Shown here one piece after another: positions 1 to 64,000 of a stretch of DNA of 64,000 nt (the stretch's first letter is position 1; the number at the start of each line of letters is the position of its first letter). A program made the position numbers and the translations under genes. Source of the stretch: Macrocystis pyrifera (taxonomy: Eukaryota; Sar; Phaeophyceae; Laminariales; Laminariaceae); contig JASSKH010000007.1 in NCBI GenBank assembly GCA_031763025.1, positions 8,323,930 to 8,387,929 of the forward strand. The letters run 5' to 3'. The notes under the pieces were generated by a model that did not search any database, had not been told where the DNA came from, and was given only the letters and a program-made list of their open reading frames with translations.

Positions 1-462
1 GTGTTCACCAGGAGACAGCAGCAGTACAACTTGAAATACAGCACACGTCGTAAAACCTCGTCCTGTCACACAGCAGTATACAGCAGTACCCCGAGTAAAT
101 AGGGATGACTGACTATGATGCTGCTTTCAGCTTGCGATACCCCCGGGATTTCAAGTCAACGACATCCCGCTTACTGCTGCGGGGCCCGCAGGGGGGCGGC
201 GTGCAGTACGATGCAAGCGTTGGCCTCGGCTGGGCTGTGGCACATGCTCTAGGTGGTCAAAGTCGCGTGACCCAGCAAGCAACTCAGGGAATGGGCTCCC
301 ACTTCGGAAACAAGATCCTTAGCAGCCGTAGTAGTATAGTAGTAGTTTGTAGCGTGCATGCTGCTTCTACCTTTATTACAGTACATCTATCTGCGTAGTA
401 GTGGTACCGCTTGCATGCTACGTCGCCGTTTTATGGAAGTTTTAGTATTATAGGAGCAGGGT
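1..462. repeat. Repeat-rich flank, partial direct repeat of 3.6-4.1 kb
   Basis: No gene is seen. Two stretches recur in order further right: a CCCCCGGGA-containing block (about 140-180, compare 4025-4060) and a GTGCATGCTGCTTCTACC block (about 352-400, compare 3779-3830). The similarity is imperfect. These direct repeats bracket the 3.07-kb TIR element, so they could be remains of an older element or a segmental duplication. Confidence 0.45.
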
Positions 463-795
463 GGTCCATGCAGGACAATTTGTCCACAATTTCACCAGCA
501 CCAAGGTACAGTTTTCTCTGAGTGGAGGTGGATGTTCCGAAATCCAAAGACACTGGCAAACGTCCTGTTTCTAGGCGCAGGACTCCAAGGAGAGCTTCTT
601 TTTTTTCCCTCCGAGAGCCTTTGTATCCTAGATAAACCGGAAACACTCCAATCGTTTCTGGGGACCGGGGAACTTTCATGATCTCCAATATTCTTCACGG
701 ATTTGGACAGCTCTTAAAATTATCTCGCGACGCTAGTTTGTCTTCTTTGAAAAAGTGAAATTTGATTGATATATTTAAAAAAAACTGGGTCTATA

Positions 796-1559
796 AGGGT
801 GTGTCTAAACAGAATCGAAATCGAACATCGAAAATCGAATTGATAATAAACAAGGCGTTGATTGGTCCCTGGTCAGAACATGTTCCCCTTCGTTTTTTAG
901 GTTCCGAAAAAATGAACGATTTACAACCCAATGCCAAAATCAAAAAGTTGACGGCTGGGAATCGAAAAGGAAATCGAAAGCACGAACAGCAACAATTCAG
1001 CTCGTCCTACTGGTCAGCGCAGCCACGTCAAAATATCACATCAGGACCGCCGTACACAGCATCCAACCCACAGCTAGCACGGCAACATAGCCGCATAGAC
1101 CCCCCGTAAACAGCCAGCAGTCGAACCACAACACCAGCCCCGACGTTCTCGGGCCTTTGTTTCCCGGCGTTCGAGCCAGAGCGAACATAGTTTGAGGAAA
1201 ATTCAGGATGATACCCTCGAGAACGAGGTCGGAAGTTCGTTCTCAGTATAATTTCAAGTTTGATCTCGGGGCGTCAACGTTGGACGCGCCACCACCTCCA
1301 TGGGAGGCCCAACGACCTCCCGGAATCGAATTGCCGTCGCGTTTGCCTGCTTGTGTGGTGGATCTGTGTTACCGAGCGCTAGATTGCCGGCATGTGTGCA
1401 CAGATGCGAACGGCCTAGTAGGTTGTGCTCTCCGTTGCTTTTTGCCTGGACTTCTATTTTCACTTTTCGATTCTGTTTAGACACCTCGGCATATTTTTAT
1501 CGAAATCGAAATGAATTCGATTTTCGATTGAGCTTTTCGATTCTGTTTAGACACACCCT
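796..1559. mobile_element. Nested MITE-like TIR element, GTGTCTAAACAG family
   Basis: AGGGTGTGTCTAAACAGAAT at 796-815 recurs as its reverse complement ending at 1559, and the match continues through the ATCGAAA that follows. A second inverted end lies at about 1461-1483, so two related copies may be stacked. The inside is AT-rich with repeated TCGAAA. A diverged member in opposite orientation is at about 15805-16180, and a GGACACGCCTG-ended fragment at about 36100-36145. No coding capacity. Confidence 0.6.
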
Positions 1560-1984
1560 AAGACCTATGCCAATGGAAAAGCGAAGTGTCAAGAAAAAGT
1601 TTGAATTCCAAAGATACCCGCCAAAAATTTTTTGAACACGCTTCCTACGGGCACGTTTAGAAAAAAAAAAGTTCCCAACCTTTGGAAAAGCCCGAAAAAA
1701 GCAAATCTGGGGCCGATGTTGGGCCAAGATCGGCTTGAGAAAAACTCAGGCCGATCTTTGGTTAGAAGCGGCGAGATTCCGAGTCCTCGACAGACATCGA
1801 TCGACAAAACCAACGATCGCGTCATAATTCTGAACGGGGTGCGCTCGTTAGGGGCTCCGACCCACCCTTGGGTCACCGTCTTCACACAATGGCCAGTGAC
1901 GTGTGGCGGGCGCTGGTCAGGCGTACGGTAAAAAAACAAATAGCCGCTGGTGTGAACAAAATTTAAGACAAAAATTCTCGATCC

Positions 1985-2200
1985 GTCTCGAATGGCAAAA
2001 AACAGGCTTTGATTTCAGGTTTGGGAGGATACCGCAGGACGCCGCCGGCAAGCTCTCGCCCCCCAGAGCATGTATTCACTTTCTATCTTCGATGCCGTCA
2101 TCTATACTCGTTGGCCTTGCCCGACACCAAGCGGGTTGGCCGTGGGCTGAGTCTATATCGAGATCGAGCATCCATCGTCGCGCGAGCTGATTTTTATCAG
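1985..2200 (+). repeat. Dispersed repeat D, single copy
   Basis: A stretch beginning TCTCGAATGGCAAAAAACAG, with GGTTTGGGAGGATACCG inside and the run to TATCGAGATCGAGC, recurs at least four times at 20285-21620. Here it is a single diverged copy inside the 3.07-kb TIR element. Function unknown. Confidence 0.6.
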
Positions 2201-3537
2201 CGTGTTGACAATTTGCAACGAGAGAAAACAAATTGCGCCGCCTGCAGCCGTTAGAAAAAAAAGAGGAAAAATCAAACATTTTTTCCCTTTTTTCCCACAG
2301 CGGCGGTACGACGATATTTTCGGCCTTTTGTAAAGCAATATTTTTTAAAGAAAACTTTTGGACTTCGCGTTTCCATTGGCATAGGTCTAAGGTCGACTTC
2401 ATTGGTTTTATTCAGGATAACTAGCTATACCATTTTGGAAAAGATTTGGGCAAACGATTCTTTTCATCAATCCCCATACGCTGAGGGTTTTGTTTATCTG
2501 AGAAAAACGATACTTCGCGAGATATTCATAAAAATGTTTTGCCGCTACCTGATACGGACCCAGATACCTACAAACCAAAAATAGTACCAGGTGTATACGA
2601 TATACTATACAAAAAATAGTATGTCCGATACAACACACACGCGCACACAGCAGAGCTAGGGTTAGGGGGGGCGAGAACACTGCTGACGACGAGAAGGCAG
2701 CAGAGGCGATAGCAGCAGCTGCGCAGGAATGCCGGACTTTTTCCGTCTGTCAAATCACTCAAGTGCTCAACAAGTGGAAGGAGGAGGCGAAAAAAACGGC
2801 GGGAAGGGAGGAGGCAGAAGAGGATACGGCTGTGATATTGGGGGGGGGGGGTTAGATACATGTGCGGTGACTGGGTGAATCACTCCGTGAAAAAATCGTT
2901 TTGGCTTGTCGAGAGGCAATTAATTCCTGTGACTCGGTGTGGTTTTGGCATGTAGAGAGGCGATGAGGTCCTCCTGTGGCTGGGTATGTTTTTTGCGTGA
3001 TTGCAAAAAAAAACGTATGAATACTGCACCAGTGTGTTGTTTGAGCGAGGCTTGCCCTTGGTATAAACCATGACCGATATAACAGCCGCATGTAACAATA
3101 TATGATTGTATCGTATCGTACGTACGATATGTACAGTGTATCGTATGTACTTACGTATAATTAGTATTAGGCTTGCCATCCGACAATGTGCAGCATGAGC
3201 TTCACCGTTGATGAATCAAAACATTCCTGAAAGAAGAAATCTCCGTATAATTGTTGGTTGCCATTGCGCTGTACAACCCAGTAAGGCTTGATCTGTGAGC
3301 ACGATGTGCGTGCGGGTGCCATTAGCGCCCATTTTCCGGGTGTTTCGGGGCAATTTCGGGTGTATTTCGGGGTAGTTTCGGTCGAAAATGTAGCATTTTT
3401 CCAAAAAACAAAAAAATCCGCGGCTATCGACGTAGCTCACGACGGCGGTCATCGCCATTGTTGTTTCACGTTACAATTATTTTTTATTCAATAGGTATGC
3501 CCTGAAAAGTAAATGGACAAATTGTCCTGCATGGACC

Positions 3538-4143
3538 GTAGTAGTAGGTATAGTAGTGTAATATTTATTCATGCTCCTTTTACCTGTACTGCATCTACGT
3601 ACTACTGGTGGTGTATAGTAACAGTATAGTAGTCATGCCCCAACCCATGGTACCGCGTGGTTATTTCACCTCTCTGTTTACCTGAGGTTGTCTGTGTATT
3701 GTAGAGCGTTAGGTCACTAGTACTACTTAGTATTAGTATAGTTAGTAGTCGTAGCAGTACCAGGTAGTATTTCGTAGAGTGCATGCTGCTTCTACCGGTA
3801 CATATATCTGCGTAGCAGTGGTAGTGGTGTATAGTGACGGTATAGTACTCAACCCAAAAGGTACCGCGTACATGGCGTAGTATTCACCACAGAAAGAGTA
3901 GCACTCAGTTCCTGCCGGCTATTATTACTCTTTCCTTCAAGCAATACGCTAACCCATGGCTCCCGTTTCCACCAAGAACAGCTACACGGGTGTTACCTGT
4001 GACTCCCTTTTCGCCTTCCGACGCCCCCGGGACTTCATGTTACCCACATCCCGAAGGGAAGCCTTGTTCAGCAGTACCGTGTATTAGGACTCGTGGCCTA
4101 TTAGGCCTACTACTGTTTTTGTGCGAGTACATGTTCTTGTATC
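3538..4143. other. Intergenic repeat flank
   Basis: No gene seen. It contains diverged direct repeats of the 1-462 flank (see that entry) and TAGTAGTAG/CAGTAGTA low-complexity sequence. Confidence 0.5.
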
Positions 4144-4752
4144 GCAATAGGGGGACCTATATAAGGCGGTGTAGTGCACGGAGATTTCGACCGCCCTATC
4201 TCGAAAGACCGCCCTGTTGGAGATGGCGGTTGACCGCTCGGTTGGGCTTTTGGTGATATCCCAATGAGGCGGTAACCGTCCTATTGAGTACTTACAGCGA
4301 TTTAAGATACAGCACAGAGTGCTTCTGACCCAAGAGATGACCCAGAGGGCCTCACGAAAAGGGATATCGTACGTGTGCTCGGAGAAGGAAGGTACAGCGT
4401 TCCAGCGGTACATGTGCTGGACCAAGTAGACATGTGTGATGTCGAACACACACCACGTGTCTGACGCCTTGCGCTTTCCCGCCTGGGACTTGACCGCCTT
4501 GCGCTTGCCCGCGACATCATTCGAAGATTGCTTGGCGGCAAGACAGTCACGGCGGACGCGCTGCATTGGCTTGTCGCAGTCCGGGTCGGCTTCACCAGAG
4601 TCCGCACAGTCGATCACCACAATTTCTGCGACATTCGTATCCGTCAGGGTGCTCAGGGGTGAGGGCTGGAACCAACGACAGTTCGCCTGCTGCGCAGGGC
4701 ATCGTGCGTATCCCCTCTGTTCGTTGTGCGCTAGGGGTATGTTTGTTCGCAC
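4084..4752 (-). CDS. Unrecognised 222-aa ORF of the 1.29-kb TIR element
   Basis: This is an open frame of 222 codons, long for this neighbourhood, lying almost wholly inside a TIR element. I do not recognise the protein. It has an acidic/cysteine patch (CADSGEADPDCDKP), then two AGKRKA repeats that look like a basic nuclear-localisation or DNA-binding stretch, then a hydrophobic-aromatic C-terminal half (for example EALWVISWVRS). The last 20 or so codons read through the transposon end, so the true stop or a splice site may lie earlier. A transposon-encoded DNA-binding protein or a decayed transposase exon is possible. Chance openness cannot be excluded. Confidence 0.35.
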   Translation of the reverse strand: MRTNIPLAHNEQRGYARCPAQQANCRWFQPSPLSTLTDTNVAEIVVIDCADSGEADPDCDKPMQRVRRDCLAAKQSSNDVAGKRKAVKSQAGKRKASDTWCVFDITHVYLVQHMYRWNAVPSFSEHTYDIPFREALWVISWVRSTLCCILNRCKYSIGRLPPHWDITKSPTERSTAISNRAVFRDRAVEISVHYTALYRSPYCDTRTCTRTKTVVGLIGHES

Positions 4753-5429
4753 AGCAACAACAGCAGTAGGGGTGTGATACCGCCTGTACCTCGCTCAAAA
4801 GCTGTAGGGAAGAGTAGACTAAAAATGTTTCGTAACAAATGCTACCAGAGTTTAAGGCTCAAACACTCGACTTCCACCACATTCTCCCTCACCAAACCTG
4901 AATGATCTCTTCTTCGAGTAAGTCAGGAACCTCGATGAGGCTCTGAGTATCCAAGTCTTACCTCCTACTTTCTCGGTACAGGACTCAGTATGAAGTGATC
5001 GCATTGCTCTCATCGTTCCTTCCTGAGCGCTTCTTAAGTGTTGGAGTTTTACAGGTTTTAAACATGAGATATTCCCCTTTTTTCCTTTCGTTGGGGGATG
5101 AGGGTGAGGATCGAACCACGGGCCTCGCTCTTCATAATATCACGTCCTACTTGCGATGCCATTGTAGGGAAAAGTAGACTAAATATGTTACGTTACGTAA
5201 CAAATGCTACCAGAGTTTAGCTTGGAAACTCGATTTCCACCACACAACAGAGCGAGGTTTTTACTGATGTGGAGACGAAAGTGGGCCGTGGATAGGGCGG
5301 TAGCCGCCCTGAATAGGACGCCTACCGTGCTGTATAGGGCCCCTTGCTGTATAGGGCGGTAGCCGCCCTATTCGCATCTTCTGTCGTGTACAGCCGATTT
5401 TGACCGCCTTATGTAGGCCCCCCTACTGC
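4144..5429. mobile_element. 1.29-kb TIR DNA transposon with GGCGGT subterminal repeats
   Basis: GCAATAGGGGGACC at 4144 and the reverse complement of 5403-5429 (ending CCCCCCTACTGC) match over about 27 bp with a few mismatches. Both ends carry repeated palindromic GGCGGTAGCCGCC-type motifs (about 4165-4290 and 5290-5420), as expected for subterminal transposase-binding repeats. About 80 bp containing AACAAATGCTACCAGAGTTT is directly repeated inside (about 4802-4880 and 5164-5242). The only sizeable ORF is on the minus strand at 4084-4752. Superfamily not recognised. Confidence 0.65.
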
Positions 5430-8400
5430 ATATGTACACAAGGTTTCTACGCCTGACGAGGCATCGCTAAGTGAAAGGGACTCGAAGACCATTACGAGAT
5501 TTCACGGGGTGTGAATCAGCCACAACGAATTGTGATGTATTTTGTATGTGTAATTTTTTGACAGTGCCTTTGCGTCCGCGGTGCTTGTTAATATCAGTGA
5601 GTGATGTTCGTAAGATGCATCTCGACGTCGGTTGGGAGTTCTTCATCTGACGGGTTTGAACTTAACAACAAATAAATAAGCAAGGAACACGTATTTTACG
5701 TTGTTCCAGTCAGATTACAATAGCGGCAGTGCTGAAGTGGTGCACAGGGTGCACGATGTTTTTCTAGATTAATCGTTCTGCGGGGGGATTGTAGACCAAT
5801 ATAATTGATCGCGAACGTGCCTCTTGCCCAACTTAGCACAAATCGCCAGTGCTCACCAGAAATGGAAAATGCTCTAGCTGGCAATCGGAGGCTACAGGCC
5901 ACCACGGATGGAAGTACAGCTACGCGAATCACGGCCATGCTGATTCGGGTTAACGTGGTAGCCGAAATCACGCTCCAAGTTGGGCCGTGAGCCCGAGGCG
6001 ATGCATGACCCAATTCAAGCTTTTATGCGCGAGTATGTGGGACTTGGGCTGACCTCCATCATCCGGCATCAATCGTCTTAGATCTGCATTAGTAGGCGGA
6101 ACCCTGAATGAAACGGAATAATGTGCTGTATGGGTGGACATCTATGCCCCTTCCACCGTTTGGCCCTCTGTGATGCTGACCGAGAGTTTCCGCACAATTT
6201 TTGCCAACCTAGCTTCGAGACCATTCAGCATTACGATTCCACTCGTCCCGCCAAGGACTCCCAGCCTAGGGTAAATGGTTGGTGCAGGGTTTGTGCCCGA
6301 GGCGAAACCCGCGGTTCCAACCGTGCGTGGTGGGCCGAGCTGATCGTAGCTTGATCGACGAAACTGGTCTGAGAAAACCTGCCTAATTGTTTTCTCCACC
6401 GCACGGGCACACCGGCGTCCGTTTCCGGCCTCCGTGTCATTCGGACGCCGACGAAGGCGGCCACAGCTTACCCAATCACCCTACACGAGGCAGAAGAACA
6501 TTAGATGATTAATGAACCTTAGGTGGTTAATGAACCCCGGTTTATTTAGGTGGGTATTGCAGAACCAACACATGACAGCCACCAACACGCGTCCGTCTTT
6601 TCGACTGTTGAAATGGACATCAGAAAAGACGAAGGTGCAACCCGATGAGAAAACGCATGGCCTAGGTTTATGAATCGCGGCCTTCAATACTCTGCTATTG
6701 GACCATTGAGAAGGCGCCAAACAGCGTACGAGTATTGTGTCGTGGACATGAGAGTTCATTTTGAGCGACTTGGCAAACAAACAATCTCGTAGCGGGCATA
6801 AGGGATGCAGCTCTGGGTCAAAGGGCCTCTCTGCCCGGGGCGGTCGAACGGTCGCGCCTGGAGTTCAAAACGTTGGTGGGCGGCCCGGGGGACCCCGGGC
6901 AGCGACCGGAGGGATTTTCTGCCGCTGAGATGTCTGGGAAAAAAATGACTGCCCACTTTGATAGTATGTATACTCCGAAGTATACATACTCCGAAGTATA
7001 CATATCCATGCTATCCCCGGGTTACAAATTGTCACTATTAATATTAATATAGCATTCATCCGTTCCTAACCTCCGTATGGGGTAGAGTTTGTTAGCGTTG
7101 GGGTCAGGTTTGGGGTTGAGCGTGAAGACTTTGAAATCCGGGAAGTGTCCTTGGCTCAACAGCACACACTGGCTAACTGTTCCGCCTCGTGACGCTTGAA
7201 TAAACTTGATGTTCCAACATCCGAAGTTGGGACTGCAGACCGTACCTCTGCGCAGCATGTGATTCTTGATGGGTTGAAAACAAAACATACCGCAAACACA
7301 AGTTGGTATTGTATGCATTTAGTGGGTTGAATCACAACACAAACCACGGGCACAAATTTGTCAAGTGTGTTCCAGGTATCTGGTAGTGCACAACACCTTG
7401 TGAGCCCAGCAATCGGTACCGGTGGGCCCTTTGCGCGCCATAAAACGGTGAATGCTGCTCCGAAGAACGGAGAAAAACAGAACGATACCTGTGCAAGTAA
7501 AAAGGAATCGGCATGCGCTCTAGACGTTTCCCCCCTTGTAATATGTGGGTATGTGACGCAGGTGCCCCGAGCAGTTAGAAGGGCTGGAGGGGAGTGATGT
7601 ATAAGGCGGCTTTCCTTTTATCGTTCTTTTTTTTTCTTCTAGACGTCCCCAGCTCATCTGTCATTTGCTTTTATACTATGCAATGTGCCCCTCGCTGCCG
7701 GCAAATGCCACGTACGTATGTGTGTATTGCAAGTGGCCGATTTACGGCGCAATGGAGTATTAGCTGTAGCCGTACTGTTGGTGTTGATCGTTGTTGCCTT
7801 GAGGTGGGGAGTCGGCGACTAGCGGCGTCGTGGTTTGATACCCTGTTGGTTGTTGGTGTCTTCAACGAGAGTCAAACAGAGAACGGGAGTAAATCCACAT
7901 ATACTCAGAGGGCGACGCTCACCCTCCTTGTAGAAGGACAATCACGAAAACCAGCAGCAGTTGTATTAATATTTGCTACTTGAGACATACCGGGAACATG
8001 AGCCGCCCACGTAAATAGAACTCACTCGTGCAACTGAAGTTTTTCTCTCCGCACGCCCGCAAAAATAAGTACCACCGGGAAGATAATGCCGATTTAGCAA
8101 GTAACTCCCCAGGTATGTATGCTGAGTGGCCAGTAAGAGAAACTAGGAAAAGGTATCCACTTATCCTGTTCGCTAAGACCTTATCCTTCTTATTAGTACG
8201 CATATTTTAAGCGGCTTGGAGTGCAACACAATAAAAATCGATCTGCGTCAGATAGAAATGCACGGCATGACAGCAAATAGTAGCAGTGTGGCGCTATATC
8301 CGGGGGGTGTGAGGCGTAACGGGCGGGCGGGGTGGTGGGGGGTACGACGGTAAGTAAGTGTGACCGGTACAGACACTTTGGGGCCGACGAATTGTGGAGA

Positions 8401-9121
8401 CGCGACGAGGCATCTCTCGGAAGGAAGTCAGCATTTAAGGCTTTTCTCTGTATATGAGGAGTTTGGCCTAACCTGGACATCGCGAGTGCAACCTGCGGTG
8501 GAATGTCAGACTCTGCAATATGCTTTGTCGCCATGTGTTTTTTAGCTTCTCTTGAGCCCCTCGCACCCCCTGGTGTTGTGCGCGCGCACTGGCTACCCCG
8601 TCGTGCCTCAGCCATTTCGCCCGGCGCCGTTGTCACGTGTGAAGCCGCCCGTGGTGGCAGCATGACTCGTAAGTGTTGTTTTGCTTTCACTATATCCTCG
8701 TGAAAAAACACGACCTCGCCAGCTGCCATATTATATGTGGTAGATACTTGAGGCGAAGTGAGCTGTTGTTGCAGCGTGGAATTCTCCGAGCTAAGAGTAT
8801 GTTGTACCAGGTAAATATCGCGTTTGTCGTCCACGAGCATTCTTGGATGTATTTTCAGCGCCGCCAGCTGTTCCGGTATCCCAAGAAAGCAGACCGTTTT
8901 AGTTTACCTCAAGTGAGTGGATGCGTCACCTGTGTCTCCTCGCCATTTTCATGTTGGGAAAGCACTAGGATCAGGGCCAGGCGAGCGAACAATGCCAAAC
9001 TCGCGTGAATGTGACTTTTTAGCACTACCAGCACCACCACCAGCCACAACCCACTTACGGGTGGCCGGTCCCTATTTATTTATACGGTGTCTAAATCATA
9101 CGAACCCTCTCCCCGACACAG
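5430..9121. other. No recognisable gene; likely holds unlocated 5' exons of the HSF gene
   Basis: I find no convincing coding sequence. At about 6965-7005 there are tandem copies of a GTATACTCCGAA-type unit. Because the HSF reading frame starts mid-domain at 9122, one or more upstream exons encoding the first half of the DNA-binding domain should lie here or further left. I searched for the FVRQLN-type motif and found no acceptable match. Confidence 0.4.
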
Positions 9122-11356
9122 GCTTTTCGAAAGTAAAGGGGTCGTCCACTCGATCGAGCTCAGCGCAAGGCGAGACTGGAGACGGAGGAAAGCGTGAGTG
9201 GCAGGATTCCGACTTGTGGGAGTTCAAGCACCCCAAGTTCCGTCGGGGCTGCAAGGATCTCCTCGTGGACATCAAAAGGCGCAAGGACGGCGGTCGCTTG
9301 AAGCGCCGGCGAGGTGGGGTCGAATCTCGGCGAACATGGCCTGGTTGCAGGGGCGATAGGATACGCGAGCAGAAACGTACGATTGTCCGTTTTATGTTTT
9401 GAATTTCGACGGTGGGTTCTCTACGGGCCGGTGTATTCTACGCACCGGTGTATTCACCCTTTGTACGTGTGCACTTGGAGTTGCCGACGTGTGGGGTGCA
9501 TACCGCAGTGGCACGTTAATGGTTGAACAAATCCCGGGTGTAGTCCAACAGGGTGCATCCAGTCTACAACCTGTGCCCCAAATGTCTAAGAGGCAGCCCC
9601 CACGATTTGTTTCGTGAGACCGCAGGTAGCTGCGGGGGTGATTCAAGTAGCGTAGCGTCGAGGTCTCTCGCGCGCGGTAGGTCTTGCGATGTTTTGAGAG
9701 GGATTTCATGCAGATGCGACCCAACGTGCGGCTCTCAAAGGTTGTGACAAGTAACGAAGAAACACAAACGCAGAACGGCGTGGGGTGAGTAGAAGGCATT
9801 CGACGCAGGTCGACGGTTTGTGTTTTGGTGAGCTGTGGGTTTTTTCCCGCGCTGCTTGAGCGTGTCGTCTCCCCACAAACGTTTTTTATTTATATCGCAG
9901 TGCATTTCTAATAAACCGACTCATGTGCTTTGTTTTTTTTAGCGCCCGCCCGTCACCCCCCGTCCCCCGCCCCGGAAACGTATGTCTAGAACCCCCCTGC
10001 GACTGCCGCGCCGCGCGTCTTGCACTTTTCTAGTTAACACGCAATCGAATGTGCTGAAGGATCTGAAGAGGGACGTGGACCAAGTGGCCGCCGACTTGCA
10101 AACCGTGGACGACAAGGTTGACGGCATAAAGTCGCTGCTGTTGTCCATGGCCGCCCGACCCAGACCTTTCCCCGTGACATCCCAGGCGCCCGAAGACGGT
10201 GGCGTCTTCGGGTACGACGCTAACCCGGCTTTCGTTCCGACGGCGGCCGCGCACGCCGGTGGCTTCGAAGGGTGGGGTGGGGGTACTGTTGGCAGCCCCG
10301 ACCCGTACATGTATGGGGCTCCGCTGGCGATCAACTACTTGCCGCCGCGTCCAGCTGTGGACCAGCGCTCGTGGTGGCAGCCTCCTTCGCAGCGCCAGTA
10401 CGTTGCAAAAGATCAATACTTCGTGCCACAGAAGGTAAGAAAATACAAACGCTGTTGTATTTAGCTCGCCCACGGATCTCCTCCTCCTCACTGATATCGT
10501 AGCCGAGAACTTGTTTTACTTGAGACATGGCGTACTGTTGTGTTTTGTACTTGTTGGTTTGGGCACTGAACTATACCCGCAGTCGTGCAGAGCCTCGGAC
10601 GTTGGTACGCTCTTTCCTCGCCTGTGGTATCCAAGAGGTCGGTGAACTAGGGAGAATATTTTGCTGAATAATATTCATCAGTGTCTGATGTGAGCGGAAC
10701 CTTACGCTTGAATCGAGAGCAATTTTTCAGCTATTCGCTTTCATGCGCGGTTTTCCCTCGGCTCATCGTTGTGTTGGGAGGGCATTTTTGCGTTTTTTTT
10801 ACCAATTCGGCTTTGTTGTCTTCTCAGTTCGACACACAGTATTGTGGATTTCTTTCCGGTACATAGGAACGCTACTGACTACGGTACCAATACAATTCAA
10901 CCGTTTTGGCCGCGATCGCGCGGAAGACGATGCTTGACACGCTGCCCCCTCTTCCAGCCGCAAAACCAGGCGCCACCGGTCGCAACTTTTCCTGTGAATA
11001 CCTCGGTGCCGCAACAGCTGTCGCTGGATCGATCGACGAGAGAGCACGGCCTTGCCCCCGAGCACACGGGAAAGGGGATGCACGTCTCCACCGTTCGCCC
11101 CCCAAACCGAGGAGGCGGTGACCATCGAGTGTCGTTTTCTAGCGGGGCCGATTCTGCCGACCAACACGGCGCGCAGCCCTTTTGGCCCTCCCCCCCGCCC
11201 CCCCCGAACGGGGACCAGCCATTGGGTTTTAGGGGTGGGGGAAGCCCTGGTGTGGGCGACATGCAGCAGAGCTCGGAAAAGGGAAAGATGTCCATGCTGG
11301 AGATGTTGTCGCATTCTGCTGCGAAAGCCATTAAAACGGAGAGCGGAAAGGACTGA
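9122..11356 (+). CDS. Heat shock transcription factor (HSF-type), partial gene model
   Basis: Three exons join in phase: 9122-9313 (after acceptor CGACACAG, needing one base from an upstream exon), 10034-10434 (acceptor TTTTCTAG, donor GTAAGA) and 10958-11356 (acceptor CTTCCAG, stop at 11354-11356). Exon 1 encodes the second half of the HSF winged-helix DNA-binding domain: GFSKV, then LWEFKHPKFRRGCKDLL and IKRRK, the family signature. About 29 residues separate GFSKV from WEF, far more than the usual wing loop. Exon 2 begins with a heptad-like segment (VLKDLKRDVDQVAADL, then DKVDGIKSLLLSM) fitting the HR-A/B trimerisation coiled coil, followed by a Gly/Pro-rich tail. Exon 3 is Pro/Ser-rich and ends with a short basic segment. 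Expected role: nuclear, binds heat-shock elements as a trimer. The 5' exon(s) with the recognition helix were not located. The donor at 9314 (GTGGGG) is weak, so that junction is the least certain. Confidence 0.8.
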
Positions 11357-11863
11357 TAACTTGTACGCCATCCCCATCACTGGGCCGATCCTGACGATCA
11401 GCTGGGCGCGGGAGGGCGCGGGAAACCCGAAGAACATGTCGTTTTTTTGGCGAGGCGACTCGCACGCCCGGTGCACTCACCCTCTCATCCTTGGTTTAGT
11501 TTACCCCGCCGCGAGTCTCGCCCGCGACGTTTGTGTCTGGTTGGCACGGCGGACGGAGACAAAACGGAGCAGGCCTTCGTATACTAAGGGTTGTAATGCC
11601 GGCAGTTATCCTACTGGCTGACTTTTTCATATGATCGATCTGATCGGTCGAGATCTCTGCGGGCAGGAAATACCTTATATTGTAACGTGTTACGCCTTCC
11701 TCGATCCTCGACCCCCCCCAAGAAAGACTCACGAATTTTTTCCGAGCAAGGGCACAGCGGGGCGTTTTTCTGAGGTTGTTTTTTTGCGCCGTTGTCGTTG
11801 CTCTGTCGTGGCATTTACCGTTCGTGATGTTACGTACGTACATGATCTGTGCCAGCAAGTTTA

Positions 11864-12440
11864 GCGCGGGGCTTGTCAGTCATTTCATACAACAGCGTTG
11901 GCTGGGCGGACTCAAGTATGCGGTATTGCAGCGCCTGCTGGTCTAGTAAGGGGGGCGTATAATTAGTCGAGAGGCGCAGCCAACAAAGAAATAACACGGC
12001 TATGCAGTGGACGCGCTTGTGTGTCGTTGTGAATGTGTTGGCACTTTTAGGAAAACCTAGACACATTACGTACGTGCGAGGAAAACTGTTGTTTGTTCGC
12101 GTAATTTTTGTCACTCTATGGTTGCCTTTGCCGTTGTTACCGCTGCCTAAATGTCCTGTACAAGCAAGTTTACCGCGGGGCTGTCAGTTATCCCCTACAA
12201 GCAGCAGCATTGGCTGGCCGAACTCGAGTCTGCAGTATTTTAGCACCCGCTGGTAAAGTAAGGGGGGCGTAGAATGAGTCGTAGAGAGACGCAGCCAGTA
12301 TGGAAATATTATGGTTCTGCGGTGAGCGCCCGTGTGTGCGTCGTTATGAAGGTGTTGATGGTGATTTATGGAGAACCCAGACACACTACGTGGGAGGAAA
12401 GCTCTCACTTCACGAGGCTGGGGTTGATAACAACACATAT
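11864..12440. repeat. Tandem duplication, two diverged units of about 305 bp
   Basis: The stretch beginning near 11864 (GCGGGGCTTGTCAGT) repeats near 12170 (GCGGGGCTGTCAGT). Shared blocks follow in order: TTGGCTGG, AGTAAGGGGGGCGTA, GACGCAGCCA, and an ACCCAGACACACTACG-type end. It lies just 3' of the HSF gene. No coding evidence. Confidence 0.6.
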
Positions 12441-14480
12441 TTATGGTAGCCGCTCTGCTCTACTATCCGCTGATATGTATAAACGTAGGAGTGCACCGCG
12501 GTGGCGCGTGTCTAGAGAAGGTGGGAGTTATCTATGTAAAATGGTAATTACGTACAAATTTGCATACACGGTGCGAGGCCATTACTTTGACTCGCTGGTG
12601 GCCTAAGTGAGTGCGCGTGAACGACGTGAATTGAGTGTGGAGGAGTTACGGTGTATTGACGAGCCCGATATTGTTATCAAATAAGAATTATTTAAAATAG
12701 TACTGAAGATGAAGAAACTTGTTACTCGTGATTTCAGCGGCAACGACGTGCAGTCGCTGAATTGAAGCCTTTCAGCGTTTGTTCGCCTGTACTGCGAGAG
12801 AGAAAAGCGGAAGGTAGAACATGGATTAACTCGCGGAGGGAAACGAGTACCGGGAGTACGTAGCCGTTGGCGGTACTGTGGAAGCTCTATACACAGGCCG
12901 CAGGTGATGCGGCCCGCCGCCGCCCCGCCTGATCGCAGCACCAGCGACGATCGGGCATCCGCCATGCGCGATGGCGCTTGCAAGGGCCTGGCTGGAAGGC
13001 CTGACCAAGTTGGCTGTTTCCAGCGAAGTCATTGAGTATGCCTGTTTCTACGACATACATCGGTGTGTGCAACTGTTTGTTACATCAAAATGAATACAAT
13101 TCTCGCTGAGCATACAGAAAATCCGAGGAAAACGGTTTTGGATAACACACTGGGATAAGAAACCGCAGCGGTTAATGGAGCCCTAAAATTAGAAATGTCC
13201 CGTGTAAGAAGTGCAGCGGTTTAAAGCAGCACACCAGCCGCAGGCAAAATCATGCGCGCACGTTGGCATACGCGGGGTGTAATTTATGACTAGTTGCATG
13301 CATCGGAACCTACGATGCAGCACCGAGGACGGATAGTAGGCAGAGCTGGGGGCACGGGCGCATGTACAGCATGAATGACATCCCGACTCCAAACCACACC
13401 GACCACAACGATCAACAACCGCCACCAGGAAAAAAACTGCTGTACTCCTCTGCTGTTGTTCTGAGCAGCAGTGCAATTCTCACAGCCAATCGAGAGGACA
13501 GCAGTACGCATGTGCCTGCTGTCGCCACCGTTTGCCTGCGCCACCACCACGCACCGCCGTCTCTGCTGTTGTTCGAGCTGCGCGGTTGGATCGACAAGCT
13601 CGTCATAATTTCATTCACGTATATCGTGGACCCAAAAGCTGCGTCACAGTAGTAGCAAGTTGCCCCCTGCAACCACTTGAGAGCGCAGCAGTAGTAGTAG
13701 CAGTATAGTTCCTGCGGTCGTCCATTGCCTCCACACCATGCACACCGCCTATATCTTGCTGTGCAAACGTTGCTCGACCGGCATTGAGGCGGACGAATAT
13801 GGACTGAAACGCCTCAAAATCGTTGGACGACAGACAACCTACCCTTCTAAGACCCTACACAGCTGGTCGAAACAAGGCTGCAGTGATACTGACTTCTCGA
13901 TACCTGCAACCTACGGTACCCACTTCTTGTAGTGCCAAAACCAAATTTTATAGTACCAACACAAGAAAAAAGCGCAAATTCTATGGTACGAATACGTGCT
14001 TCCTACGTACTTTTCTTGATACTTACATTATCATTAGAACGATAACGGCCCACGTCAACAACGGTGCTGCCGCTTAGCGGCCTGGATCTCGATCGGACCT
14101 CTCTGTATCACCCTTCGACCTGATGATCAACTCCACCCCAACCCAACAGCGGATGGCCAGGTGACGTCGTGGAACGGCATGCTCGTATCATGTACACTCG
14201 GACGGCTCTCGGATTCAACTGGCAACTACACCATCGATTGCCGTGTCGAGGACCATGGCCATATCGAGATAACTGCATCCCAATGTGTGTTGAAACGTTT
14301 AGATTTTTTGTGTGATATTGCTTCTCGATTCGGACTGCCTGCCTTCTTGTTTCCGTCGTTTTGCTAGAACGCATTTTGCAGAAATGTTGCACGGCGCGTC
14401 CAGCGTTTCGAGTTCTGCGCAGCTACATTTATGGTATCTGTTCGGTCGACAGAGTGTTGTTTACGGGGTGCATGTACGTA
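12441..14480. other. No recognisable gene
   Basis: Several short open frames exist on both strands (for example plus 13362-13652 and minus 12603-12983), but none shows a family motif, and splice-like signals are not arranged into a gene. CAGCAGTA and GTAGTAGTAG simple sequence is common (about 13685-13705). Confidence 0.4.
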
Positions 14481-14830
14481 ACGATCGTTGGCGAAAAGTC
14501 AACTTGTATGCCTTTTGTCATCTTGGATTTCACTGCGGCGTTTTATTTGGTACGGCTGTGTTCGCGACACGTCGAGGTCATCGCAATCTGCGCGATGCGA
14601 CTGTGAAGTTATGTTTTGTTTTTTTGCTTCGAAATAGCGGTAACTGCAGCATCTTCAAACAAGTAATATTCTACGTGGCAAATATCGACGTCGCGAAAGA
14701 ATTTTCATACCTCCGTCCAACCTTTTTTTGTTATATGGTAACACCTAGAGAACAGTAGGGCAACCCTTGCCCTTCCCTACTTTCATGGTAAAACCCTAGG
14801 GAACAGCGGGGCAACCCTTGCCCTGCCCTA
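14480..14830 (+). repeat. Dispersed repeat E, copy 1
   Basis: About 300 bp, starting near ATCGTTGGCGAAAAGTC and ending CAGGGCAACCC-type hairpin sequence, recur at 47035-47330 with high similarity. The 3' end carries a short inverted repeat (AGGGCAACCCTTGCCCT) that is duplicated here at about 14757-14775 and 14808-14826. Probably a short non-autonomous element; the second copy sits inside the satellite of the tyrosine-recombinase element. Confidence 0.6.
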
Positions 14831-14959
14831 CATAAGAAGTGCAGCGGTTAAAGAGAGCCCAGAAAAATAGGATCCGTCTCTTGTAATAATACAGCAGGAG
14901 TGCGCGTACAAAACAAGGCACTGAGCCTCAACGTCTAATTAACGTCTTTTAGTAGCGGG

Positions 14960-15720
14960 CCTTAACTGTACTACCGAGCAGCATTGGTTTATATGGATGC
15001 TGTACCTGTACATAGACTTAAATACTATAATCTCGACTACTTCGGAGCCCGCCCTTGGCATATTCTCCCACCTCACAGCCCTCCTCAGACTGTAATAATT
15101 GTCGAAGAGACTGTCGTTGTCGTTGTATGCAGGCTCTCTCTGTGTAAAATCTACGGTAGGGGACTGCGAGCATGAACATATTTTTGAATACCGTACGTCA
15201 TCTGCGAGTTCGACTGTATAAGTTTCATTCTTATCGGAGAGTTTTTTCCCATAATTTCCAAAGTTTGGAAATAATTGGAGACATATATCAATATACCGAG
15301 GCGTTCTGTCACTATTCGTGAAATTCTCCAGAAGCGAAAAATCATTTTTGTTAAATCTAACATGTTTGGAGAAAAAAATCAGGAAAATCTGGAAGATAAA
15401 AAAATTGCGCGAAAAAAACGTGGAACTTTTCGAAATAAAGCTCTCCGATAAGAATGACGCTAAATAGTTGATACACTCAACTTTGCAAGCTGCGTAATAC
15501 GCCTGTTCTATATTCATTTAGTACCTATTGGTATGCGACATCATCACCACTACAACCGAGCAGCATTAATTCAGGAAGGATGCGTACTTGACCTGCACGT
15601 AGACTTGAATGCTATAATCTCGCCTACTTCGGACCACACCCGCGGTATGTCCTCCCACCTCATAGCCCCCCTCAGCCCGTAGTGATCATTATTGCCGAAG
15701 AGAATAATATTAATAGTATA
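14960..15720. repeat. Paired direct repeats about 575 bp apart
   Basis: About 150 bp beginning CCGAGCAGCATT at 14972 (with ATACTATAATCTCG and CTACTTCGGA) recur near 15556. Between them is AT-rich DNA with a 192-codon minus-strand open frame (14939-15517) whose composition (Phe/Asn/Ser-rich, no motif) argues against a real protein. It ends in the CAAGCTGCGTAATACG motif shared with the 16.2-kb repeats. Confidence 0.5.
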
Positions 15721-15804
15721 TGTTCGGGATCGATCTTCGGGTTCTTTGCTTTCTTTTCTTACATTTTCCCCCCGTTTTTACGAGAACCACACCTAGCTCG
15801 GCTC

Positions 15805-16180
15805 AGAGCGTGTCCAAACAGAATCGAAAATCGAAATCGAAAATCGAAATGCCTTCGTTTTCGAGAGTGTTTGAGAGGTGTCCAAGCAGCATCGAAATGA
15901 ACGTGAACACAGAAACCCATGGCTGAAACAACGGAGGGCACAACCTACGGGCCGTTCATACAACTGTGTACACATGCCGACAATGAGCGCTCGGCAACAC
16001 AGATCCACGCCGTTCATAACTAACTGTGCACACATACACTAAATACCGGCAATCTAGCGCTCGACAAGACAGAGCCACCACAGAATGATGTGGTATGTAT
16101 GGTAGATGGCATGTAGATGTATTACATATGTGCAGAAGAGAGAAAACGCACGGGGTGTGTGGTGAATGATACAATATGCC
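15805..16180 (-). repeat. GTGTCTAAACAG-family MITE copy, inverted
   Basis: Begins GTGTCCAAACAGAATCGAAA and continues through sequence that is the diverged reverse complement of about 1330-1483 (GAGCGCTCGG, GTGTACACATGCC). It is a second copy of the TIR family seen at 796-1559. Confidence 0.55.
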
Positions 16181-16214
16181 TGCTATGTTTTTCTCTCAAC
16201 TTATTGTCCAATCT

Positions 16215-16380
16215 GTCAGCTGTGAGTTCGATCGGTTGAATGGTCGATACTCCATTTATTTTGCAGGCTGCGTGATCTGTGATACTTCATGCACTCACAA
16301 AAGTATTTCCAATAATACGTCAGCTGTGAGTTCGACCGGATGAGTGGTCGAACTTCAGAAGCTGCGTGATACGTCCTTTG
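16215..16380 (+). repeat. Short CAGCTGTGAGTTCGA repeats, two copies
   Basis: Two units of roughly 60-85 bp run from GTCAGCTGTGAGTTCGA to AGCTGCGTGATAC (about 16217-16290 and 16318-16375). Related units occur at about 35755-35840 (minus strand) and 37978-38055 (plus strand). The conserved GAGTTCGA core resembles a pol III B-box, so a tRNA-derived SINE is possible but unproven. Confidence 0.45.
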
Positions 16381-16689
16381 CCCAGAAGCAGCAAGTAACC
16401 CAAACGCCGAAGGTGCGTATGCGGTGTGGTCCGCTATACCTGTGGTCTGTTTCCTCCGTGTTGTCGTGCTGTGCGGTGTATGCTACGGCTGTGCGCTGGT
16501 TCATTGTGCGCGATGTGCGTGGTGGTCGTGCGCCGAAACCGCGGTGCGAAACACCTTTCCATTTCATTAAAAATTACCGGTACTAAATTTCACTGTAAAT
16601 ACAGGGTAAATAAGCAAATAAGTGTAAACATGCTTAACCAAGCAACTTCCTGTGAACTGAACTTGCTTTTATAATAAGTACCAAAGGCC

Positions 16690-17400
16690 ACTCTGGCACC
16701 CAAGCGTCTCCTGATCCCCGGGTTTCCGGTTACTCTAATCTCCAGAGTATTATCGGAACAGAAAAACACATGGCTATTTTAACATCCTACGTTCAGAATT
16801 TTTTGGCTGGTTCGTGCTTACCGGAGAGTGACGGTGACTTGCAAGAGGTTCATCACAGCAGCTTGTTTGTTTGTGATTGTCTCGAGATTGATCTCCCGCA
16901 GGTTCTCAACAGAGGTGCTATGAACTGGTTTGTTTTTTCTTGGGCTGGGTTGGGGATGGTTTTTGCGTATTTTGTCCTGCCTACCACCTCGCTCAGTGTC
17001 GGGGCTGGTCTGAGTAATCGGGCCACTCATTTGTGGCACAGGACGCGTTTCCAAAGTTGTGGGCCGTGTTATTTTTCTTCTCGTTTTTGGTATTCACTTT
17101 TCACTTTTCCTTGAAACTTCCTCGTCTTCCCCCCCGTTGCGAGTGGTTCGGCGATGGCTTTCGCTGATGATTTATTCCTGCCCCTTACGGCTAGGCCTTC
17201 CTTCCTTTATCTTTTTTTTACGTACCTTGTCGGCTTCGTTGCCTCGCCGTTCAGAGGTGTGGGAGTGGGTTTTGAGGAGCCGCATACTCGACTCATGTTC
17301 TAGTTCGTGGAATCGGGGTTTCCGTGAATTTCCCATATTTCTGCGTATACAGCTCATCAGAGTGGGCTAGTGTTATGATACTGCCTTCAATGAGACTGAA
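16690..17400 (+). repeat. Old LTR-retrotransposon 3'-end remnant
   Basis: From about 17255 (CAGAGGTGTGGGAGTGGGTT) to about 17385 (GGGCTAGTGTTATGATACTG) this is a diverged copy of the sequence just upstream of the 3' LTR of the Ty3/gypsy element (33165-33300) and of the remnant at 18380-18510. The T-rich part before it resembles a 3' untranslated region. No open frame is convincing. Confidence 0.5.
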
Positions 17401-17969
17401 AACCCGGCAATTACCTGAGTTCAAGTATAGCGATCGTATTTGTATTACTTGGGAGGCGTATCGTAGATGAAAAACCAGGGTATTTCCCAGCGAGGCACGA
17501 GCTTGGCTCTCAGTCTCCACGTGCACGAAGGGAATAAAGCTGCTCTTCTTGTATATCTCTAAGCAAACAACACACGTGAGTACCAACGAGTAACGACAGA
17601 CCTGTCCAGGGATACAAGTGTCCCGACCTTGATCTTAACAGACGCCTACGCCTTGACTTAGGTGCTGCAGTGGTCGAAATTAGTTGAAATTTGGGGTGCA
17701 CAAAAAAATAATTGAGACCAAAAACACAACCCCAACTGAACGTTTGCACTTCAATTGCGGACAGCTACAGCTCCTCACAGTAAACTACGGTCCACGAAAC
17801 TGGGGCATGCTCCTGATGGGTTGTTTGAGGGCGTCGGGTGCGCCAGACGGCAATCAGTCGTAGACAGCCAGAAACGACTGACGAGGTGTTCACGACGTGT
17901 TGTACTCGAAGTTGCGAGCGAGTAGTAACACAAAAAAAAAACTCGCAAAAACGCTGATAATACATATTT
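17401..17969. other. No recognisable gene
   Basis: No coding signal or repeat unit is recognised between the retroelement remnant and element A copy 1. Confidence 0.4.
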
Positions 17970-18262
17970 CACATCTCAGATAACGTAACACTTAACGTTT
18001 TACGTTAATGTTAGACGTCAGCAAAAAAAGAACTGAACGTTACGTTACTACGTTAACTACTTTCTGGATTTTGAGATGACATAGTGTTAGTGTGTTATGA
18101 TATTGGCGGGCGATCGCGTATCATTATGTTTAGAGTGTTGCCTTGATCCCGTACTGACCGCATATGTTACGGTGTCAAGGTATGTAGCCCATAGCGAGTA
18201 ACTCTATGTTAGCGTGTTAGCGGCATTTCTGGTGACTATCGTAACACGTTGAAGGGATAACG

Positions 18263-18791
18263 TTATGGTATCCCCTCTCCCTAGTTGCGGCGTTATGTCC
18301 CCTTTCCTCTGTTGTGGCGTTATGGATAGTAGCAATCTTCCCCTCATCATACCTGGCAGGCGCTACCGCCTTGCAAGTCAGAGGTGTGGGAGTGGGTTGT
18401 GAAGTGCCGCATCTTCGATCCATTCTCCGATTTCTCCGGATTGTTTTAGTTATTACCTGAGTTTTCCATGAATCTGCATATACGGCCCTTCAGGGTGGGC
18501 TAGTGTTATGGTATCCCCTCTCCCCTGTTGCGGTGTTATGTCCCCTCTCCCCTGTTGTGGCGTTATGGTTTGTAGCAATCGTCCCCTCATCATACCTGGC
18601 AGGCGTTGTCGCCTGCTTTTCTGATGAGCGCCTCGCCCCTTCGTTCAGAAGACATCTGGCGAAGCAAACCGCAACTAATACAAGAGCTTATAACATCGTC
18701 AAACACCTCGTGTGAGTGCCAGAACAGAGCCAAAGGCATTAACTTGCTAGCAGTAGCCGGTCCCTAGGTCCATACTGCCTTACACTTAACA
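18263..18791 (+). mobile_element. LTR-retrotransposon remnant (3' internal end plus 288-bp LTR)
   Basis: Contains an LTR start fragment (18263-18370), then the 3' internal sequence shared with 33165-33290, then a 288-bp LTR at 18504-18791 (TGTTATGGTATCCCC to CACTTAACA, so TG...CA). It interrupts element A: copy 2 reads straight through at about 41180-41190. TAACG occurs on both sides as a possible 5-bp target duplication. Its LTR matches the one at 33290-33577 in sequence and length. Confidence 0.65.
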
Positions 18792-18981
18792 GTAACGTAC
18801 ATGGTCAATTAAACGTTAACATTATGTTACCGTGTTAGCGACATCAGCCCGTAGCGAGTAATATTATGCTAGTGTGTCAGCGGGATTCCTACTGGCTACC
18901 GTAACACCCTTTCGACGGATAACGTACACGGCCAAATATACGCGTATTTAACACTATGTTAGTGTGATAGTGAAATTACTA

Positions 18982-19085
18982 TTGCGGGGGACCATACTTG
19001 ATAGGACCTACGGTACACACAAAAACCTATACATTTCCCTATTTTTACAACAATATTTGGTCTTATTAACTATAGTCCCCCGTAA
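18982..19085. mobile_element. 104-bp MITE (TTACGGGGG family), copy 1
   Basis: Ends TTGCGGGGGACC and TCCCCCGTAA form the terminal inverted repeat, flanked by TA on both sides. The corresponding stretch of element A copy 2 (about 41440-41470) lacks it, which gives an empty site. TA target and small size suggest mobilisation by a Tc1/mariner-type transposase; none is encoded here. Confidence 0.75.
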
Positions 19086-19592
19086 TAGGGGCTATCGTAA
19101 CACACGTTAGAGGGATGGCGTATATGGTCAATACAACGTTAACATTATGTTACCGTATCAGCGACAGCATCAGTCCGTATCGAACGACGTTATGTGAGGG
19201 TATTACGGAAGTCTTGCTACGATAGCATTACATGCGTCAAACGGATAACGTATATGATCGATGAAACACTAGCGTTATGTTAATGTGTCAACTCGTATGT
19301 AATGTGTGTACTGTAGTGACACAAGTTAGCAGATAACGTACACCCCCAATCTGACTTCAACAATATGTTACTGCCGTGTTAACCCGTACGTGCGAGTGTG
19401 CAGATTACGTTATAGATGGATAAGGTAATGTGTTGCAGATGGATAATGTACTGGCGGGGTTTCCTAGTAAAAATGAGGCGTTTTTTTTTTTTCGTAGATC
19501 CCTCCTAAATAACCCCTGTTTGGGGGGTTTTAAATATGGGGGCCTTTTTTTTTCCCGGGGATGCCATGCTATCCTCCCCTCGGGGATATTTT

Positions 19593-22108
19593 TTATTCTC
19601 AGTTTGTAGAACTGAGTCTCTGTTTTGGTAAATGCAAATCTGTCCGTCTGTCTGTCTGTCCGCAAGGCTTATATTTTCGAACACTTTCCAATGGCCGATA
19701 TATAAGATCGTTACAGATGATATTCGTACGACGTTTTCAACCCTTACGGACCTTATATACTGAAATATGCCATACCACCAGGCAAATTTAGCCATATAAT
19801 ACATCCACGACATCGTACCATGGTACCATACCGCAAACGTACCATACCATATACTGTGTTTTTCCCGTACCATACCGTCAACACATACCATACCACATAC
19901 GGTGGTTTTCCCATATTCCCATATACCATACCACCAACATATCCCATATTCCCATATACCATACAACCAACTTATCCCATATCCCATACCGAGTTGGGGA
20001 GACGTCTATACACCAGACTAGGTGCCTGCTACTACTGCTGGAGTGCCGTCTTGTTGTGCAAGGGTGGCGATGAATACTCAGACGCCCATACCGAGTCGGA
20101 GACGTCTATACACCAGACCAGGTGCCTGCTACTGCTGTAGTGCTGTCTTGTTGTGCAAGGGTGGCGATGAATACAAGAGTAAGAGTTGGCTCAGACGCTT
20201 GGGTCCCACGCTCAGTGCAGCGCATTGGTCGCTGGTGTGCAAGAAATAGATGAAAAACGTTAGCTACGAGTATTGTTAATACTACTGCTGCATCCGTCTC
20301 GAATGCCAAAGAACGGGCTTTTTTCAGGTTTGGGAAGATACCGTAGGACGCCGCCGGCAAGCTCTTGCCCCCTAGAGCATGCATCCACCTCATTTCTTCG
20401 AGTCCGTCATCTATACTAGTTGATCTTTCCCGCCACCGAGCGGGTTGCCCGTGGGCTGAGTCCGTGTCGAGATCGAGCGGTCTTTGACAGTTACTGTACA
20501 ACAAACGTCTATCGTCTATCGTCGCACGAGCAGGTCTTTTTTGCAGCAGTACAACAAAGGTGTCGAATGGCAAAAAACGGGCTTCTTTTCAGGTTTGGGA
20601 GGATACCGTTGGACGCCACCGGCAAGCTCTTGCCCCCTAGAGCATGCATCCACCTCATTTCTTTGAGCCCGTCATCTATACTAGTTGATCTTGCCCGCCA
20701 CCGCGCGGGTTGCCCGTGGGCTGAGTCTCTGTCGAGATCGAGCGTCTATCGTGTATCGTGGCACCAGCTGAAATAATACTTTTTTGGTGTACTTCGCGTT
20801 TCCATTCGCGTACAATAGCAGGTCTTTACAGCAGTACCACAACAGGAGTGGGTTACTTTTTGTGCCACAGCAAAATTATCTACGAGTACTATCTACTGTG
20901 TCTCGAATGGCAAAAACAATGCATACTATCGCAGGTCTTTTATTACAGCAGCGAAAGGTAAAACATGAAAAAATGAGCTGTTTTCAGGTTTGGGGGGATA
21001 CAGTAGCACGCCGCCGGCAGCTGCAGTGGATTACTTTCTACTTTTCGCCTTTATTTGTTTGCGATCGTCATCGCATGTTTCGGTACTCGCACATAATAAC
21101 CCGCCAGTTGAAAATACTTGTCAATCTGTCGAAGGTGCAACAACCCACAAAATGTTTTTCATTGGCCAAACAGCGTCGTCATTCGCATACTATAGCAGCA
21201 GTAGAGCCTGAAAACTACTACTGTAACCACTAAAAAATTGCGTACGAACTCGTAGGTCTGTTACAACAACAGCAGTTAGTTGATTACTTTCTAATTTTCG
21301 CCTTCATTTGTATTTTGCGATCCTCGTCATATGTTTCGGTACTCGCAAAAAGAATGACCCAAAATTGCATACTATCGTAGGTCTTTTACAACAGCAGTTA
21401 GTTGATCACTTTCTACTTTTCGCCTTTATTTGTATTTTGCGATCCTCATCGTATGTTTCGGTACTCGCAAAAATAATCTGGCAGTTGAAAATACGTCGAT
21501 CTGTCGAAAGTGTAACAACAACACACAACAAAAAATGGGTTTTTTTCAGGTTCGGGAGGACACCGTAGGACGCCGGCGGCAAAAGCTCTTGCCCCCCAGA
21601 GCATGCATCCACCTCAGTTCTCATTTCGCCAACAACAACTATTTCGCGGTACAGAGATTGATCTCTTGTCAATCTGTCGTTTACTTGTTGTAATAAACAA
21701 CCGACATGTTTTGCTTTGGCCAAGAGAGAGTCGTCAGCTTTCTTACTGATTGTTGGAGATCTCTCCCCGTTCATGTTTTGTTTTTCATTGGCCAACAGTC
21801 TTGTATTTAGCCCTGCAACCCCAATTACACCTCAATGATATCGATCCCATTGCTGTGGTACTGGTGCGGGTGCTCGTGCCGTCTTCGTGTGCTGCTGCTG
21901 GATATATGTTCCCGCCGAGTACTATAACAAGTGGTACCGATAGTCAACAAGTAGACGCTCTGCCTGAGCGAAAACACAACACTCTGGGGTTCCGTCTATG
22001 CTGGTCCCGACTGGCCTCTGCCGTCACTCTCAACGACTCTACCTGCGACTTCACAAAAAAAGAGACAAGCAAACTGAGAACAGCGCTCGAATGCATTTCA
22101 TCGAGGGC
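19593..22108 (+). repeat. 2.5-kb insertion made of tandem repeats (repeat D array)
   Basis: Element A copy 2 is continuous at the matching point (about 50460), so this block was inserted. It begins with a CTGTCTGTCTGTC simple repeat, then CCATACCA/CCCATAT-rich sequence (19740-20000), then a 40-bp direct repeat with AGACGTCTATACACCAGAC (20000-20140). From 20285 to 21620 there are several units of repeat D, the first two about 278 bp apart, with TACAGCAGTA and TTACTTTCTA interludes. No coding evidence. Confidence 0.6.
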
Positions 22109-22730
22109 ATTAACAATAGGTATCCCGTACTGGGTTGTCGGCGAAATTAGATCGCACGGCTATGTTATGCTACTCCCACACGCCCGCTTTACCACTAGCA
22201 CAGGTAACACATGTTAGATCTCGGGAATATCCAAAGGGTAACGTAGTAACATTACGTTAGAACGACTTCGGTCCCAACGTTAACTCAGTAACATTAACTT
22301 TGACCCGGACTGATTTTCATGATAACACGGTAACGGAATGTTACCATCAGATCTTTACTGACGGTAACACCGTAACATCATGTTGCAGGGACTTCCGCAT
22401 TTAGGCTATAACATCCAACATAATGTTGCGTATGGGCCGGCTAAGACTGTAATTTATCAAACGTATTTTAAGTGTTACGTTATCTGTGTCTAAGACAATC
22501 AGATGGGGCGTCCAGATAACGTGGTGTTAGTAGCTGGCCATTTGCGTTATGTCACGTTAGTATGTTATCTATAACACAATGTTATGTGTTAATAGTGCTG
22601 GCGAACATGGTAACGTTATGTTAGATTGTGATGTATAACACTCCTCCTAAGGGTAACACTATGTTAGTGTGTTACGTCTAACGCTGCGTCGACAATAACA
22701 TCATGATAAAATCGTGTTATTAATAGTAAA

Positions 22731-22914
22731 TGTTAAGGTATCCCCTCTCCCCCGTTGCGGCGTTATATCCCCTCTTCTCTGTTGCGGCGTTATGGTTTGT
22801 AGCATTCGTCCTCTCATCATACATGACAGGCGTTGTCGCCTGCTTTTCTGATGAGCGCCTCGCCCCTTCGTTCAGAAGACATCTGGCGAGGCAAACCGCA
22901 ACTAATACAAGAAC
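22731..22914 (+). repeat. 5' LTR fragment
   Basis: About 184 bp starting TGTTAAGGTATCCCC match the first two-thirds of the 288-bp LTR at 33290-33577 and end near CTAATACAAGA. The last 100 bp of the LTR and a primer-binding site are missing, so the 5' end was rebuilt by rearrangement. Confidence 0.7.
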
Positions 22915-23005
22915 GCTGACGGTGATGTCAGGCCCGTTGGGCAAAGGAAGAGAAAGGATGGGTCAACGAATGGTGTGCCGGGAGGTCTTCCGCGCCTGGC
23001 ACTGA
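22915..23005 (-). repeat. Inverted integrase fragment at the gag edge
   Basis: These about 90 bases are a diverged reverse complement of 29930-30020, which lies just after the integrase zinc finger. Shared landmarks are ATGGGTCAACG against ATGGGCCAACG, and GGTCTTCCGCGCCTGGCA against AGTCTTGCGCGCTTGGCA. I estimate about 70% identity by eye. It shows an inversion or template switch between related copies. Confidence 0.65.
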
Positions 23006-23661
23006 AGGCGACCCGCGACTCCACCACCGGAAAGCTTGCCGGCACCGAGAATGCCGCCGTGAACACCGGAGCTCCTCCAGGCTCGGCTTCCAGGCCGTCC
23101 GTCGACCGCCTCTACCGCCAGATGCGCATCGGCGCCGCTCACCGCGAAGTGAGGTATGCCGCAAGGTCCTCACGTTCCCCTGATCCATTTTTATCATCCG
23201 CGGCTGAATGGCCTGCTAATTCGACTGCTTGGGACGAGGTATTTCAAGTATCCGAATCTTTCTCAACAAATGGCATTCCATTATGGATGCCCTGTACCAC
23301 TCCCGAAGAAAGGCGCCAAGTCTTTAGGGAGATCAAAGGCCACTGTCTCAACTACAATGGCACGGATCATTCATTTAAGACCTGCACTGCCCCCTTCACC
23401 AACTCTAGCCACTATCTTAACCCCGAGCTAGGCCGACTTGGTGATAACGGTGAAACCTACCGCCGTTGGCAGCGCCGCATGCAGTCATACCGCCGTCCTA
23501 CCCACGTTGGCGGCGAAAACACACGCTCGTCGCCTTCATCGCATCGCAACAAAAACTCGTCTCGTCGCTACGGCAACAACCGCCGTAACGACCACGGGCA
23601 CCCCAACTCTGGTCAGTCTCGTCACGGTGGCGCAAAACAAGGTAATGTTGGAGGCCTTTAA
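22975..23661 (+). pseudogene. Gag-like protein fragment with altered zinc knuckle
   Basis: Gag is the structural, RNA-binding protein of LTR elements. The open frame runs 228 codons to a TAA at 23659. Residues 124-137 (CLNYNGTDHSFKTC) have exact C-x2-C-x4-H-x4-C knuckle spacing, but the second Cys is Tyr (residue 127). The C-terminal 60 residues are rich in Arg, Asn, Ser and His, as in nucleocapsid tails. The N-terminal capsid part is shorter than usual and its start lies in the inverted integrase fragment, so the true gag start is lost. An upstream motif (YRQMRIGAAHREV) resembles one in the 3' domain (YRRMRVGAAQREL at about 31625). Confidence 0.7.
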
Positions 23662-23924
23662 AGTGGTGGCCAATCGGCTGCTTCGCTGACGGTTTTCCAA
23701 CCCCAACACGGCGTTCCCACGGGGCCTTCCTCTGGCCCTCAGGCCCCGGGTATGCGCTACGGATCTGCTGGTGAATCTAACCCCAATGGACGTCAACCAG
23801 GGACCTTCCGCTCCAATTGACTGCCCAACGGCGGTACGTTTGACGTTCCCATCCCGTCGACAGCACTCACGGGAAGCACGTCTGACCCAGACACTGACCA
23901 TCGACCCCCCGGCGACAGCGTTGC

Positions 23925-24350
23925 CCCTTCACCGCCGGCACCAGGTATGCGTACCGCTCCTGATCCCCGCGACGGTCCTTTGGTTGAGACCGTAGGTACT
24001 ACATGTTCACCGCCGGCACCAGGTATGCGTACCGCCCCTGGTGTCTGCGAAGACGGCCGCCTTCCAGTTGCCGTAGGCTCTTCCCCGCCGGCACCAGGCA
24101 TGCTTGTCGCTCCTGGTTCTGGCGAAGACGACGGTAGTGCTCGTAGGTACTACATATTCTTCACCGCCGACACCAGGTATGCGTACCGCTCCTGGTCCCC
24201 GCGAAGATGGTCCTTTGCTTGAGACCGTAGGTACTACATGTTCACCGCCGGCACCGGGTATGCGTACCGCCCCTGGTGTCTGCGAAGACGGCCGCCTTCC
24301 AGCTGCCGTAGGCTCTTCCCCGCCGCCAGCACCAGGCATGCTTGTCGCTT
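23925..24350 (+). repeat. Tandem ~78-bp repeats encoding SPPAPGM linker
   Basis: CACCGCCGGCACCAGG-type starts recur about every 78 bp (about 23930, 24008, 24086, 24162, 24242, 24322). In the element's frame the units read SPPAPGMRTAPG followed by a DGPL or DGRLP tail. A frameshift near 24130-24160 moves the later units to another frame. Probably a flexible Pro-rich spacer between gag and NADAR. Confidence 0.65.
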
Positions 24351-25099
24351 TTGGTTGTGGCGAAGATGACCGTATGATTGCCGCCGTAGCCTCCCCACCG
24401 CGAGCACAAGGAGTGCTCGGCACTCCTGGTCCCCGCGTAAACGACACTAGTCGTCATTTTCCGCGTGCGTCTTCCCCGACTTCATCTTTTGAGACAACCA
24501 CCATGTCCAGGAGTGACTCCCGGGATGTGAGAGTCGCCTTGAGGTGTAGCTACGGGAACACAGGCCCCTCGAGAACAACACGGGCGCTCCGCTCGAGGTC
24601 CTCACGCAAGACCAGTCGGAATCTCCCTCTGCGCACTATTATCGAAGACGATCGGAGTGTAGTCAGCTTTGATGTTCATCCTGACCAGAGCGTAGCGGAA
24701 GATTCTTCTTTGAGCCACGGCGTTTCGCCGGAGGCCACTGAGCCCGACAGGACGACACATGTCCCCCACAGGGCTTAGACGCAGCTACGCCCTCGGCGCC
24801 AAAATGTGCCCCTTCTTACCCAGACGAGATACGACGAGGTGATCTGAGAGAACAGACCCCGCGTGCCGCCCGGGCCGTGCTGACAACAGCATTTGCTGTG
24901 GACCCACTTCAAATGCCTCCCGCCTACATGGTGGATGTCTCGCCCACTTGGTCAAGGTGGACCGGTCGGGAGTCCCCTGCCTCTCCCCGAAATGTCTCGG
25001 GGACGGCAGACACGACCGGTCCAGGCGAATGCGCCTCCTACCCCGGCCTCGATAACGAGGCCCTGGCATAGCAAGAAGCAGGTTGGGAACCGTCTCCCA
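24351..25099 (+). pseudogene. Gag-Pol spacer, unrecognised and decayed
   Basis: Continuation of the element's coding region. An open frame (24104-24778) carries on from the Pro-rich repeats with a Ser/Arg-rich stretch and stops at 24776. From there to 25100 all frames are broken and I recognise no domain. Confidence 0.45.
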
Positions 25100-25700
25100 G
25101 AGAGAGAGAGACCCCGAACTGCTTTTCCGGGGATGTGTCTCACACACACCCCGCTCCTTCTCGCGCGGCGGTGAATACCGCCGCGTTTGATACCCAAGAG
25201 TACTACACGCGCGACATCGTGTTCTTCTGGTAGCCCCCCTCATGCTTCTCGCAATGGACGCCTTCCCGTTTTACGGTCGAAGGCATCTCTTACTCCTGTG
25301 GCGAACAATTCTTCGCCGCCGAAAAGAGTCGCCTCTTCAGAGACCACCAGACCCTACAACACATCATTCGCGTGTCTGACCCCCGCCTGCACAAGCAATA
25401 TGGACGCGAAGTCCGTAACTTCGATCTCGCCGTGTGGGAACGCGAGCGAGAAAACATCGTGCTAGTCGGCTCTTACGCCAAGTTCGCTCGAAACCCAGCC
25501 ATGCGAACCCACCTCTTGGACACAGGCGACAAACTTCTCGCGGAAGCTAGCCCTTGCGACCTCATATGGGGCATCGGATACAGGGCTGACACTATTCCTG
25601 CACGCCAGCCGCCCCTGTGGCGTGGCTTATATTTGCTGGGCAAGACTCTGCAATCCGTGCGACGTCTCTTCCGCGACCGCGCGCCGCCACCGACGCGCCC
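25100..25700 (+). pseudogene. NADAR (YbiA/DUF1768-like) domain inside the retrotransposon
   Basis: The frame through 25201-25690 reads as a near-complete NADAR domain: DIVFFW, then FTVEGISYSCGEQFFAAEKS, YGREVRNFDLAVWERER, a KFARNPAMR segment, LLDTGDKLLAEASPCDLIWG and finally LGKTLQSVR. The glutamate in GEQ, the GREV arginine, the KF-x-N block and the LxTGDxxLxEASPxDxxWGIG core are all kept. NADAR proteins are associated with NAD/ADP-ribose metabolism, and characterised members remove ADP-ribose from modified substrates. One in-frame TAG (25231-25233) lies just after the first strand; the rest is open to 25917. It sits between the gag spacer and protease. Activity of this copy is unlikely; function within the element is inference. 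Confidence 0.85.
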
Positions 25701-25859
25701 CCAACAATGGTCTGCTCAGGACACCTCGCCCTCGAGACCGCATCTTCGAAGTCGACCCTTCGACGCGACAGCAACTGTGCCCAAGGGACACACCTGCATC
25801 CGCCTCCCCGTCGGGATATCCCGACTCCACCACAACCGCGCCACCAGACCACGGCGGCG

Positions 25860-26515
25860 ACGTTCTCGAAGTAATGTCCGCCGCCCGATCCGGTCAGCAC
25901 CCCCCCTTGCTCGCTGAGCAAGGGCCTTGTCTTGTTGCTGGTGCCGTAACCATGGACGACTCTTCCTTTACCACCAAAATTAAGATCCACAGTGGCCTAG
26001 CTGCTCTGCAGCTTGGATGTGTCGCCCTTTTGGATACGGGCTCGCCGCAGACCTTCCTTAACACCCGCGCGTTCGATAGCATGAAACGCGTGGGTGCTGC
26101 CTCTGCCACTTGCGAACGACACACTCCTCCCAGGTCATGGGGCGGCTTTGGTAAGTCTCCGCCTCTTGAGACCACGGTTGCAGTACGCTTAAGCATACAA
26201 TTCTTCCATGGCGATACACCAACTGCATCACTCGCCGTATGGGGCATACGTCGTCCCATCTGAAGCGATGCAATACGACGTGCTACTTGGACGTGACAGC
26301 TGGATGCCCTTCCAGGACCGCTCTCACCGTACATTGGCTCCCTGCTCGATGACTAATCGGGTTCCCGGCGAGCTTACGCTGTCCCTGCCAGGACTGCAGG
26401 GCACAACAGCGTTTGTGCCCGGCTCTTCGGCTCATGCCGAATGTATGCGGGTGACACGGCATCACTTTGTCCCGCGACCATCGACTTGTCGATGTCTATT
26501 TGGTTCGCAGTAATG
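25860..26515 (+). pseudogene. Retroviral-type aspartic protease
   Basis: Processes the Gag-Pol polyprotein as a dimer. The active-site motif DTGS (26033-26044) sits in VALLDTGSPQTFLN. The flap and second half continue in another frame as YDVLLGRDSWMPF (about 26270-26310), so a frameshift falls at about 26200-26260 between the two halves. The upstream frame (from 25622) also overlaps the end of the NADAR frame, implying a second shift near 25700-25860. Confidence 0.85.
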
Positions 26516-26534
26516 GTGCCCCTGCCCTCACCGG

Positions 26535-27026
26535 TTGCTACCTGGTCAATATGCTGCACGCGGCCACCGATTTTTGTGCGGAAGAACTAATTGTAGAAAA
26601 TTAGCCGGTGCCGCGGATCTAGACCCAGGTGCCTTGCTTGGCACCTCCTCTAGCCCGCTATTACGCGTTCCCCCGGAAACTGTCCTGCTCGACGCTTTGG
26701 CTCCTTCTTTACGCCCACACGACTCTGGCTTCACAGTTCCAGGGCCAGTCCCCCCCCATTCCATGGGTACGGACCAGCCCTCGCAACCAGAGTGCCCGGA
26801 CCCCTTCGTGCACCATCTACGAGACGCGACAGCCCAGACACGCGAAGAACCCGCGACCCCTTCGGCTCCGCCTGTCGACCACCCCCCTTCACCTGCGTTG
26901 CTCGAACGATGGAGCACAGACCAACGCACGAGCGTCTTACAAGCATGGAACCGTTTGCCGTTGCACATGCGCGAAATCGCATTTGACTTGCGCGGCCTCG
27001 GTTGGACGCCAACCGTCATCACCTAA
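26535..27026 (+). pseudogene. Protease-RT connector
   Basis: A 163-codon open frame with no catalytic motif. Its C-terminal part (LPLHMREIAFDLRGLGWTP) leads directly into the reverse transcriptase N-terminus but is cut off by a TAA at 27024-27026. Read as the normal link between protease and RT. Confidence 0.6.
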
Positions 27027-28420
27027 TTGGGCGATGTTCTCGCTGAGTTCTCCGACGTGTTCTCGAAGTCTCCAACCGATTTTGGCTCCTGCTCTCTGCT
27101 CCCCTTCAAGATAACTGTTCCCCCGAACAGCTCTCCTGTGACGTCTTGGCCCTACCGCATCAATCCCCCGACTGCAAAGCAAGTAGACGCGGTTCTGGAT
27201 AAATTCCTCGCCGCCGGCCTCGTCCAACACTCCACATCTCCCTGGGCGAGCCCAGTGGTTGTCATCCCGAAGAAATCCGGTGGCATCCGCATCACGGTGA
27301 TCTACAAGAAGCTGAACAAACTCAAAGCTCCTCGGCCAGCTCCCCATCCCGCTCGTTGACGAGGCTCTCGACAAGCTTGGCACAGGTCGAATCTTCTCAC
27401 TCTTCGACTTCGTCTCTTCTTTCCATCCGATAACGGTGCATAAGGACACGATCCCTCTCGCTGCTTTCTGTACACCCACGCGCCTTTTCGAGTGGCTGGT
27501 TATGCCTCAAGGAAGCAGCGCTGCTCCAGGGTGGTTCGTCAAAGTCATCAACGAGGTCATCAAGGGCTTGGACCGCGTTGCCGCCTACCTCGACGATGTC
27601 ATCGTCTTCGACGCCGATCCCTCCCTCCACGTCACTAACATAAAGGAATTGTTCTTGCGATCACGACACCACAACCTCAAGCTGTCCCCTTCAAAGGCTA
27701 CCATCGGCGCCACGGATGCGGATTTCCTCGGTCACACCATCTCTCCAGCCGGCGTTTTGCCAAACGCGCAAAAAGTGGAAGCACTGACGAAAAAGCCCAT
27801 GCCGAAAGACCTGAAACAGCTACGCTCCCTTTTGGACGCACTTTCCTACTACAGGAAATTCCTGCGTGATATGGCCAAGCGCATACGGCCCATCTCTTCC
27901 CTTCTGAAACAAGGCGTCAAGTTCGTCTTTACCCCAGATATGGAAGTCATCGTGCGGAAGCTCCTGGCCAAGTTGACCACGCCCCCGGTCCTCGTCTATC
28001 CCAACTGGGGCGCCGTCACGGATAACTCCCGCCCTTTCCTCCTCTACTGCGATGCTAGTGTGGACGGTGTCGGTGCCACCCTCGAACAAGAACAGGACGA
28101 CCACACCATTCGTCCCATCGTGTTCATCAGCCGCGCTACCATCGAGTCTGAACGCCACTGGACTCCGCTCAATCTGGAAGCAGGCAGCATCGTCTGGGCT
28201 GTCAAGCGCCTTCGCGGCTACCTTTGGGGCACCAAATTCCGATTTTCTTCGGACCACAAGGCGCTCGAAAGCCTCGACAAGATCGCAGAACATAACCCGC
28301 GGGTACAGCGATGGCTTGAATTCCTCACTGCATACAACTACACGCTGGAATATCGCAAAGGCAGTGCCAACGGGAACGCCGACTTCCTGTCCTGCCTGCC
28401 CTTACCTGTGACGGGGCGCG
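27027..28420 (+). pseudogene. Reverse transcriptase and RNase H
   Basis: The RT begins FSDVF at about 27050, continues with a TSPWASPVVVIPKKSGGIR block, then shifts frame near 27340. The frame from 27436 keeps the LVMPQGSSAAPGWF block and the catalytic YLDD (27586-27597). The first catalytic Asp is in FDFVSSFHP (about 27400-27430). RNase H follows with YCDASVDG (catalytic Asp at 28051), LNLEAGSIVWAVK (Glu), SSDHKALE (Asp) and a C-terminal GNADFLSCLP. RT copies element RNA into DNA and RNase H removes the RNA strand. Damage: stop upstream at 27024 and one frameshift. Active-site residues remain. Confidence 0.95.
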
Positions 28421-29480
28421 ACCGCAACGGCCCCAGCAGCCTCACTCCGTCCGGCAAAGAACGCGTTTTTCTCATCCACTCTCACGGCCTACTCCAGGGT
28501 GGACCCTCCGCCGTGCGTGTCGGTTTGGGTGGGCTGGCGCCCTCCGACCCGAGCTTAGGCTTGGGTGGGCTCCCGCTCTCCCCGCACGATTTCCGCGATA
28601 TTCGCCAACAAGGGCCCCGAATGCGGATTGACGACCTGAATGCTCCAACTGGAGAATTCGTTGCCCGTGCCACCCTTACGTCACTTCGCGAGGTCCCAAC
28701 TGGGCCCTTCCTACGAACATATGTACCAGCGATGCTCTCGCCGCTTCTGTGTTCGCAGTCCCTGTTGCACCGCTGGCCGCTTCAACCGAAGGCACGGACC
28801 CCGGCCGACGCGCCACTTCCTCCGAGCCTTCCCCATCACCCACCGAAGGCGACCCACCGCACTCTAACCCTATAGCGGTTCCCGTTTCGTCCACGGTCGC
28901 CCTCGGCAAAGCAGCGTGGCACACCCTCTCTCCTGCTCGGCCTGTCCAGCACGACTCAGCCGAGCACCCAACGGATTCAGGTCCTCAGGAACCCTCTGTT
29001 GTGTCTCATCCAGCCTCGCGTGTCGCCCGGACCAACCGTGATCGAGTCTCAGTTGTGTCCGTGGCTCCGCCTCTGCTGCCTTCGTCTTCACAGACGGCTC
29101 TGCCGTCCCTTCCCCCGTCGGGGCTCATTTCGTCTTGGACCCGCCGTCGCCAAGCTGCCGCTGCTGGCAAGCCTACGACCGCCGTGGACTATGGTTTCAC
29201 TCGTTCGCATTCTATTCGGCCCACCGTCCCACGACCAGTCCCCACGGCGTGCAAGCCACGCCCGCCTCGGACTACGCCCCCTTCAGATTCTCCCCGGCCC
29301 TTCATCGGCCCCGTCCCGACAGTGCCGATTCGACCCACCACCGATGCGATTACACCTGCTCCGCCCTTGCTTAGCACCCTCCCTCCGGACGCTCCTGGGC
29401 GTGCCAGCGCCACAGCCGCCCTTCCCGAAATAACCCCACCGGCAGAGGCCGAGTTCATCGAATCTGTCGAGCAATACACT
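28421..29480 (+). pseudogene. Long Pro/Ser-rich linker between RNase H and integrase
   Basis: About 1 kb without motifs, rich in Pro, Ser, Thr and Arg. The RNase H frame ends at a stop at 28873-28875, while the integrase frame is open from 28749, so the frames overlap and must have shifted between about 28700 and 28870. Such a long tether is unusual for Ty3/gypsy elements. Confidence 0.6.
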
Positions 29481-30930
29481 CATTCCGATTGGGCGCGTGA
29501 ACAACGCGCTGAACCGGTTTGTGACGCCGCCATTCTGTATCTTCTCCTTGGCAGCCCCTCCGTCCTCCCCGACGATTTCCTCTTACACTTACCGCCTCAC
29601 AAACGCCCCCCGTTGTCCGAAGTGCGCTCCTTAGCCGAAAAAGGACGACATTACACAGACGACGGCGGTGTTCTTCTGCTCGTGCGGAAGTTGACGCCCC
29701 CCGCTCTGGCTTGTCCCGACAAGCCTGGCGGACGTGCCGCCTGTCTTTTGGACAACGAGCCTACGAGAATCTACGTCCCGCTGCTTATGCGTCCGTGTAT
29801 TATGCAAGCCTGCCATGCTAACGCCTCCTGCCACCTTGGTGTCGCTCGAACGCTCTCAAAGCTCGAACGTTTCTTTTGGTGGATTGGCATGATCATCTGC
29901 ACGCGGTGTTGGATCCGTCGTTGTCTCAAATGCCAAGCGCGCAAGACTTCCAGACAAACGGTACGTTGGCCCATTCTCTCCCTTCCGCTACCATCCGGCC
30001 CTGGTGTCGCGGTGAGCGTCGACTACTTCGGTCCCCTTCCCGTCACACCTCGAGGCCACTGCTACATTCTACTCTTCACGGATAGGTTCAGCTGGCGCGC
30101 AGACATGTCCGCCGTCTCGGCTGCGGAATTCACGGTTGAAAGCCCCGCCGACATCTTAGTCAATAAGGACATACCTCTTTGGGGATGTCCGGTCAGCCTT
30201 CTCTCCGACAATAGACTGCACTTCTGCTCCACGCTGTCACATGCCGTGTACAAACGTCTGGGAATGCGCAAAATCGCTACAAGCGCCTACCATCCCAACG
30301 GTAACGGCGGCGTCGAGCGCGTCAACCACACCATGGCTCAAATGCTAGCGATGGTCTGCAACGAACGACAGGACGACTGGGACATCCATTTGCCGCACGT
30401 GGAATTTGCTTACAACAATTCCGTCAGCGCCGCCACCGGGTTGGCCCCGATGAGGTGCACATGAACCGCCTCCCCCGCCTTCCCCTCACCATCTTCGAAC
30501 AACACTACGCCCGAGGCCACCAAAGCCTCGTCCGCGACCAACTGGAGTACTGCGACCTCGCCGCCGACCGCCAACGGCGTGCGTATGCGCTGGTGCGTGA
30601 ACAACACGCTATAACGGTCGCTCGCGTTGAGCGCCGTAACTCAGCTCTCTCAGACGCCCTCGAACAACGCCCTATCTACACCATCGGTAACTGGGTATGG
30701 ATATACAACACCGCTGCCACCATTCGCCAGGGTGCGAAATCTGGCACCGACGCCAAGGTTCTCAAGACGAAACTCTCGCTCAACTGGACAGGTCCATTCA
30801 AGATATTAGCTTTGGCCCCGCGCCTTCCGACTCGACGCCAGACGGCCGCCCTTTGGCCGCCAAGTTGCTATATCTGGACCCGCCTAATGACATGCCGGGT
30901 GCCGACGCCCACTGCCGCGTTTCTGTAGCC
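29480..30930 (+). pseudogene. Integrase
   Basis: Inserts the element DNA into the chromosome. The zinc-binding HHCC is complete: His codons at 29814 and 29832, Cys codons at 29922 and 29931 (CLKC). The catalytic core keeps Asp at 30021 (VDYFGPLP), Asp at 30207 (LLSDN) and Glu at 30315 (VERVN), with exact D,D-35-E spacing. The usual SDNG glycine is Arg here. The frame breaks near 30455 and continues in another frame through GNWVWIYN and LSLNWTGPFKIL, the GPF/Y-type module before the chromodomain. Confidence 0.93.
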
Positions 30931-31035
30931 CGCTGCAAACCTTGCACCAACCCAAATGACATAACCGACCTCCCCGATACCTCCCCGCTGGACTAACGCA
31001 ATGCGTCTTCAACAACCATGCCACTAAGTCCCCCC

Positions 31036-31368
31036 AACTCACATAGTAGGAGAATGTGAAATATACAAGGAGGAACGGGATGTGTTAGAAGAGGAGATGA
31101 GGAAAATAGACGAATGTGACATGGAGGAGTTTGACACAATGAATAGCAGCGAGAAAATGATCGCTGTCCTAGGGGATAGATGGTGGCCACAGGCGGCCAA
31201 ACAGGAAGGGGATAAGATTAGCAGAAAGTTTCTATGTAATATATGGAAACAACGTAATGAGCGCCCAATTGTTGGAGGCGTCTCTATTAGGAGTTGGAAC
31301 GGTGCTCCGCCTCGAAAGGGATGCGTGGTCAATGGTCAAATGACTAAGGCGAGCAACAAATGAGTACG
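31036..31368 (+). mobile_element. 5'-truncated LINE tail inserted in the chromodomain
   Basis: The element frame before (NNHATKSP) and after (HVTADDV) belongs together. Between them are about 330 bp of different composition (AG-rich, low Pro) with an open frame ending at 31361-31363. It reads WWPQAAKQEGDKISRKFLC then WKQRNE, typical of the C-terminus of non-LTR retrotransposon ORF2 proteins. It stands in the sense direction, lacks a poly(A), and is followed by 19 consecutive C (31369-31387). C-runs flank both sides (CCCCCC at 31030-31035). Confidence 0.65.
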
Positions 31369-31387
31369 CCCCCCCCCCCCCCCCCCC

Positions 31388-31620
31388 TTCCACGTCACTG
31401 CCGACGACGTTTCCGTGCCCATTGAGCGTTTGGAGGTCGACAAGATTTCCAGCCACCGGTCAGTACGAGGCCGGGGCGGAATCATCACCGTTCTCTACAA
31501 AACACACTGAAAAGACCTCCTCCGGCCGTCTTGGGAACGTGAATCGGACCTCCTTCACTCTCGACAACACATCCTCAACTACTGGGCCGGCGCGCCCCAA
31601 CAACTTCGGCAGGAAAACAG
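31388..31620 (+). pseudogene. Chromodomain of the Ty3/gypsy element
   Basis: Reads VDKISSHRSVRGRGG, then VLYKTH, a TGA at 31508-31510 where Trp is expected, then LLRPSWERESDL and HILNYW. The order basic strand, aromatic strand, SWE, C-terminal helix is that of a chromodomain fused to integrase in chromovirus-type elements, where it targets insertion to marked chromatin. The Trp-to-stop change and the LINE insertion just upstream disable this copy. Confidence 0.75.
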
Positions 31621-32047
31621 GGCGTACCGCCGTATGCGCGTGGGTGCCGCTCAACGCGAGCTCGCCCGCGACAAGGGCACCCGTTTTCTGCCTCCTGAAT
31701 ACAGCTACGTCGACCAGCAAACGTGGACTCGCCGGTTCAGGGGCACCACCTTGCCTATCGGCGCTCACTTTTGGTACAACGGTCAAGATCATCTTTGGTG
31801 GCTCGGAAAAATTTCTGCCCACACTTCAACTCCTGGACAGTACGTCGTTCGCTTCTTGGACGACCCCGGACCGGTCGAGCTCGCGCTATCTTCTGCTCGG
31901 TATACTACGGCTGATAGAGCCGTTCGCGGCTCGTGGTGTCTACAAGTGCACCAAGGAAGCTCCCTCATGCATGGTATTGTGCGTAACGTTGACGAATCCC
32001 GCGGAGCCGAGTTAACTGGCTCTGCCGACTTGAATACGTCCCCGTAG
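31621..32047 (+). pseudogene. Second C-terminal module, Tudor-like
   Basis: In frame with the chromodomain and open to a stop at 32045-32047. After YRRMRVGAAQREL it reads PIGAHFWYNGQDHLWWLGKI, then PGQYVVRFLDDPGPVEL and RYTT. An aromatic-rich strand followed by Y-V-V-R-F-x-D-D resembles Tudor-type barrels, which read methylated residues. Fold assignment is by eye only. It could instead be a lineage-specific capsid or chromatin domain. Confidence 0.5.
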
Positions 32048-33289
32048 CCAACTTTAGTTTTTCGCATGCGTGTCTTCCGTAGTCGCCGGGGCTGGGTTTG
32101 ATATCGTGTCACTGTTTGCGTGGTTTCTTTGTTTTGCTGTGTTGTAGGTGTACTGTTTGTTTGACTTCTTACGAACTCTCTAGCCGTTTCCCTGCTTTCA
32201 CGGCAGCTGGCTGCCGAGTTCTTGCACCGATTGGGCTAACGGTTGGATTCACTTCAGCCTCCTTGCCATTCGGTCATGCGTCTCTTGCGTTCCGTATCTA
32301 CGATTTCTTTCGCCCCCTCTCCGAGAGCGGCGGAAACGTTCGTTCGCGTTTCGATTCCTTCAGTCGTACCAGTTTTTCTTGTTGTTTTTCTTGTATCGCT
32401 TGGCCCCTCTTTAGTTTGCCCGAGGCCATGTTCGTGTGCCTTTTTATACGCATCGTACAGGTTGCCCTAGGTTTAGGTCTGACCCTATTTGCCGTTCATG
32501 TGTTCCCCCTCCGCCTTCTTAATATCCCCAAGCAGGGCGAGGTGATAGATATCGTTTTTTCGCGACCATTTGCATTCCGCCCTCTTCCGCGCGATATTTC
32601 AGAGTGTTATCAGGTTTAGATTGGGTAGTAGGCGATTAGTAAACCTTTTACGGATAACCCAACGGACCCAGACCTTAACAATAGGCCGTAACGATTTCTG
32701 CTCATTGTATTTTTCGTGTTCTAGCGCGCTCAGTGTAGACGAAATCTCGCACGCGTCCTTTCTGCCCTCTTTTATAGGATCGGGTCTTGACTGTCTTGGG
32801 TTCTCCCATAGCGTGATTACCTGTTTTCCGACACTGTTTTCACTATTCGAGTGAGCCCCTTCGCGTCAGCACTTGTTTCTCATGCGTTACCCCCGCGTTT
32901 GGTTTTTCTTCTCGAATCACCCCGTGCCTTCGCAGTGGGTACTGCAACGATCATTTTTTTTGTTGTTTGTGTTTGTGGTTCGCCCTCAGGTTAGCTTATG
33001 CCGCTCATGGCAACGCGAGCTATACCGCTTCCTCGAGTTTAAGTCCTCGATTTAGCTTCCGGGCAGTTCTAGCTTCTTTTGCCTGCTTCCGCTTATCCGT
33101 ACTTTCGGACTTGTTGTTGTTGGATTCGCAATGTCCACGTGTAATCGGCTACCGCCTTATAGGTCAGAGGTGTGGGAGTGGGTTGTGAAGTGCCGCATCT
33201 TCGATCCATTCTCCGATTTCTCCGGATTGTTTTTGTTTTTACCCGAGTTTTCCATGAATCTGCATATACGGCCCTTCAGGGCAGGCTAG
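32048..33289 (+). other. 3' non-coding region of the Ty3/gypsy element
   Basis: T-rich, no coding signal. It contains a short TGTTATCAGG...CCTTAACA unit (about 32607-32683) like the one at the element's extreme 3' end (33829-33900). From about 33165 it is the sequence that also precedes the LTR at 18504. Confidence 0.6.
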
Positions 33290-33577
33290 TGTTATGGTAT
33301 CCCCTCTCCCCTGTTGCGGCGTTATGTCCCATCTCCCCTGTTGTGGCGTTATGGTTTGTAGCATTCGTCCCCTCATCATACATGGCAGGCGTTATCGCCT
33401 GCTTTTCTGATGAGCGCCTCGCCCCTTCGTTCAGAAAACATCTGGCGAGGCAAACCGCAACTAATACAAGAGATTATACCATCATGAAGCACCTCGTGTA
33501 TTGACCAGAACAGAGCCAAAGGCATCAACCTGCTAGCAGTAGTGGGTTCCTAGGTCCATACTGCCCTACACTTGACA
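33290..33577 (+). repeat. 288-bp LTR (3' side)
   Basis: TGTTATGGTATCCCC to CCTACACTTGACA; same start, same end and same length as 18504-18791. The first about 184 bp match the 5' fragment at 22731-22914. It is followed by a further 323 bp before the element border at 33900. Confidence 0.75.
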
Positions 33578-33900
33578 CTAGTGTTATGAAGCTACATTTT
33601 ACCTTTAGCCCAATGGACTAAGACCTTAACAAATGGCGTCGACGGCAGGGCATGGGTCGTTGGTCGTGAGTTCGAATCTCACGTCCACCATGAAATCGCT
33701 TTTTAAAGAAAAGTGAATTTCCTCATGTCAAGAATCTGAAAAAACACTTTTGAATCCCCAGAAATTGGAACCGTGTGTTGGTGTCACGCGTCGACCCGTA
33801 TATCCGGTCCGTTCCTGGGGGGGAGAGTGTTATGAGGCTTAGATTGGGTAGGCGATTGGTTAATCTTTTACCTTTAGCCCAACGGACTAAGACCTTAACA
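33578..33900 (+). repeat. Short TGTTATGA...CCTTAACA units with a tRNA 3'-like arm
   Basis: Two short repeats (about 33582-33630 and 33829-33900) share TTTAGCCCAA, GGACTAAGACCTTAACA and TG...CA ends. Between them, 33666-33690 is a perfect tRNA T-arm (GTGAG, TTCGAAT, CTCAC) followed by GTCCACCA, like a tRNA 3' end, but no matching 5' acceptor strand is present. It could be a captured tRNA piece, or a minus-strand primer-binding site (TGGTGGACG) of a miniature LTR element. Confidence 0.5.
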
Positions 33901-34233
33901 TAAATATGCGGATATCGATCTGGGCATGTTAGAGTGATAACGTACGTGTTTGGCCAAAGCCTAACACTGTGTTACAGTGATAGTTCAAGGACTGAATACG
34001 GTAGGACACAATGTTACTGTACCAGAGCTGGACATGAGACCGACCAGCAACTTAACGTTAAGGCGCGTGCACGTTCGTGGGTTTCTAGTTAACACTGTTG
34101 TGTTACCGCGTTACCGTGATCGCTCCTCCTGTGCTAAAACACTATGTTAGTACGTTACCACGTTCCTCTGTTAGGCCCCATAACGTAGGTAAGTGTTATC
34201 CGAGTGTTACGTTATCCGAGGTGTGAATGTTTC

Positions 34234-35035
34234 GTTTCACACTAAGGAGCATAGAATAGCACGATGACTATACATCACCGATAAAGAGATGCGTTCACCA
34301 CGTAAATGATTGCTGTTCACCAGGCGGATTACATAGAACTACTTACGGATATCTCGATCTCTGAGTGTGCTCGGTTGGTACATTCCTGACCTCTCAGAGC
34401 TCCCACTTGGGAATCGCCTCCTTTTATTACTTGCCGGACCTTTCCAGCGGGTCTTTGTTTTCTCCACTTCAATCCTTCTTTCCTTTTTTCTTCTTTCGTT
34501 TCGTGTGCGTGCGTTTACTCGGAGTACGGCATCGCGGGCGAACCCGGTGCCGTCGCGGGTGTCGGCGGATGGTGGCCGGTAGAGAGGGGATTGCAAGGAG
34601 CGTGATCGCCGGTTTTGTGGCTAGGCGTTGCGTGTGCCTCGAAACACGAGGGAAGCATGAATGGGCTCTGTCTGGCCTCCACTATATTTATTTGTGGTTT
34701 CTGATGGAGAATCTACGAGTTTATAAGGGTCGGTCGGGATTTCAAGATATTATGATTCAAGCGGTGCTTATTTTCGCGACCGGGCTAGAAGCTCAAAGAG
34801 AGAGAGGTGCGCAGGCCGAGCACCAACATTGTCGAGCTGGCGAACCACGGCCACGGTGAACACCGGGTCTCACGCGAGGCGGGCGACGGGGCTCACTGTG
34901 GCAGAGAGTGAGGGGAGCTTTGCCCGGTCCGAATCGGTGGCGAGATCGTTGCGAGAGGGGCGGGCGGCGTACTGGGCTCAGAGAGAAGCTCTGCTGTTTG
35001 TTTTTTTTCTTGTTTCTTTTTTTTTTTTTTGACCG
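34234..35035. other. No recognisable gene
   Basis: A plus open frame (34365-34859) and a Lys/Arg-rich minus frame (34339-34596) exist, but neither has motifs or splice support. GC-rich with T-runs near 35010-35030. Confidence 0.4.
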
Positions 35036-35355
35036 GTGTAAGGTGTCCCAATCAGGCAGTAAATTAGTACACGAAAGGCGACGGGGATTTTTTATCTTTC
35101 AGAAATTTTCGGTTTCATTTTCATTGTTTTCGCTGTGCTGCTGTGTGCCGTGTGTGCTTTATCTTTTCGTACATACGAGTACGAGTACAGACACAGAGCA
35201 TATCTAAAGAAGAAAAACAAGTACCCTAACTGGGGTATGTACGTACGTACGTACGACATGTGAGCGAGCGTAGTGGAAAACCGCCGGCGACGCTACGCGT
35301 ATGTGGCGTCCGAGCTGTTTTCTCCTGAATGAAGTATGGCGGCGGGACTCTTGGC
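35036..35355 (+). repeat. Dispersed repeat F (~320 bp), copy 1
   Basis: From GTGTAAGGTGTCCCA to GGCGGGACTCTTGGC this matches 47610-47908 with high similarity. Landmarks include GAAATTTTCGGTTTCATTTT, GTACCCTAACTGGGGTATGT and GAGCGAGCGTAG. Probably a short non-autonomous element; the second copy is inserted in the satellite. Confidence 0.65.
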
Positions 35356-38300
35356 TAGAGGTAGGACCCTGATTTCAATTACTCGGGTACCCGGCGATTG
35401 ACCACTCCCCTGGATGCCACCAGGGTCGACAAGACGATAGTACTTACAGCTAGCTGGCTCGATTTCCTAAAAATTGATTTCGGCCAGTACCATTTCGCGC
35501 ACTGAAACAGCAGATAGATCGACACGTGAGGGCCTAGTACACAAGACAATCGAAAGTTGGTTTACAGCAGTTCACATGTGGCATGCACACCAAGACAGTG
35601 GAATTTTTAAATCAGTGCGCAGAATGATTATTTAAAATAGTCCTGTTGACCCGGGCAGCATCCAGGGGAGCCGCTGGCCTATATCTTTGACAAGGAATTA
35701 CATATAGAATACGCGCGTTCGGTTTATCACAATACTTGTAAAATTCGGTAAAAAAATGGAATATAGACGAGACGTATTACGCAGCTTGCAAAGTTGAGTA
35801 TCAACTATTTAATCAGTCGAACTCACAGCTGACGTATTTCAAAATTTATAAAATACTCCCTGTAAATAAATGTTGGTGCGGTCTTGACGCACAAGTACTA
35901 CGTGTTTGTTGGTGAATTTCACTGTTAATAATATCGTACGAACATCTTATTGGCCTCTTCTGCTCTTGTATACGAAAAACACAGCAAGCACACACGTATT
36001 GTTGCAAAAATCGTTTACCTTTTATTTTCTGGAATCTGAAACAAAGGGGAACATGTTTGTTTGGGCCACTGGGACCTATCATCAGCGCCTTGTTTCGTTT
36101 CAGTTCGATTTCGATTTCGATTTTCGATTATTATGGACACGCCTGCTTGTTGTTATACCTTATTTCTGGCGTAAAACTGAGAAATTTAGATGCACACAGG
36201 CAACCGTGGGACAAGGTTCAGCATCATAAAAGCTGTGTTATGTCGTTAACGCTGGGAAACGTGCACGTAAAGAGCAGCAGTAAAACAAAATAAAAACACA
36301 CAAAAAAAGGAAATAATGGCCATTGTTTGTATCCTATAGGCTGTGGGGGTGGGGCAAAAAAAAGTAGCAGAAATCTGATCAATTTCGGCAACATGTGCCC
36401 TGTTTTTATAGTAAAGGGGCAGCAAGAGGTGCATCATGCCGCTTGTTCTGTACCTCGTAGGGTAGAAGCAGCGTAAGGATGGGCCAATCTGAAGAGGGGT
36501 GCCCATATGTACGCTGGTCCCAAAAGAGCTACACTACGTGCAACCATATAAAATTCGTCTGCGAGTATATGCGTCCCTATACGATGGATGTACGACTCCA
36601 TCACATCGAGACGGGGGCAACGACGCCAGATGTGAAGCGGAGACCGCTCTAGGGTAGTGGTAAGGGACGCAAGTTTTGTTCTGGCAGCTGGAAAGCAGTG
36701 CTTCGCTTCTTCTGATTTAGATCTTCTTATTGATGGCGAGAGCTGAGGAGGTGCTCTGGTAGAGAAGTGATAGGTAGGCGGGCGGGACTCGACGCCCAGA
36801 TATACTCGTCCCACCCCACGCCACAAGCTCTCCTAAATTCCACTTATCTGATGTACTCCCACAGAACTTTCCCATGGCTAACGGTCGTTCTTCTGCTAAT
36901 ATAAGAACTTCTCACTTCGTGGTCCTATCTGCGTTAGGGAATATTACTCTCGTCTAGCGGGTTATCCACCCTAGGGAACATTCCTAAAAGAACGTTACTC
37001 TCGACTAACGGGATATCCGCCGGGTTAATCCATTCTTTGGATTATTATTCTCGTATTCGTGAGACTATAAGACTGCAACGTATTATTTATATCTATAGCC
37101 CATTAGTACTCTACTCATATCACATTGTTGTACAGGGGGTAGCCGATACTGGCCCGTGGTGTGTGTACCTGGAGGATGTTTACAGTAGTAGGGGTAGCCG
37201 ATTGGCCACGTGTTGTGTGGAGCTTTTCTGCCTACGATCTACTTGGGACTTGGCACAATTAAGAATTCTGCTGTAGACAAATCTCAAGCAGAAAGAAAAC
37301 AATAACACGCACACGGACTGATCTTTCTGGTGATGAAGTAAATGAGGCTCCACCCCCCATATATTTTTGATGAATGGAGTAAATATGGGCGGGCTACTTT
37401 TCATTTTCGTCCTGCTACGTACGTTGTTCGGGCCGCTCTGGCCCAATGCCAACTGGGATCTTTCTACCAATGTCAATGTTTACTGAGGACATCATGTATC
37501 CTACAAGTTGGTCCCAGGCGATTTCGTCCGTCGTACATGCAAAGATGTCAGGAGACATGTCAAGCCACGCAAAATGTGGGCTGTCAAGGGTGTAGGGTCG
37601 AGTGTTCCAGGAGGGACGTCGCTAACGTGACCTATCCACCGTTCATTCCTCCGCCCGGTTGGGGGGTGAGCGTGCTGCAGCTCCGGCAGAGCGATATTAA
37701 TTCGCCTACCGCATTCCGGCCTTGTCCAATCCGCCCATTCGGGCATGTGGAGCGACCTTCGGTAGTGGGCGCGTGATGTCGACTCTGCCGTTGAGCGCGC
37801 CTCCACGGAAGCACCAACGGTTACGAGAACAGCTTGCCTATTTTGCCTCTGTCGCCACGTTAGTTCGAGCTCTTCCAGCGTTGTTTTGGTGCACGAACAC
37901 GGTTCCACGGAACATCGGCGTAGGTGAACCCCACCCTCACGGGGAAAGGACACGGCTATCTGTTTTGATGCCGTAGAGCAGCTGTGAGTACGACCGAGTG
38001 AGTGGTTCAAACTCCTTCCACCAGGTACTTAGTTATTTACAAGCTGCGTGATACGGACGACACGCTCATCGGGCTTTTATAATACCGGTGCTGATTTTGA
38101 TAGGGCTGGGCTCTATTAACAGTCATCACCAGGGTTACTGGAGCCTGTCCTGTGACCACTTGCATGTTGTTGTGGCGATGAGTTAGTACAGTATGGGTCC
38201 GCCAACAAGACAGACCTAATCTGGGCAAGCCTGAGGTTCTTGTTAGTGGGGCGCCATCTTCAAACAAAACCGGGGTCATCACGTCTGAGCCGCTTTTCTT

Positions 38301-39593
38301 TTTCCAATTTTCTTAGCGTTCTCCAGAACATTATGTTCGTATTGGGTACTTCCTGCGACCTAATACCTCGTGCAGCGGTATAGCCTCGTCTTTTTGGCCA
38401 ATCCTGGACTTCGCACTGTTCGTGTGCAGGATCTCACTGGGATCCTCGTGCAGTGCAACTGCACGCTGTGGGCTATACTCGTATCAATTTGCCGTTTCAC
38501 TTTTTAACCGATCCGGCCGGAATCCCCCTTGAACAAGGCCCCAACACCGGTGGAAACCCACAGCATAAAGCAGCAGGTTCGTTCGCCACTTTCTGAAACC
38601 CAGCAGCGAATCTCCGACATAGAACCAGCTCCATCAGACAGGAGACTCCACGCGCAACTTCAGCAGACAGGACAGCCATGGCCGAACTTGGTGCTGGTCT
38701 TTCGGCCCCGTCTCCCTTCACCTCCGACAAGGGGAGGAAGAGATGGTTTCCTCTTGGTGAGACCTACTACTCGTAACAAATTCGCCTCATGGCTCATCAT
38801 GAATTCAAGTTGGTTTCTCCCTCGTCTGCCCTTGTTCCTTGAAGAACTCCGTAGTACTTCCAGGCAGGGACACACAACACGCAATTGGCATCGCCTGCAG
38901 TCGGCGACGGGCGAGCCGGTATGTGGGTTCGTGGTCGCGAGCAAGCGGACGAAACACCGCCAGTAAGGTCGAACGCCGAAGAACAATCTGATGCAGTGAT
39001 CCTGTATCCGCAGAAAATTAACCCCCCGCCTGCTGCTTTTTCACCTTTTTTTCGAGGAGCTGGTGCTGGTCATTCTTGTACCAGTATATTTTTATATTTT
39101 TGCTGCTGTAGTTCCGACGTAGCAAGATGTTGTGCTCTCCCTTCCTCGTGCTTCGCTTGTCGAGACATGCCCGGGCTGCACCGCTCGCTTCCTCGAATTT
39201 CAAGTGCACTTTCAGCCATGCAGTCACCTTTTCTCGGCTCGAGAGAAGTGACGGGTAATCCAGGTGTTCTTTGCACGACCGCGGGTTCACTCTTACGTAT
39301 GGTATTGAAATGACACATACAACTCGAGGAAAATTGGAAAATCGGATCTTTGGTCTCTGTTTGTCCAAGGGTCAACGGTGCATGAGAAAAAAAAACGACG
39401 CCACACTCCATTTTTTTTTTTTTGGCGAGCCAAGGGGAGGTAAAAAAAATTTCCGGCGGATACGAGGGTGCCATACCACACTAAATCTTATATAAACCAA
39501 ATCAGACCACCTGTGAACCGCAGTACTGTACTATCTTCCATATAAACCAAGCGCCACACTAAATATATACCAGGTATATATTAATAGTTACGT
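35356..39593. other. Repeat-rich interval, no gene assigned
   Basis: Contains CAGCTGTGAGTTCGA-family repeats (35755-35840 minus, 37978-38055 plus) and a TACTCTCG-containing direct repeat at 36935-37020. There are also several unassigned open frames: minus 36434-36826, minus 37501-38010, plus 38529-38966 and minus 38660-38986. Their proteins show no motif I can name. The first two could be fragments of old retroelement coding DNA. Confidence 0.4.
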
Positions 39594-39672
39594 GAATTTT
39601 TCACACCTAGGATAACGTAACACTTAACGTTTTATGTTCATGTTACGCGTCAGCAAAAAAACCCCGTAACAT

Positions 39673-40949
39673 TAGAGTGTCAGTGCTTTGTGAAATTTTG
39701 ACCATAACGACCACTTGTATTCCCCCGTTACCGACGGATAGCAAATAACTATTTCCAAATTTACTCAAATATGGCCGCGTTATGTATATTTGCAAATATA
39801 CATAGAGCCAGAAAAATATGTATAGAGCCGAAAACGACAACGACCACGTTAGACGGTTGGTCTATATCTCCCCGAGCCTCCGTGGTTGGTCAAGCACACC
39901 CGAAACAATACTGTGTAGGCGCGACCAAAAGGAGCTGGCTGACCATCTGAGGCATCTGACCACACGCGCTTGCGTCGTTGCCTCGCGACATCGTTTGACC
40001 TCCACGTGTCGAGACGGCCCCCGTGCGATAGACGTGCGGTCTGGGCCATATGTCACGGTGGGGAACAGGGCTGGTGATGTGGAAACGGCGGATTCCCTGC
40101 GCTTTTGCGCCTTTTTTGTTCGTTGACCTTGCTGTTTACAAGACCTGTAGCAGCAGCAGCAGCAGCAGCAGCTATAGCTGCGTGCAGAGATGTGGCTGCG
40201 GAAAACTCTTCCTCGGCCAGCTCCGACGAGACAGGCGACGCACGTCTAGCTGTGGTCGCCGGGTGCAGCTCCTCTGAGGATCAAATACGCTTGTCTTTCT
40301 CTCTGGTGGTTCTCCTGCCTCCCTCTCTGACTCGTTTTCTTGTGCGTAGTGTGTCCGAAGCCGCGCTCTTCTATCGTGATCATATACCGGTACCTGGAAC
40401 CTTGGTACCACGAAAGCTACTTTATTAGGGTAAAAGTACGAGTACACACGTACATACAGCAGGTACAGCATCTTGCTGTGTCGTTTGTGACTGCTTGTTT
40501 TTGTTCCTTGCTGCTACGTGTTGGGAGAGCGGCAGGGCACGGAGAAGCGATGAAACGCAGGCCGCCAGAAGGTTTATGTACTACTGTATGCACTCTGTCT
40601 GCTGCTTTGCTGTGCTGATGTGGGGTTCGGCGCGGTGCTTTTTTTTGGAGGGCTCGCCGCAGCGCTGGGTATCAAGCGGCACACTCAGGAACACCACGAC
40701 AACGGCAGCAACGTTTGATTCGGGTACACCGCGCACAGCACTCATCCGTCGTAAACGAGATTGGTACAGCATACCACGTACTTGCAAATTATTGCACATC
40801 GACACCCATCCGTTCTCGTTTTCCGAGAAGATCTTAAATTCATGCCAATATTTAGAAATTGATAAAGCGCATGCCGGAGAGACATCATTTTTGGATAAGT
40901 TTACCGACGAAAACACCCCATTAAATTTCCGTTTTGCGCTAACACTCTA
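39673..40949. mobile_element. 1.28-kb TIR element nested in element A
   Basis: Ends TAGAGTGTCAGTGC and GCGCTAACACTCTA form an imperfect inverted repeat of about 25 bp. TA at each end would fit a TA target. Element A copy 1 is continuous at this point (about 18030-18045). Inside are a CAG repeat (40149-40170, GCAGCAGCAGCAGCAGCAGC) and open frames without motifs, for example plus 40105-40428 with an Ala run from the CAG tract. No transposase recognised. Confidence 0.6.
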
Positions 40950-41219
40950 TTACGTTACTACGTTAACTACTTTCCGGATTTTGTGACAACATAGTGTTGG
41001 TGTGTTATGATATTGGCTGGCGATCGCGTGACATTATGTTAGAGTGTTACCTTGATCTCGCACTGACCGCAGTATATGTGTTACGGTGTTAGGGTATGCA
41101 GCCCATAGCGAGTAACACTATGTTAGCGTGTTAGCGGAATTCCTGGTGGCTATCGTATCGCACGTTGAAAGGATAACCTACATAACTACTGTAATCGTCA
41201 ACATTATGTTACCGTGTTA

Positions 41220-41324
41220 TTACGGGGGTCCATAGTTAACAGGACCTATGGTATACATAAAAAACTATATACTTACCTATTTTTACTAACGAAATTTGGT
41301 CCCGTTAACTATGGACCCCCGTAA
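41220..41324. mobile_element. 105-bp MITE (TTACGGGGG family), copy 2
   Basis: TTACGGGGGTCCATAGTTAA and its inverted counterpart ending CCCCCGTAA, flanked by TA at 41218-41219 and 41325-41326. Element A copy 1 has the uninterrupted GTGTTAGCG at about 18832-18840. The inverted repeat extends roughly 25 bp. No ORF. Confidence 0.8.
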
Positions 41325-41692
41325 TAGCGGCATCAACCCGTAGCGAGTAACGTTATGTTATTGTGTCAGCGGGATTCTTCGTGCTACCGTAACACCCTTT
41401 CGACGGATAACGTACACGGCCAAATAAACGCGTACATAACACCATGTTAGTGTTAGTGAAATTCCTAGGAGCGATCGTTACACACGTTCGTTAGAGGGAT
41501 GACGCATATGGTCAATACAACGTTAGCACTATGTTACCGTATCAGCCGTAGCAGCAGTCCGTTTCGAGCGACGTTATGTGAGGGTATTACGGAAGTCTTG
41601 CTACCATAACAGCATAACATACGTCAAACGGATAACGTATATGATCGATAAAACACTATAAATGCATCTTATTTTGATGTTGGGTGGGCGGG

Positions 41693-41940
41693 AGAAACCA
41701 CAACAGTAGGCCTAGCCTCTAGGCCTATCAATCGGCAGCGAGCAGTGCCGTGCTCTACTCGTGCACCTATCACGAGAAGCTAGGAGGGGGCACGGGGCGA
41801 GTATGGTTGTTCTTCTCTTCTCTCTGCCTCTGAACAAATTGAGCCATTTAGTTTCCGTCGGTAGAGCCCATGACTATAAATAATTAATTCCGTCGGTTGT
41901 GAACAAAACACGCATCTCACGTGAACTTAGAGATACTACG
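41693..41940 (-). repeat. Direct terminal repeat, left copy
   Basis: AGAAACCACAACAGTAGGCC to GAGATACTACG; recurs at 49887-50133 with only a few differences. Contains TAGGCCTAGCCTCTAGGCCTA, an internal near-palindrome. It does not begin TG or end CA. Confidence 0.8.
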
Positions 41941-42269
41941 CTTTGTTGTATATGCTTCGAATTGTCATGTTATTATTATTCTCTGCGACGTCGGGGGGGG
42001 AATCCACTGGCGTGGTACGAAAGCCGCGACACCGGCCGCTGACTCTCGTTGCCTATTGTACTGCCAGTACCCGGGAGTTGCCCCCCCCCGAGCCGACTGG
42101 CCGGGGCTCTAACAAACGCAGTCTCGGACGACCGAGACCCCCAATGGTAGTAAAAGACATACCCTAATATCGAGGCCGCGTCGACACAACGGTGCTAGGC
42201 CCCAAACAGTGCCGTGGCCTGGCTGCCTCTGCCCTATCTTCCCGTCTCTGCTAGTTTACGAGATGCAAT

Positions 42270-43400
42270 ACCCGCGCCCTCTAGGTTATTGCGAATGTAC
42301 GTCTAGGAAACTTTGAAGACTTCCATCTGCCTTCTCTCAGATCGCCCTCTACGGCACTTTCCCCTGGCCGCCAGCGTATTGGTTGCGCAATACGCAATGA
42401 GTGGAGGCCGACTTCGCTGGCATCGCCTCCTGCTTCCGCTACCACTACGCCAAGTGCCCCGAGGGCCTGCGTGTACCTCCCAACTTTGACCTCTTTACCG
42501 CACCGATACGACGACAGGGGGGCGCTTTCTGGCAGCGTCGGATATCCCGACAACAACTCCATCATGAGAGCGACGGCGCCGCCGCCTGCTCCTACCCCGG
42601 AACGCGCCCCGAAGGCGTCGTCGCGTGTGCGCACGATACCCGATCTTTGCTGGGCCTGGACCGTTTATGGCCCCGAAACAGGACCTTGATGCTGGTGGCC
42701 TGATGCCACTGCATCGAGGTCAACCGCCGCTCCCCCGCGAATAACGCTACGTCACCCCTCGTCAAGCAATGCACGGGGTGTACAACTCCGGTCGAATAAG
42801 CGAATATTTCGTCAGACTTCGCCATGAAAAAAACAAAAAAAGCCCAATGCCAACGACAGCCAAAGAAATCGACCACCCGGGCCCCACGACACGGACCGGC
42901 CCTGTCCTCCCAACAACGTGTCCCACGAAATAGGGCGACGGATTCTTCGTATGAGGTACCGGCGGCAATGTGCGACCGTGCCCCCCTTGCAATGCACGTT
43001 TAACAAGCGGCGACGACAAGGGAAACTCCACTTGCAAGTTTACTCGGTGGAACACGGCTGATAGTTTACTGGCAACAGTACCGGCTTGGTTGCCCTCCAG
43101 CGCACACCATGCTACGAACTTAAGCAACGCCTGAATCTTATCCGTAATGGAGGCTGGCGTGTCGATATATGCAGCCACCCTTATTAACCCCTGGAAAAAA
43201 AAAAACATTCGAGACGGGAAACCTGACGTGTAAGCTCGGTGAGATGACGGCGCAACCGACTGGCGGATGAGCTGGCTACCAGCGCTACTGAGCATAGCGC
43301 GACACCCCCGCTGGCCCCAAGACCTGGGCTCCCAGCGGACGCCGACCCCGAACATACAAGCTGTGCAACTCGCGCTGCTGTTTCCATGCGCCCTACGATC
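42270..43400 (-). pseudogene. Tyrosine recombinase (phage-integrase family), decayed
   Basis: Catalyses site-specific strand exchange through a tyrosine. On the minus strand the N-terminal core-binding helices read QLIRQSVAPSSHRAYTSGF and KIQALLKFVAWCALEG, then SKLSAVFHRV. The catalytic part starts at about 42840 with MAKSDEIFAYSTG, where the expected box I Arg is Lys (42817-42819). It continues HCLTRGDVALF and WHQATSIKVLFRGHK. Box II is HSLR (42392-42403), followed by EGRWKSS and, in another frame, TYIRNN with the likely catalytic Tyr (42297-42299). At least three frameshifts and one TAG break it. It follows the CCCH-finger ORF on the same strand. Confidence 0.8.
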
Positions 43401-43435
43401 GGCCTCGCGCCCACTGAGGGGCGAGGCCCGTCCCC

Positions 43436-45289
43436 CTATTCGTCAGCCTCGGCAGCCGCCGACCGAGTTAAGCCCCCCCCGCCACTCGACGCCCCGCTGC
43501 CGCTGCCACTGCCGCCGCTGTTGCTCCCGTTACTTGCACCGCCACCCCCAGCCTCCGCCTGCCCTTGCCCTTGGCCCTCTTGGCCAGGGTTCCCCGGATA
43601 CAGCGCTGCTGGCTGCGACGCCGCTATCGGCCGACCCCCCCCCCCGCCGGTAGCCGCCTTGCGCTTATTGCCGCTGCTCGTCTTGCGAGTGGGACCGACG
43701 TGGGAGAACACGCAGGTGTCACCGAAGCGGCACCTGCCGGTCTTCCCCCCCTGCCGGCATTCACCACCCCCGGCCCCGGCCGCTGGGGTGGAGAAAAGGC
43801 GAGGTTGCTGGACTTCGGCGTTGGCAAGCCGCCGAGGGCGACGCAGCCGGAAAGGCGGGGTCAGTGCGGCCCCGGAATGGCAGGAAAGGGACTCCGCCCG
43901 CGGGGGGTAGGCCCAAGCGTGGCCGCAGCAGTCGGGGACACCGCGCAGGTCGAGCGTGAAGGTCGCCAGGTCTTTGGTGACCAGAGCCGCCAGCCTGGCC
44001 TAGTTTGCCGGGCGATCGGCGACCGCAGAGTGCTCCATAACGTGGTCGTTGAGGATCGTATCCCCCGCGCTGAAGGCTCGTCCGAGCGCCTCCAAGCGAG
44101 CGCGCGCCACATGAAGGTCCGCGCCATTTTTGTGGGAGCCCGCGGGACGCGATCGTAACGATCGCGCACCCCAAAATGCTCAGGTGTCGTGCCATTGGAC
44201 GGTTGATGCCTGCCCCCCGCGCGGTGTGAAGGCCAGAAAGTCTAGGTCGTCCAACGCTCCAACATGCGATGGACGTCGGCCGAAATGTTGACCGTGGCTC
44301 CCACGTACCCCTGCACGGCCGCCCTCTGCGTTGACGTCAGGCGGCCACCGAAGATGATCTGCCATAGCCGAGTCGTGGGGCTGGCCCACGATGCCATTGC
44401 GCGGGTGGTCATAATCTGGTTGAGTTGTCGACCCAAGGGGTAAGCGGGTTGCTGGCGCTGCCGTCCCCGTAAAACGTCCGAGCCGACCTCAAGCCCACCC
44501 GGCCCGTCGCGGGCCGCGTGGCCGAGTGCAATCGATGGCGCACTGTTGGCTCCTGCCCCGCCCGGGACGCAGCCGAGCCGGCGGCGTGCCCGCCCGCCTG
44601 TGCGGAGAAGGCGCCGGCACCACCGGCGTCGCCCACATAGCCCCCGTAGCCGGGCCCCCCCCCCGCCTGATCCACTGCGAGCCCGCTCGCTTGGCCGAGT
44701 TGGGCGCGGGCGGTTTCGGTACCGGCCAAAGCGCCACCGTAGCCGACTCCTTCCACTGGGCCCACGGTGGCCCCGGTACCGCCCCAAAGACACTACCGTA
44801 GCCCGCCCTCCCGGGACCAAGGCGAGTGGACCTGCCTGTCCGAGAGGGGCGCCGCCCGGAGTACCGCCGTGGCAGAACGCCCGCCCCGGACCTACGGCGA
44901 GCCTGCCCTGCTCGGGGTTGGGGAGCCCACGCAGACCCGCGCGGGCGCCCGTGGCCCCATCGACGGGTTGGCCAGCGATGTTGGGAGTCGGCGGGAGGAC
45001 CCCAGCGACGGGGTTCCCGAATGGCTGTCCATCCGGCGTTCCGAGCAGGGCGGTGCCGGGGGAGTGGTCCAGCAGGGAGGCCCCGGCAGCAGAGCTGCCG
45101 GGATGCGTTCCAAACCTGCTGGCGCCCCCCCCCCCCGAGGGCGGGACGGCGGGAGGCTTCGATAATGTCGTTCATCGATCTCTGGAGCGCCGCCTGGAGC
45201 TGGGCGACTTCGTTCGCCATCCTCTGCTGGAAGGTTGCAAAGTCGGCCAGCGACGCGAAAGCCTCCTCGTCGCCGTCGCTACCCGTCAT
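43436..45289 (-). pseudogene. ORF1-like protein with coiled coil and CCCH zinc finger
   Basis: Starts with ATG at 45289: an acidic then helical N-terminus (FQQRMANEVAQLQAALQRSM). A Gly/Pro-rich middle is scattered over frames, followed by helical blocks (LNQIMTTRAMASWASP; ADLHVARARLEALGRAF). A zinc finger encoded at about 43694-43757 reads CRQGGKTGRCRFGDTCVFSH, exact C-x8-C-x5-C-x3-H. A Gly/Ser-rich tail ends at TAG near 43436. CCCH fingers usually bind RNA. Frameshifts at C-runs (for example 45127-45137) and an in-frame TAG (about 44003-44005) show decay. By position it is the first gene of the recombinase element; the Gag-like role is inference. Confidence 0.65.
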
Positions 45290-45510
45290 TGTCCCAATTC
45301 CCCCCCTCCGCCGTCGTTCTCGCCGGGCCTCTGCGAAATTTGGACTCGGCGAGACAGCGCGGACGCCTAACAGAACACAGTGACGGCAACAGCGGACGAC
45401 GCGGACGCGGAACAGAACACAACGACGGCAACAACGGATGCGACGACACGGCGCGGAAGCGGAACGGGGCAGCGCGACGGGAACGATATTAGATAGAGGC
45501 GACGGTGAGC

Positions 45511-45830
45511 ACTATCCATGCACCGGCCTGGACAAGGGTGGGGCTTGGTTGTCCCCGTGCTGGTGTGCGCCGGCACACCATTAGTACGCGCCGGCGTTGT
45601 TTATAGCCGCGGTTGTTGACATGCACTGACATCTTCCTATCAACAGCATCCGCTATCTGGTGCTCTATTCATGCACCGGCCTGGACAAGGGTGGGGCTTG
45701 GTTGTCCCCGTGCTGGTGCGCGCCGGCACACCATTAGTACGCGCCGGCGTTGTTTATAGCCGCGGTTGTTGACATGCACCGACATCTTCGTATCAACAGC
45801 ATCCGCTTTCTGGTGCTCCGCATCGCGTAA
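45511..45830. repeat. 153-bp direct tandem repeat, two copies
   Basis: CACCGGCCTGGACAAGGGTG at 45521 recurs at 45674. Both copies continue through GTACGCGCCGGCGTTGTTTA and CAACAGCATCCGCT. It lies just upstream (minus strand sense) of the ORF1 start and shares the CACCGGC theme with the satellite to its right. Confidence 0.75.
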
Positions 45831-47034
45831 CTCGTGCTCCGGCCGAGAGCTTTCCTTGGGGTGACATGCGCCTGTGTCTTTAGTACGAATGTATCGCTAA
45901 TCGCACGGGGGTGACGCATGCGCCAGCATGCATTCCGGTCAATCTCGACCGTAAGCCGGTGCGCCGGTCACGAGACGTAGACCGGCGCATAAACCGCCAC
46001 TATCGACCGCCTTAAAGTGCACCGCCACGGCATCGTTGTTGTGCGTTGCGACGCGTATGTTAAGTATCGTTAGTGAGGGGCAGGGCCAAGGGTCGGCGCA
46101 TCGGCGCATGCCCCAAGCCGTGCACCGGCACATAGTCCCTCACCATCGACCGCCTTCTAGTGCGCTGGCACAGCGGTGTTGTTACATACATCGTTCGTTG
46201 TGTACCGCGACGTCTAAGATGTGTATCGCTAGTGTGGGACGGGCCAAGGGCCGACGCGTTGGCGCCGGCCACGAGGACTGCGCCGGCACATAATCCCTCC
46301 CCGTCGATCGCCTTACAGTGCACCGGCACGGCGTCGTTGGAACACACAGCCGTAATAGTGTCTCGCAACGTGTATGATATGTATCGTTAATGAGAGACGG
46401 ACCGCAGGCCGACGCGTTGGCGCCGGCCACGAGACCTGCACCGGCACATCTTCCCTCACCATCGACCGCCTTTTGGTGCACCGGCCCAGCGTTGTTGGGG
46501 GTACAGCAATACGTTGTGTCTCACGACGTGTATGATATATATCACTATATATTTATCGCGACGTGTGTGATAAGTATCGTTAGTGAGGGGCAGGGCCGAG
46601 GGTCAACGCATCGGCGCCGTTCCCAAGCCGTGCACCCGCACATAGTCCCTCACCATCGACCGCCTTCTAGTGCGCCGGCACAGCGGTGTTGTTACATACA
46701 TCGTTCGTTGTGGGCCGCGACGTTTACTATATGTATCGGCAGTTAGGGACGGGCCAAGGGCCGACGCATAGCGCCGGCCATGATGCCTGCGCTGGCATAT
46801 AGTCCCTCGCCATCGACCGCCTTTTAGTGCATCGGCACAGCGTCGTTGGAAAGCACAGCAGTACATTATCTCTCGCAACGTGTACGATATGTATCGTTAA
46901 TGAGACACGGGCCCCAGGCCGACGCGTTGGCGCCGGCCGCGAGACGCGCACCGGCATATCTTCCCTCACCATCGACCGCCTTGTAGTGCGCCGGCACAGC
47001 GTTGTTGGTACGTTCAGCAGTAATTTGTGTCTGC

Positions 47035-47330
47035 GATCATCGGCGAAAAGTCTACTTGTATGCCTTTTGTCATTTTGGGCTTCACTGCGGCGTTTTATCT
47101 GGTGTGGCTGTGTTCGCGGCACGTCGAGGTCATCGCAATCTGCGCGATGCGACTGTGATATTATGTTTTGGTTGCTTCGAAATAGCGGCAACTGCCGCAT
47201 CTTCAAACAAGTAATATTCTACGTGGCAAATGTCGACGCCGCGAGAGAATTTTCATACATCAGTCCAACCTTTTATTATATGGTAACACCTAGGGAACAG
47301 CAGGGCAACCCTTGCCCTGCCCTACAATTG
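47035..47330 (+). repeat. Dispersed repeat E, copy 2
   Basis: Matches 14490-14780 closely and interrupts the satellite. Same orientation as copy 1; ends with the AGGGCAACCCTTGCCCT hairpin. Confidence 0.65.
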
Positions 47331-47609
47331 GTACGTACATCAGTACATTGTGTCTCACGACGTGTATAATGTATATCGCTACATATTCATCGCGACGTGT
47401 ATGATATGTATCGTTAGTGAGGGGCAGGGCCAAGGGTCGACGCATCGGCGCCGGCCCCAAGCCGTGCACCGGCACATACAGTAGTCCCTCACCGTCGATC
47501 GCTTTCTAGTGCGCCGGCACTGCGGTGTTGTTACCTACGTCGTTCATTGTGTACCGCGACGTGTATTGTATGTATCGTTAGTGAGGGACGGGCCAAGGGT
47601 GTAAGGTGT

Positions 47610-47908
47610 TCCACTCAAGTAGTAAATTATTACACGAAAGGGGACGGGGATTTTTTTTCTTTTTAGAAATTTTCGGTTTCATTTTCATTGTTTTTGCTGT
47701 GTTGCTGTGCCGTTCTGTGCTTTATCTTTCGTACATACGACGAGTACACAGACACAGAGCATATCGATAGACGAAAATAAGTACCCTACCTGGGGTATGT
47801 ACGTATGTATGACGTGTGAGCGAGCGTAGCGGAAAACCGCCCGCGACGCGAAGCATATGTGGCGTCCGAGCTGTTTTCTCGTGAAGCATGGCGGCGGGAC
47901 TCTTGGCA
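47610..47908 (+). repeat. Dispersed repeat F, copy 2
   Basis: Matches 35036-35355. It interrupts the satellite and is followed at 48010-48060 by a GAGCGAGCGTAGCGGGCGGC hairpin stretch. Confidence 0.65.
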
Positions 47909-49601
47909 TTATCAAGTCGCCAGTTTGCAGCTAACTACAGGGGCCATAAAAAAAACAATATTCAATCATGGACCTCTCTCCGCTTCGCATAATTTGATGT
48001 TTCCTTCCTGAGCGAGCGTAGCGGGCGGCGTAGGCCGCCCGCGGAGCGAAGCGCCTTGTAATATATATCGCTACAGTCGTCGCGACGCGTATGATAGGTA
48101 TCGTTAGTGACGGGCAGGGCCGAGGGTCGACGCATCGGCGCCGGCCCCCAAGCCGTACACCGGCACATACAGTAGTCCCTCACCATCGACCGCCTTCTAG
48201 TGCGCCGGCACAGCGGTGTTGTTTCATACATCGTTCGTTGTGTACCGCGACGTTTATTATATGTATCGTTCGTGAGGGACGGGCCAAGGGCCGACGCGTT
48301 GGCGCTGGCCACGAGGCCTACGCCGGCGACATAGTCCCTCACCATCGACCGCCTTTTAGTGCTCCGGCACAGCGTCTCAGGAACATACAGCGATACATTG
48401 CGTCCCGCAACGTGTACGGTATGTATCGTTAGTTATAGGCGGGCCGCAGGCCGACGCGTTGGCGCCGGCCACGAGACCTGCACCGGCATATCTTCCCTCA
48501 CCATCGACTGCCTTTTAGTGCACCGGCACAGCGTTGTTGGTACGTACAGCAGTACATTGTGTCTCACGACGTGTATGATATATATAGATCGCTACCGGGT
48601 ATATATTTTTCGCGACGCGTATGATAGGTATCGTTAGTGAGGGGCAGGGCCGAAGGTCGACGCATCGGCGCCGGCCCCGAGCCGTGCACCGGCACATAGT
48701 CCCTCACCATCGACCGCCTTTTAGTGCTCCGGCACAGCGTCTTGGGAACATTCAGCAATACATTTTGTCCGGCAACGTGTATGGTATGTATCGTTAGTTA
48801 GAGGCGGGCCGCAGGCCGACGCGTTGGCGCCGGCCACGATACCTGCACCGGCCTATCTTCCCTCACTATCGACAGCCTTTTAGAGCACCGGCACAGCGTT
48901 GTTGGTACGTACAGCAGTACATTGTGTCTCGCGACGTGTATAATATATATCTCTACTCGTAGTGAGGGACGGGCCGAGGGCCGACGCATTGGCGCCGACC
49001 ACGTATGATCTGTATCGTTAGTGACGGACAAGGCCAAGGGCCGACGGCACTGGCAAAGTAGCGTTGTTCATATATATCAGCAAAAAAACAACGTCAGCTG
49101 TGACATCGAGGATACCCGGTATACGTCAAGTATCTGCCGGTACGTGCGAGTCTGTATCCCCATTCCTGGGTGCGGCATGTCTGCGAGGAGAAAAAGAAAC
49201 CTGGTATGTGCTCGTACAGCACATATGCCCTCCGTTCAGGTGTCATCAGTATTCCCTATTAATGCCAAATACTCTGCTGTTTGCGGGTATCTATGTCCCA
49301 TCCTGGGCATGGATATACTTTGTGCTCCTTGCCCCGTTGCAGCGGTGGTACGTCTCGATCAAATATCTCTACTGACGTACGAGTGCTGTCTATGCTGTTG
49401 CGAATATCATCAGTTCCCTCCTGTGAACGGCCGATTCGCGAATTCGCGGGTTTAGGAAGGACACCCAAAGTTTATACGAGTGTCTACCCGTATTACCGTT
49501 CATGCGTGTGCAAGCAACTATTTCCAAACCACCGGAGCGAACCGGCCAAGAAGAAAAAAACTCGTATGAAAAATCATGACTGGCGGCCCCAAGCGATCGA
49601 G

Positions 49602-49821
49602 GTAACGATCCTTGCTGGCGCATGAGGCACGCTTGTGAGTCATTGTGCATAAGAGTCGACAGCCCTACGCCCAATTGATTATTGCGCTCGAGTTCAAGGT
49701 CTAGGAACCCCGAACATTCCCGGACCCTCGCTTCTTTCAGACGCCTCTCGCACACGTACCGGGAAAGCGTGCGTCGCCCCTGCTCATCCTCCTCCCTTTC
49801 CATGATGCTCGAGCTCGCCAA
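49602..49821 (-). CDS. Short charged ORF next to the right terminal repeat
   Basis: Minus-strand open frame beginning MASSSIMEREEDEQGRR, continuing LKEARVRECSGFLDLELER. Charged composition and a position directly inside the terminal repeat suggest the first coding segment of the recombinase element. The frame stays open to 49390 but loses protein-like composition after about residue 70. No family recognised. Confidence 0.35.
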
Positions 49822-49886
49822 CCGCCGCCGCTGTTGCTGCTGCCTGCTGCTGACGTGAAGAGGAACCGCGACAGAGAAACCACCAC

Positions 49887-50133
49887 AGAAACCATAACAG
49901 TAGGCCTAGCCTCTAGGCCTATCAATCGGCAGCGAGCAGTGCCGTGCTCTACTCGTGCACCTATCACGAGAAGCGAGGAGGGGGCACGGGGCGAGTATGG
50001 TTGTTCTTCTCTTCTCTCTGCCTCTGAACAAATTGAGCCATTTAGTTTCCGTCGGTAGAGCCCATGACTATATATAATTATTCGGTCGGTCGTGAACAAA
50101 ACACGCATCTCACGTGAACTTAGAGATACTACG
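49887..50133 (-). repeat. Direct terminal repeat, right copy
   Basis: Near-identical to 41693-41940 and directly abuts the ATAAATAGCATCTTAT flank. Confidence 0.8.
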
Positions 50134-51384
50134 CATAAATAGCATCTTATGTAATGTTGTTAACTTGTATGCAATGTATGTAATGACACAAGTTAGTAGA
50201 TAACGCACATCCCCAATCTAAAGTCAACAATATGTTACTGCCGTGTTGACTCGTACATGCGAGTGTGCGGATTACGTTATGGATGAATAACGTAGTGTGT
50301 TGTAGATGGATAACGTACTGGCGGGGTTTCCACAAAAAAACTGAGGCGTTTTTTTTCGCGGGGATTCCTCCTAAATATCCCCTGTTTTGGGGTTTAAAAA
50401 AATGGAAGCGTTTTTTTAACCGAGGATGCCATGCTATCTTCCCCCCCCGGGGATATTTTTGTAGGTATCCCCTACTGGTATGTCGGCGAAATTGGATAAC
50501 ACGGCTACGCTATGTTACTCCCACACGCCCGCTTTACCACTAGCACAGGTAACACATGTTAGATCTCGGGAAGATCCAAAGGGTAACGTAGTAACATGAC
50601 GTTAGAACGACTTCGGCCCCAACGGTAACTCAGTAACATGAAGTTTGACCCGGATTGGTTTTTATGGTAACACGGTAACGGAATGTTACGATCAGATATT
50701 TACTGACGGTAACACCGTAACATAGTGTTACAGAGACTTCCGCATTTAGGCTAACATCCTAACATAATGTTACGTATGGGCCGGCTAAGACTGTATCGTA
50801 TCTAACGTACGTTAAGTGTTACGTTATCCAACCCTAAGGCATTCAGATGGGGGGTCCAGGTAACATAGTGTTAGTGCTGGCCATTGCGTTATGTTACGTT
50901 AGTGTGTTATCCGTAACACAATGTTATGTGTTAGTAGTGCTGGCGAACATGGTAACGTTATGTTAGGGTGTCATGTATAACACTCCTCCTAAGGGTAACA
51001 TCATCTTATTGTGTTCCGTCTAACGCTCGTCGACAATAACATTAGGTTATCGTGTTAGTAAATATGCGGATATCGATCTGGGCATGTTAAAGTGATTGCG
51101 TACGTGTTTGGTGAAAGCCTAACACTGTGTTGCGGTGTTCGTTCAAGGACTGATCACGGCATAACATAATGTTACTGTACCAGAGCTGGACGAGACCGAG
51201 CAGCAACATAACGTTAAGGCTCGTGCACGTTCGGGGGTTTCCAGTTAACACTGTGTTGCCGCGGTACCGTAATCGCTCCTCTAGTGCTAACACTATGTTA
51301 GTACGTTACCACGTTCCTGTGTTAGGCCCCATGACGTAGATAAGTGTTATCCGAGTGTTACGTTATCCGAGGTGTGGAATTTTT

Positions 51385-51640
51385 CGTATTTTTTTTAACA
51401 AATCTCTTCGAGTACGAGCACTTATTGGCGAAACGCTGAGTAGTCGACACGGGAAGCCCGGCCGAACACATTGGTCAAGGTCCGCGCGCGACCCGTGCAG
51501 TGTGGAGCGCGTGGAGCATGTGTCAAGCGCTCGAAAGTTTATTTTTTCTGCGGGAGTAGATAAGACGATTTCCGTGAGGCCTTATTTTCTTATTTTGTAC
51601 CACGTACGTACGTACCGGTGAAATGTTGTCTATTTTCTTC
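51385..51640. other. No recognisable gene
   Basis: Single-copy-looking sequence between element A and the GGGATTG repeats; nothing identified. Confidence 0.4.
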
Positions 51641-51644
51641 AGGG

Positions 51645-51995
51645 GTTTCCTCGGGACCGAATTTTCGTCTCGGGACGAGATCCTGCGGGATCGAGATATC
51701 TCGGGATTCCCCGGGACGGAATAAAAAGGGGTATTTAACAGGACGGGATTGGACCATCACGGGATTGAACGGGAAAAATTGGATGGGATTGAGATTTCAC
51801 GGGATTGCACGGGACGGGATTGAGATGCCACAGGATTTTCCGGTACGGGATTCTCGGGGCGAATAAAGCACGGTACTCTACGGGACGGGATTGAGATATC
51901 ACAGGATTTTACGGGACGGGATTGAGATACCACAGGATTTTCCGGTACGGGATTCTCGGGGCGAAAAAAGCACGGTACTCCACGGGACGGGATAT
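51645..51995 (+). repeat. GGGACGGGATTGAGAT tandem repeat
   Basis: Degenerate array built on GGGACGGGATTGAGAT, with two longer units of about 85 bp (about 51822-51905 and 51905-51995) sharing CACAGGATTTTCCGGTACGG and TTCTCGGGGCGAA. Confidence 0.7.
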
Positions 51996-52082
51996 AAAAA
52001 CGATTTTGCACGGTATTTGTACGGTACACAGCAAGCGCAGCAGCAGTGTTTCGTATGATGTCACACGATGATTGCACTTTTA

Positions 52083-52857
52083 GGCCGTTTCCTATGCGGT
52101 TCGATTTCGAGCTTCAGATTTGTATTTTTCGATCTCAAAAATGAAAGACCCGGCTTATGCAGTCCAAATATGCAAAATCCGACCGGAATTTTTTCGATTT
52201 GAGAATCCGATGACCCAAGTCGTCGGATTTTGGCCCAAAATCCGACGACCTGGGTCATCAGATTTTCAAATCGAAAAATGGCATGCTCTTTAAATTCAAG
52301 ATGTTATCCACGACAGCAAACAGCAGCAGAACGATCGATGAGTTGGATGGTGATACAGCTGCTGTATAGCGACGTTGCTTCGCGCCCGACGCGCGGACGG
52401 CGCGTCCCTCCGTGGCCAGACTAGAGTCGACTGGCGCGGGCTCGGGCCTAGAGACCAAGAGAAGCTCACTCGGCACGCGCCTCTCCGTGGATACGTACTC
52501 GTAGACTACACTGCTGTACAGCAGCAGCAGCAGCAGTCGGTCACAAAATGAAACACAAAATACCAACACAAGTTGACTCTAGCGCCCTCGCCACGTCTCT
52601 TCGCTGCCAGACCAGAGGCAGTCAGCGTGGGCTCGGACGCTTGGGTCCTACGCGCAGGGCAGCGCACCCAGCGCGTCTCTTCGCGGCGCCAAACCGCAAT
52701 AACAGCAGTTGGTCTCGGCGTTTGCTGGAATCTCTACAAGCACAATAAATCTAATTTTTCCGCATAGGTAGACTCTTTCAATTTGCCAAGTTGATATCTG
52801 AAAATGCCATCGGGTCAAAATCTGAAGCTCAAAAATCGAACCGCATAGGAAACGGCC
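52083..52857. mobile_element. ~775-bp TIR element with TTA target, hairpin inside
   Basis: GGCCGTTTCCTATGCGGTTC at the left end is matched by its inverse at the right end, and the inverted repeat extends to about 40 bp (through GAGCTTCAGATTT). TTA flanks both sides (52080-52082 and 52858-52860). TTA target and GGCC start suggest a PIF/Harbinger-type non-autonomous element. Inside, 52192-52279 forms a near-perfect hairpin with about 40-bp arms around GGCCC. Sequence between 52280 and 52745 looks like separate, possibly captured DNA. Confidence 0.7.
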
Positions 52858-53152
52858 TTAGTACTGATCATACGCGAATGTTCTGACGAACATATTTGAA
52901 TGCCATGGCATTGTCAAACTGTCTGTATTTTTTCATTATGGCGCGCGTGTTTCATATTTTATGGACGGCGTGTCGCACCAGGGGGGGCATTGGTGTCGTT
53001 TTTGATCGCATTGAACTATCTTTCATTAAAAAAAAACTATGAAAAAAAGTAGTTTTTATTCATCATATGTGGAACAAAAGAAAATGACTAGTGGCCAAAA
53101 TCGGGTATACCCGATGCTTTTGTGACCAAAATCGGGTACCTTTCTTTTTCAG

Positions 53153-53344
53153 TTACCGCAATCTCCCCACGACGTCATCTCATTGACCAACGCTGGCGAC
53201 TACCCGACGCTGGCCACATTTGCGCTGGGTATACCCGATTTTAGCTACTTACCCCCCAAGAAATACTTGATTTACAAGGTTCCCCTTCGGGATGTGGGTG
53301 GCATGAAATCTGCGGGGTGTCGCAAGTTGAAAAGGGAGACGCAG
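53153..53344 (+). CDS. Orphan exon-like ORF, unrecognised
   Basis: A strong acceptor (CTTTCTTTTTCAG, ending 53152) is followed by 64 open codons ending at a GTAAAA donor (53345). It reads NAGDYPTLATFALGIPDFSY and YLIYKVPLRDVGG. Length and phase suit an internal exon (0/0). I do not recognise the protein and found no partner exons. The YKVPLR stretch recurs on the minus strand near 55475 (RYKVPLRQV), so it may belong to a repeat. Confidence 0.35.
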
Positions 53345-53549
53345 GTAAAACCCTTGCACCTCTGGTATGAGTAAAAATTATCTCGGAGTAAAATTAGTCA
53401 TGGGTTACAGTAGTACTGTAATACTGCTAAAAGCGAAGAGCAGTAGTCTAGTCTTCGATGCTCTCGCATGTCTTGGCGTATAGGAGGCATGGACTATTGT
53501 ATTGCTCAAAGGAAAGCGTAGCACTCTGAAGAAAATTAACTGGATTTGT

Positions 53550-54880
53550 ATCATCCAGGTATTTATCGCCTGGGTGAGATCTGTTCCATCGATATATGTA
53601 TGATCCTTGGCGATCTGAACACCTCTACCGGGTGTGGAGTCTGCACGATCTGCATGAACTACACATATTAATCGAACATACATGCACCGTGATTCACTGA
53701 TGAATAGCTTTGCGTGGGTGCGTCTGCATAATCTCAAGGATCTGTACGATCTGCAAGATTTGTATAATGTAGATGTATCACCCTTCTTTTTGCGGTGAGA
53801 TCTGCTTGGTCTTTTATGATCGCACTTGCGTGCCGAGTGGGATGATCTGAACGCCATGTGTGCATGATGTGGAGGATCCATCTGCATGATCTGAAGGATC
53901 TATTATCTACACACGGCCACTAGGTTTTGCCTGGGGAGTCATGTACGTTACGTATGATTTGCACTTGTGTGCCAGGTGAGATCTGGTTGAACTCAAATGA
54001 CATGCACATCTTTAGCCTGAAGGGGATCTGTGTGGTTGCAATTTTCATAGATGTGTACCTGAGTAGAGATCTGTGTGATCTGTATATTCAGTACATTTCG
54101 ACCGGGATGGGATCTGTCCCATCTGCCTGATCTGTACGTTGAGCGAGATAGGGTCTGTACGGTCTGCATGATCTGCACGTGTTTATCGATGGGTGTCATT
54201 GACCTACAGGATCTGTATAATACGCAGGATCCGTATGATCTACCTGAGTGGAATCTGTGTGATCTATATGATCTGTACACCGCGATAGGGTATGTACGAT
54301 GCGCATGATCTGTACACCGGGATACGGTATGTACGATGTGCATGTTCTGTACACCGGGATAGGGTATGTACGATATGCATGATAATCACATTTTTAGCGG
54401 TGGATCTGCATTATCTGCAGGATCTGTATGATCTGCGGTATTTCTGTATAATCTGGAGGATCTGTAAAATCTGGATACTTCACATTTGTTTACAGCATGC
54501 TTAGCCGGGATGGGGTCTGTATGAGGTAGATGTTTGACGGGTGTGTACCTGAGTGGGATCTGTATGATCTGTACATCTTTACCGGATGGGATCTGTGTGA
54601 TCTGCAGAATCTGTACGATCTGCAGGATCTGTATGATCTACCTCAGTAGAATCTGTGTGATCTGTATGATCTGTGCATCTTAACCGGGATGCGGTCTGTA
54701 CGATTTGCAGGATCTGTATGATCTGGAGGATCTATAAAATCTCGATACTTCACACTTGCTTTCCGCATGTTTAGCGGGATGGGGTCTGTATGAGGTAGAT
54801 ATTTCACACGTGTGTACCTGAGTGGGGACTTGCAGGATTTATTTATGATCTGAAGGATCTGTAAAATCTGAATACTTCAC
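53550..54880 (+). repeat. Degenerate GATCTGTATGATCTGCAG satellite
   Basis: About 1.3 kb in which GATCTG(T/C)A(T/C) recurs every 10 or so bases, with longer irregular units containing ACCGGGATAGGGTATGTACG (about 54285-54375). It has diverged too far for clean monomers. No gene. Confidence 0.7.
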
Positions 54881-56740
54881 ACTTGTTTACATCATAAATG
54901 TGCCTGTAGTCTCTGGGTTCCGTGCTGCTAATACTCTCAGTATTTGGGTCTTCTCAGTACTCGTAATATATGGGCTTTCTCAGTCATCGCAGTATTTTGG
55001 CCGCCAGTACTCCAACACTCTCAGTAGTCGGACTACGACATGTACTCCGTACTCTGAGTACTGGGAGCATATTTCTGTGAAACCTTTATTTTACCCTGAA
55101 CGCCAAGAAACGTCTGTTTCGCAGGAATATGGATGTTATGTGCTGTATTTTACTCACCCGGTCACAAAGTATTACCAGTATGTCGCAAGCTCGACCTCAC
55201 GCAACTAACTTTCGTGTACTCACGTTTACGCCGCGAGCATTGAATTGATCGCCGCGAGCCATCTGTTCAGCATCAATACCCACTTACTGGTACCCTCTTT
55301 TATATCATGTACTGTAGTAATGATCCACACTAATTCCACAGTATGGTCTGTCCTCAAAAATGTGTGTGTGTTGTTCACATCAATGATGGGTGGATACTAA
55401 AAATAGGTAAGTGTGCGGGTATTTCATACGAGTATTATTTCGTTCTTGCGCCACTCCCCTAGGCACTTGCCGGAGGGGAACCTTGTACCTGGTAGATTTC
55501 AAGAACAGGGGATGTTGATAAATCATCCCCGCATCCCCAAATGATGGGAATGGCCTTCCAGACCCTACAACACGACCTTGATATATTAATTTGCAAGTGT
55601 TAGTGAGCAACGTAATAATGGGGGGCTGCTTTGGTTCTGTTGGTTATTCTGGGTTTTTCGTTGCTTGCTTATTTACTTATTTGGAGTCTATGGCGTGTAG
55701 TATAGCATGCTTGAACGCATACATTAAATTGCATGGCTTTTTTGCATGTCAATACTCAAACCCATACTATGCACTTGTACACTAGAACGCATACAGTTTT
55801 TTGTATGGAGATGCAATGGGAATACTGAAACCCACACAAAATATTTGTATGGCGTTTAGTATACCATGCTACAGCAGTATGACATACCTGGTACTACTGT
55901 AAGAATGCAACTAACATGAGCAAATGAACAAGGCTCCCTTCATGTAATTTTGCTTACAAAATAGCAACCCTAAAAAGGGCCCGTATTAAGGGAGACAGGA
56001 GAAAGTCCACTTGGGAAAATAAAAAATAATTTGGATTCGATTTTACAAAAAAAAAACTGGTTCGGTAATATGTATCGTGGAAGGTGAGGTATTTGTTTTT
56101 TATAAATCGAAGCATTTCTGAAATCGAAACATCGCAGCACGTATCACAACGCCCGATCCGATGAGAGTAGACGAGAGCGAAGGCATGCGTCGGTGCGTGC
56201 GCGCCGCCGCCAGGCTCTTTTTTTGTTTTTGGCGGCGCAGGCTAGGAAGCTATCGCGCTACGGGTACCTTGGGTGGGTAGAGGGGTCCCTAAAAGGCCAC
56301 GGGCGGGACAGCGACGGCGATGGGGCTATCGGTCGTTGAGCGTATCCCCCCGTTTTTGGGTCGTGCGGTTTTGCGCATCGACCTGGTTGAAAAGTTGGGA
56401 TTGCGACCGCCATGATTGTTTTTGAGGCGCCACCGCCGGTACGCTGTGCTATGGTACGTATTGTCGCCTCGATCGTGGTCATCGATGCGATGAAGAAATG
56501 CGCCGGGATCTCCGGGGGGCGTTGACCCACCGCTGGTATGCCGCCCGAGTCGGGTCAACTCTCAAATTGGAATCTGCCCAAATCAAATTGGATATTCCCC
56601 AAAATTTAAATATGTGGTCGTGTGTGTTTAGACTAATGAAAAGCCAATGAGATTTACTTCTTTCCAAATTGGATTTCGTGTTGTTTCGTTGATACGGGCC
56701 TTGAGCAAGAAAAAACGTTGCTTCGCAACACTACGTACTA
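54881..56740. other. No recognisable gene
   Basis: TCTCAGTA-type repeats at 54930-55070, two related units of about 85 bp with GAACGCATACA and GTATGG (55680-55870), and otherwise nothing assigned. The minus-strand frame 55380-55610 carries the YKVPLR similarity noted for 53153-53344. Confidence 0.4.
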
Positions 56741-56847
56741 ATACGGGGGACCATAGTAAATAGGACCTACGGTACACTCGAGAACCTATATCTTTCCCCA
56801 TTTTTCTAATAACAATATTTGGTCCTATTTACTATGGTCCCCCGTAA
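56741..56847. mobile_element. 107-bp MITE (TTACGGGGG family), copy 3
   Basis: ATACGGGGGACCATAGTAAA and the inverted end GGTCCCCCGTAA, flanked by TA at 56739-56740 and 56848-56849. Same internal CCATTTTTCTAATAACAATA-type core as the other two copies. Confidence 0.8.
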
Positions 56848-57040
56848 TACGACGTATGTTGTATCGTAGCACGTACGAGGTACTGTTGTAGCATGGACGC
56901 TCCACCCTTGCTCTGTTTTTGCTTACAAAGAACAACCTAACTAAGCAACAGTAAGCGTAGGGATGTACATTATCCCAAAATCAGAGGCGCAGATTACCGG
57001 CAATACGAGATTATCGTACGTCTTCAATAATTTCCGCCAG

Positions 57041-57256
57041 GAAAGAAAACACTCATACGATAATGTGGTTTCCACCAGGAGAGGCATGTTTGCCACCCCC
57101 CACCCCCACCCCCACCCCTGGGCGATCGCGTACTGTGTACAATACTACAGAAACTGCCATCGGACTCTTGCCGTCCCAATCGGAGCAGCCGTCGTCGAAC
57201 TCGTCCCCACTCTCGAGGAAGTTATCGAACTCGACGGATTTTGGACCCCCGGCAAC
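57041..57256 (+). CDS. Orphan exon-like ORF, Pro/Ser-rich
   Basis: Acceptor TTTCCGCCAG (ending 57040) and donor GTAAGA (57257) bracket an open stretch whose frame reads MWFPPGEACLPPP, a PTPTPTP run, then SQSEQPSSNSSPLSRKLSN. Disordered composition, no domain. The minus strand is also open here with an acidic reading, so the assignment is weak. Confidence 0.25.
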
Positions 57257-60200
57257 GTAAGATCGCTCAGGAGAAGGTGCCCGTCTGGAGCTGGGGTACC
57301 AGGTATCATTTTTTGGGCACACAGATTAAATCTTATTTTGCCGAAATGTTTTTTGTTTCTTACCCTCAACCCCGATAGCTTCTGAACCGCTTCCTGTAAC
57401 GCGAATCCTCGATAACAAGCATGATTCATTTTGTTGCCCCCTCCCCACTACCAGGTACTTGGCATAGACACTCCACCCGGCGGGATCAGCCTTAATCTAC
57501 ACAGTCACGTCTTTGAACCTGACTCTATTAATAGTGAGCTACTTCGCACCACTACTTGATAATTCTACCGTACATGTGTAGCTACCCAGGAGTTTATCAG
57601 GTTCCCTGTAAGCTTTCAGCGTTTCAATTTGATTTCATTGTTACTGGTAAGTTGTGGGCTATGTGCTGGAGAGTTTGTCACACACTCTTATCTTGAGTAG
57701 ATTCTCTCTAAACACGAGCGCGTAGTCAGTGCAGGCAGCGCCGTTGAGTACATTCGCAAGTGTTCTAGTTCCTGTTTTTTTCACCGTGCGGTAAAAAAAA
57801 ATGAACTCGGCGTAAACATATACGGAAAAGCTATCAAGAAAGTTGAAAACCGAGCAGTATTAATAGTATGCACCAGACACGCGTAGTACATAGAGCAGCC
57901 TCGGCAGGCGTGTGAGAGTGTGAGACAAACAAAAACACCATACTTGTATATATAAAAAACGGCCCGCCAATATAGGGGGGGGAAGGGAGGGGGTAGTGTC
58001 GCTTCTGGGATTCAGATCCGCGTGCACCGTTTTGGTCTGTCCCTCTTTTTTTTCAGCCTGCTTGCTATATACCAAGCATGACCCTTTTCAACCTTTTTGG
58101 TTGAGATTTTAATGTCATTTCGAACGCACCCCTCGAACCCACGAAAATACCAAAGCAGCAGCCCCCTTGTCGGCGGGTATCGATACCAAGCGGCAGACCC
58201 TAGTCGGCGCCAAATCTCCTCTTGTGTCCTCCCGAGGTCCCAACACCTACTCATCCTTTTGCATCCCCCGAAGGTGCTCCCCATGCGAGGTGCTCTATTT
58301 CGTGCGTGATCGAGAAAGTACGCGTACACCTGGTATCCTGGTACCGAGTATCATGTGGTCGTTGCCGATTTCGAAGCCTTATCGAGCAATACCCCAGACG
58401 CCACGAAGCACAACGAAGCAGCCGACTCTACCTCTTCAGCGATCACCACGCCTCCTTTTTGTGTCTGCCCGAATCCGAGCACCGAGCCATGCTTTTTTAT
58501 CTCTCCCTGAGGTGCTCTGTTCCGAGAACCACTTGCTATGCCATACCAGTACGTACAATACCAGGTGCGGTCGTGTGAACGTACTTTGTGTGGTACGTTC
58601 GACGCTTTAGCCATTCCGAACGATTCCTCACGACCCCACGAATAATGAACCAGCATACACCCTCCATCGGTGAGCGCCAATCCTCCTTTAAAAATGCATC
58701 TTCGTTTCGTCAAGTATGGGTGCACGCGGTACTAGGACCCGTCCAAACGGGTTTTTTTTTCGAGCTCAAAACAAAGGCGAGAGGCAAAAGTGAAGACAAG
58801 CTAAGAATATACACTCCCTCTGACTGGCCAAGTAGCCGGAATGAGGCTTAGGAGACCGGCTGGACCCCCTTCCAATTTTTTGCTTTCGCCTAATAATTTT
58901 GGCATTAGACGAAAAGCTAAAATTGAACAGCCCAAGCGAGACCATGGCGACAACCGAAGCTACGAGCGCTCCGTAGACTAGACAGCAGGAAAGGACAGAG
59001 AGCAGATAATACACGAACTACATGCCGCTGGTGTCAGTCAATGCAGCTTCCATCACCGCAGCCAAACCCGTGGCCCATGGGGCCCTACAATCGAAATGAG
59101 ATACCTGGTACTGCTGTACATTAAAAAAACATATGTTGTATCAAGTGATGATGCTGCACCCGTCCTTTATCCACCGTAGCTCTCGCGCTTCAGAATACCG
59201 AGTGCCGTTGCTGCAGCAAAGTATCGTCGGCTAGCCGTGTGGGCACACTCCTCTCTTTCTTCAGGCCTGGGCGCCGCCTCTACCTCAGCTGAATGGTGCA
59301 TCAGTGCTGGTGCGTCACCTCGACCGTTCGCTCGTTTTAGTTATTGATTTTAGGTCTTGTTTTTCACGCGCATTCTGCGCACGTTCTCGATCCTCGTTTT
59401 CCCGAAAAGAGCATAGTGTGTTTGTTTTTTTCGCTTTCGTGTTTTCTCAATTGAATGGGCCTTTTTTCATACGTTTTTTTTTTTCTTGCTTGGCTTAAGT
59501 TGTGCTATCGTACCGGGTATGTTGATATTTCGTTTTGCGTACCTGGATTAATTTTATCGATCATTTTGGTGTTTCTTTGTACGTGGGACACTATCAATAG
59601 GTGTACTGATGTCATTGGGCAGAAATAACGTTTTTTTTGTGAAGACAACACGCGCATATTACACCGTCTTGTGACATCTTGTCTGTGGATATATTTAGGT
59701 CTCGTGAGACAGAATATATGTTCGCACCACTAGTGAACCTTTCCGCACGCATGCTCAAGCACGTGACCGTTTTTGCGCGTTGGTTATACTTCGTACCGGG
59801 GTATATTGGCATGCTCCACTACAAACTTCGATTTTCAATGTCGCATGGTCTGCAGATGTTCGACCACTACTGCTGGTACTACTGTATAAGTCCACGCGTA
59901 ATATATACCAGCACCAGGTACCTGGTACAGTGCCAGGTAACACGCAATATAGGACACCCTCACGGCCGATTTTCTCCAGTTCCCGGCACCGGTTTCACTT
60001 GAAAGATGAAAGACACACCGTACACTACTGCTTATTGCTGCTGAACGTATGCCAGGATACCGAACGCCCCATCACTCGTATTATACGACCTGCAAACAAA
60101 CCAAAAACAGAAGAACGCAACACTGAGAAACAGCACGCCGATGTCACGATTGGCTCTGCACCGCAGCAGACGATGGATGTAATAGACTGGTTCGTGCGTG

Positions 60201-60473
60201 CATGTTGTTAATTGTGTACATTAGTTTTGGTAGAATAAACGATACTCGTACCGATTGTGCTTGTGTGAAGAACCGCCAGTGCTGCTGCTGCCGCTGCCGC
60301 TGCTGCTACTGCTAGTGATGCTGGCTTGTACTTACATCCGAGGTTCGCTGTCGCACATTGACCAGTATAATTTCTTCTGAATGCGATCAAGGTGTGTGTG
60401 TGTTCGCGGGCAGCCTGCATATATATAAATATACCTTTTGCGCCGCTCGTTCCACTCGGCCGCCGGCGTGCAG
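57257..60473. other. Upstream region of the UCH gene; first UCH exon not located
   Basis: No confident gene. Two diverged units of about 210 bp (58170-58350 and 58380-58560) share TTGTGTC, CCCGA and GAGGTGCTCT. GTTCGAGGGG-like sequence on the minus strand near 58135 resembles a pol III box. CTGCTGCCGCTG simple repeats lie at 60280-60320. The missing first UCH exon should lie in this interval or close by. Confidence 0.4.
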
Positions 60474-63400
60474 AATCCAACCCGGACGTGATGAACAAGT
60501 ACATCGAAAAGATGGGGTGGCCAACGGCAGACTACAGGTCAGCCCACGAATACATACTTGAAGTATTACACTACTGTAACCTCGAGCGGAAAGTACCTGT
60601 TGGTATGGATCAATTCCTCGGGAGTTGCTTGCTGTATCGAGATATGGCGGTTCTGTTGTTGCGGACGAGCGGTGGAAACACCTTCAGTTAACGGACTGCC
60701 TTGGTTTATGTCTTTTTTTTCAATTTTTTTTTTCCGATCCTCCGGCGGATTAGGTAAAAATAAAGCTTGAGCTCACCGTTCTTCCACGTTCCAATTTCGT
60801 GTCGTGTGTCAATTTAGCCCATGTCAGTGGCTGATGCTACAGTAGTTACCGCATGATTTGTATTGGTGATGAAGCCTGTTCTGACCTACCGCAATACCTG
60901 TTATCGCACGCATCCGGGGGTAGCTTGTTGTTCGTGGTCAATCTTTTACGGAAGGAAATAGAGGGAGAGGGGATGCGGGGGGTGTATTCGATACCATGTT
61001 TGGCCGTAGTACCCTGCCGGCAAGTGGCTGTAGCGAGACTTTTTTTTTTTTTTTCATTTTTCATGTTTTGTTCCCGGGGTGTCGGCGATCAACTTATCAC
61101 CCGAGATCTTTTCAGGATGCCCGTGCTTAGAGAATGACTTTGTATGCTGATACTGAAAGCAGTCAACATGCTGATACTGAAAGCAGTCAACATGCTGATA
61201 CTGAAAGCAGTCAACATGCTGATACTGAAAGCAGTCAACATGCTGATACTGAAAGCAGTCAACATGCTGATACTGAAAGCAGTCAACGTTGTCGTGACGC
61301 TTGGAGTGAGTGCGCGCGCCCATTTGCCCAAGCGACCACGTGCGGCGCCTCTCTGCCATGTTCGTGTGATAAGAACTGCGAATACAAGGCATAATCAGCC
61401 CAGCAATCCAGCCCCCGCCTGAATTGCTCGCGCCCACCGACCGCCCCCCCCCCGCCATTCATCGACATTTATGTACACAGTTGGATCCACGTTCCCACCG
61501 AATCTGCATCATATCGTACGCACGTGCAAATTATTTTTGTGTACGTCGGGTACTGCCGTGTTTGCTTACTTAGCAATGCGTCGTGTGATGAATATACATG
61601 CAGCCCGGAATAATAAGAAAGATAAAACGCATCGTGAGTCTAAACACTAGACATACTAAACATTCTGCCGCGGCCTGCTCGTACTATACCAGGTACCTGG
61701 TATGTATTGTACACCAGCACTCATCACTTGCGGCACCAGGTAGAATTGCACGAGCTGCGTTTGATGTAGTACAGCTTGATGAAAGATCGTCGCGACTGTC
61801 GATAAACCGCTAGGTTCACGGACGTCTTCAGCACGGAAGACTGGGCCCTGGCGATGGTGCCGCAGCCCGTGTTAGGCGTGGTGATGCTCTTTCCGATCAA
61901 GGCGTCCACGGAGAAGCACAGGGAGGAGGAAACGGCGCGGATCCGCAAGTCCGCGGACGCGGCCATACCCAACCTGTACTTTATGTGAGCGCGGGAACTT
62001 GTTACTTGTCTCCCCGCCATTTAGTGTTGGCGGTTGCTGTAGGCATCCAGTGGCCTGGATGCTAGTCGTGGCGAAGATCTTGCCTGCGCTCACAGTAACC
62101 CGCTTCGTTGGTGCTGATGGAGCTCGGACCCCGATAAATCGCGCAGACGGAGGGTAGTGGTGCATTAGCTGCAATGGTGAAACGAGTCGTGCCGTGTGTT
62201 ACTTCCCGGTCGGGTGCATGTTCCACGGAGAAAAAGAAATGTGCGCGCGCCGGGGGGTTGGGGGGGAGATGATGCTACGTACCACTTGCTGCTATTCATT
62301 CGTGGTGAAGCTGTTTGCGGGCTCGTGTATCCGCCCGGAGTATGCGCCTAACGGCCCTCCGCCGTCGTGGCAACCTGGGAACCCACCGTGCTCCGCTTTT
62401 TCGTGAATTTTGACCGCCGTAGACGACGGCGTCTACGCTTGCCCATCCTTAGACCATCTTTTTTACGACGCACTGTAGAAGCAGACGGTCACGAGCACGA
62501 GTGATGTGAAGGGCGTCGACCTCGGCAAGGGGGGCGTGCCCAGCTGTAGGTCAAACTAACTGCCTCTTTTCCCGCTTGCAAGTCCTCACAGCCCGCCGCC
62601 AAACGTGGGGCGTACACAAGGATGCAGGTCGCGCTCTTCCAAGGGAGCGGGGGCGGCGGGCGAATATGCTTCTTTCCAGATCGCGAGAGTCCGGAAGTTT
62701 TGCGGTTCTACTCGTCCCGTGCCACCGTGGTCTCTGATCACCTCTCGCCGACCCTCCCGTGGCGTGCCGTCGTTTCATTGTTCCGTTTTTGCAGGAAGCA
62801 AACGGTGGGGAACGCATGCGGGACGGTCGGCCTCCTCCACTGTGCTCTTAATGCCTCCGTGTGTAAAGGGATTTCGCTCGGTGAGCACGCGAGACGACGG
62901 CCGGAAGATGAGACCCGGAGATGTCTCGAGAGTGGTTTGCTTTGTGCCGGACGCCTAGTTGCTCACTGGTGCTGAGTTGCAGTCGAGTAGTGGTTCTGGG
63001 CTCGAGTAGGGTAGGAAGTATGTGCTGATGCTTCAAGTACCAGTAAAAATGGGGTTGTGATTTGTAGCGGCAGTTGTGGCTCCAGGATCGCTGAAACGGC
63101 AGTCAGCAACGATGGAAGCTGCTTTTCCGTTGGCACGCGCTTAATCGGGCTCTTGATGAGCATACAAAGAAAGAGGAACGCGCGGTGTGCGCACGGAGGC
63201 CGGGTACCGATGTCGCCATGTTGTTTGTTTCAAGGGGAACAAGGGCTGTCCTTGCTTCGATATTTATTGTCGGGATTAGGTAACTGCCGTGTTGCGCCCG
63301 CGGTCGGAACAGCAGACGTCTCGGCGACCACCTGACCACGTCCTGTCCGCACCGGAAGTGCACGTCGCTCACACCGCCACCAATTCGTCTGATCCTCTCG

Positions 63401-63841
63401 ACGGTCGCGGCAGAAAAGGAGTGCTTCTTGAACCGGTTTTGGGAGAAGACTCGACAGCTGACGCCAGCAGAGATCGCGCAGGCCCTGCACGATGTAAGCA
63501 GCCACCGTGCTGGCCTCTTCTATACATCCGTCTTAAAGCAGTACGGGTGGTAGCTATTTTCTTGTTTGTGTCGCTTTCCAAATACATGTGTAAAACGCGA
63601 TTGCTTGCGGCACGGGCGTGTGCGGGCGGGGCGGACGGCAATTTTTTTTTCCTTTTTTGTTATCGCGAGTTTTTCCTGTCGGAAATGCACCGGAAGCCTC
63701 GCCGGACGGATTTCTTTTAATGTCTGTTCGTGTCTCTCAGGAGGACGAGCTGGAGGAGGTCCACGAGGAGGCTGCGCAAGAGGGCCAGAGCGAACAGATT
63801 GCGAGGGAGGAGAAGATCAACACTCATTTCATATGCCTCAC
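60474..63841 (+). CDS. Ubiquitin carboxyl-terminal hydrolase, UCH (peptidase C12) family
   Basis: Cleaves small adducts from the C-terminus of ubiquitin in the cytosol or nucleus. Five exons join in phase: 60474-60537, 61814-61984, 62795-62880, 63414-63493 and 63741-63841, all with GT and AG borders. The protein matches UCH-L1/L3-type enzymes throughout: NPDVMNKYIEKMGW, then DVFSTEDWALAMVPQPVLGV, LLF-type strand MLFPIKAS, and NLYFM. The active-site block is KQTVGNACGTVGLLH, with oxyanion Gln at 62799 and nucleophile Cys at 62817. Next come LTPAEIAQAL and EEAAQEGQ, then the catalytic His in INTHFICL (63825-63827). The first exon (start codon) is not found, and the exon carrying the catalytic Asp lies beyond the right edge. 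Intron 1 holds a 24-bp minisatellite. No inactivating change is seen. Confidence 0.93.
61143..61288 (+). repeat. 24-bp minisatellite, six copies, in UCH intron 1
   Basis: GCTGATACTGAAAGCAGTCA plus ACAT is repeated six times almost without change. The unit length is a multiple of three, so it stays open in several frames, but it lies in an intron. Confidence 0.9.
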
Positions 63842-64000
63842 GTAAGTTGAGCCGACGTGGGCACTGGGGTAAGGCGGCGGGTCTTGAGGCCTCGACTCGC
63901 CCCAGAGGTGTGCCTGTTTGCTTCCCGCGTTGTGTCGGCGCCACGAGTGGCGGCGTTTGGACGGTGTGGACTAGCCAGTGTGAACAGACGAGCGGTTGGG
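63842..64000 (+). other. Start of the next UCH intron
   Basis: Begins GTAAGTTGAG after phase 2. No continuation of the UCH protein (the expected GHLYELDG-type block) is seen before the window ends. Confidence 0.7.

What the first reader, a model, noticed from the sequence alone, without database searches (positions are those of the whole stretch)
25100..25700. NADAR domain carried by a Ty3/gypsy retrotransposon
A nearly full-length NADAR (YbiA/DUF1768) domain, with its LLDTGDKLLAEASP and WGIG core, sits between the gag spacer and the protease, in the element's sense direction and inside its mapped borders. It is not a neighbour gene. NADAR proteins act on ADP-ribose linkages, and some work as antidotes to ADP-ribosylating toxins or defences. 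An element that carries one could protect its nucleic acid or proteins from host ADP-ribosylation. I do not know of this being an established retrotransposon domain; the role is inference.
Basis: partly seen in the sequence, partly recalled or inferred. Interest (0 to 1): 0.88.

Follow-up and report, generated by a model that had tools for sequence, protein, structure and literature searches.

The report
ADP-ribose eraser inside gypsy retrotransposons
A family of jumping genes, probably in a brown alga, carries inside its own polyprotein an enzyme domain of the kind that strips ADP-ribose off DNA and RNA; the domain is real and shows the marks of selection, but such elements were already reported in Ectocarpus in 2025.

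Summary
The NADAR domain is real: window 25240-25671 (+) matches Pfam NADAR at E 9.6e-41. It lies in sense inside a Ty3/gypsy element (22731-33900) bounded by TG...CA ends, a TAAA duplication and an empty homologous site. This copy is broken (in-frame stop at 25231-25233, several frames).

It is not a one-off insertion. In 6 of 6 open database polyproteins NADAR precedes RT; two are named Ectocarpus. In the window's own unnamed 537-Mb genome, all 150 scored NADAR places (of 1264 candidates) pass the cut-off. Of 40 places chosen by RT alone, 33 have NADAR in the expected slot, all in sense. In 14 of these plus the window dN/dS is 0.42 (wrong-frame controls 1.12, 1.32). Ten of 11 ADP-ribose-pocket positions of a solved NADAR are kept, one as Phe for Tyr.

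Nearest prokaryotic relatives are from Myxococcota and Planctomycetota. Most likely it is an active guanine-ADP-ribose hydrolase protecting the element's RNA or cDNA; that last step is inference.

The kind is not new: Dinatale et al. [quoted passage not shown] Added here: another, NADAR-rich genome, selection and active-site evidence, and an amplified RT-less derivative keeping NADAR.

The parts
22731..33900 (+). Ty3/gypsy element (degenerate copy), ends TGTTAAGG...CCTTAACA
   Evidence: empty homologous site 50462-51387 and flanks
22727..22730 (.). TAAA, left target-site duplication
   Evidence: compared
33901..33904 (.). TAAA, right target-site duplication
   Evidence: compared
22731..22912 (+). 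5' LTR part, 94% identical to 33290-33471
33290..33900 (+). 3' LTR region, seemingly rearranged; only 33290-33471 pairs with the 5' LTR
22906..23658 (+). gag-like open frame with a degenerate zinc-knuckle-like stretch (pattern recalled, by eye); no Pfam hit
25216..25674 (+). NADAR (YbiA-type) domain
   Evidence: PF08719 E 9.6e-41; tblastn to P0094, 63%; AF2 and Foldseek
25231..25233 (+). in-frame TAG near the start of NADAR in this copy
25943..26408 (+). aspartic protease region (LLDTGSP motif at 26027), frame-shifted relative to NADAR; no Pfam hit
   Evidence: tblastn to P0094; motif by eye
27234..28872 (+). reverse transcriptase and RNase H, in two frames
   Evidence: tblastn to P0094; in 27316-28872 RVT_1 1.3e-19 and RT_RNaseH 3.9e-29
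28632..30461 (+). integrase: H2C2 zinc domain, weak core match
   Evidence: PF17921 1.1e-11; PF00665 0.022, below its cut-off
31511..32044 (+). C-terminal Pol region, 57 and 59% identical to P0094 and P0095 where aligned; Tudor/chromo-like by eye, no Pfam hit
50462..51387 (+). homologous repeat without the insertion (empty site)

Best explanation
The stretch is the NADAR domain of the Pol polyprotein of a Ty3/gypsy lineage known from Ectocarpus and, here, from another genome that is probably a brown alga's; it sits between gag and protease. The domain resembles NADARs of Myxococcota and Planctomycetota, was possibly acquired once, and has since been inherited with the RT. Shown: position, recurrence, co-variation with RT, conservation of the ADP-ribose pocket, purifying selection. 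Inferred from established NADAR biochemistry: it is an active ADP-ribosyl hydrolase that removes ADP-ribose from guanine bases. Inferred with less support: made as part of Pol and sitting in the particle with RT, it cleans ADP-ribose off the element's own RNA, cDNA or target DNA, countering host or environmental guanine-specific ADP-ribosyltransferases that would block reverse transcription or integration.
For: Pfam and fold. Polyproteins of 1223-2422 aa with NADAR upstream of RT in 6 of 6 hits. RT-selected places: NADAR in 33 of 40, all sense. Protease region downstream on the same strand in 65 of 68 NADAR-selected places. dN/dS 0.42 in 14 RT-selected copies plus the window, wrong-frame controls 1.12 and 1.32; changes shared by 3 or more copies fall 4/1/13 on codon positions 1/2/3, singletons 40/35/40 (Fisher p 0.004 for positions 1+2 against 3). 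Pocket in 102 element sequences, the window counted twice: E43 96, K50 98, K75 98, R79 94, Y84 as F 97, W89 98, R93 96, E125 101, D130 101, W133 100. NADAR and RT identities correlate over 10 polyproteins, r 0.88, p 0.0001. One clade not rejected, p-AU 0.435. P. nicotianae NADAR hydrolyses guanine-linked ADP-ribose (PMC11543638); all NADARs of a tested panel reverse it on RNA (PMC11833690).
Against: D86, the contact to the adenine-proximal ribose, is not kept. No DarT match in the genome; the PARP search did not complete, so no writer is known. The bacterial NADARs tested had no or negligible activity on PARP10-made uracil ADP-ribose (PMC13036486), so a writer of that kind would not be countered. 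7 of 40 RT-selected places lack NADAR in the 1-kb slot. In the RT-less derivative selection on NADAR could not be resolved. The 68 NADAR-selected copies were ranked by NADAR score, which inflates conservation. A single origin is weakly supported: 6% of 200 bootstrap trees make the element rows one side of a branch.
Confidence: 0.5

Rival explanations
1. The domain acts on small molecules (ADP-ribose derivatives from NAD signalling, or ADP-ribose products of RNA repair) rather than on the element's nucleic acid, blunting a soluble host alarm signal or helping RNA processing.
For: PMC9503650 (passages) posits this for viral, mainly phage, NADARs and notes a riboflavin-intermediate activity of the family. 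PMC12477816 suggests processing of RNA intermediates. The kept pocket binds ADP-ribose itself.
Against: Tested NADARs hydrolyse guanine-ADP-ribose on DNA and RNA and not phosphate-end RNA ADP-ribose (PMC11833690). A fixed place in Pol suggests work inside the particle (inference).
Confidence: 0.28
2. It removes ADP-ribose from proteins: Gag, integrase or chromatin at the insertion site.
For: [quoted passage not shown] A Macro domain sits in another gypsy Pol, P0190.
Against: In the passages read, the macromolecular activity shown for NADARs is on guanine bases; protein targets were not seen there.
Confidence: 0.12
3. It is a non-catalytic nucleic-acid or nucleotide binding module, or a spacer kept for folding.
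For: D86 is not conserved.
Against: E43, K50 and E125, which correspond to the residues tied to catalysis in PMC11543638, are kept in 96, 98 and 101 of 102 sequences.
Confidence: 0.08
4. A one-off insertion of a host or bacterial gene into this copy.
For: This copy is broken, and its NADAR resembles bacterial ones: 43-55% identity in the 80 loci kept of a longer list.
Against: Recurrence in database polyproteins, in 33 of 40 RT-selected places, and correlation with RT.
Confidence: 0.01

Closest known systems
Gypsy-12_Ec32 lineage of Ectocarpus (Dinatale et al. 2025, PMC12477816; passages read)
   Same: Gypsy Pol with a YbiA-family NADAR at its N-terminal region; bacterial NADARs as nearest kin outside Ectocarpus; a C-terminal region after integrase
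   Different: Different, unnamed, 537-Mb genome; the window NADAR is at most 70% identical to the 11 polyproteins in the tree, though database fragments reach 85-88%. I could not compare with Gypsy-12_Ec32 itself, as supplements are not readable here; its chromodomain was not confirmed in our element
Phytophthora nicotianae YbiA-subfamily NADAR, PDB 8bau (PMC11543638; passages and section 12 read)
   Same: Fold (TM 0.85) and 10 of 11 pocket positions, one as Phe for Tyr
   Different: 32% identity over the structural alignment; D86 not kept; the passages read do not speak of a retrotransposon
NADARs of Myxococcota and Planctomycetota; YbiA-like antitoxins of YarT are described in myxobacteria (PMC11125620; passages read)
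   Same: Nearest prokaryotic rows (10 in the group of 35), 50-55% identity
   Different: Bacterial; the two relatives whose ORFs I listed (L010, L006) were not searched for a YarT
NADAR-like ORF1 of Tx1 LINEs of Crassostrea gigas (PMC12477816)
   Same: NADAR-like domain in a retrotransposon
   Different: Non-LTR element, divergent NADAR; not examined here

Membership tests
NADAR superfamily (PF08719) | Profile match over the curated cut-off | tested here: met
   E 9.6e-41, 140.2 bits against 35.1
NADAR superfamily (PF08719) | YbiA/NADAR fold | tested here: met
   AF2 pLDDT 93.2; Foldseek 8bau TM 0.85 and 2b3w TM 0.78, the only 2 matches with E <= 0.001
YbiA subfamily of NADAR | Glutamate at the E125 position (Asp in the BC4488, DarT1-associated type, His in phage type) | tested here: met
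   E in the window and in 101 of 102 sequences; criterion
DarT1-associated (BC4488) NADAR | Aspartate at the E125 position | tested here: not met
Active guanine-ADP-ribosyl hydrolase | Hydrolysis of guanine-ADP-ribose | not testable with these tools
   needs purified protein
Ty3/gypsy (Metaviridae) | Order PR-RT-RNase H-IN (recalled) | tested here: met
   RT, RH, IN in order in window and P0094; PR by motif and tblastn only
Ty3/gypsy (Metaviridae) | Flanking LTRs and target-site duplication (recalled) | tested here: inconclusive
   TAAA duplication and TG...CA ends, but only 182 bp of the LTR pair found
[quoted passage not shown]
   6 of 6 polyproteins found by NADAR; 33 of 40 RT-selected places; 16 of 19 proteins with room upstream of RT
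Gypsy-12_Ec32-like NADAR Gypsy lineage | Putative C-terminal chromodomain after integrase | tested here: inconclusive
   no Pfam Chromo hit; C-terminal region shared with P0094 and P0095

The most novel reading that the evidence does not exclude
The domain is a retrotransposon-encoded counter-defence: it erases guanine ADP-ribosylation from the element's RNA or cDNA, and its long retention implies that brown algae (or their microbes) restrict retrotransposons by ADP-ribosylating nucleic acid, a defence I saw no report of in the papers searched. The amplified RT-less derivative that still carries NADAR, and a separate gypsy Pol with a Macro domain, would be further signs of the same conflict.
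Probability: 0.3. Interest if true: 0.85.

Novelty: new member of a known kind. Interest (0 to 1): 0.5.

Why it matters
[quoted passage not shown] A retrotransposon lineage that keeps such a domain under selection points to nucleic-acid ADP-ribosylation as a pressure on mobile elements. The idea is testable with an expressed domain and modified oligonucleotides. It also shows that the reported Ectocarpus case is not confined to that genome.

Tried and rejected
Single insertion of a host gene: rejected. DarT as the opposing enzyme: PF14487 had no match in the genome (1 of 14 control genomes rang). Copies in viral contigs: only 4 relatives, 41% identity. Selection on NADAR in the RT-less derivative: shared changes 2/4/8 and singletons 13/9/17 by codon position in 14 copies, too few to decide (one search was a first attempt in wrong register for two loci and is discarded). 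Gag, protease and C-terminal region of the window gave no Pfam hits, nor did the last two in P0094 and P0119. Ten other ORFs of the window gave no Pfam hit, and no tRNA was found. Literature: searches found 104, 1530, 20, 38, 7161 and 26 papers, of which 20, 20, 10, 10, 12 and 8 were listed. In those rows, by title and start of abstract, I saw only PMC12477816 as a report of NADAR in an LTR element and none of a Macro domain in one. Unlisted papers, subscription journals and preprints are not covered.

Full report
What is there. On the plus strand the frame from 25234 is open to 25914, and its part from 25240 matches Pfam NADAR at E 9.6e-41, 140.2 bits against a cut-off of 35.1. The domain starts a little earlier, at about 25216, and is crossed by a TAG at 25231-25233. 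The AlphaFold2 model of 25240-25698 has mean pLDDT 93.2, and its only two Foldseek matches with E <= 0.001 are the P. nicotianae NADAR with bound ADP-ribose (8bau, TM 0.85) and E. coli YbiA (2b3w, TM 0.78).

The element. RVT_1, RT_RNaseH and integrase H2C2 pass their cut-offs downstream; the integrase core is below its cut-off. A protease motif lies at 26027, and the protease region of P0094 aligns at 25943-26408. The parts lie in different frames, so this copy is degenerate. Flanks 22117-22701 and 33901-34235 match 50462-51042 and 51059-51387 of the same window at 89%. Reading the junctions gives an insertion 22731-33900, TGTTAAGG...CCTTAACA, between two TAAA. Of the LTRs only 182 bp pair, at 94%; the 3' end looks rearranged.

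Not a one-off. A search scoring the NADAR residues, with a length range that admits polyproteins, found 6 proteins, and 6 of 6 hold NADAR upstream of RT; 2 of the 6, P0094 and P0095, also have RNase H and both integrase domains over the cut-offs. P0094 (2422 aa) has NADAR 268-418, RT 996-1154, RNase H 1250-1352, integrase 1788-1961. P0095 and P0098 are named Ectocarpus sp. CCAP 1310/34. A search with the RT of P0095 gave 194 proteins, 120 listed, from the 7990 candidates sharing most words. Of the proteins listed have RT identity of at least 50% to P0095 and an RT that begins at residue 640 or later (limits set afterwards; P0095 itself falls outside them); 16 of these 19 have NADAR by BLAST, one of them only a 32-residue piece (P0127), and P0113, P0116 and P0131 have none. 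Two more distant relatives with room, P0162 and P0165 (40 and 42% RT identity), have none.

In the window's own genome (537,376,219 bases, 223 contigs, no name) the NADAR family gave 1264 first-look candidates, of which the best 150 were scored and 150 of 150 passed the cut-off; 126 of the 150 have no inner stop, counted by eye. The window's own copy is not among the 150. I read 68 of these 150 places (8 given, 60 chosen by hand down the list and fetched). The protease region follows on the same strand in 65 of 68, not found in L117, L145 and L152. RT is present in 41, absent with the downstream Pol present in 14, and undetermined in 13; 8 of these 13 are the stretches given, which reach less far downstream.

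A test blind to NADAR. The RT of the window gave 84 rows, 83 scored of 4433 candidates. Of the first 45 rows I left out the window itself and 4 places already read as NADAR-selected (L087, L095, L125, L149, which have NADAR), and fetched 1051 bases at the expected place upstream for the other 40. NADAR was found in 33 of 40, all 33 in the sense direction. The 7 misses (L157, L167, L172, L179, L181, L185, L192) may be deletions, insertions or shifts; the slot is narrow. The remaining rows were not fetched.

Selection. Of the 33, the 14 copies that align to the window NADAR without gaps over at least 140 codons at 75% or more, plus the window, give 15 sequences and 105 pairs: median dN/dS 0.42, pooled 0.46; the same sequences read one and two bases off give medians of 1.12 and 1.32. 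Variable sites fall 47, 44, 63 on codon positions 1, 2, 3. Those whose second base is seen in three or more copies fall 4, 1, 13; those with singletons only fall 40, 35, 40, so the 21 sites in between fall 3, 8, 10 by subtraction. The first two classes differ at Fisher p 0.004. The sequences are related, so the pairs are not independent. This is the pattern of selection while the element moved and neutral decay afterwards. In the NADAR-selected set median dN/dS for dS 0.02-0.1, 0.1-0.2, 0.2-0.4 and 1.2-2.0 is 0.55, 0.40, 0.26, 0.24 for NADAR (67 copies), 0.47, 0.33, 0.39, 0.23 for PR (47) and 0.49, 0.39, 0.47, 0.12 for RT (33); that set was ranked by NADAR score and is biased. Across polyproteins mean identity is 0.58 for NADAR (10), 0.52 for PR (8), 0.64 for RT (10), 0.68 for RNase H (10) and 0.73 for integrase (4 of 10), and NADAR and RT identities correlate at r 0.88, p 0.0001.

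Active site. PMC11543638 (passages and section 12) names 11 residues of P. nicotianae NADAR that contact ADP-ribose or lie by it. In 102 element sequences (15 polyproteins, 68 NADAR-selected places, 17 RT-selected, the window twice) E43 is kept in 96, K50 in 98, K75 in 98, R79 in 94, W89 in 98, R93 in 96, E125 in 101, D130 in 101, W133 in 100; Y84 is F in 97; D86 is not kept. E at 125 marks the YbiA subfamily.

Origin. In a tree of 113 NADARs the 23 element rows lie in a group of 35 with 7 Myxococcota and 3 Planctomycetota rows, one viral row and one unnamed database protein (support 92/93, short of the starred level); the tree needs two changes for the element rows, and one clade is not rejected (p-AU 0.435). 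Dinatale et al. suggested possible horizontal transfer from bacteria; this agrees and may narrow the source.

An RT-less derivative. In 14 of 55 resolvable NADAR-selected places the alignment to P0094 jumps from about residue 962 (950 in L127) to 1341 or 1346, removing RT and most of RNase H, while NADAR, protease and the integrase side remain. The NADARs of these 14 are 97.7% identical on average, so this looks like one deletion that was amplified, presumably with RT supplied in trans. Whether NADAR is selected there is undecided.

Mechanism. All NADARs of a panel tested in PMC11833690 remove ADP-ribose from guanosine in RNA; NADARs did not act on phosphate ends (passages). P. nicotianae NADAR hydrolyses guanine-linked ADP-ribose. 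Bacterial NADARs had no or negligible activity on PARP10-made uracil marks (PMC13036486, passages). With the pocket conserved, the most likely activity is guanine de-ADP-ribosylation. Placed in Pol, it would work beside RT. That it protects the element's nucleic acid is inference; soluble ADP-ribose derivatives and proteins are rival targets. No DarT was found in the genome and the PARP search did not complete, so the opponent is unknown.

Comparison and verdict. [quoted passage not shown] This finding is a member in another genome, with evidence for selection and active-site retention that I did not see in the passages read. Hence interest 0.5.

Noticed in passing
P0190 (database protein, 1613 aa), residues 942-1054: A Ty3/gypsy-type Pol with a Macro domain (PF01661, E 2e-16) between RNase H and integrase: another ADP-ribose-processing domain in an LTR element. 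The rows listed by two literature searches showed no report of it.
   Followed up: partly
L101, L109, L111-L114, L116, L118, L119, L127, L130, L132, L139, L146: Amplified derivative lacking RT and most of RNase H with a shared junction, keeping NADAR, protease and the integrase side.
   Followed up: partly
P0165 (2106 aa), residues 368-701: A related gypsy Pol (42% RT identity) has a C5 DNA methylase domain between protease and RT, and a chromodomain.
   Followed up: no
window 33572-33900: The right end holds two copies of a 35-base LTR end (97%), a tRNA-3'-half-like stretch by eye (ARAGORN found no tRNA) and a purine tract before a short TG...CA unit; it may be a nested short LTR element.
   Followed up: no
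window 23928-24390: Six tandem units of about 72 bases, spaced 75-81, upstream of NADAR; proline-rich in one frame by eye.
   Followed up: no
P0106 (eukprot, 2129 aa): NADAR gypsy Pol joined in one predicted protein with gag_pre-integrs, rve and SH3_retrovirus domains at its N-terminus, copia-like by recall; probably a gene-model fusion or nested insertion.
   Followed up: no
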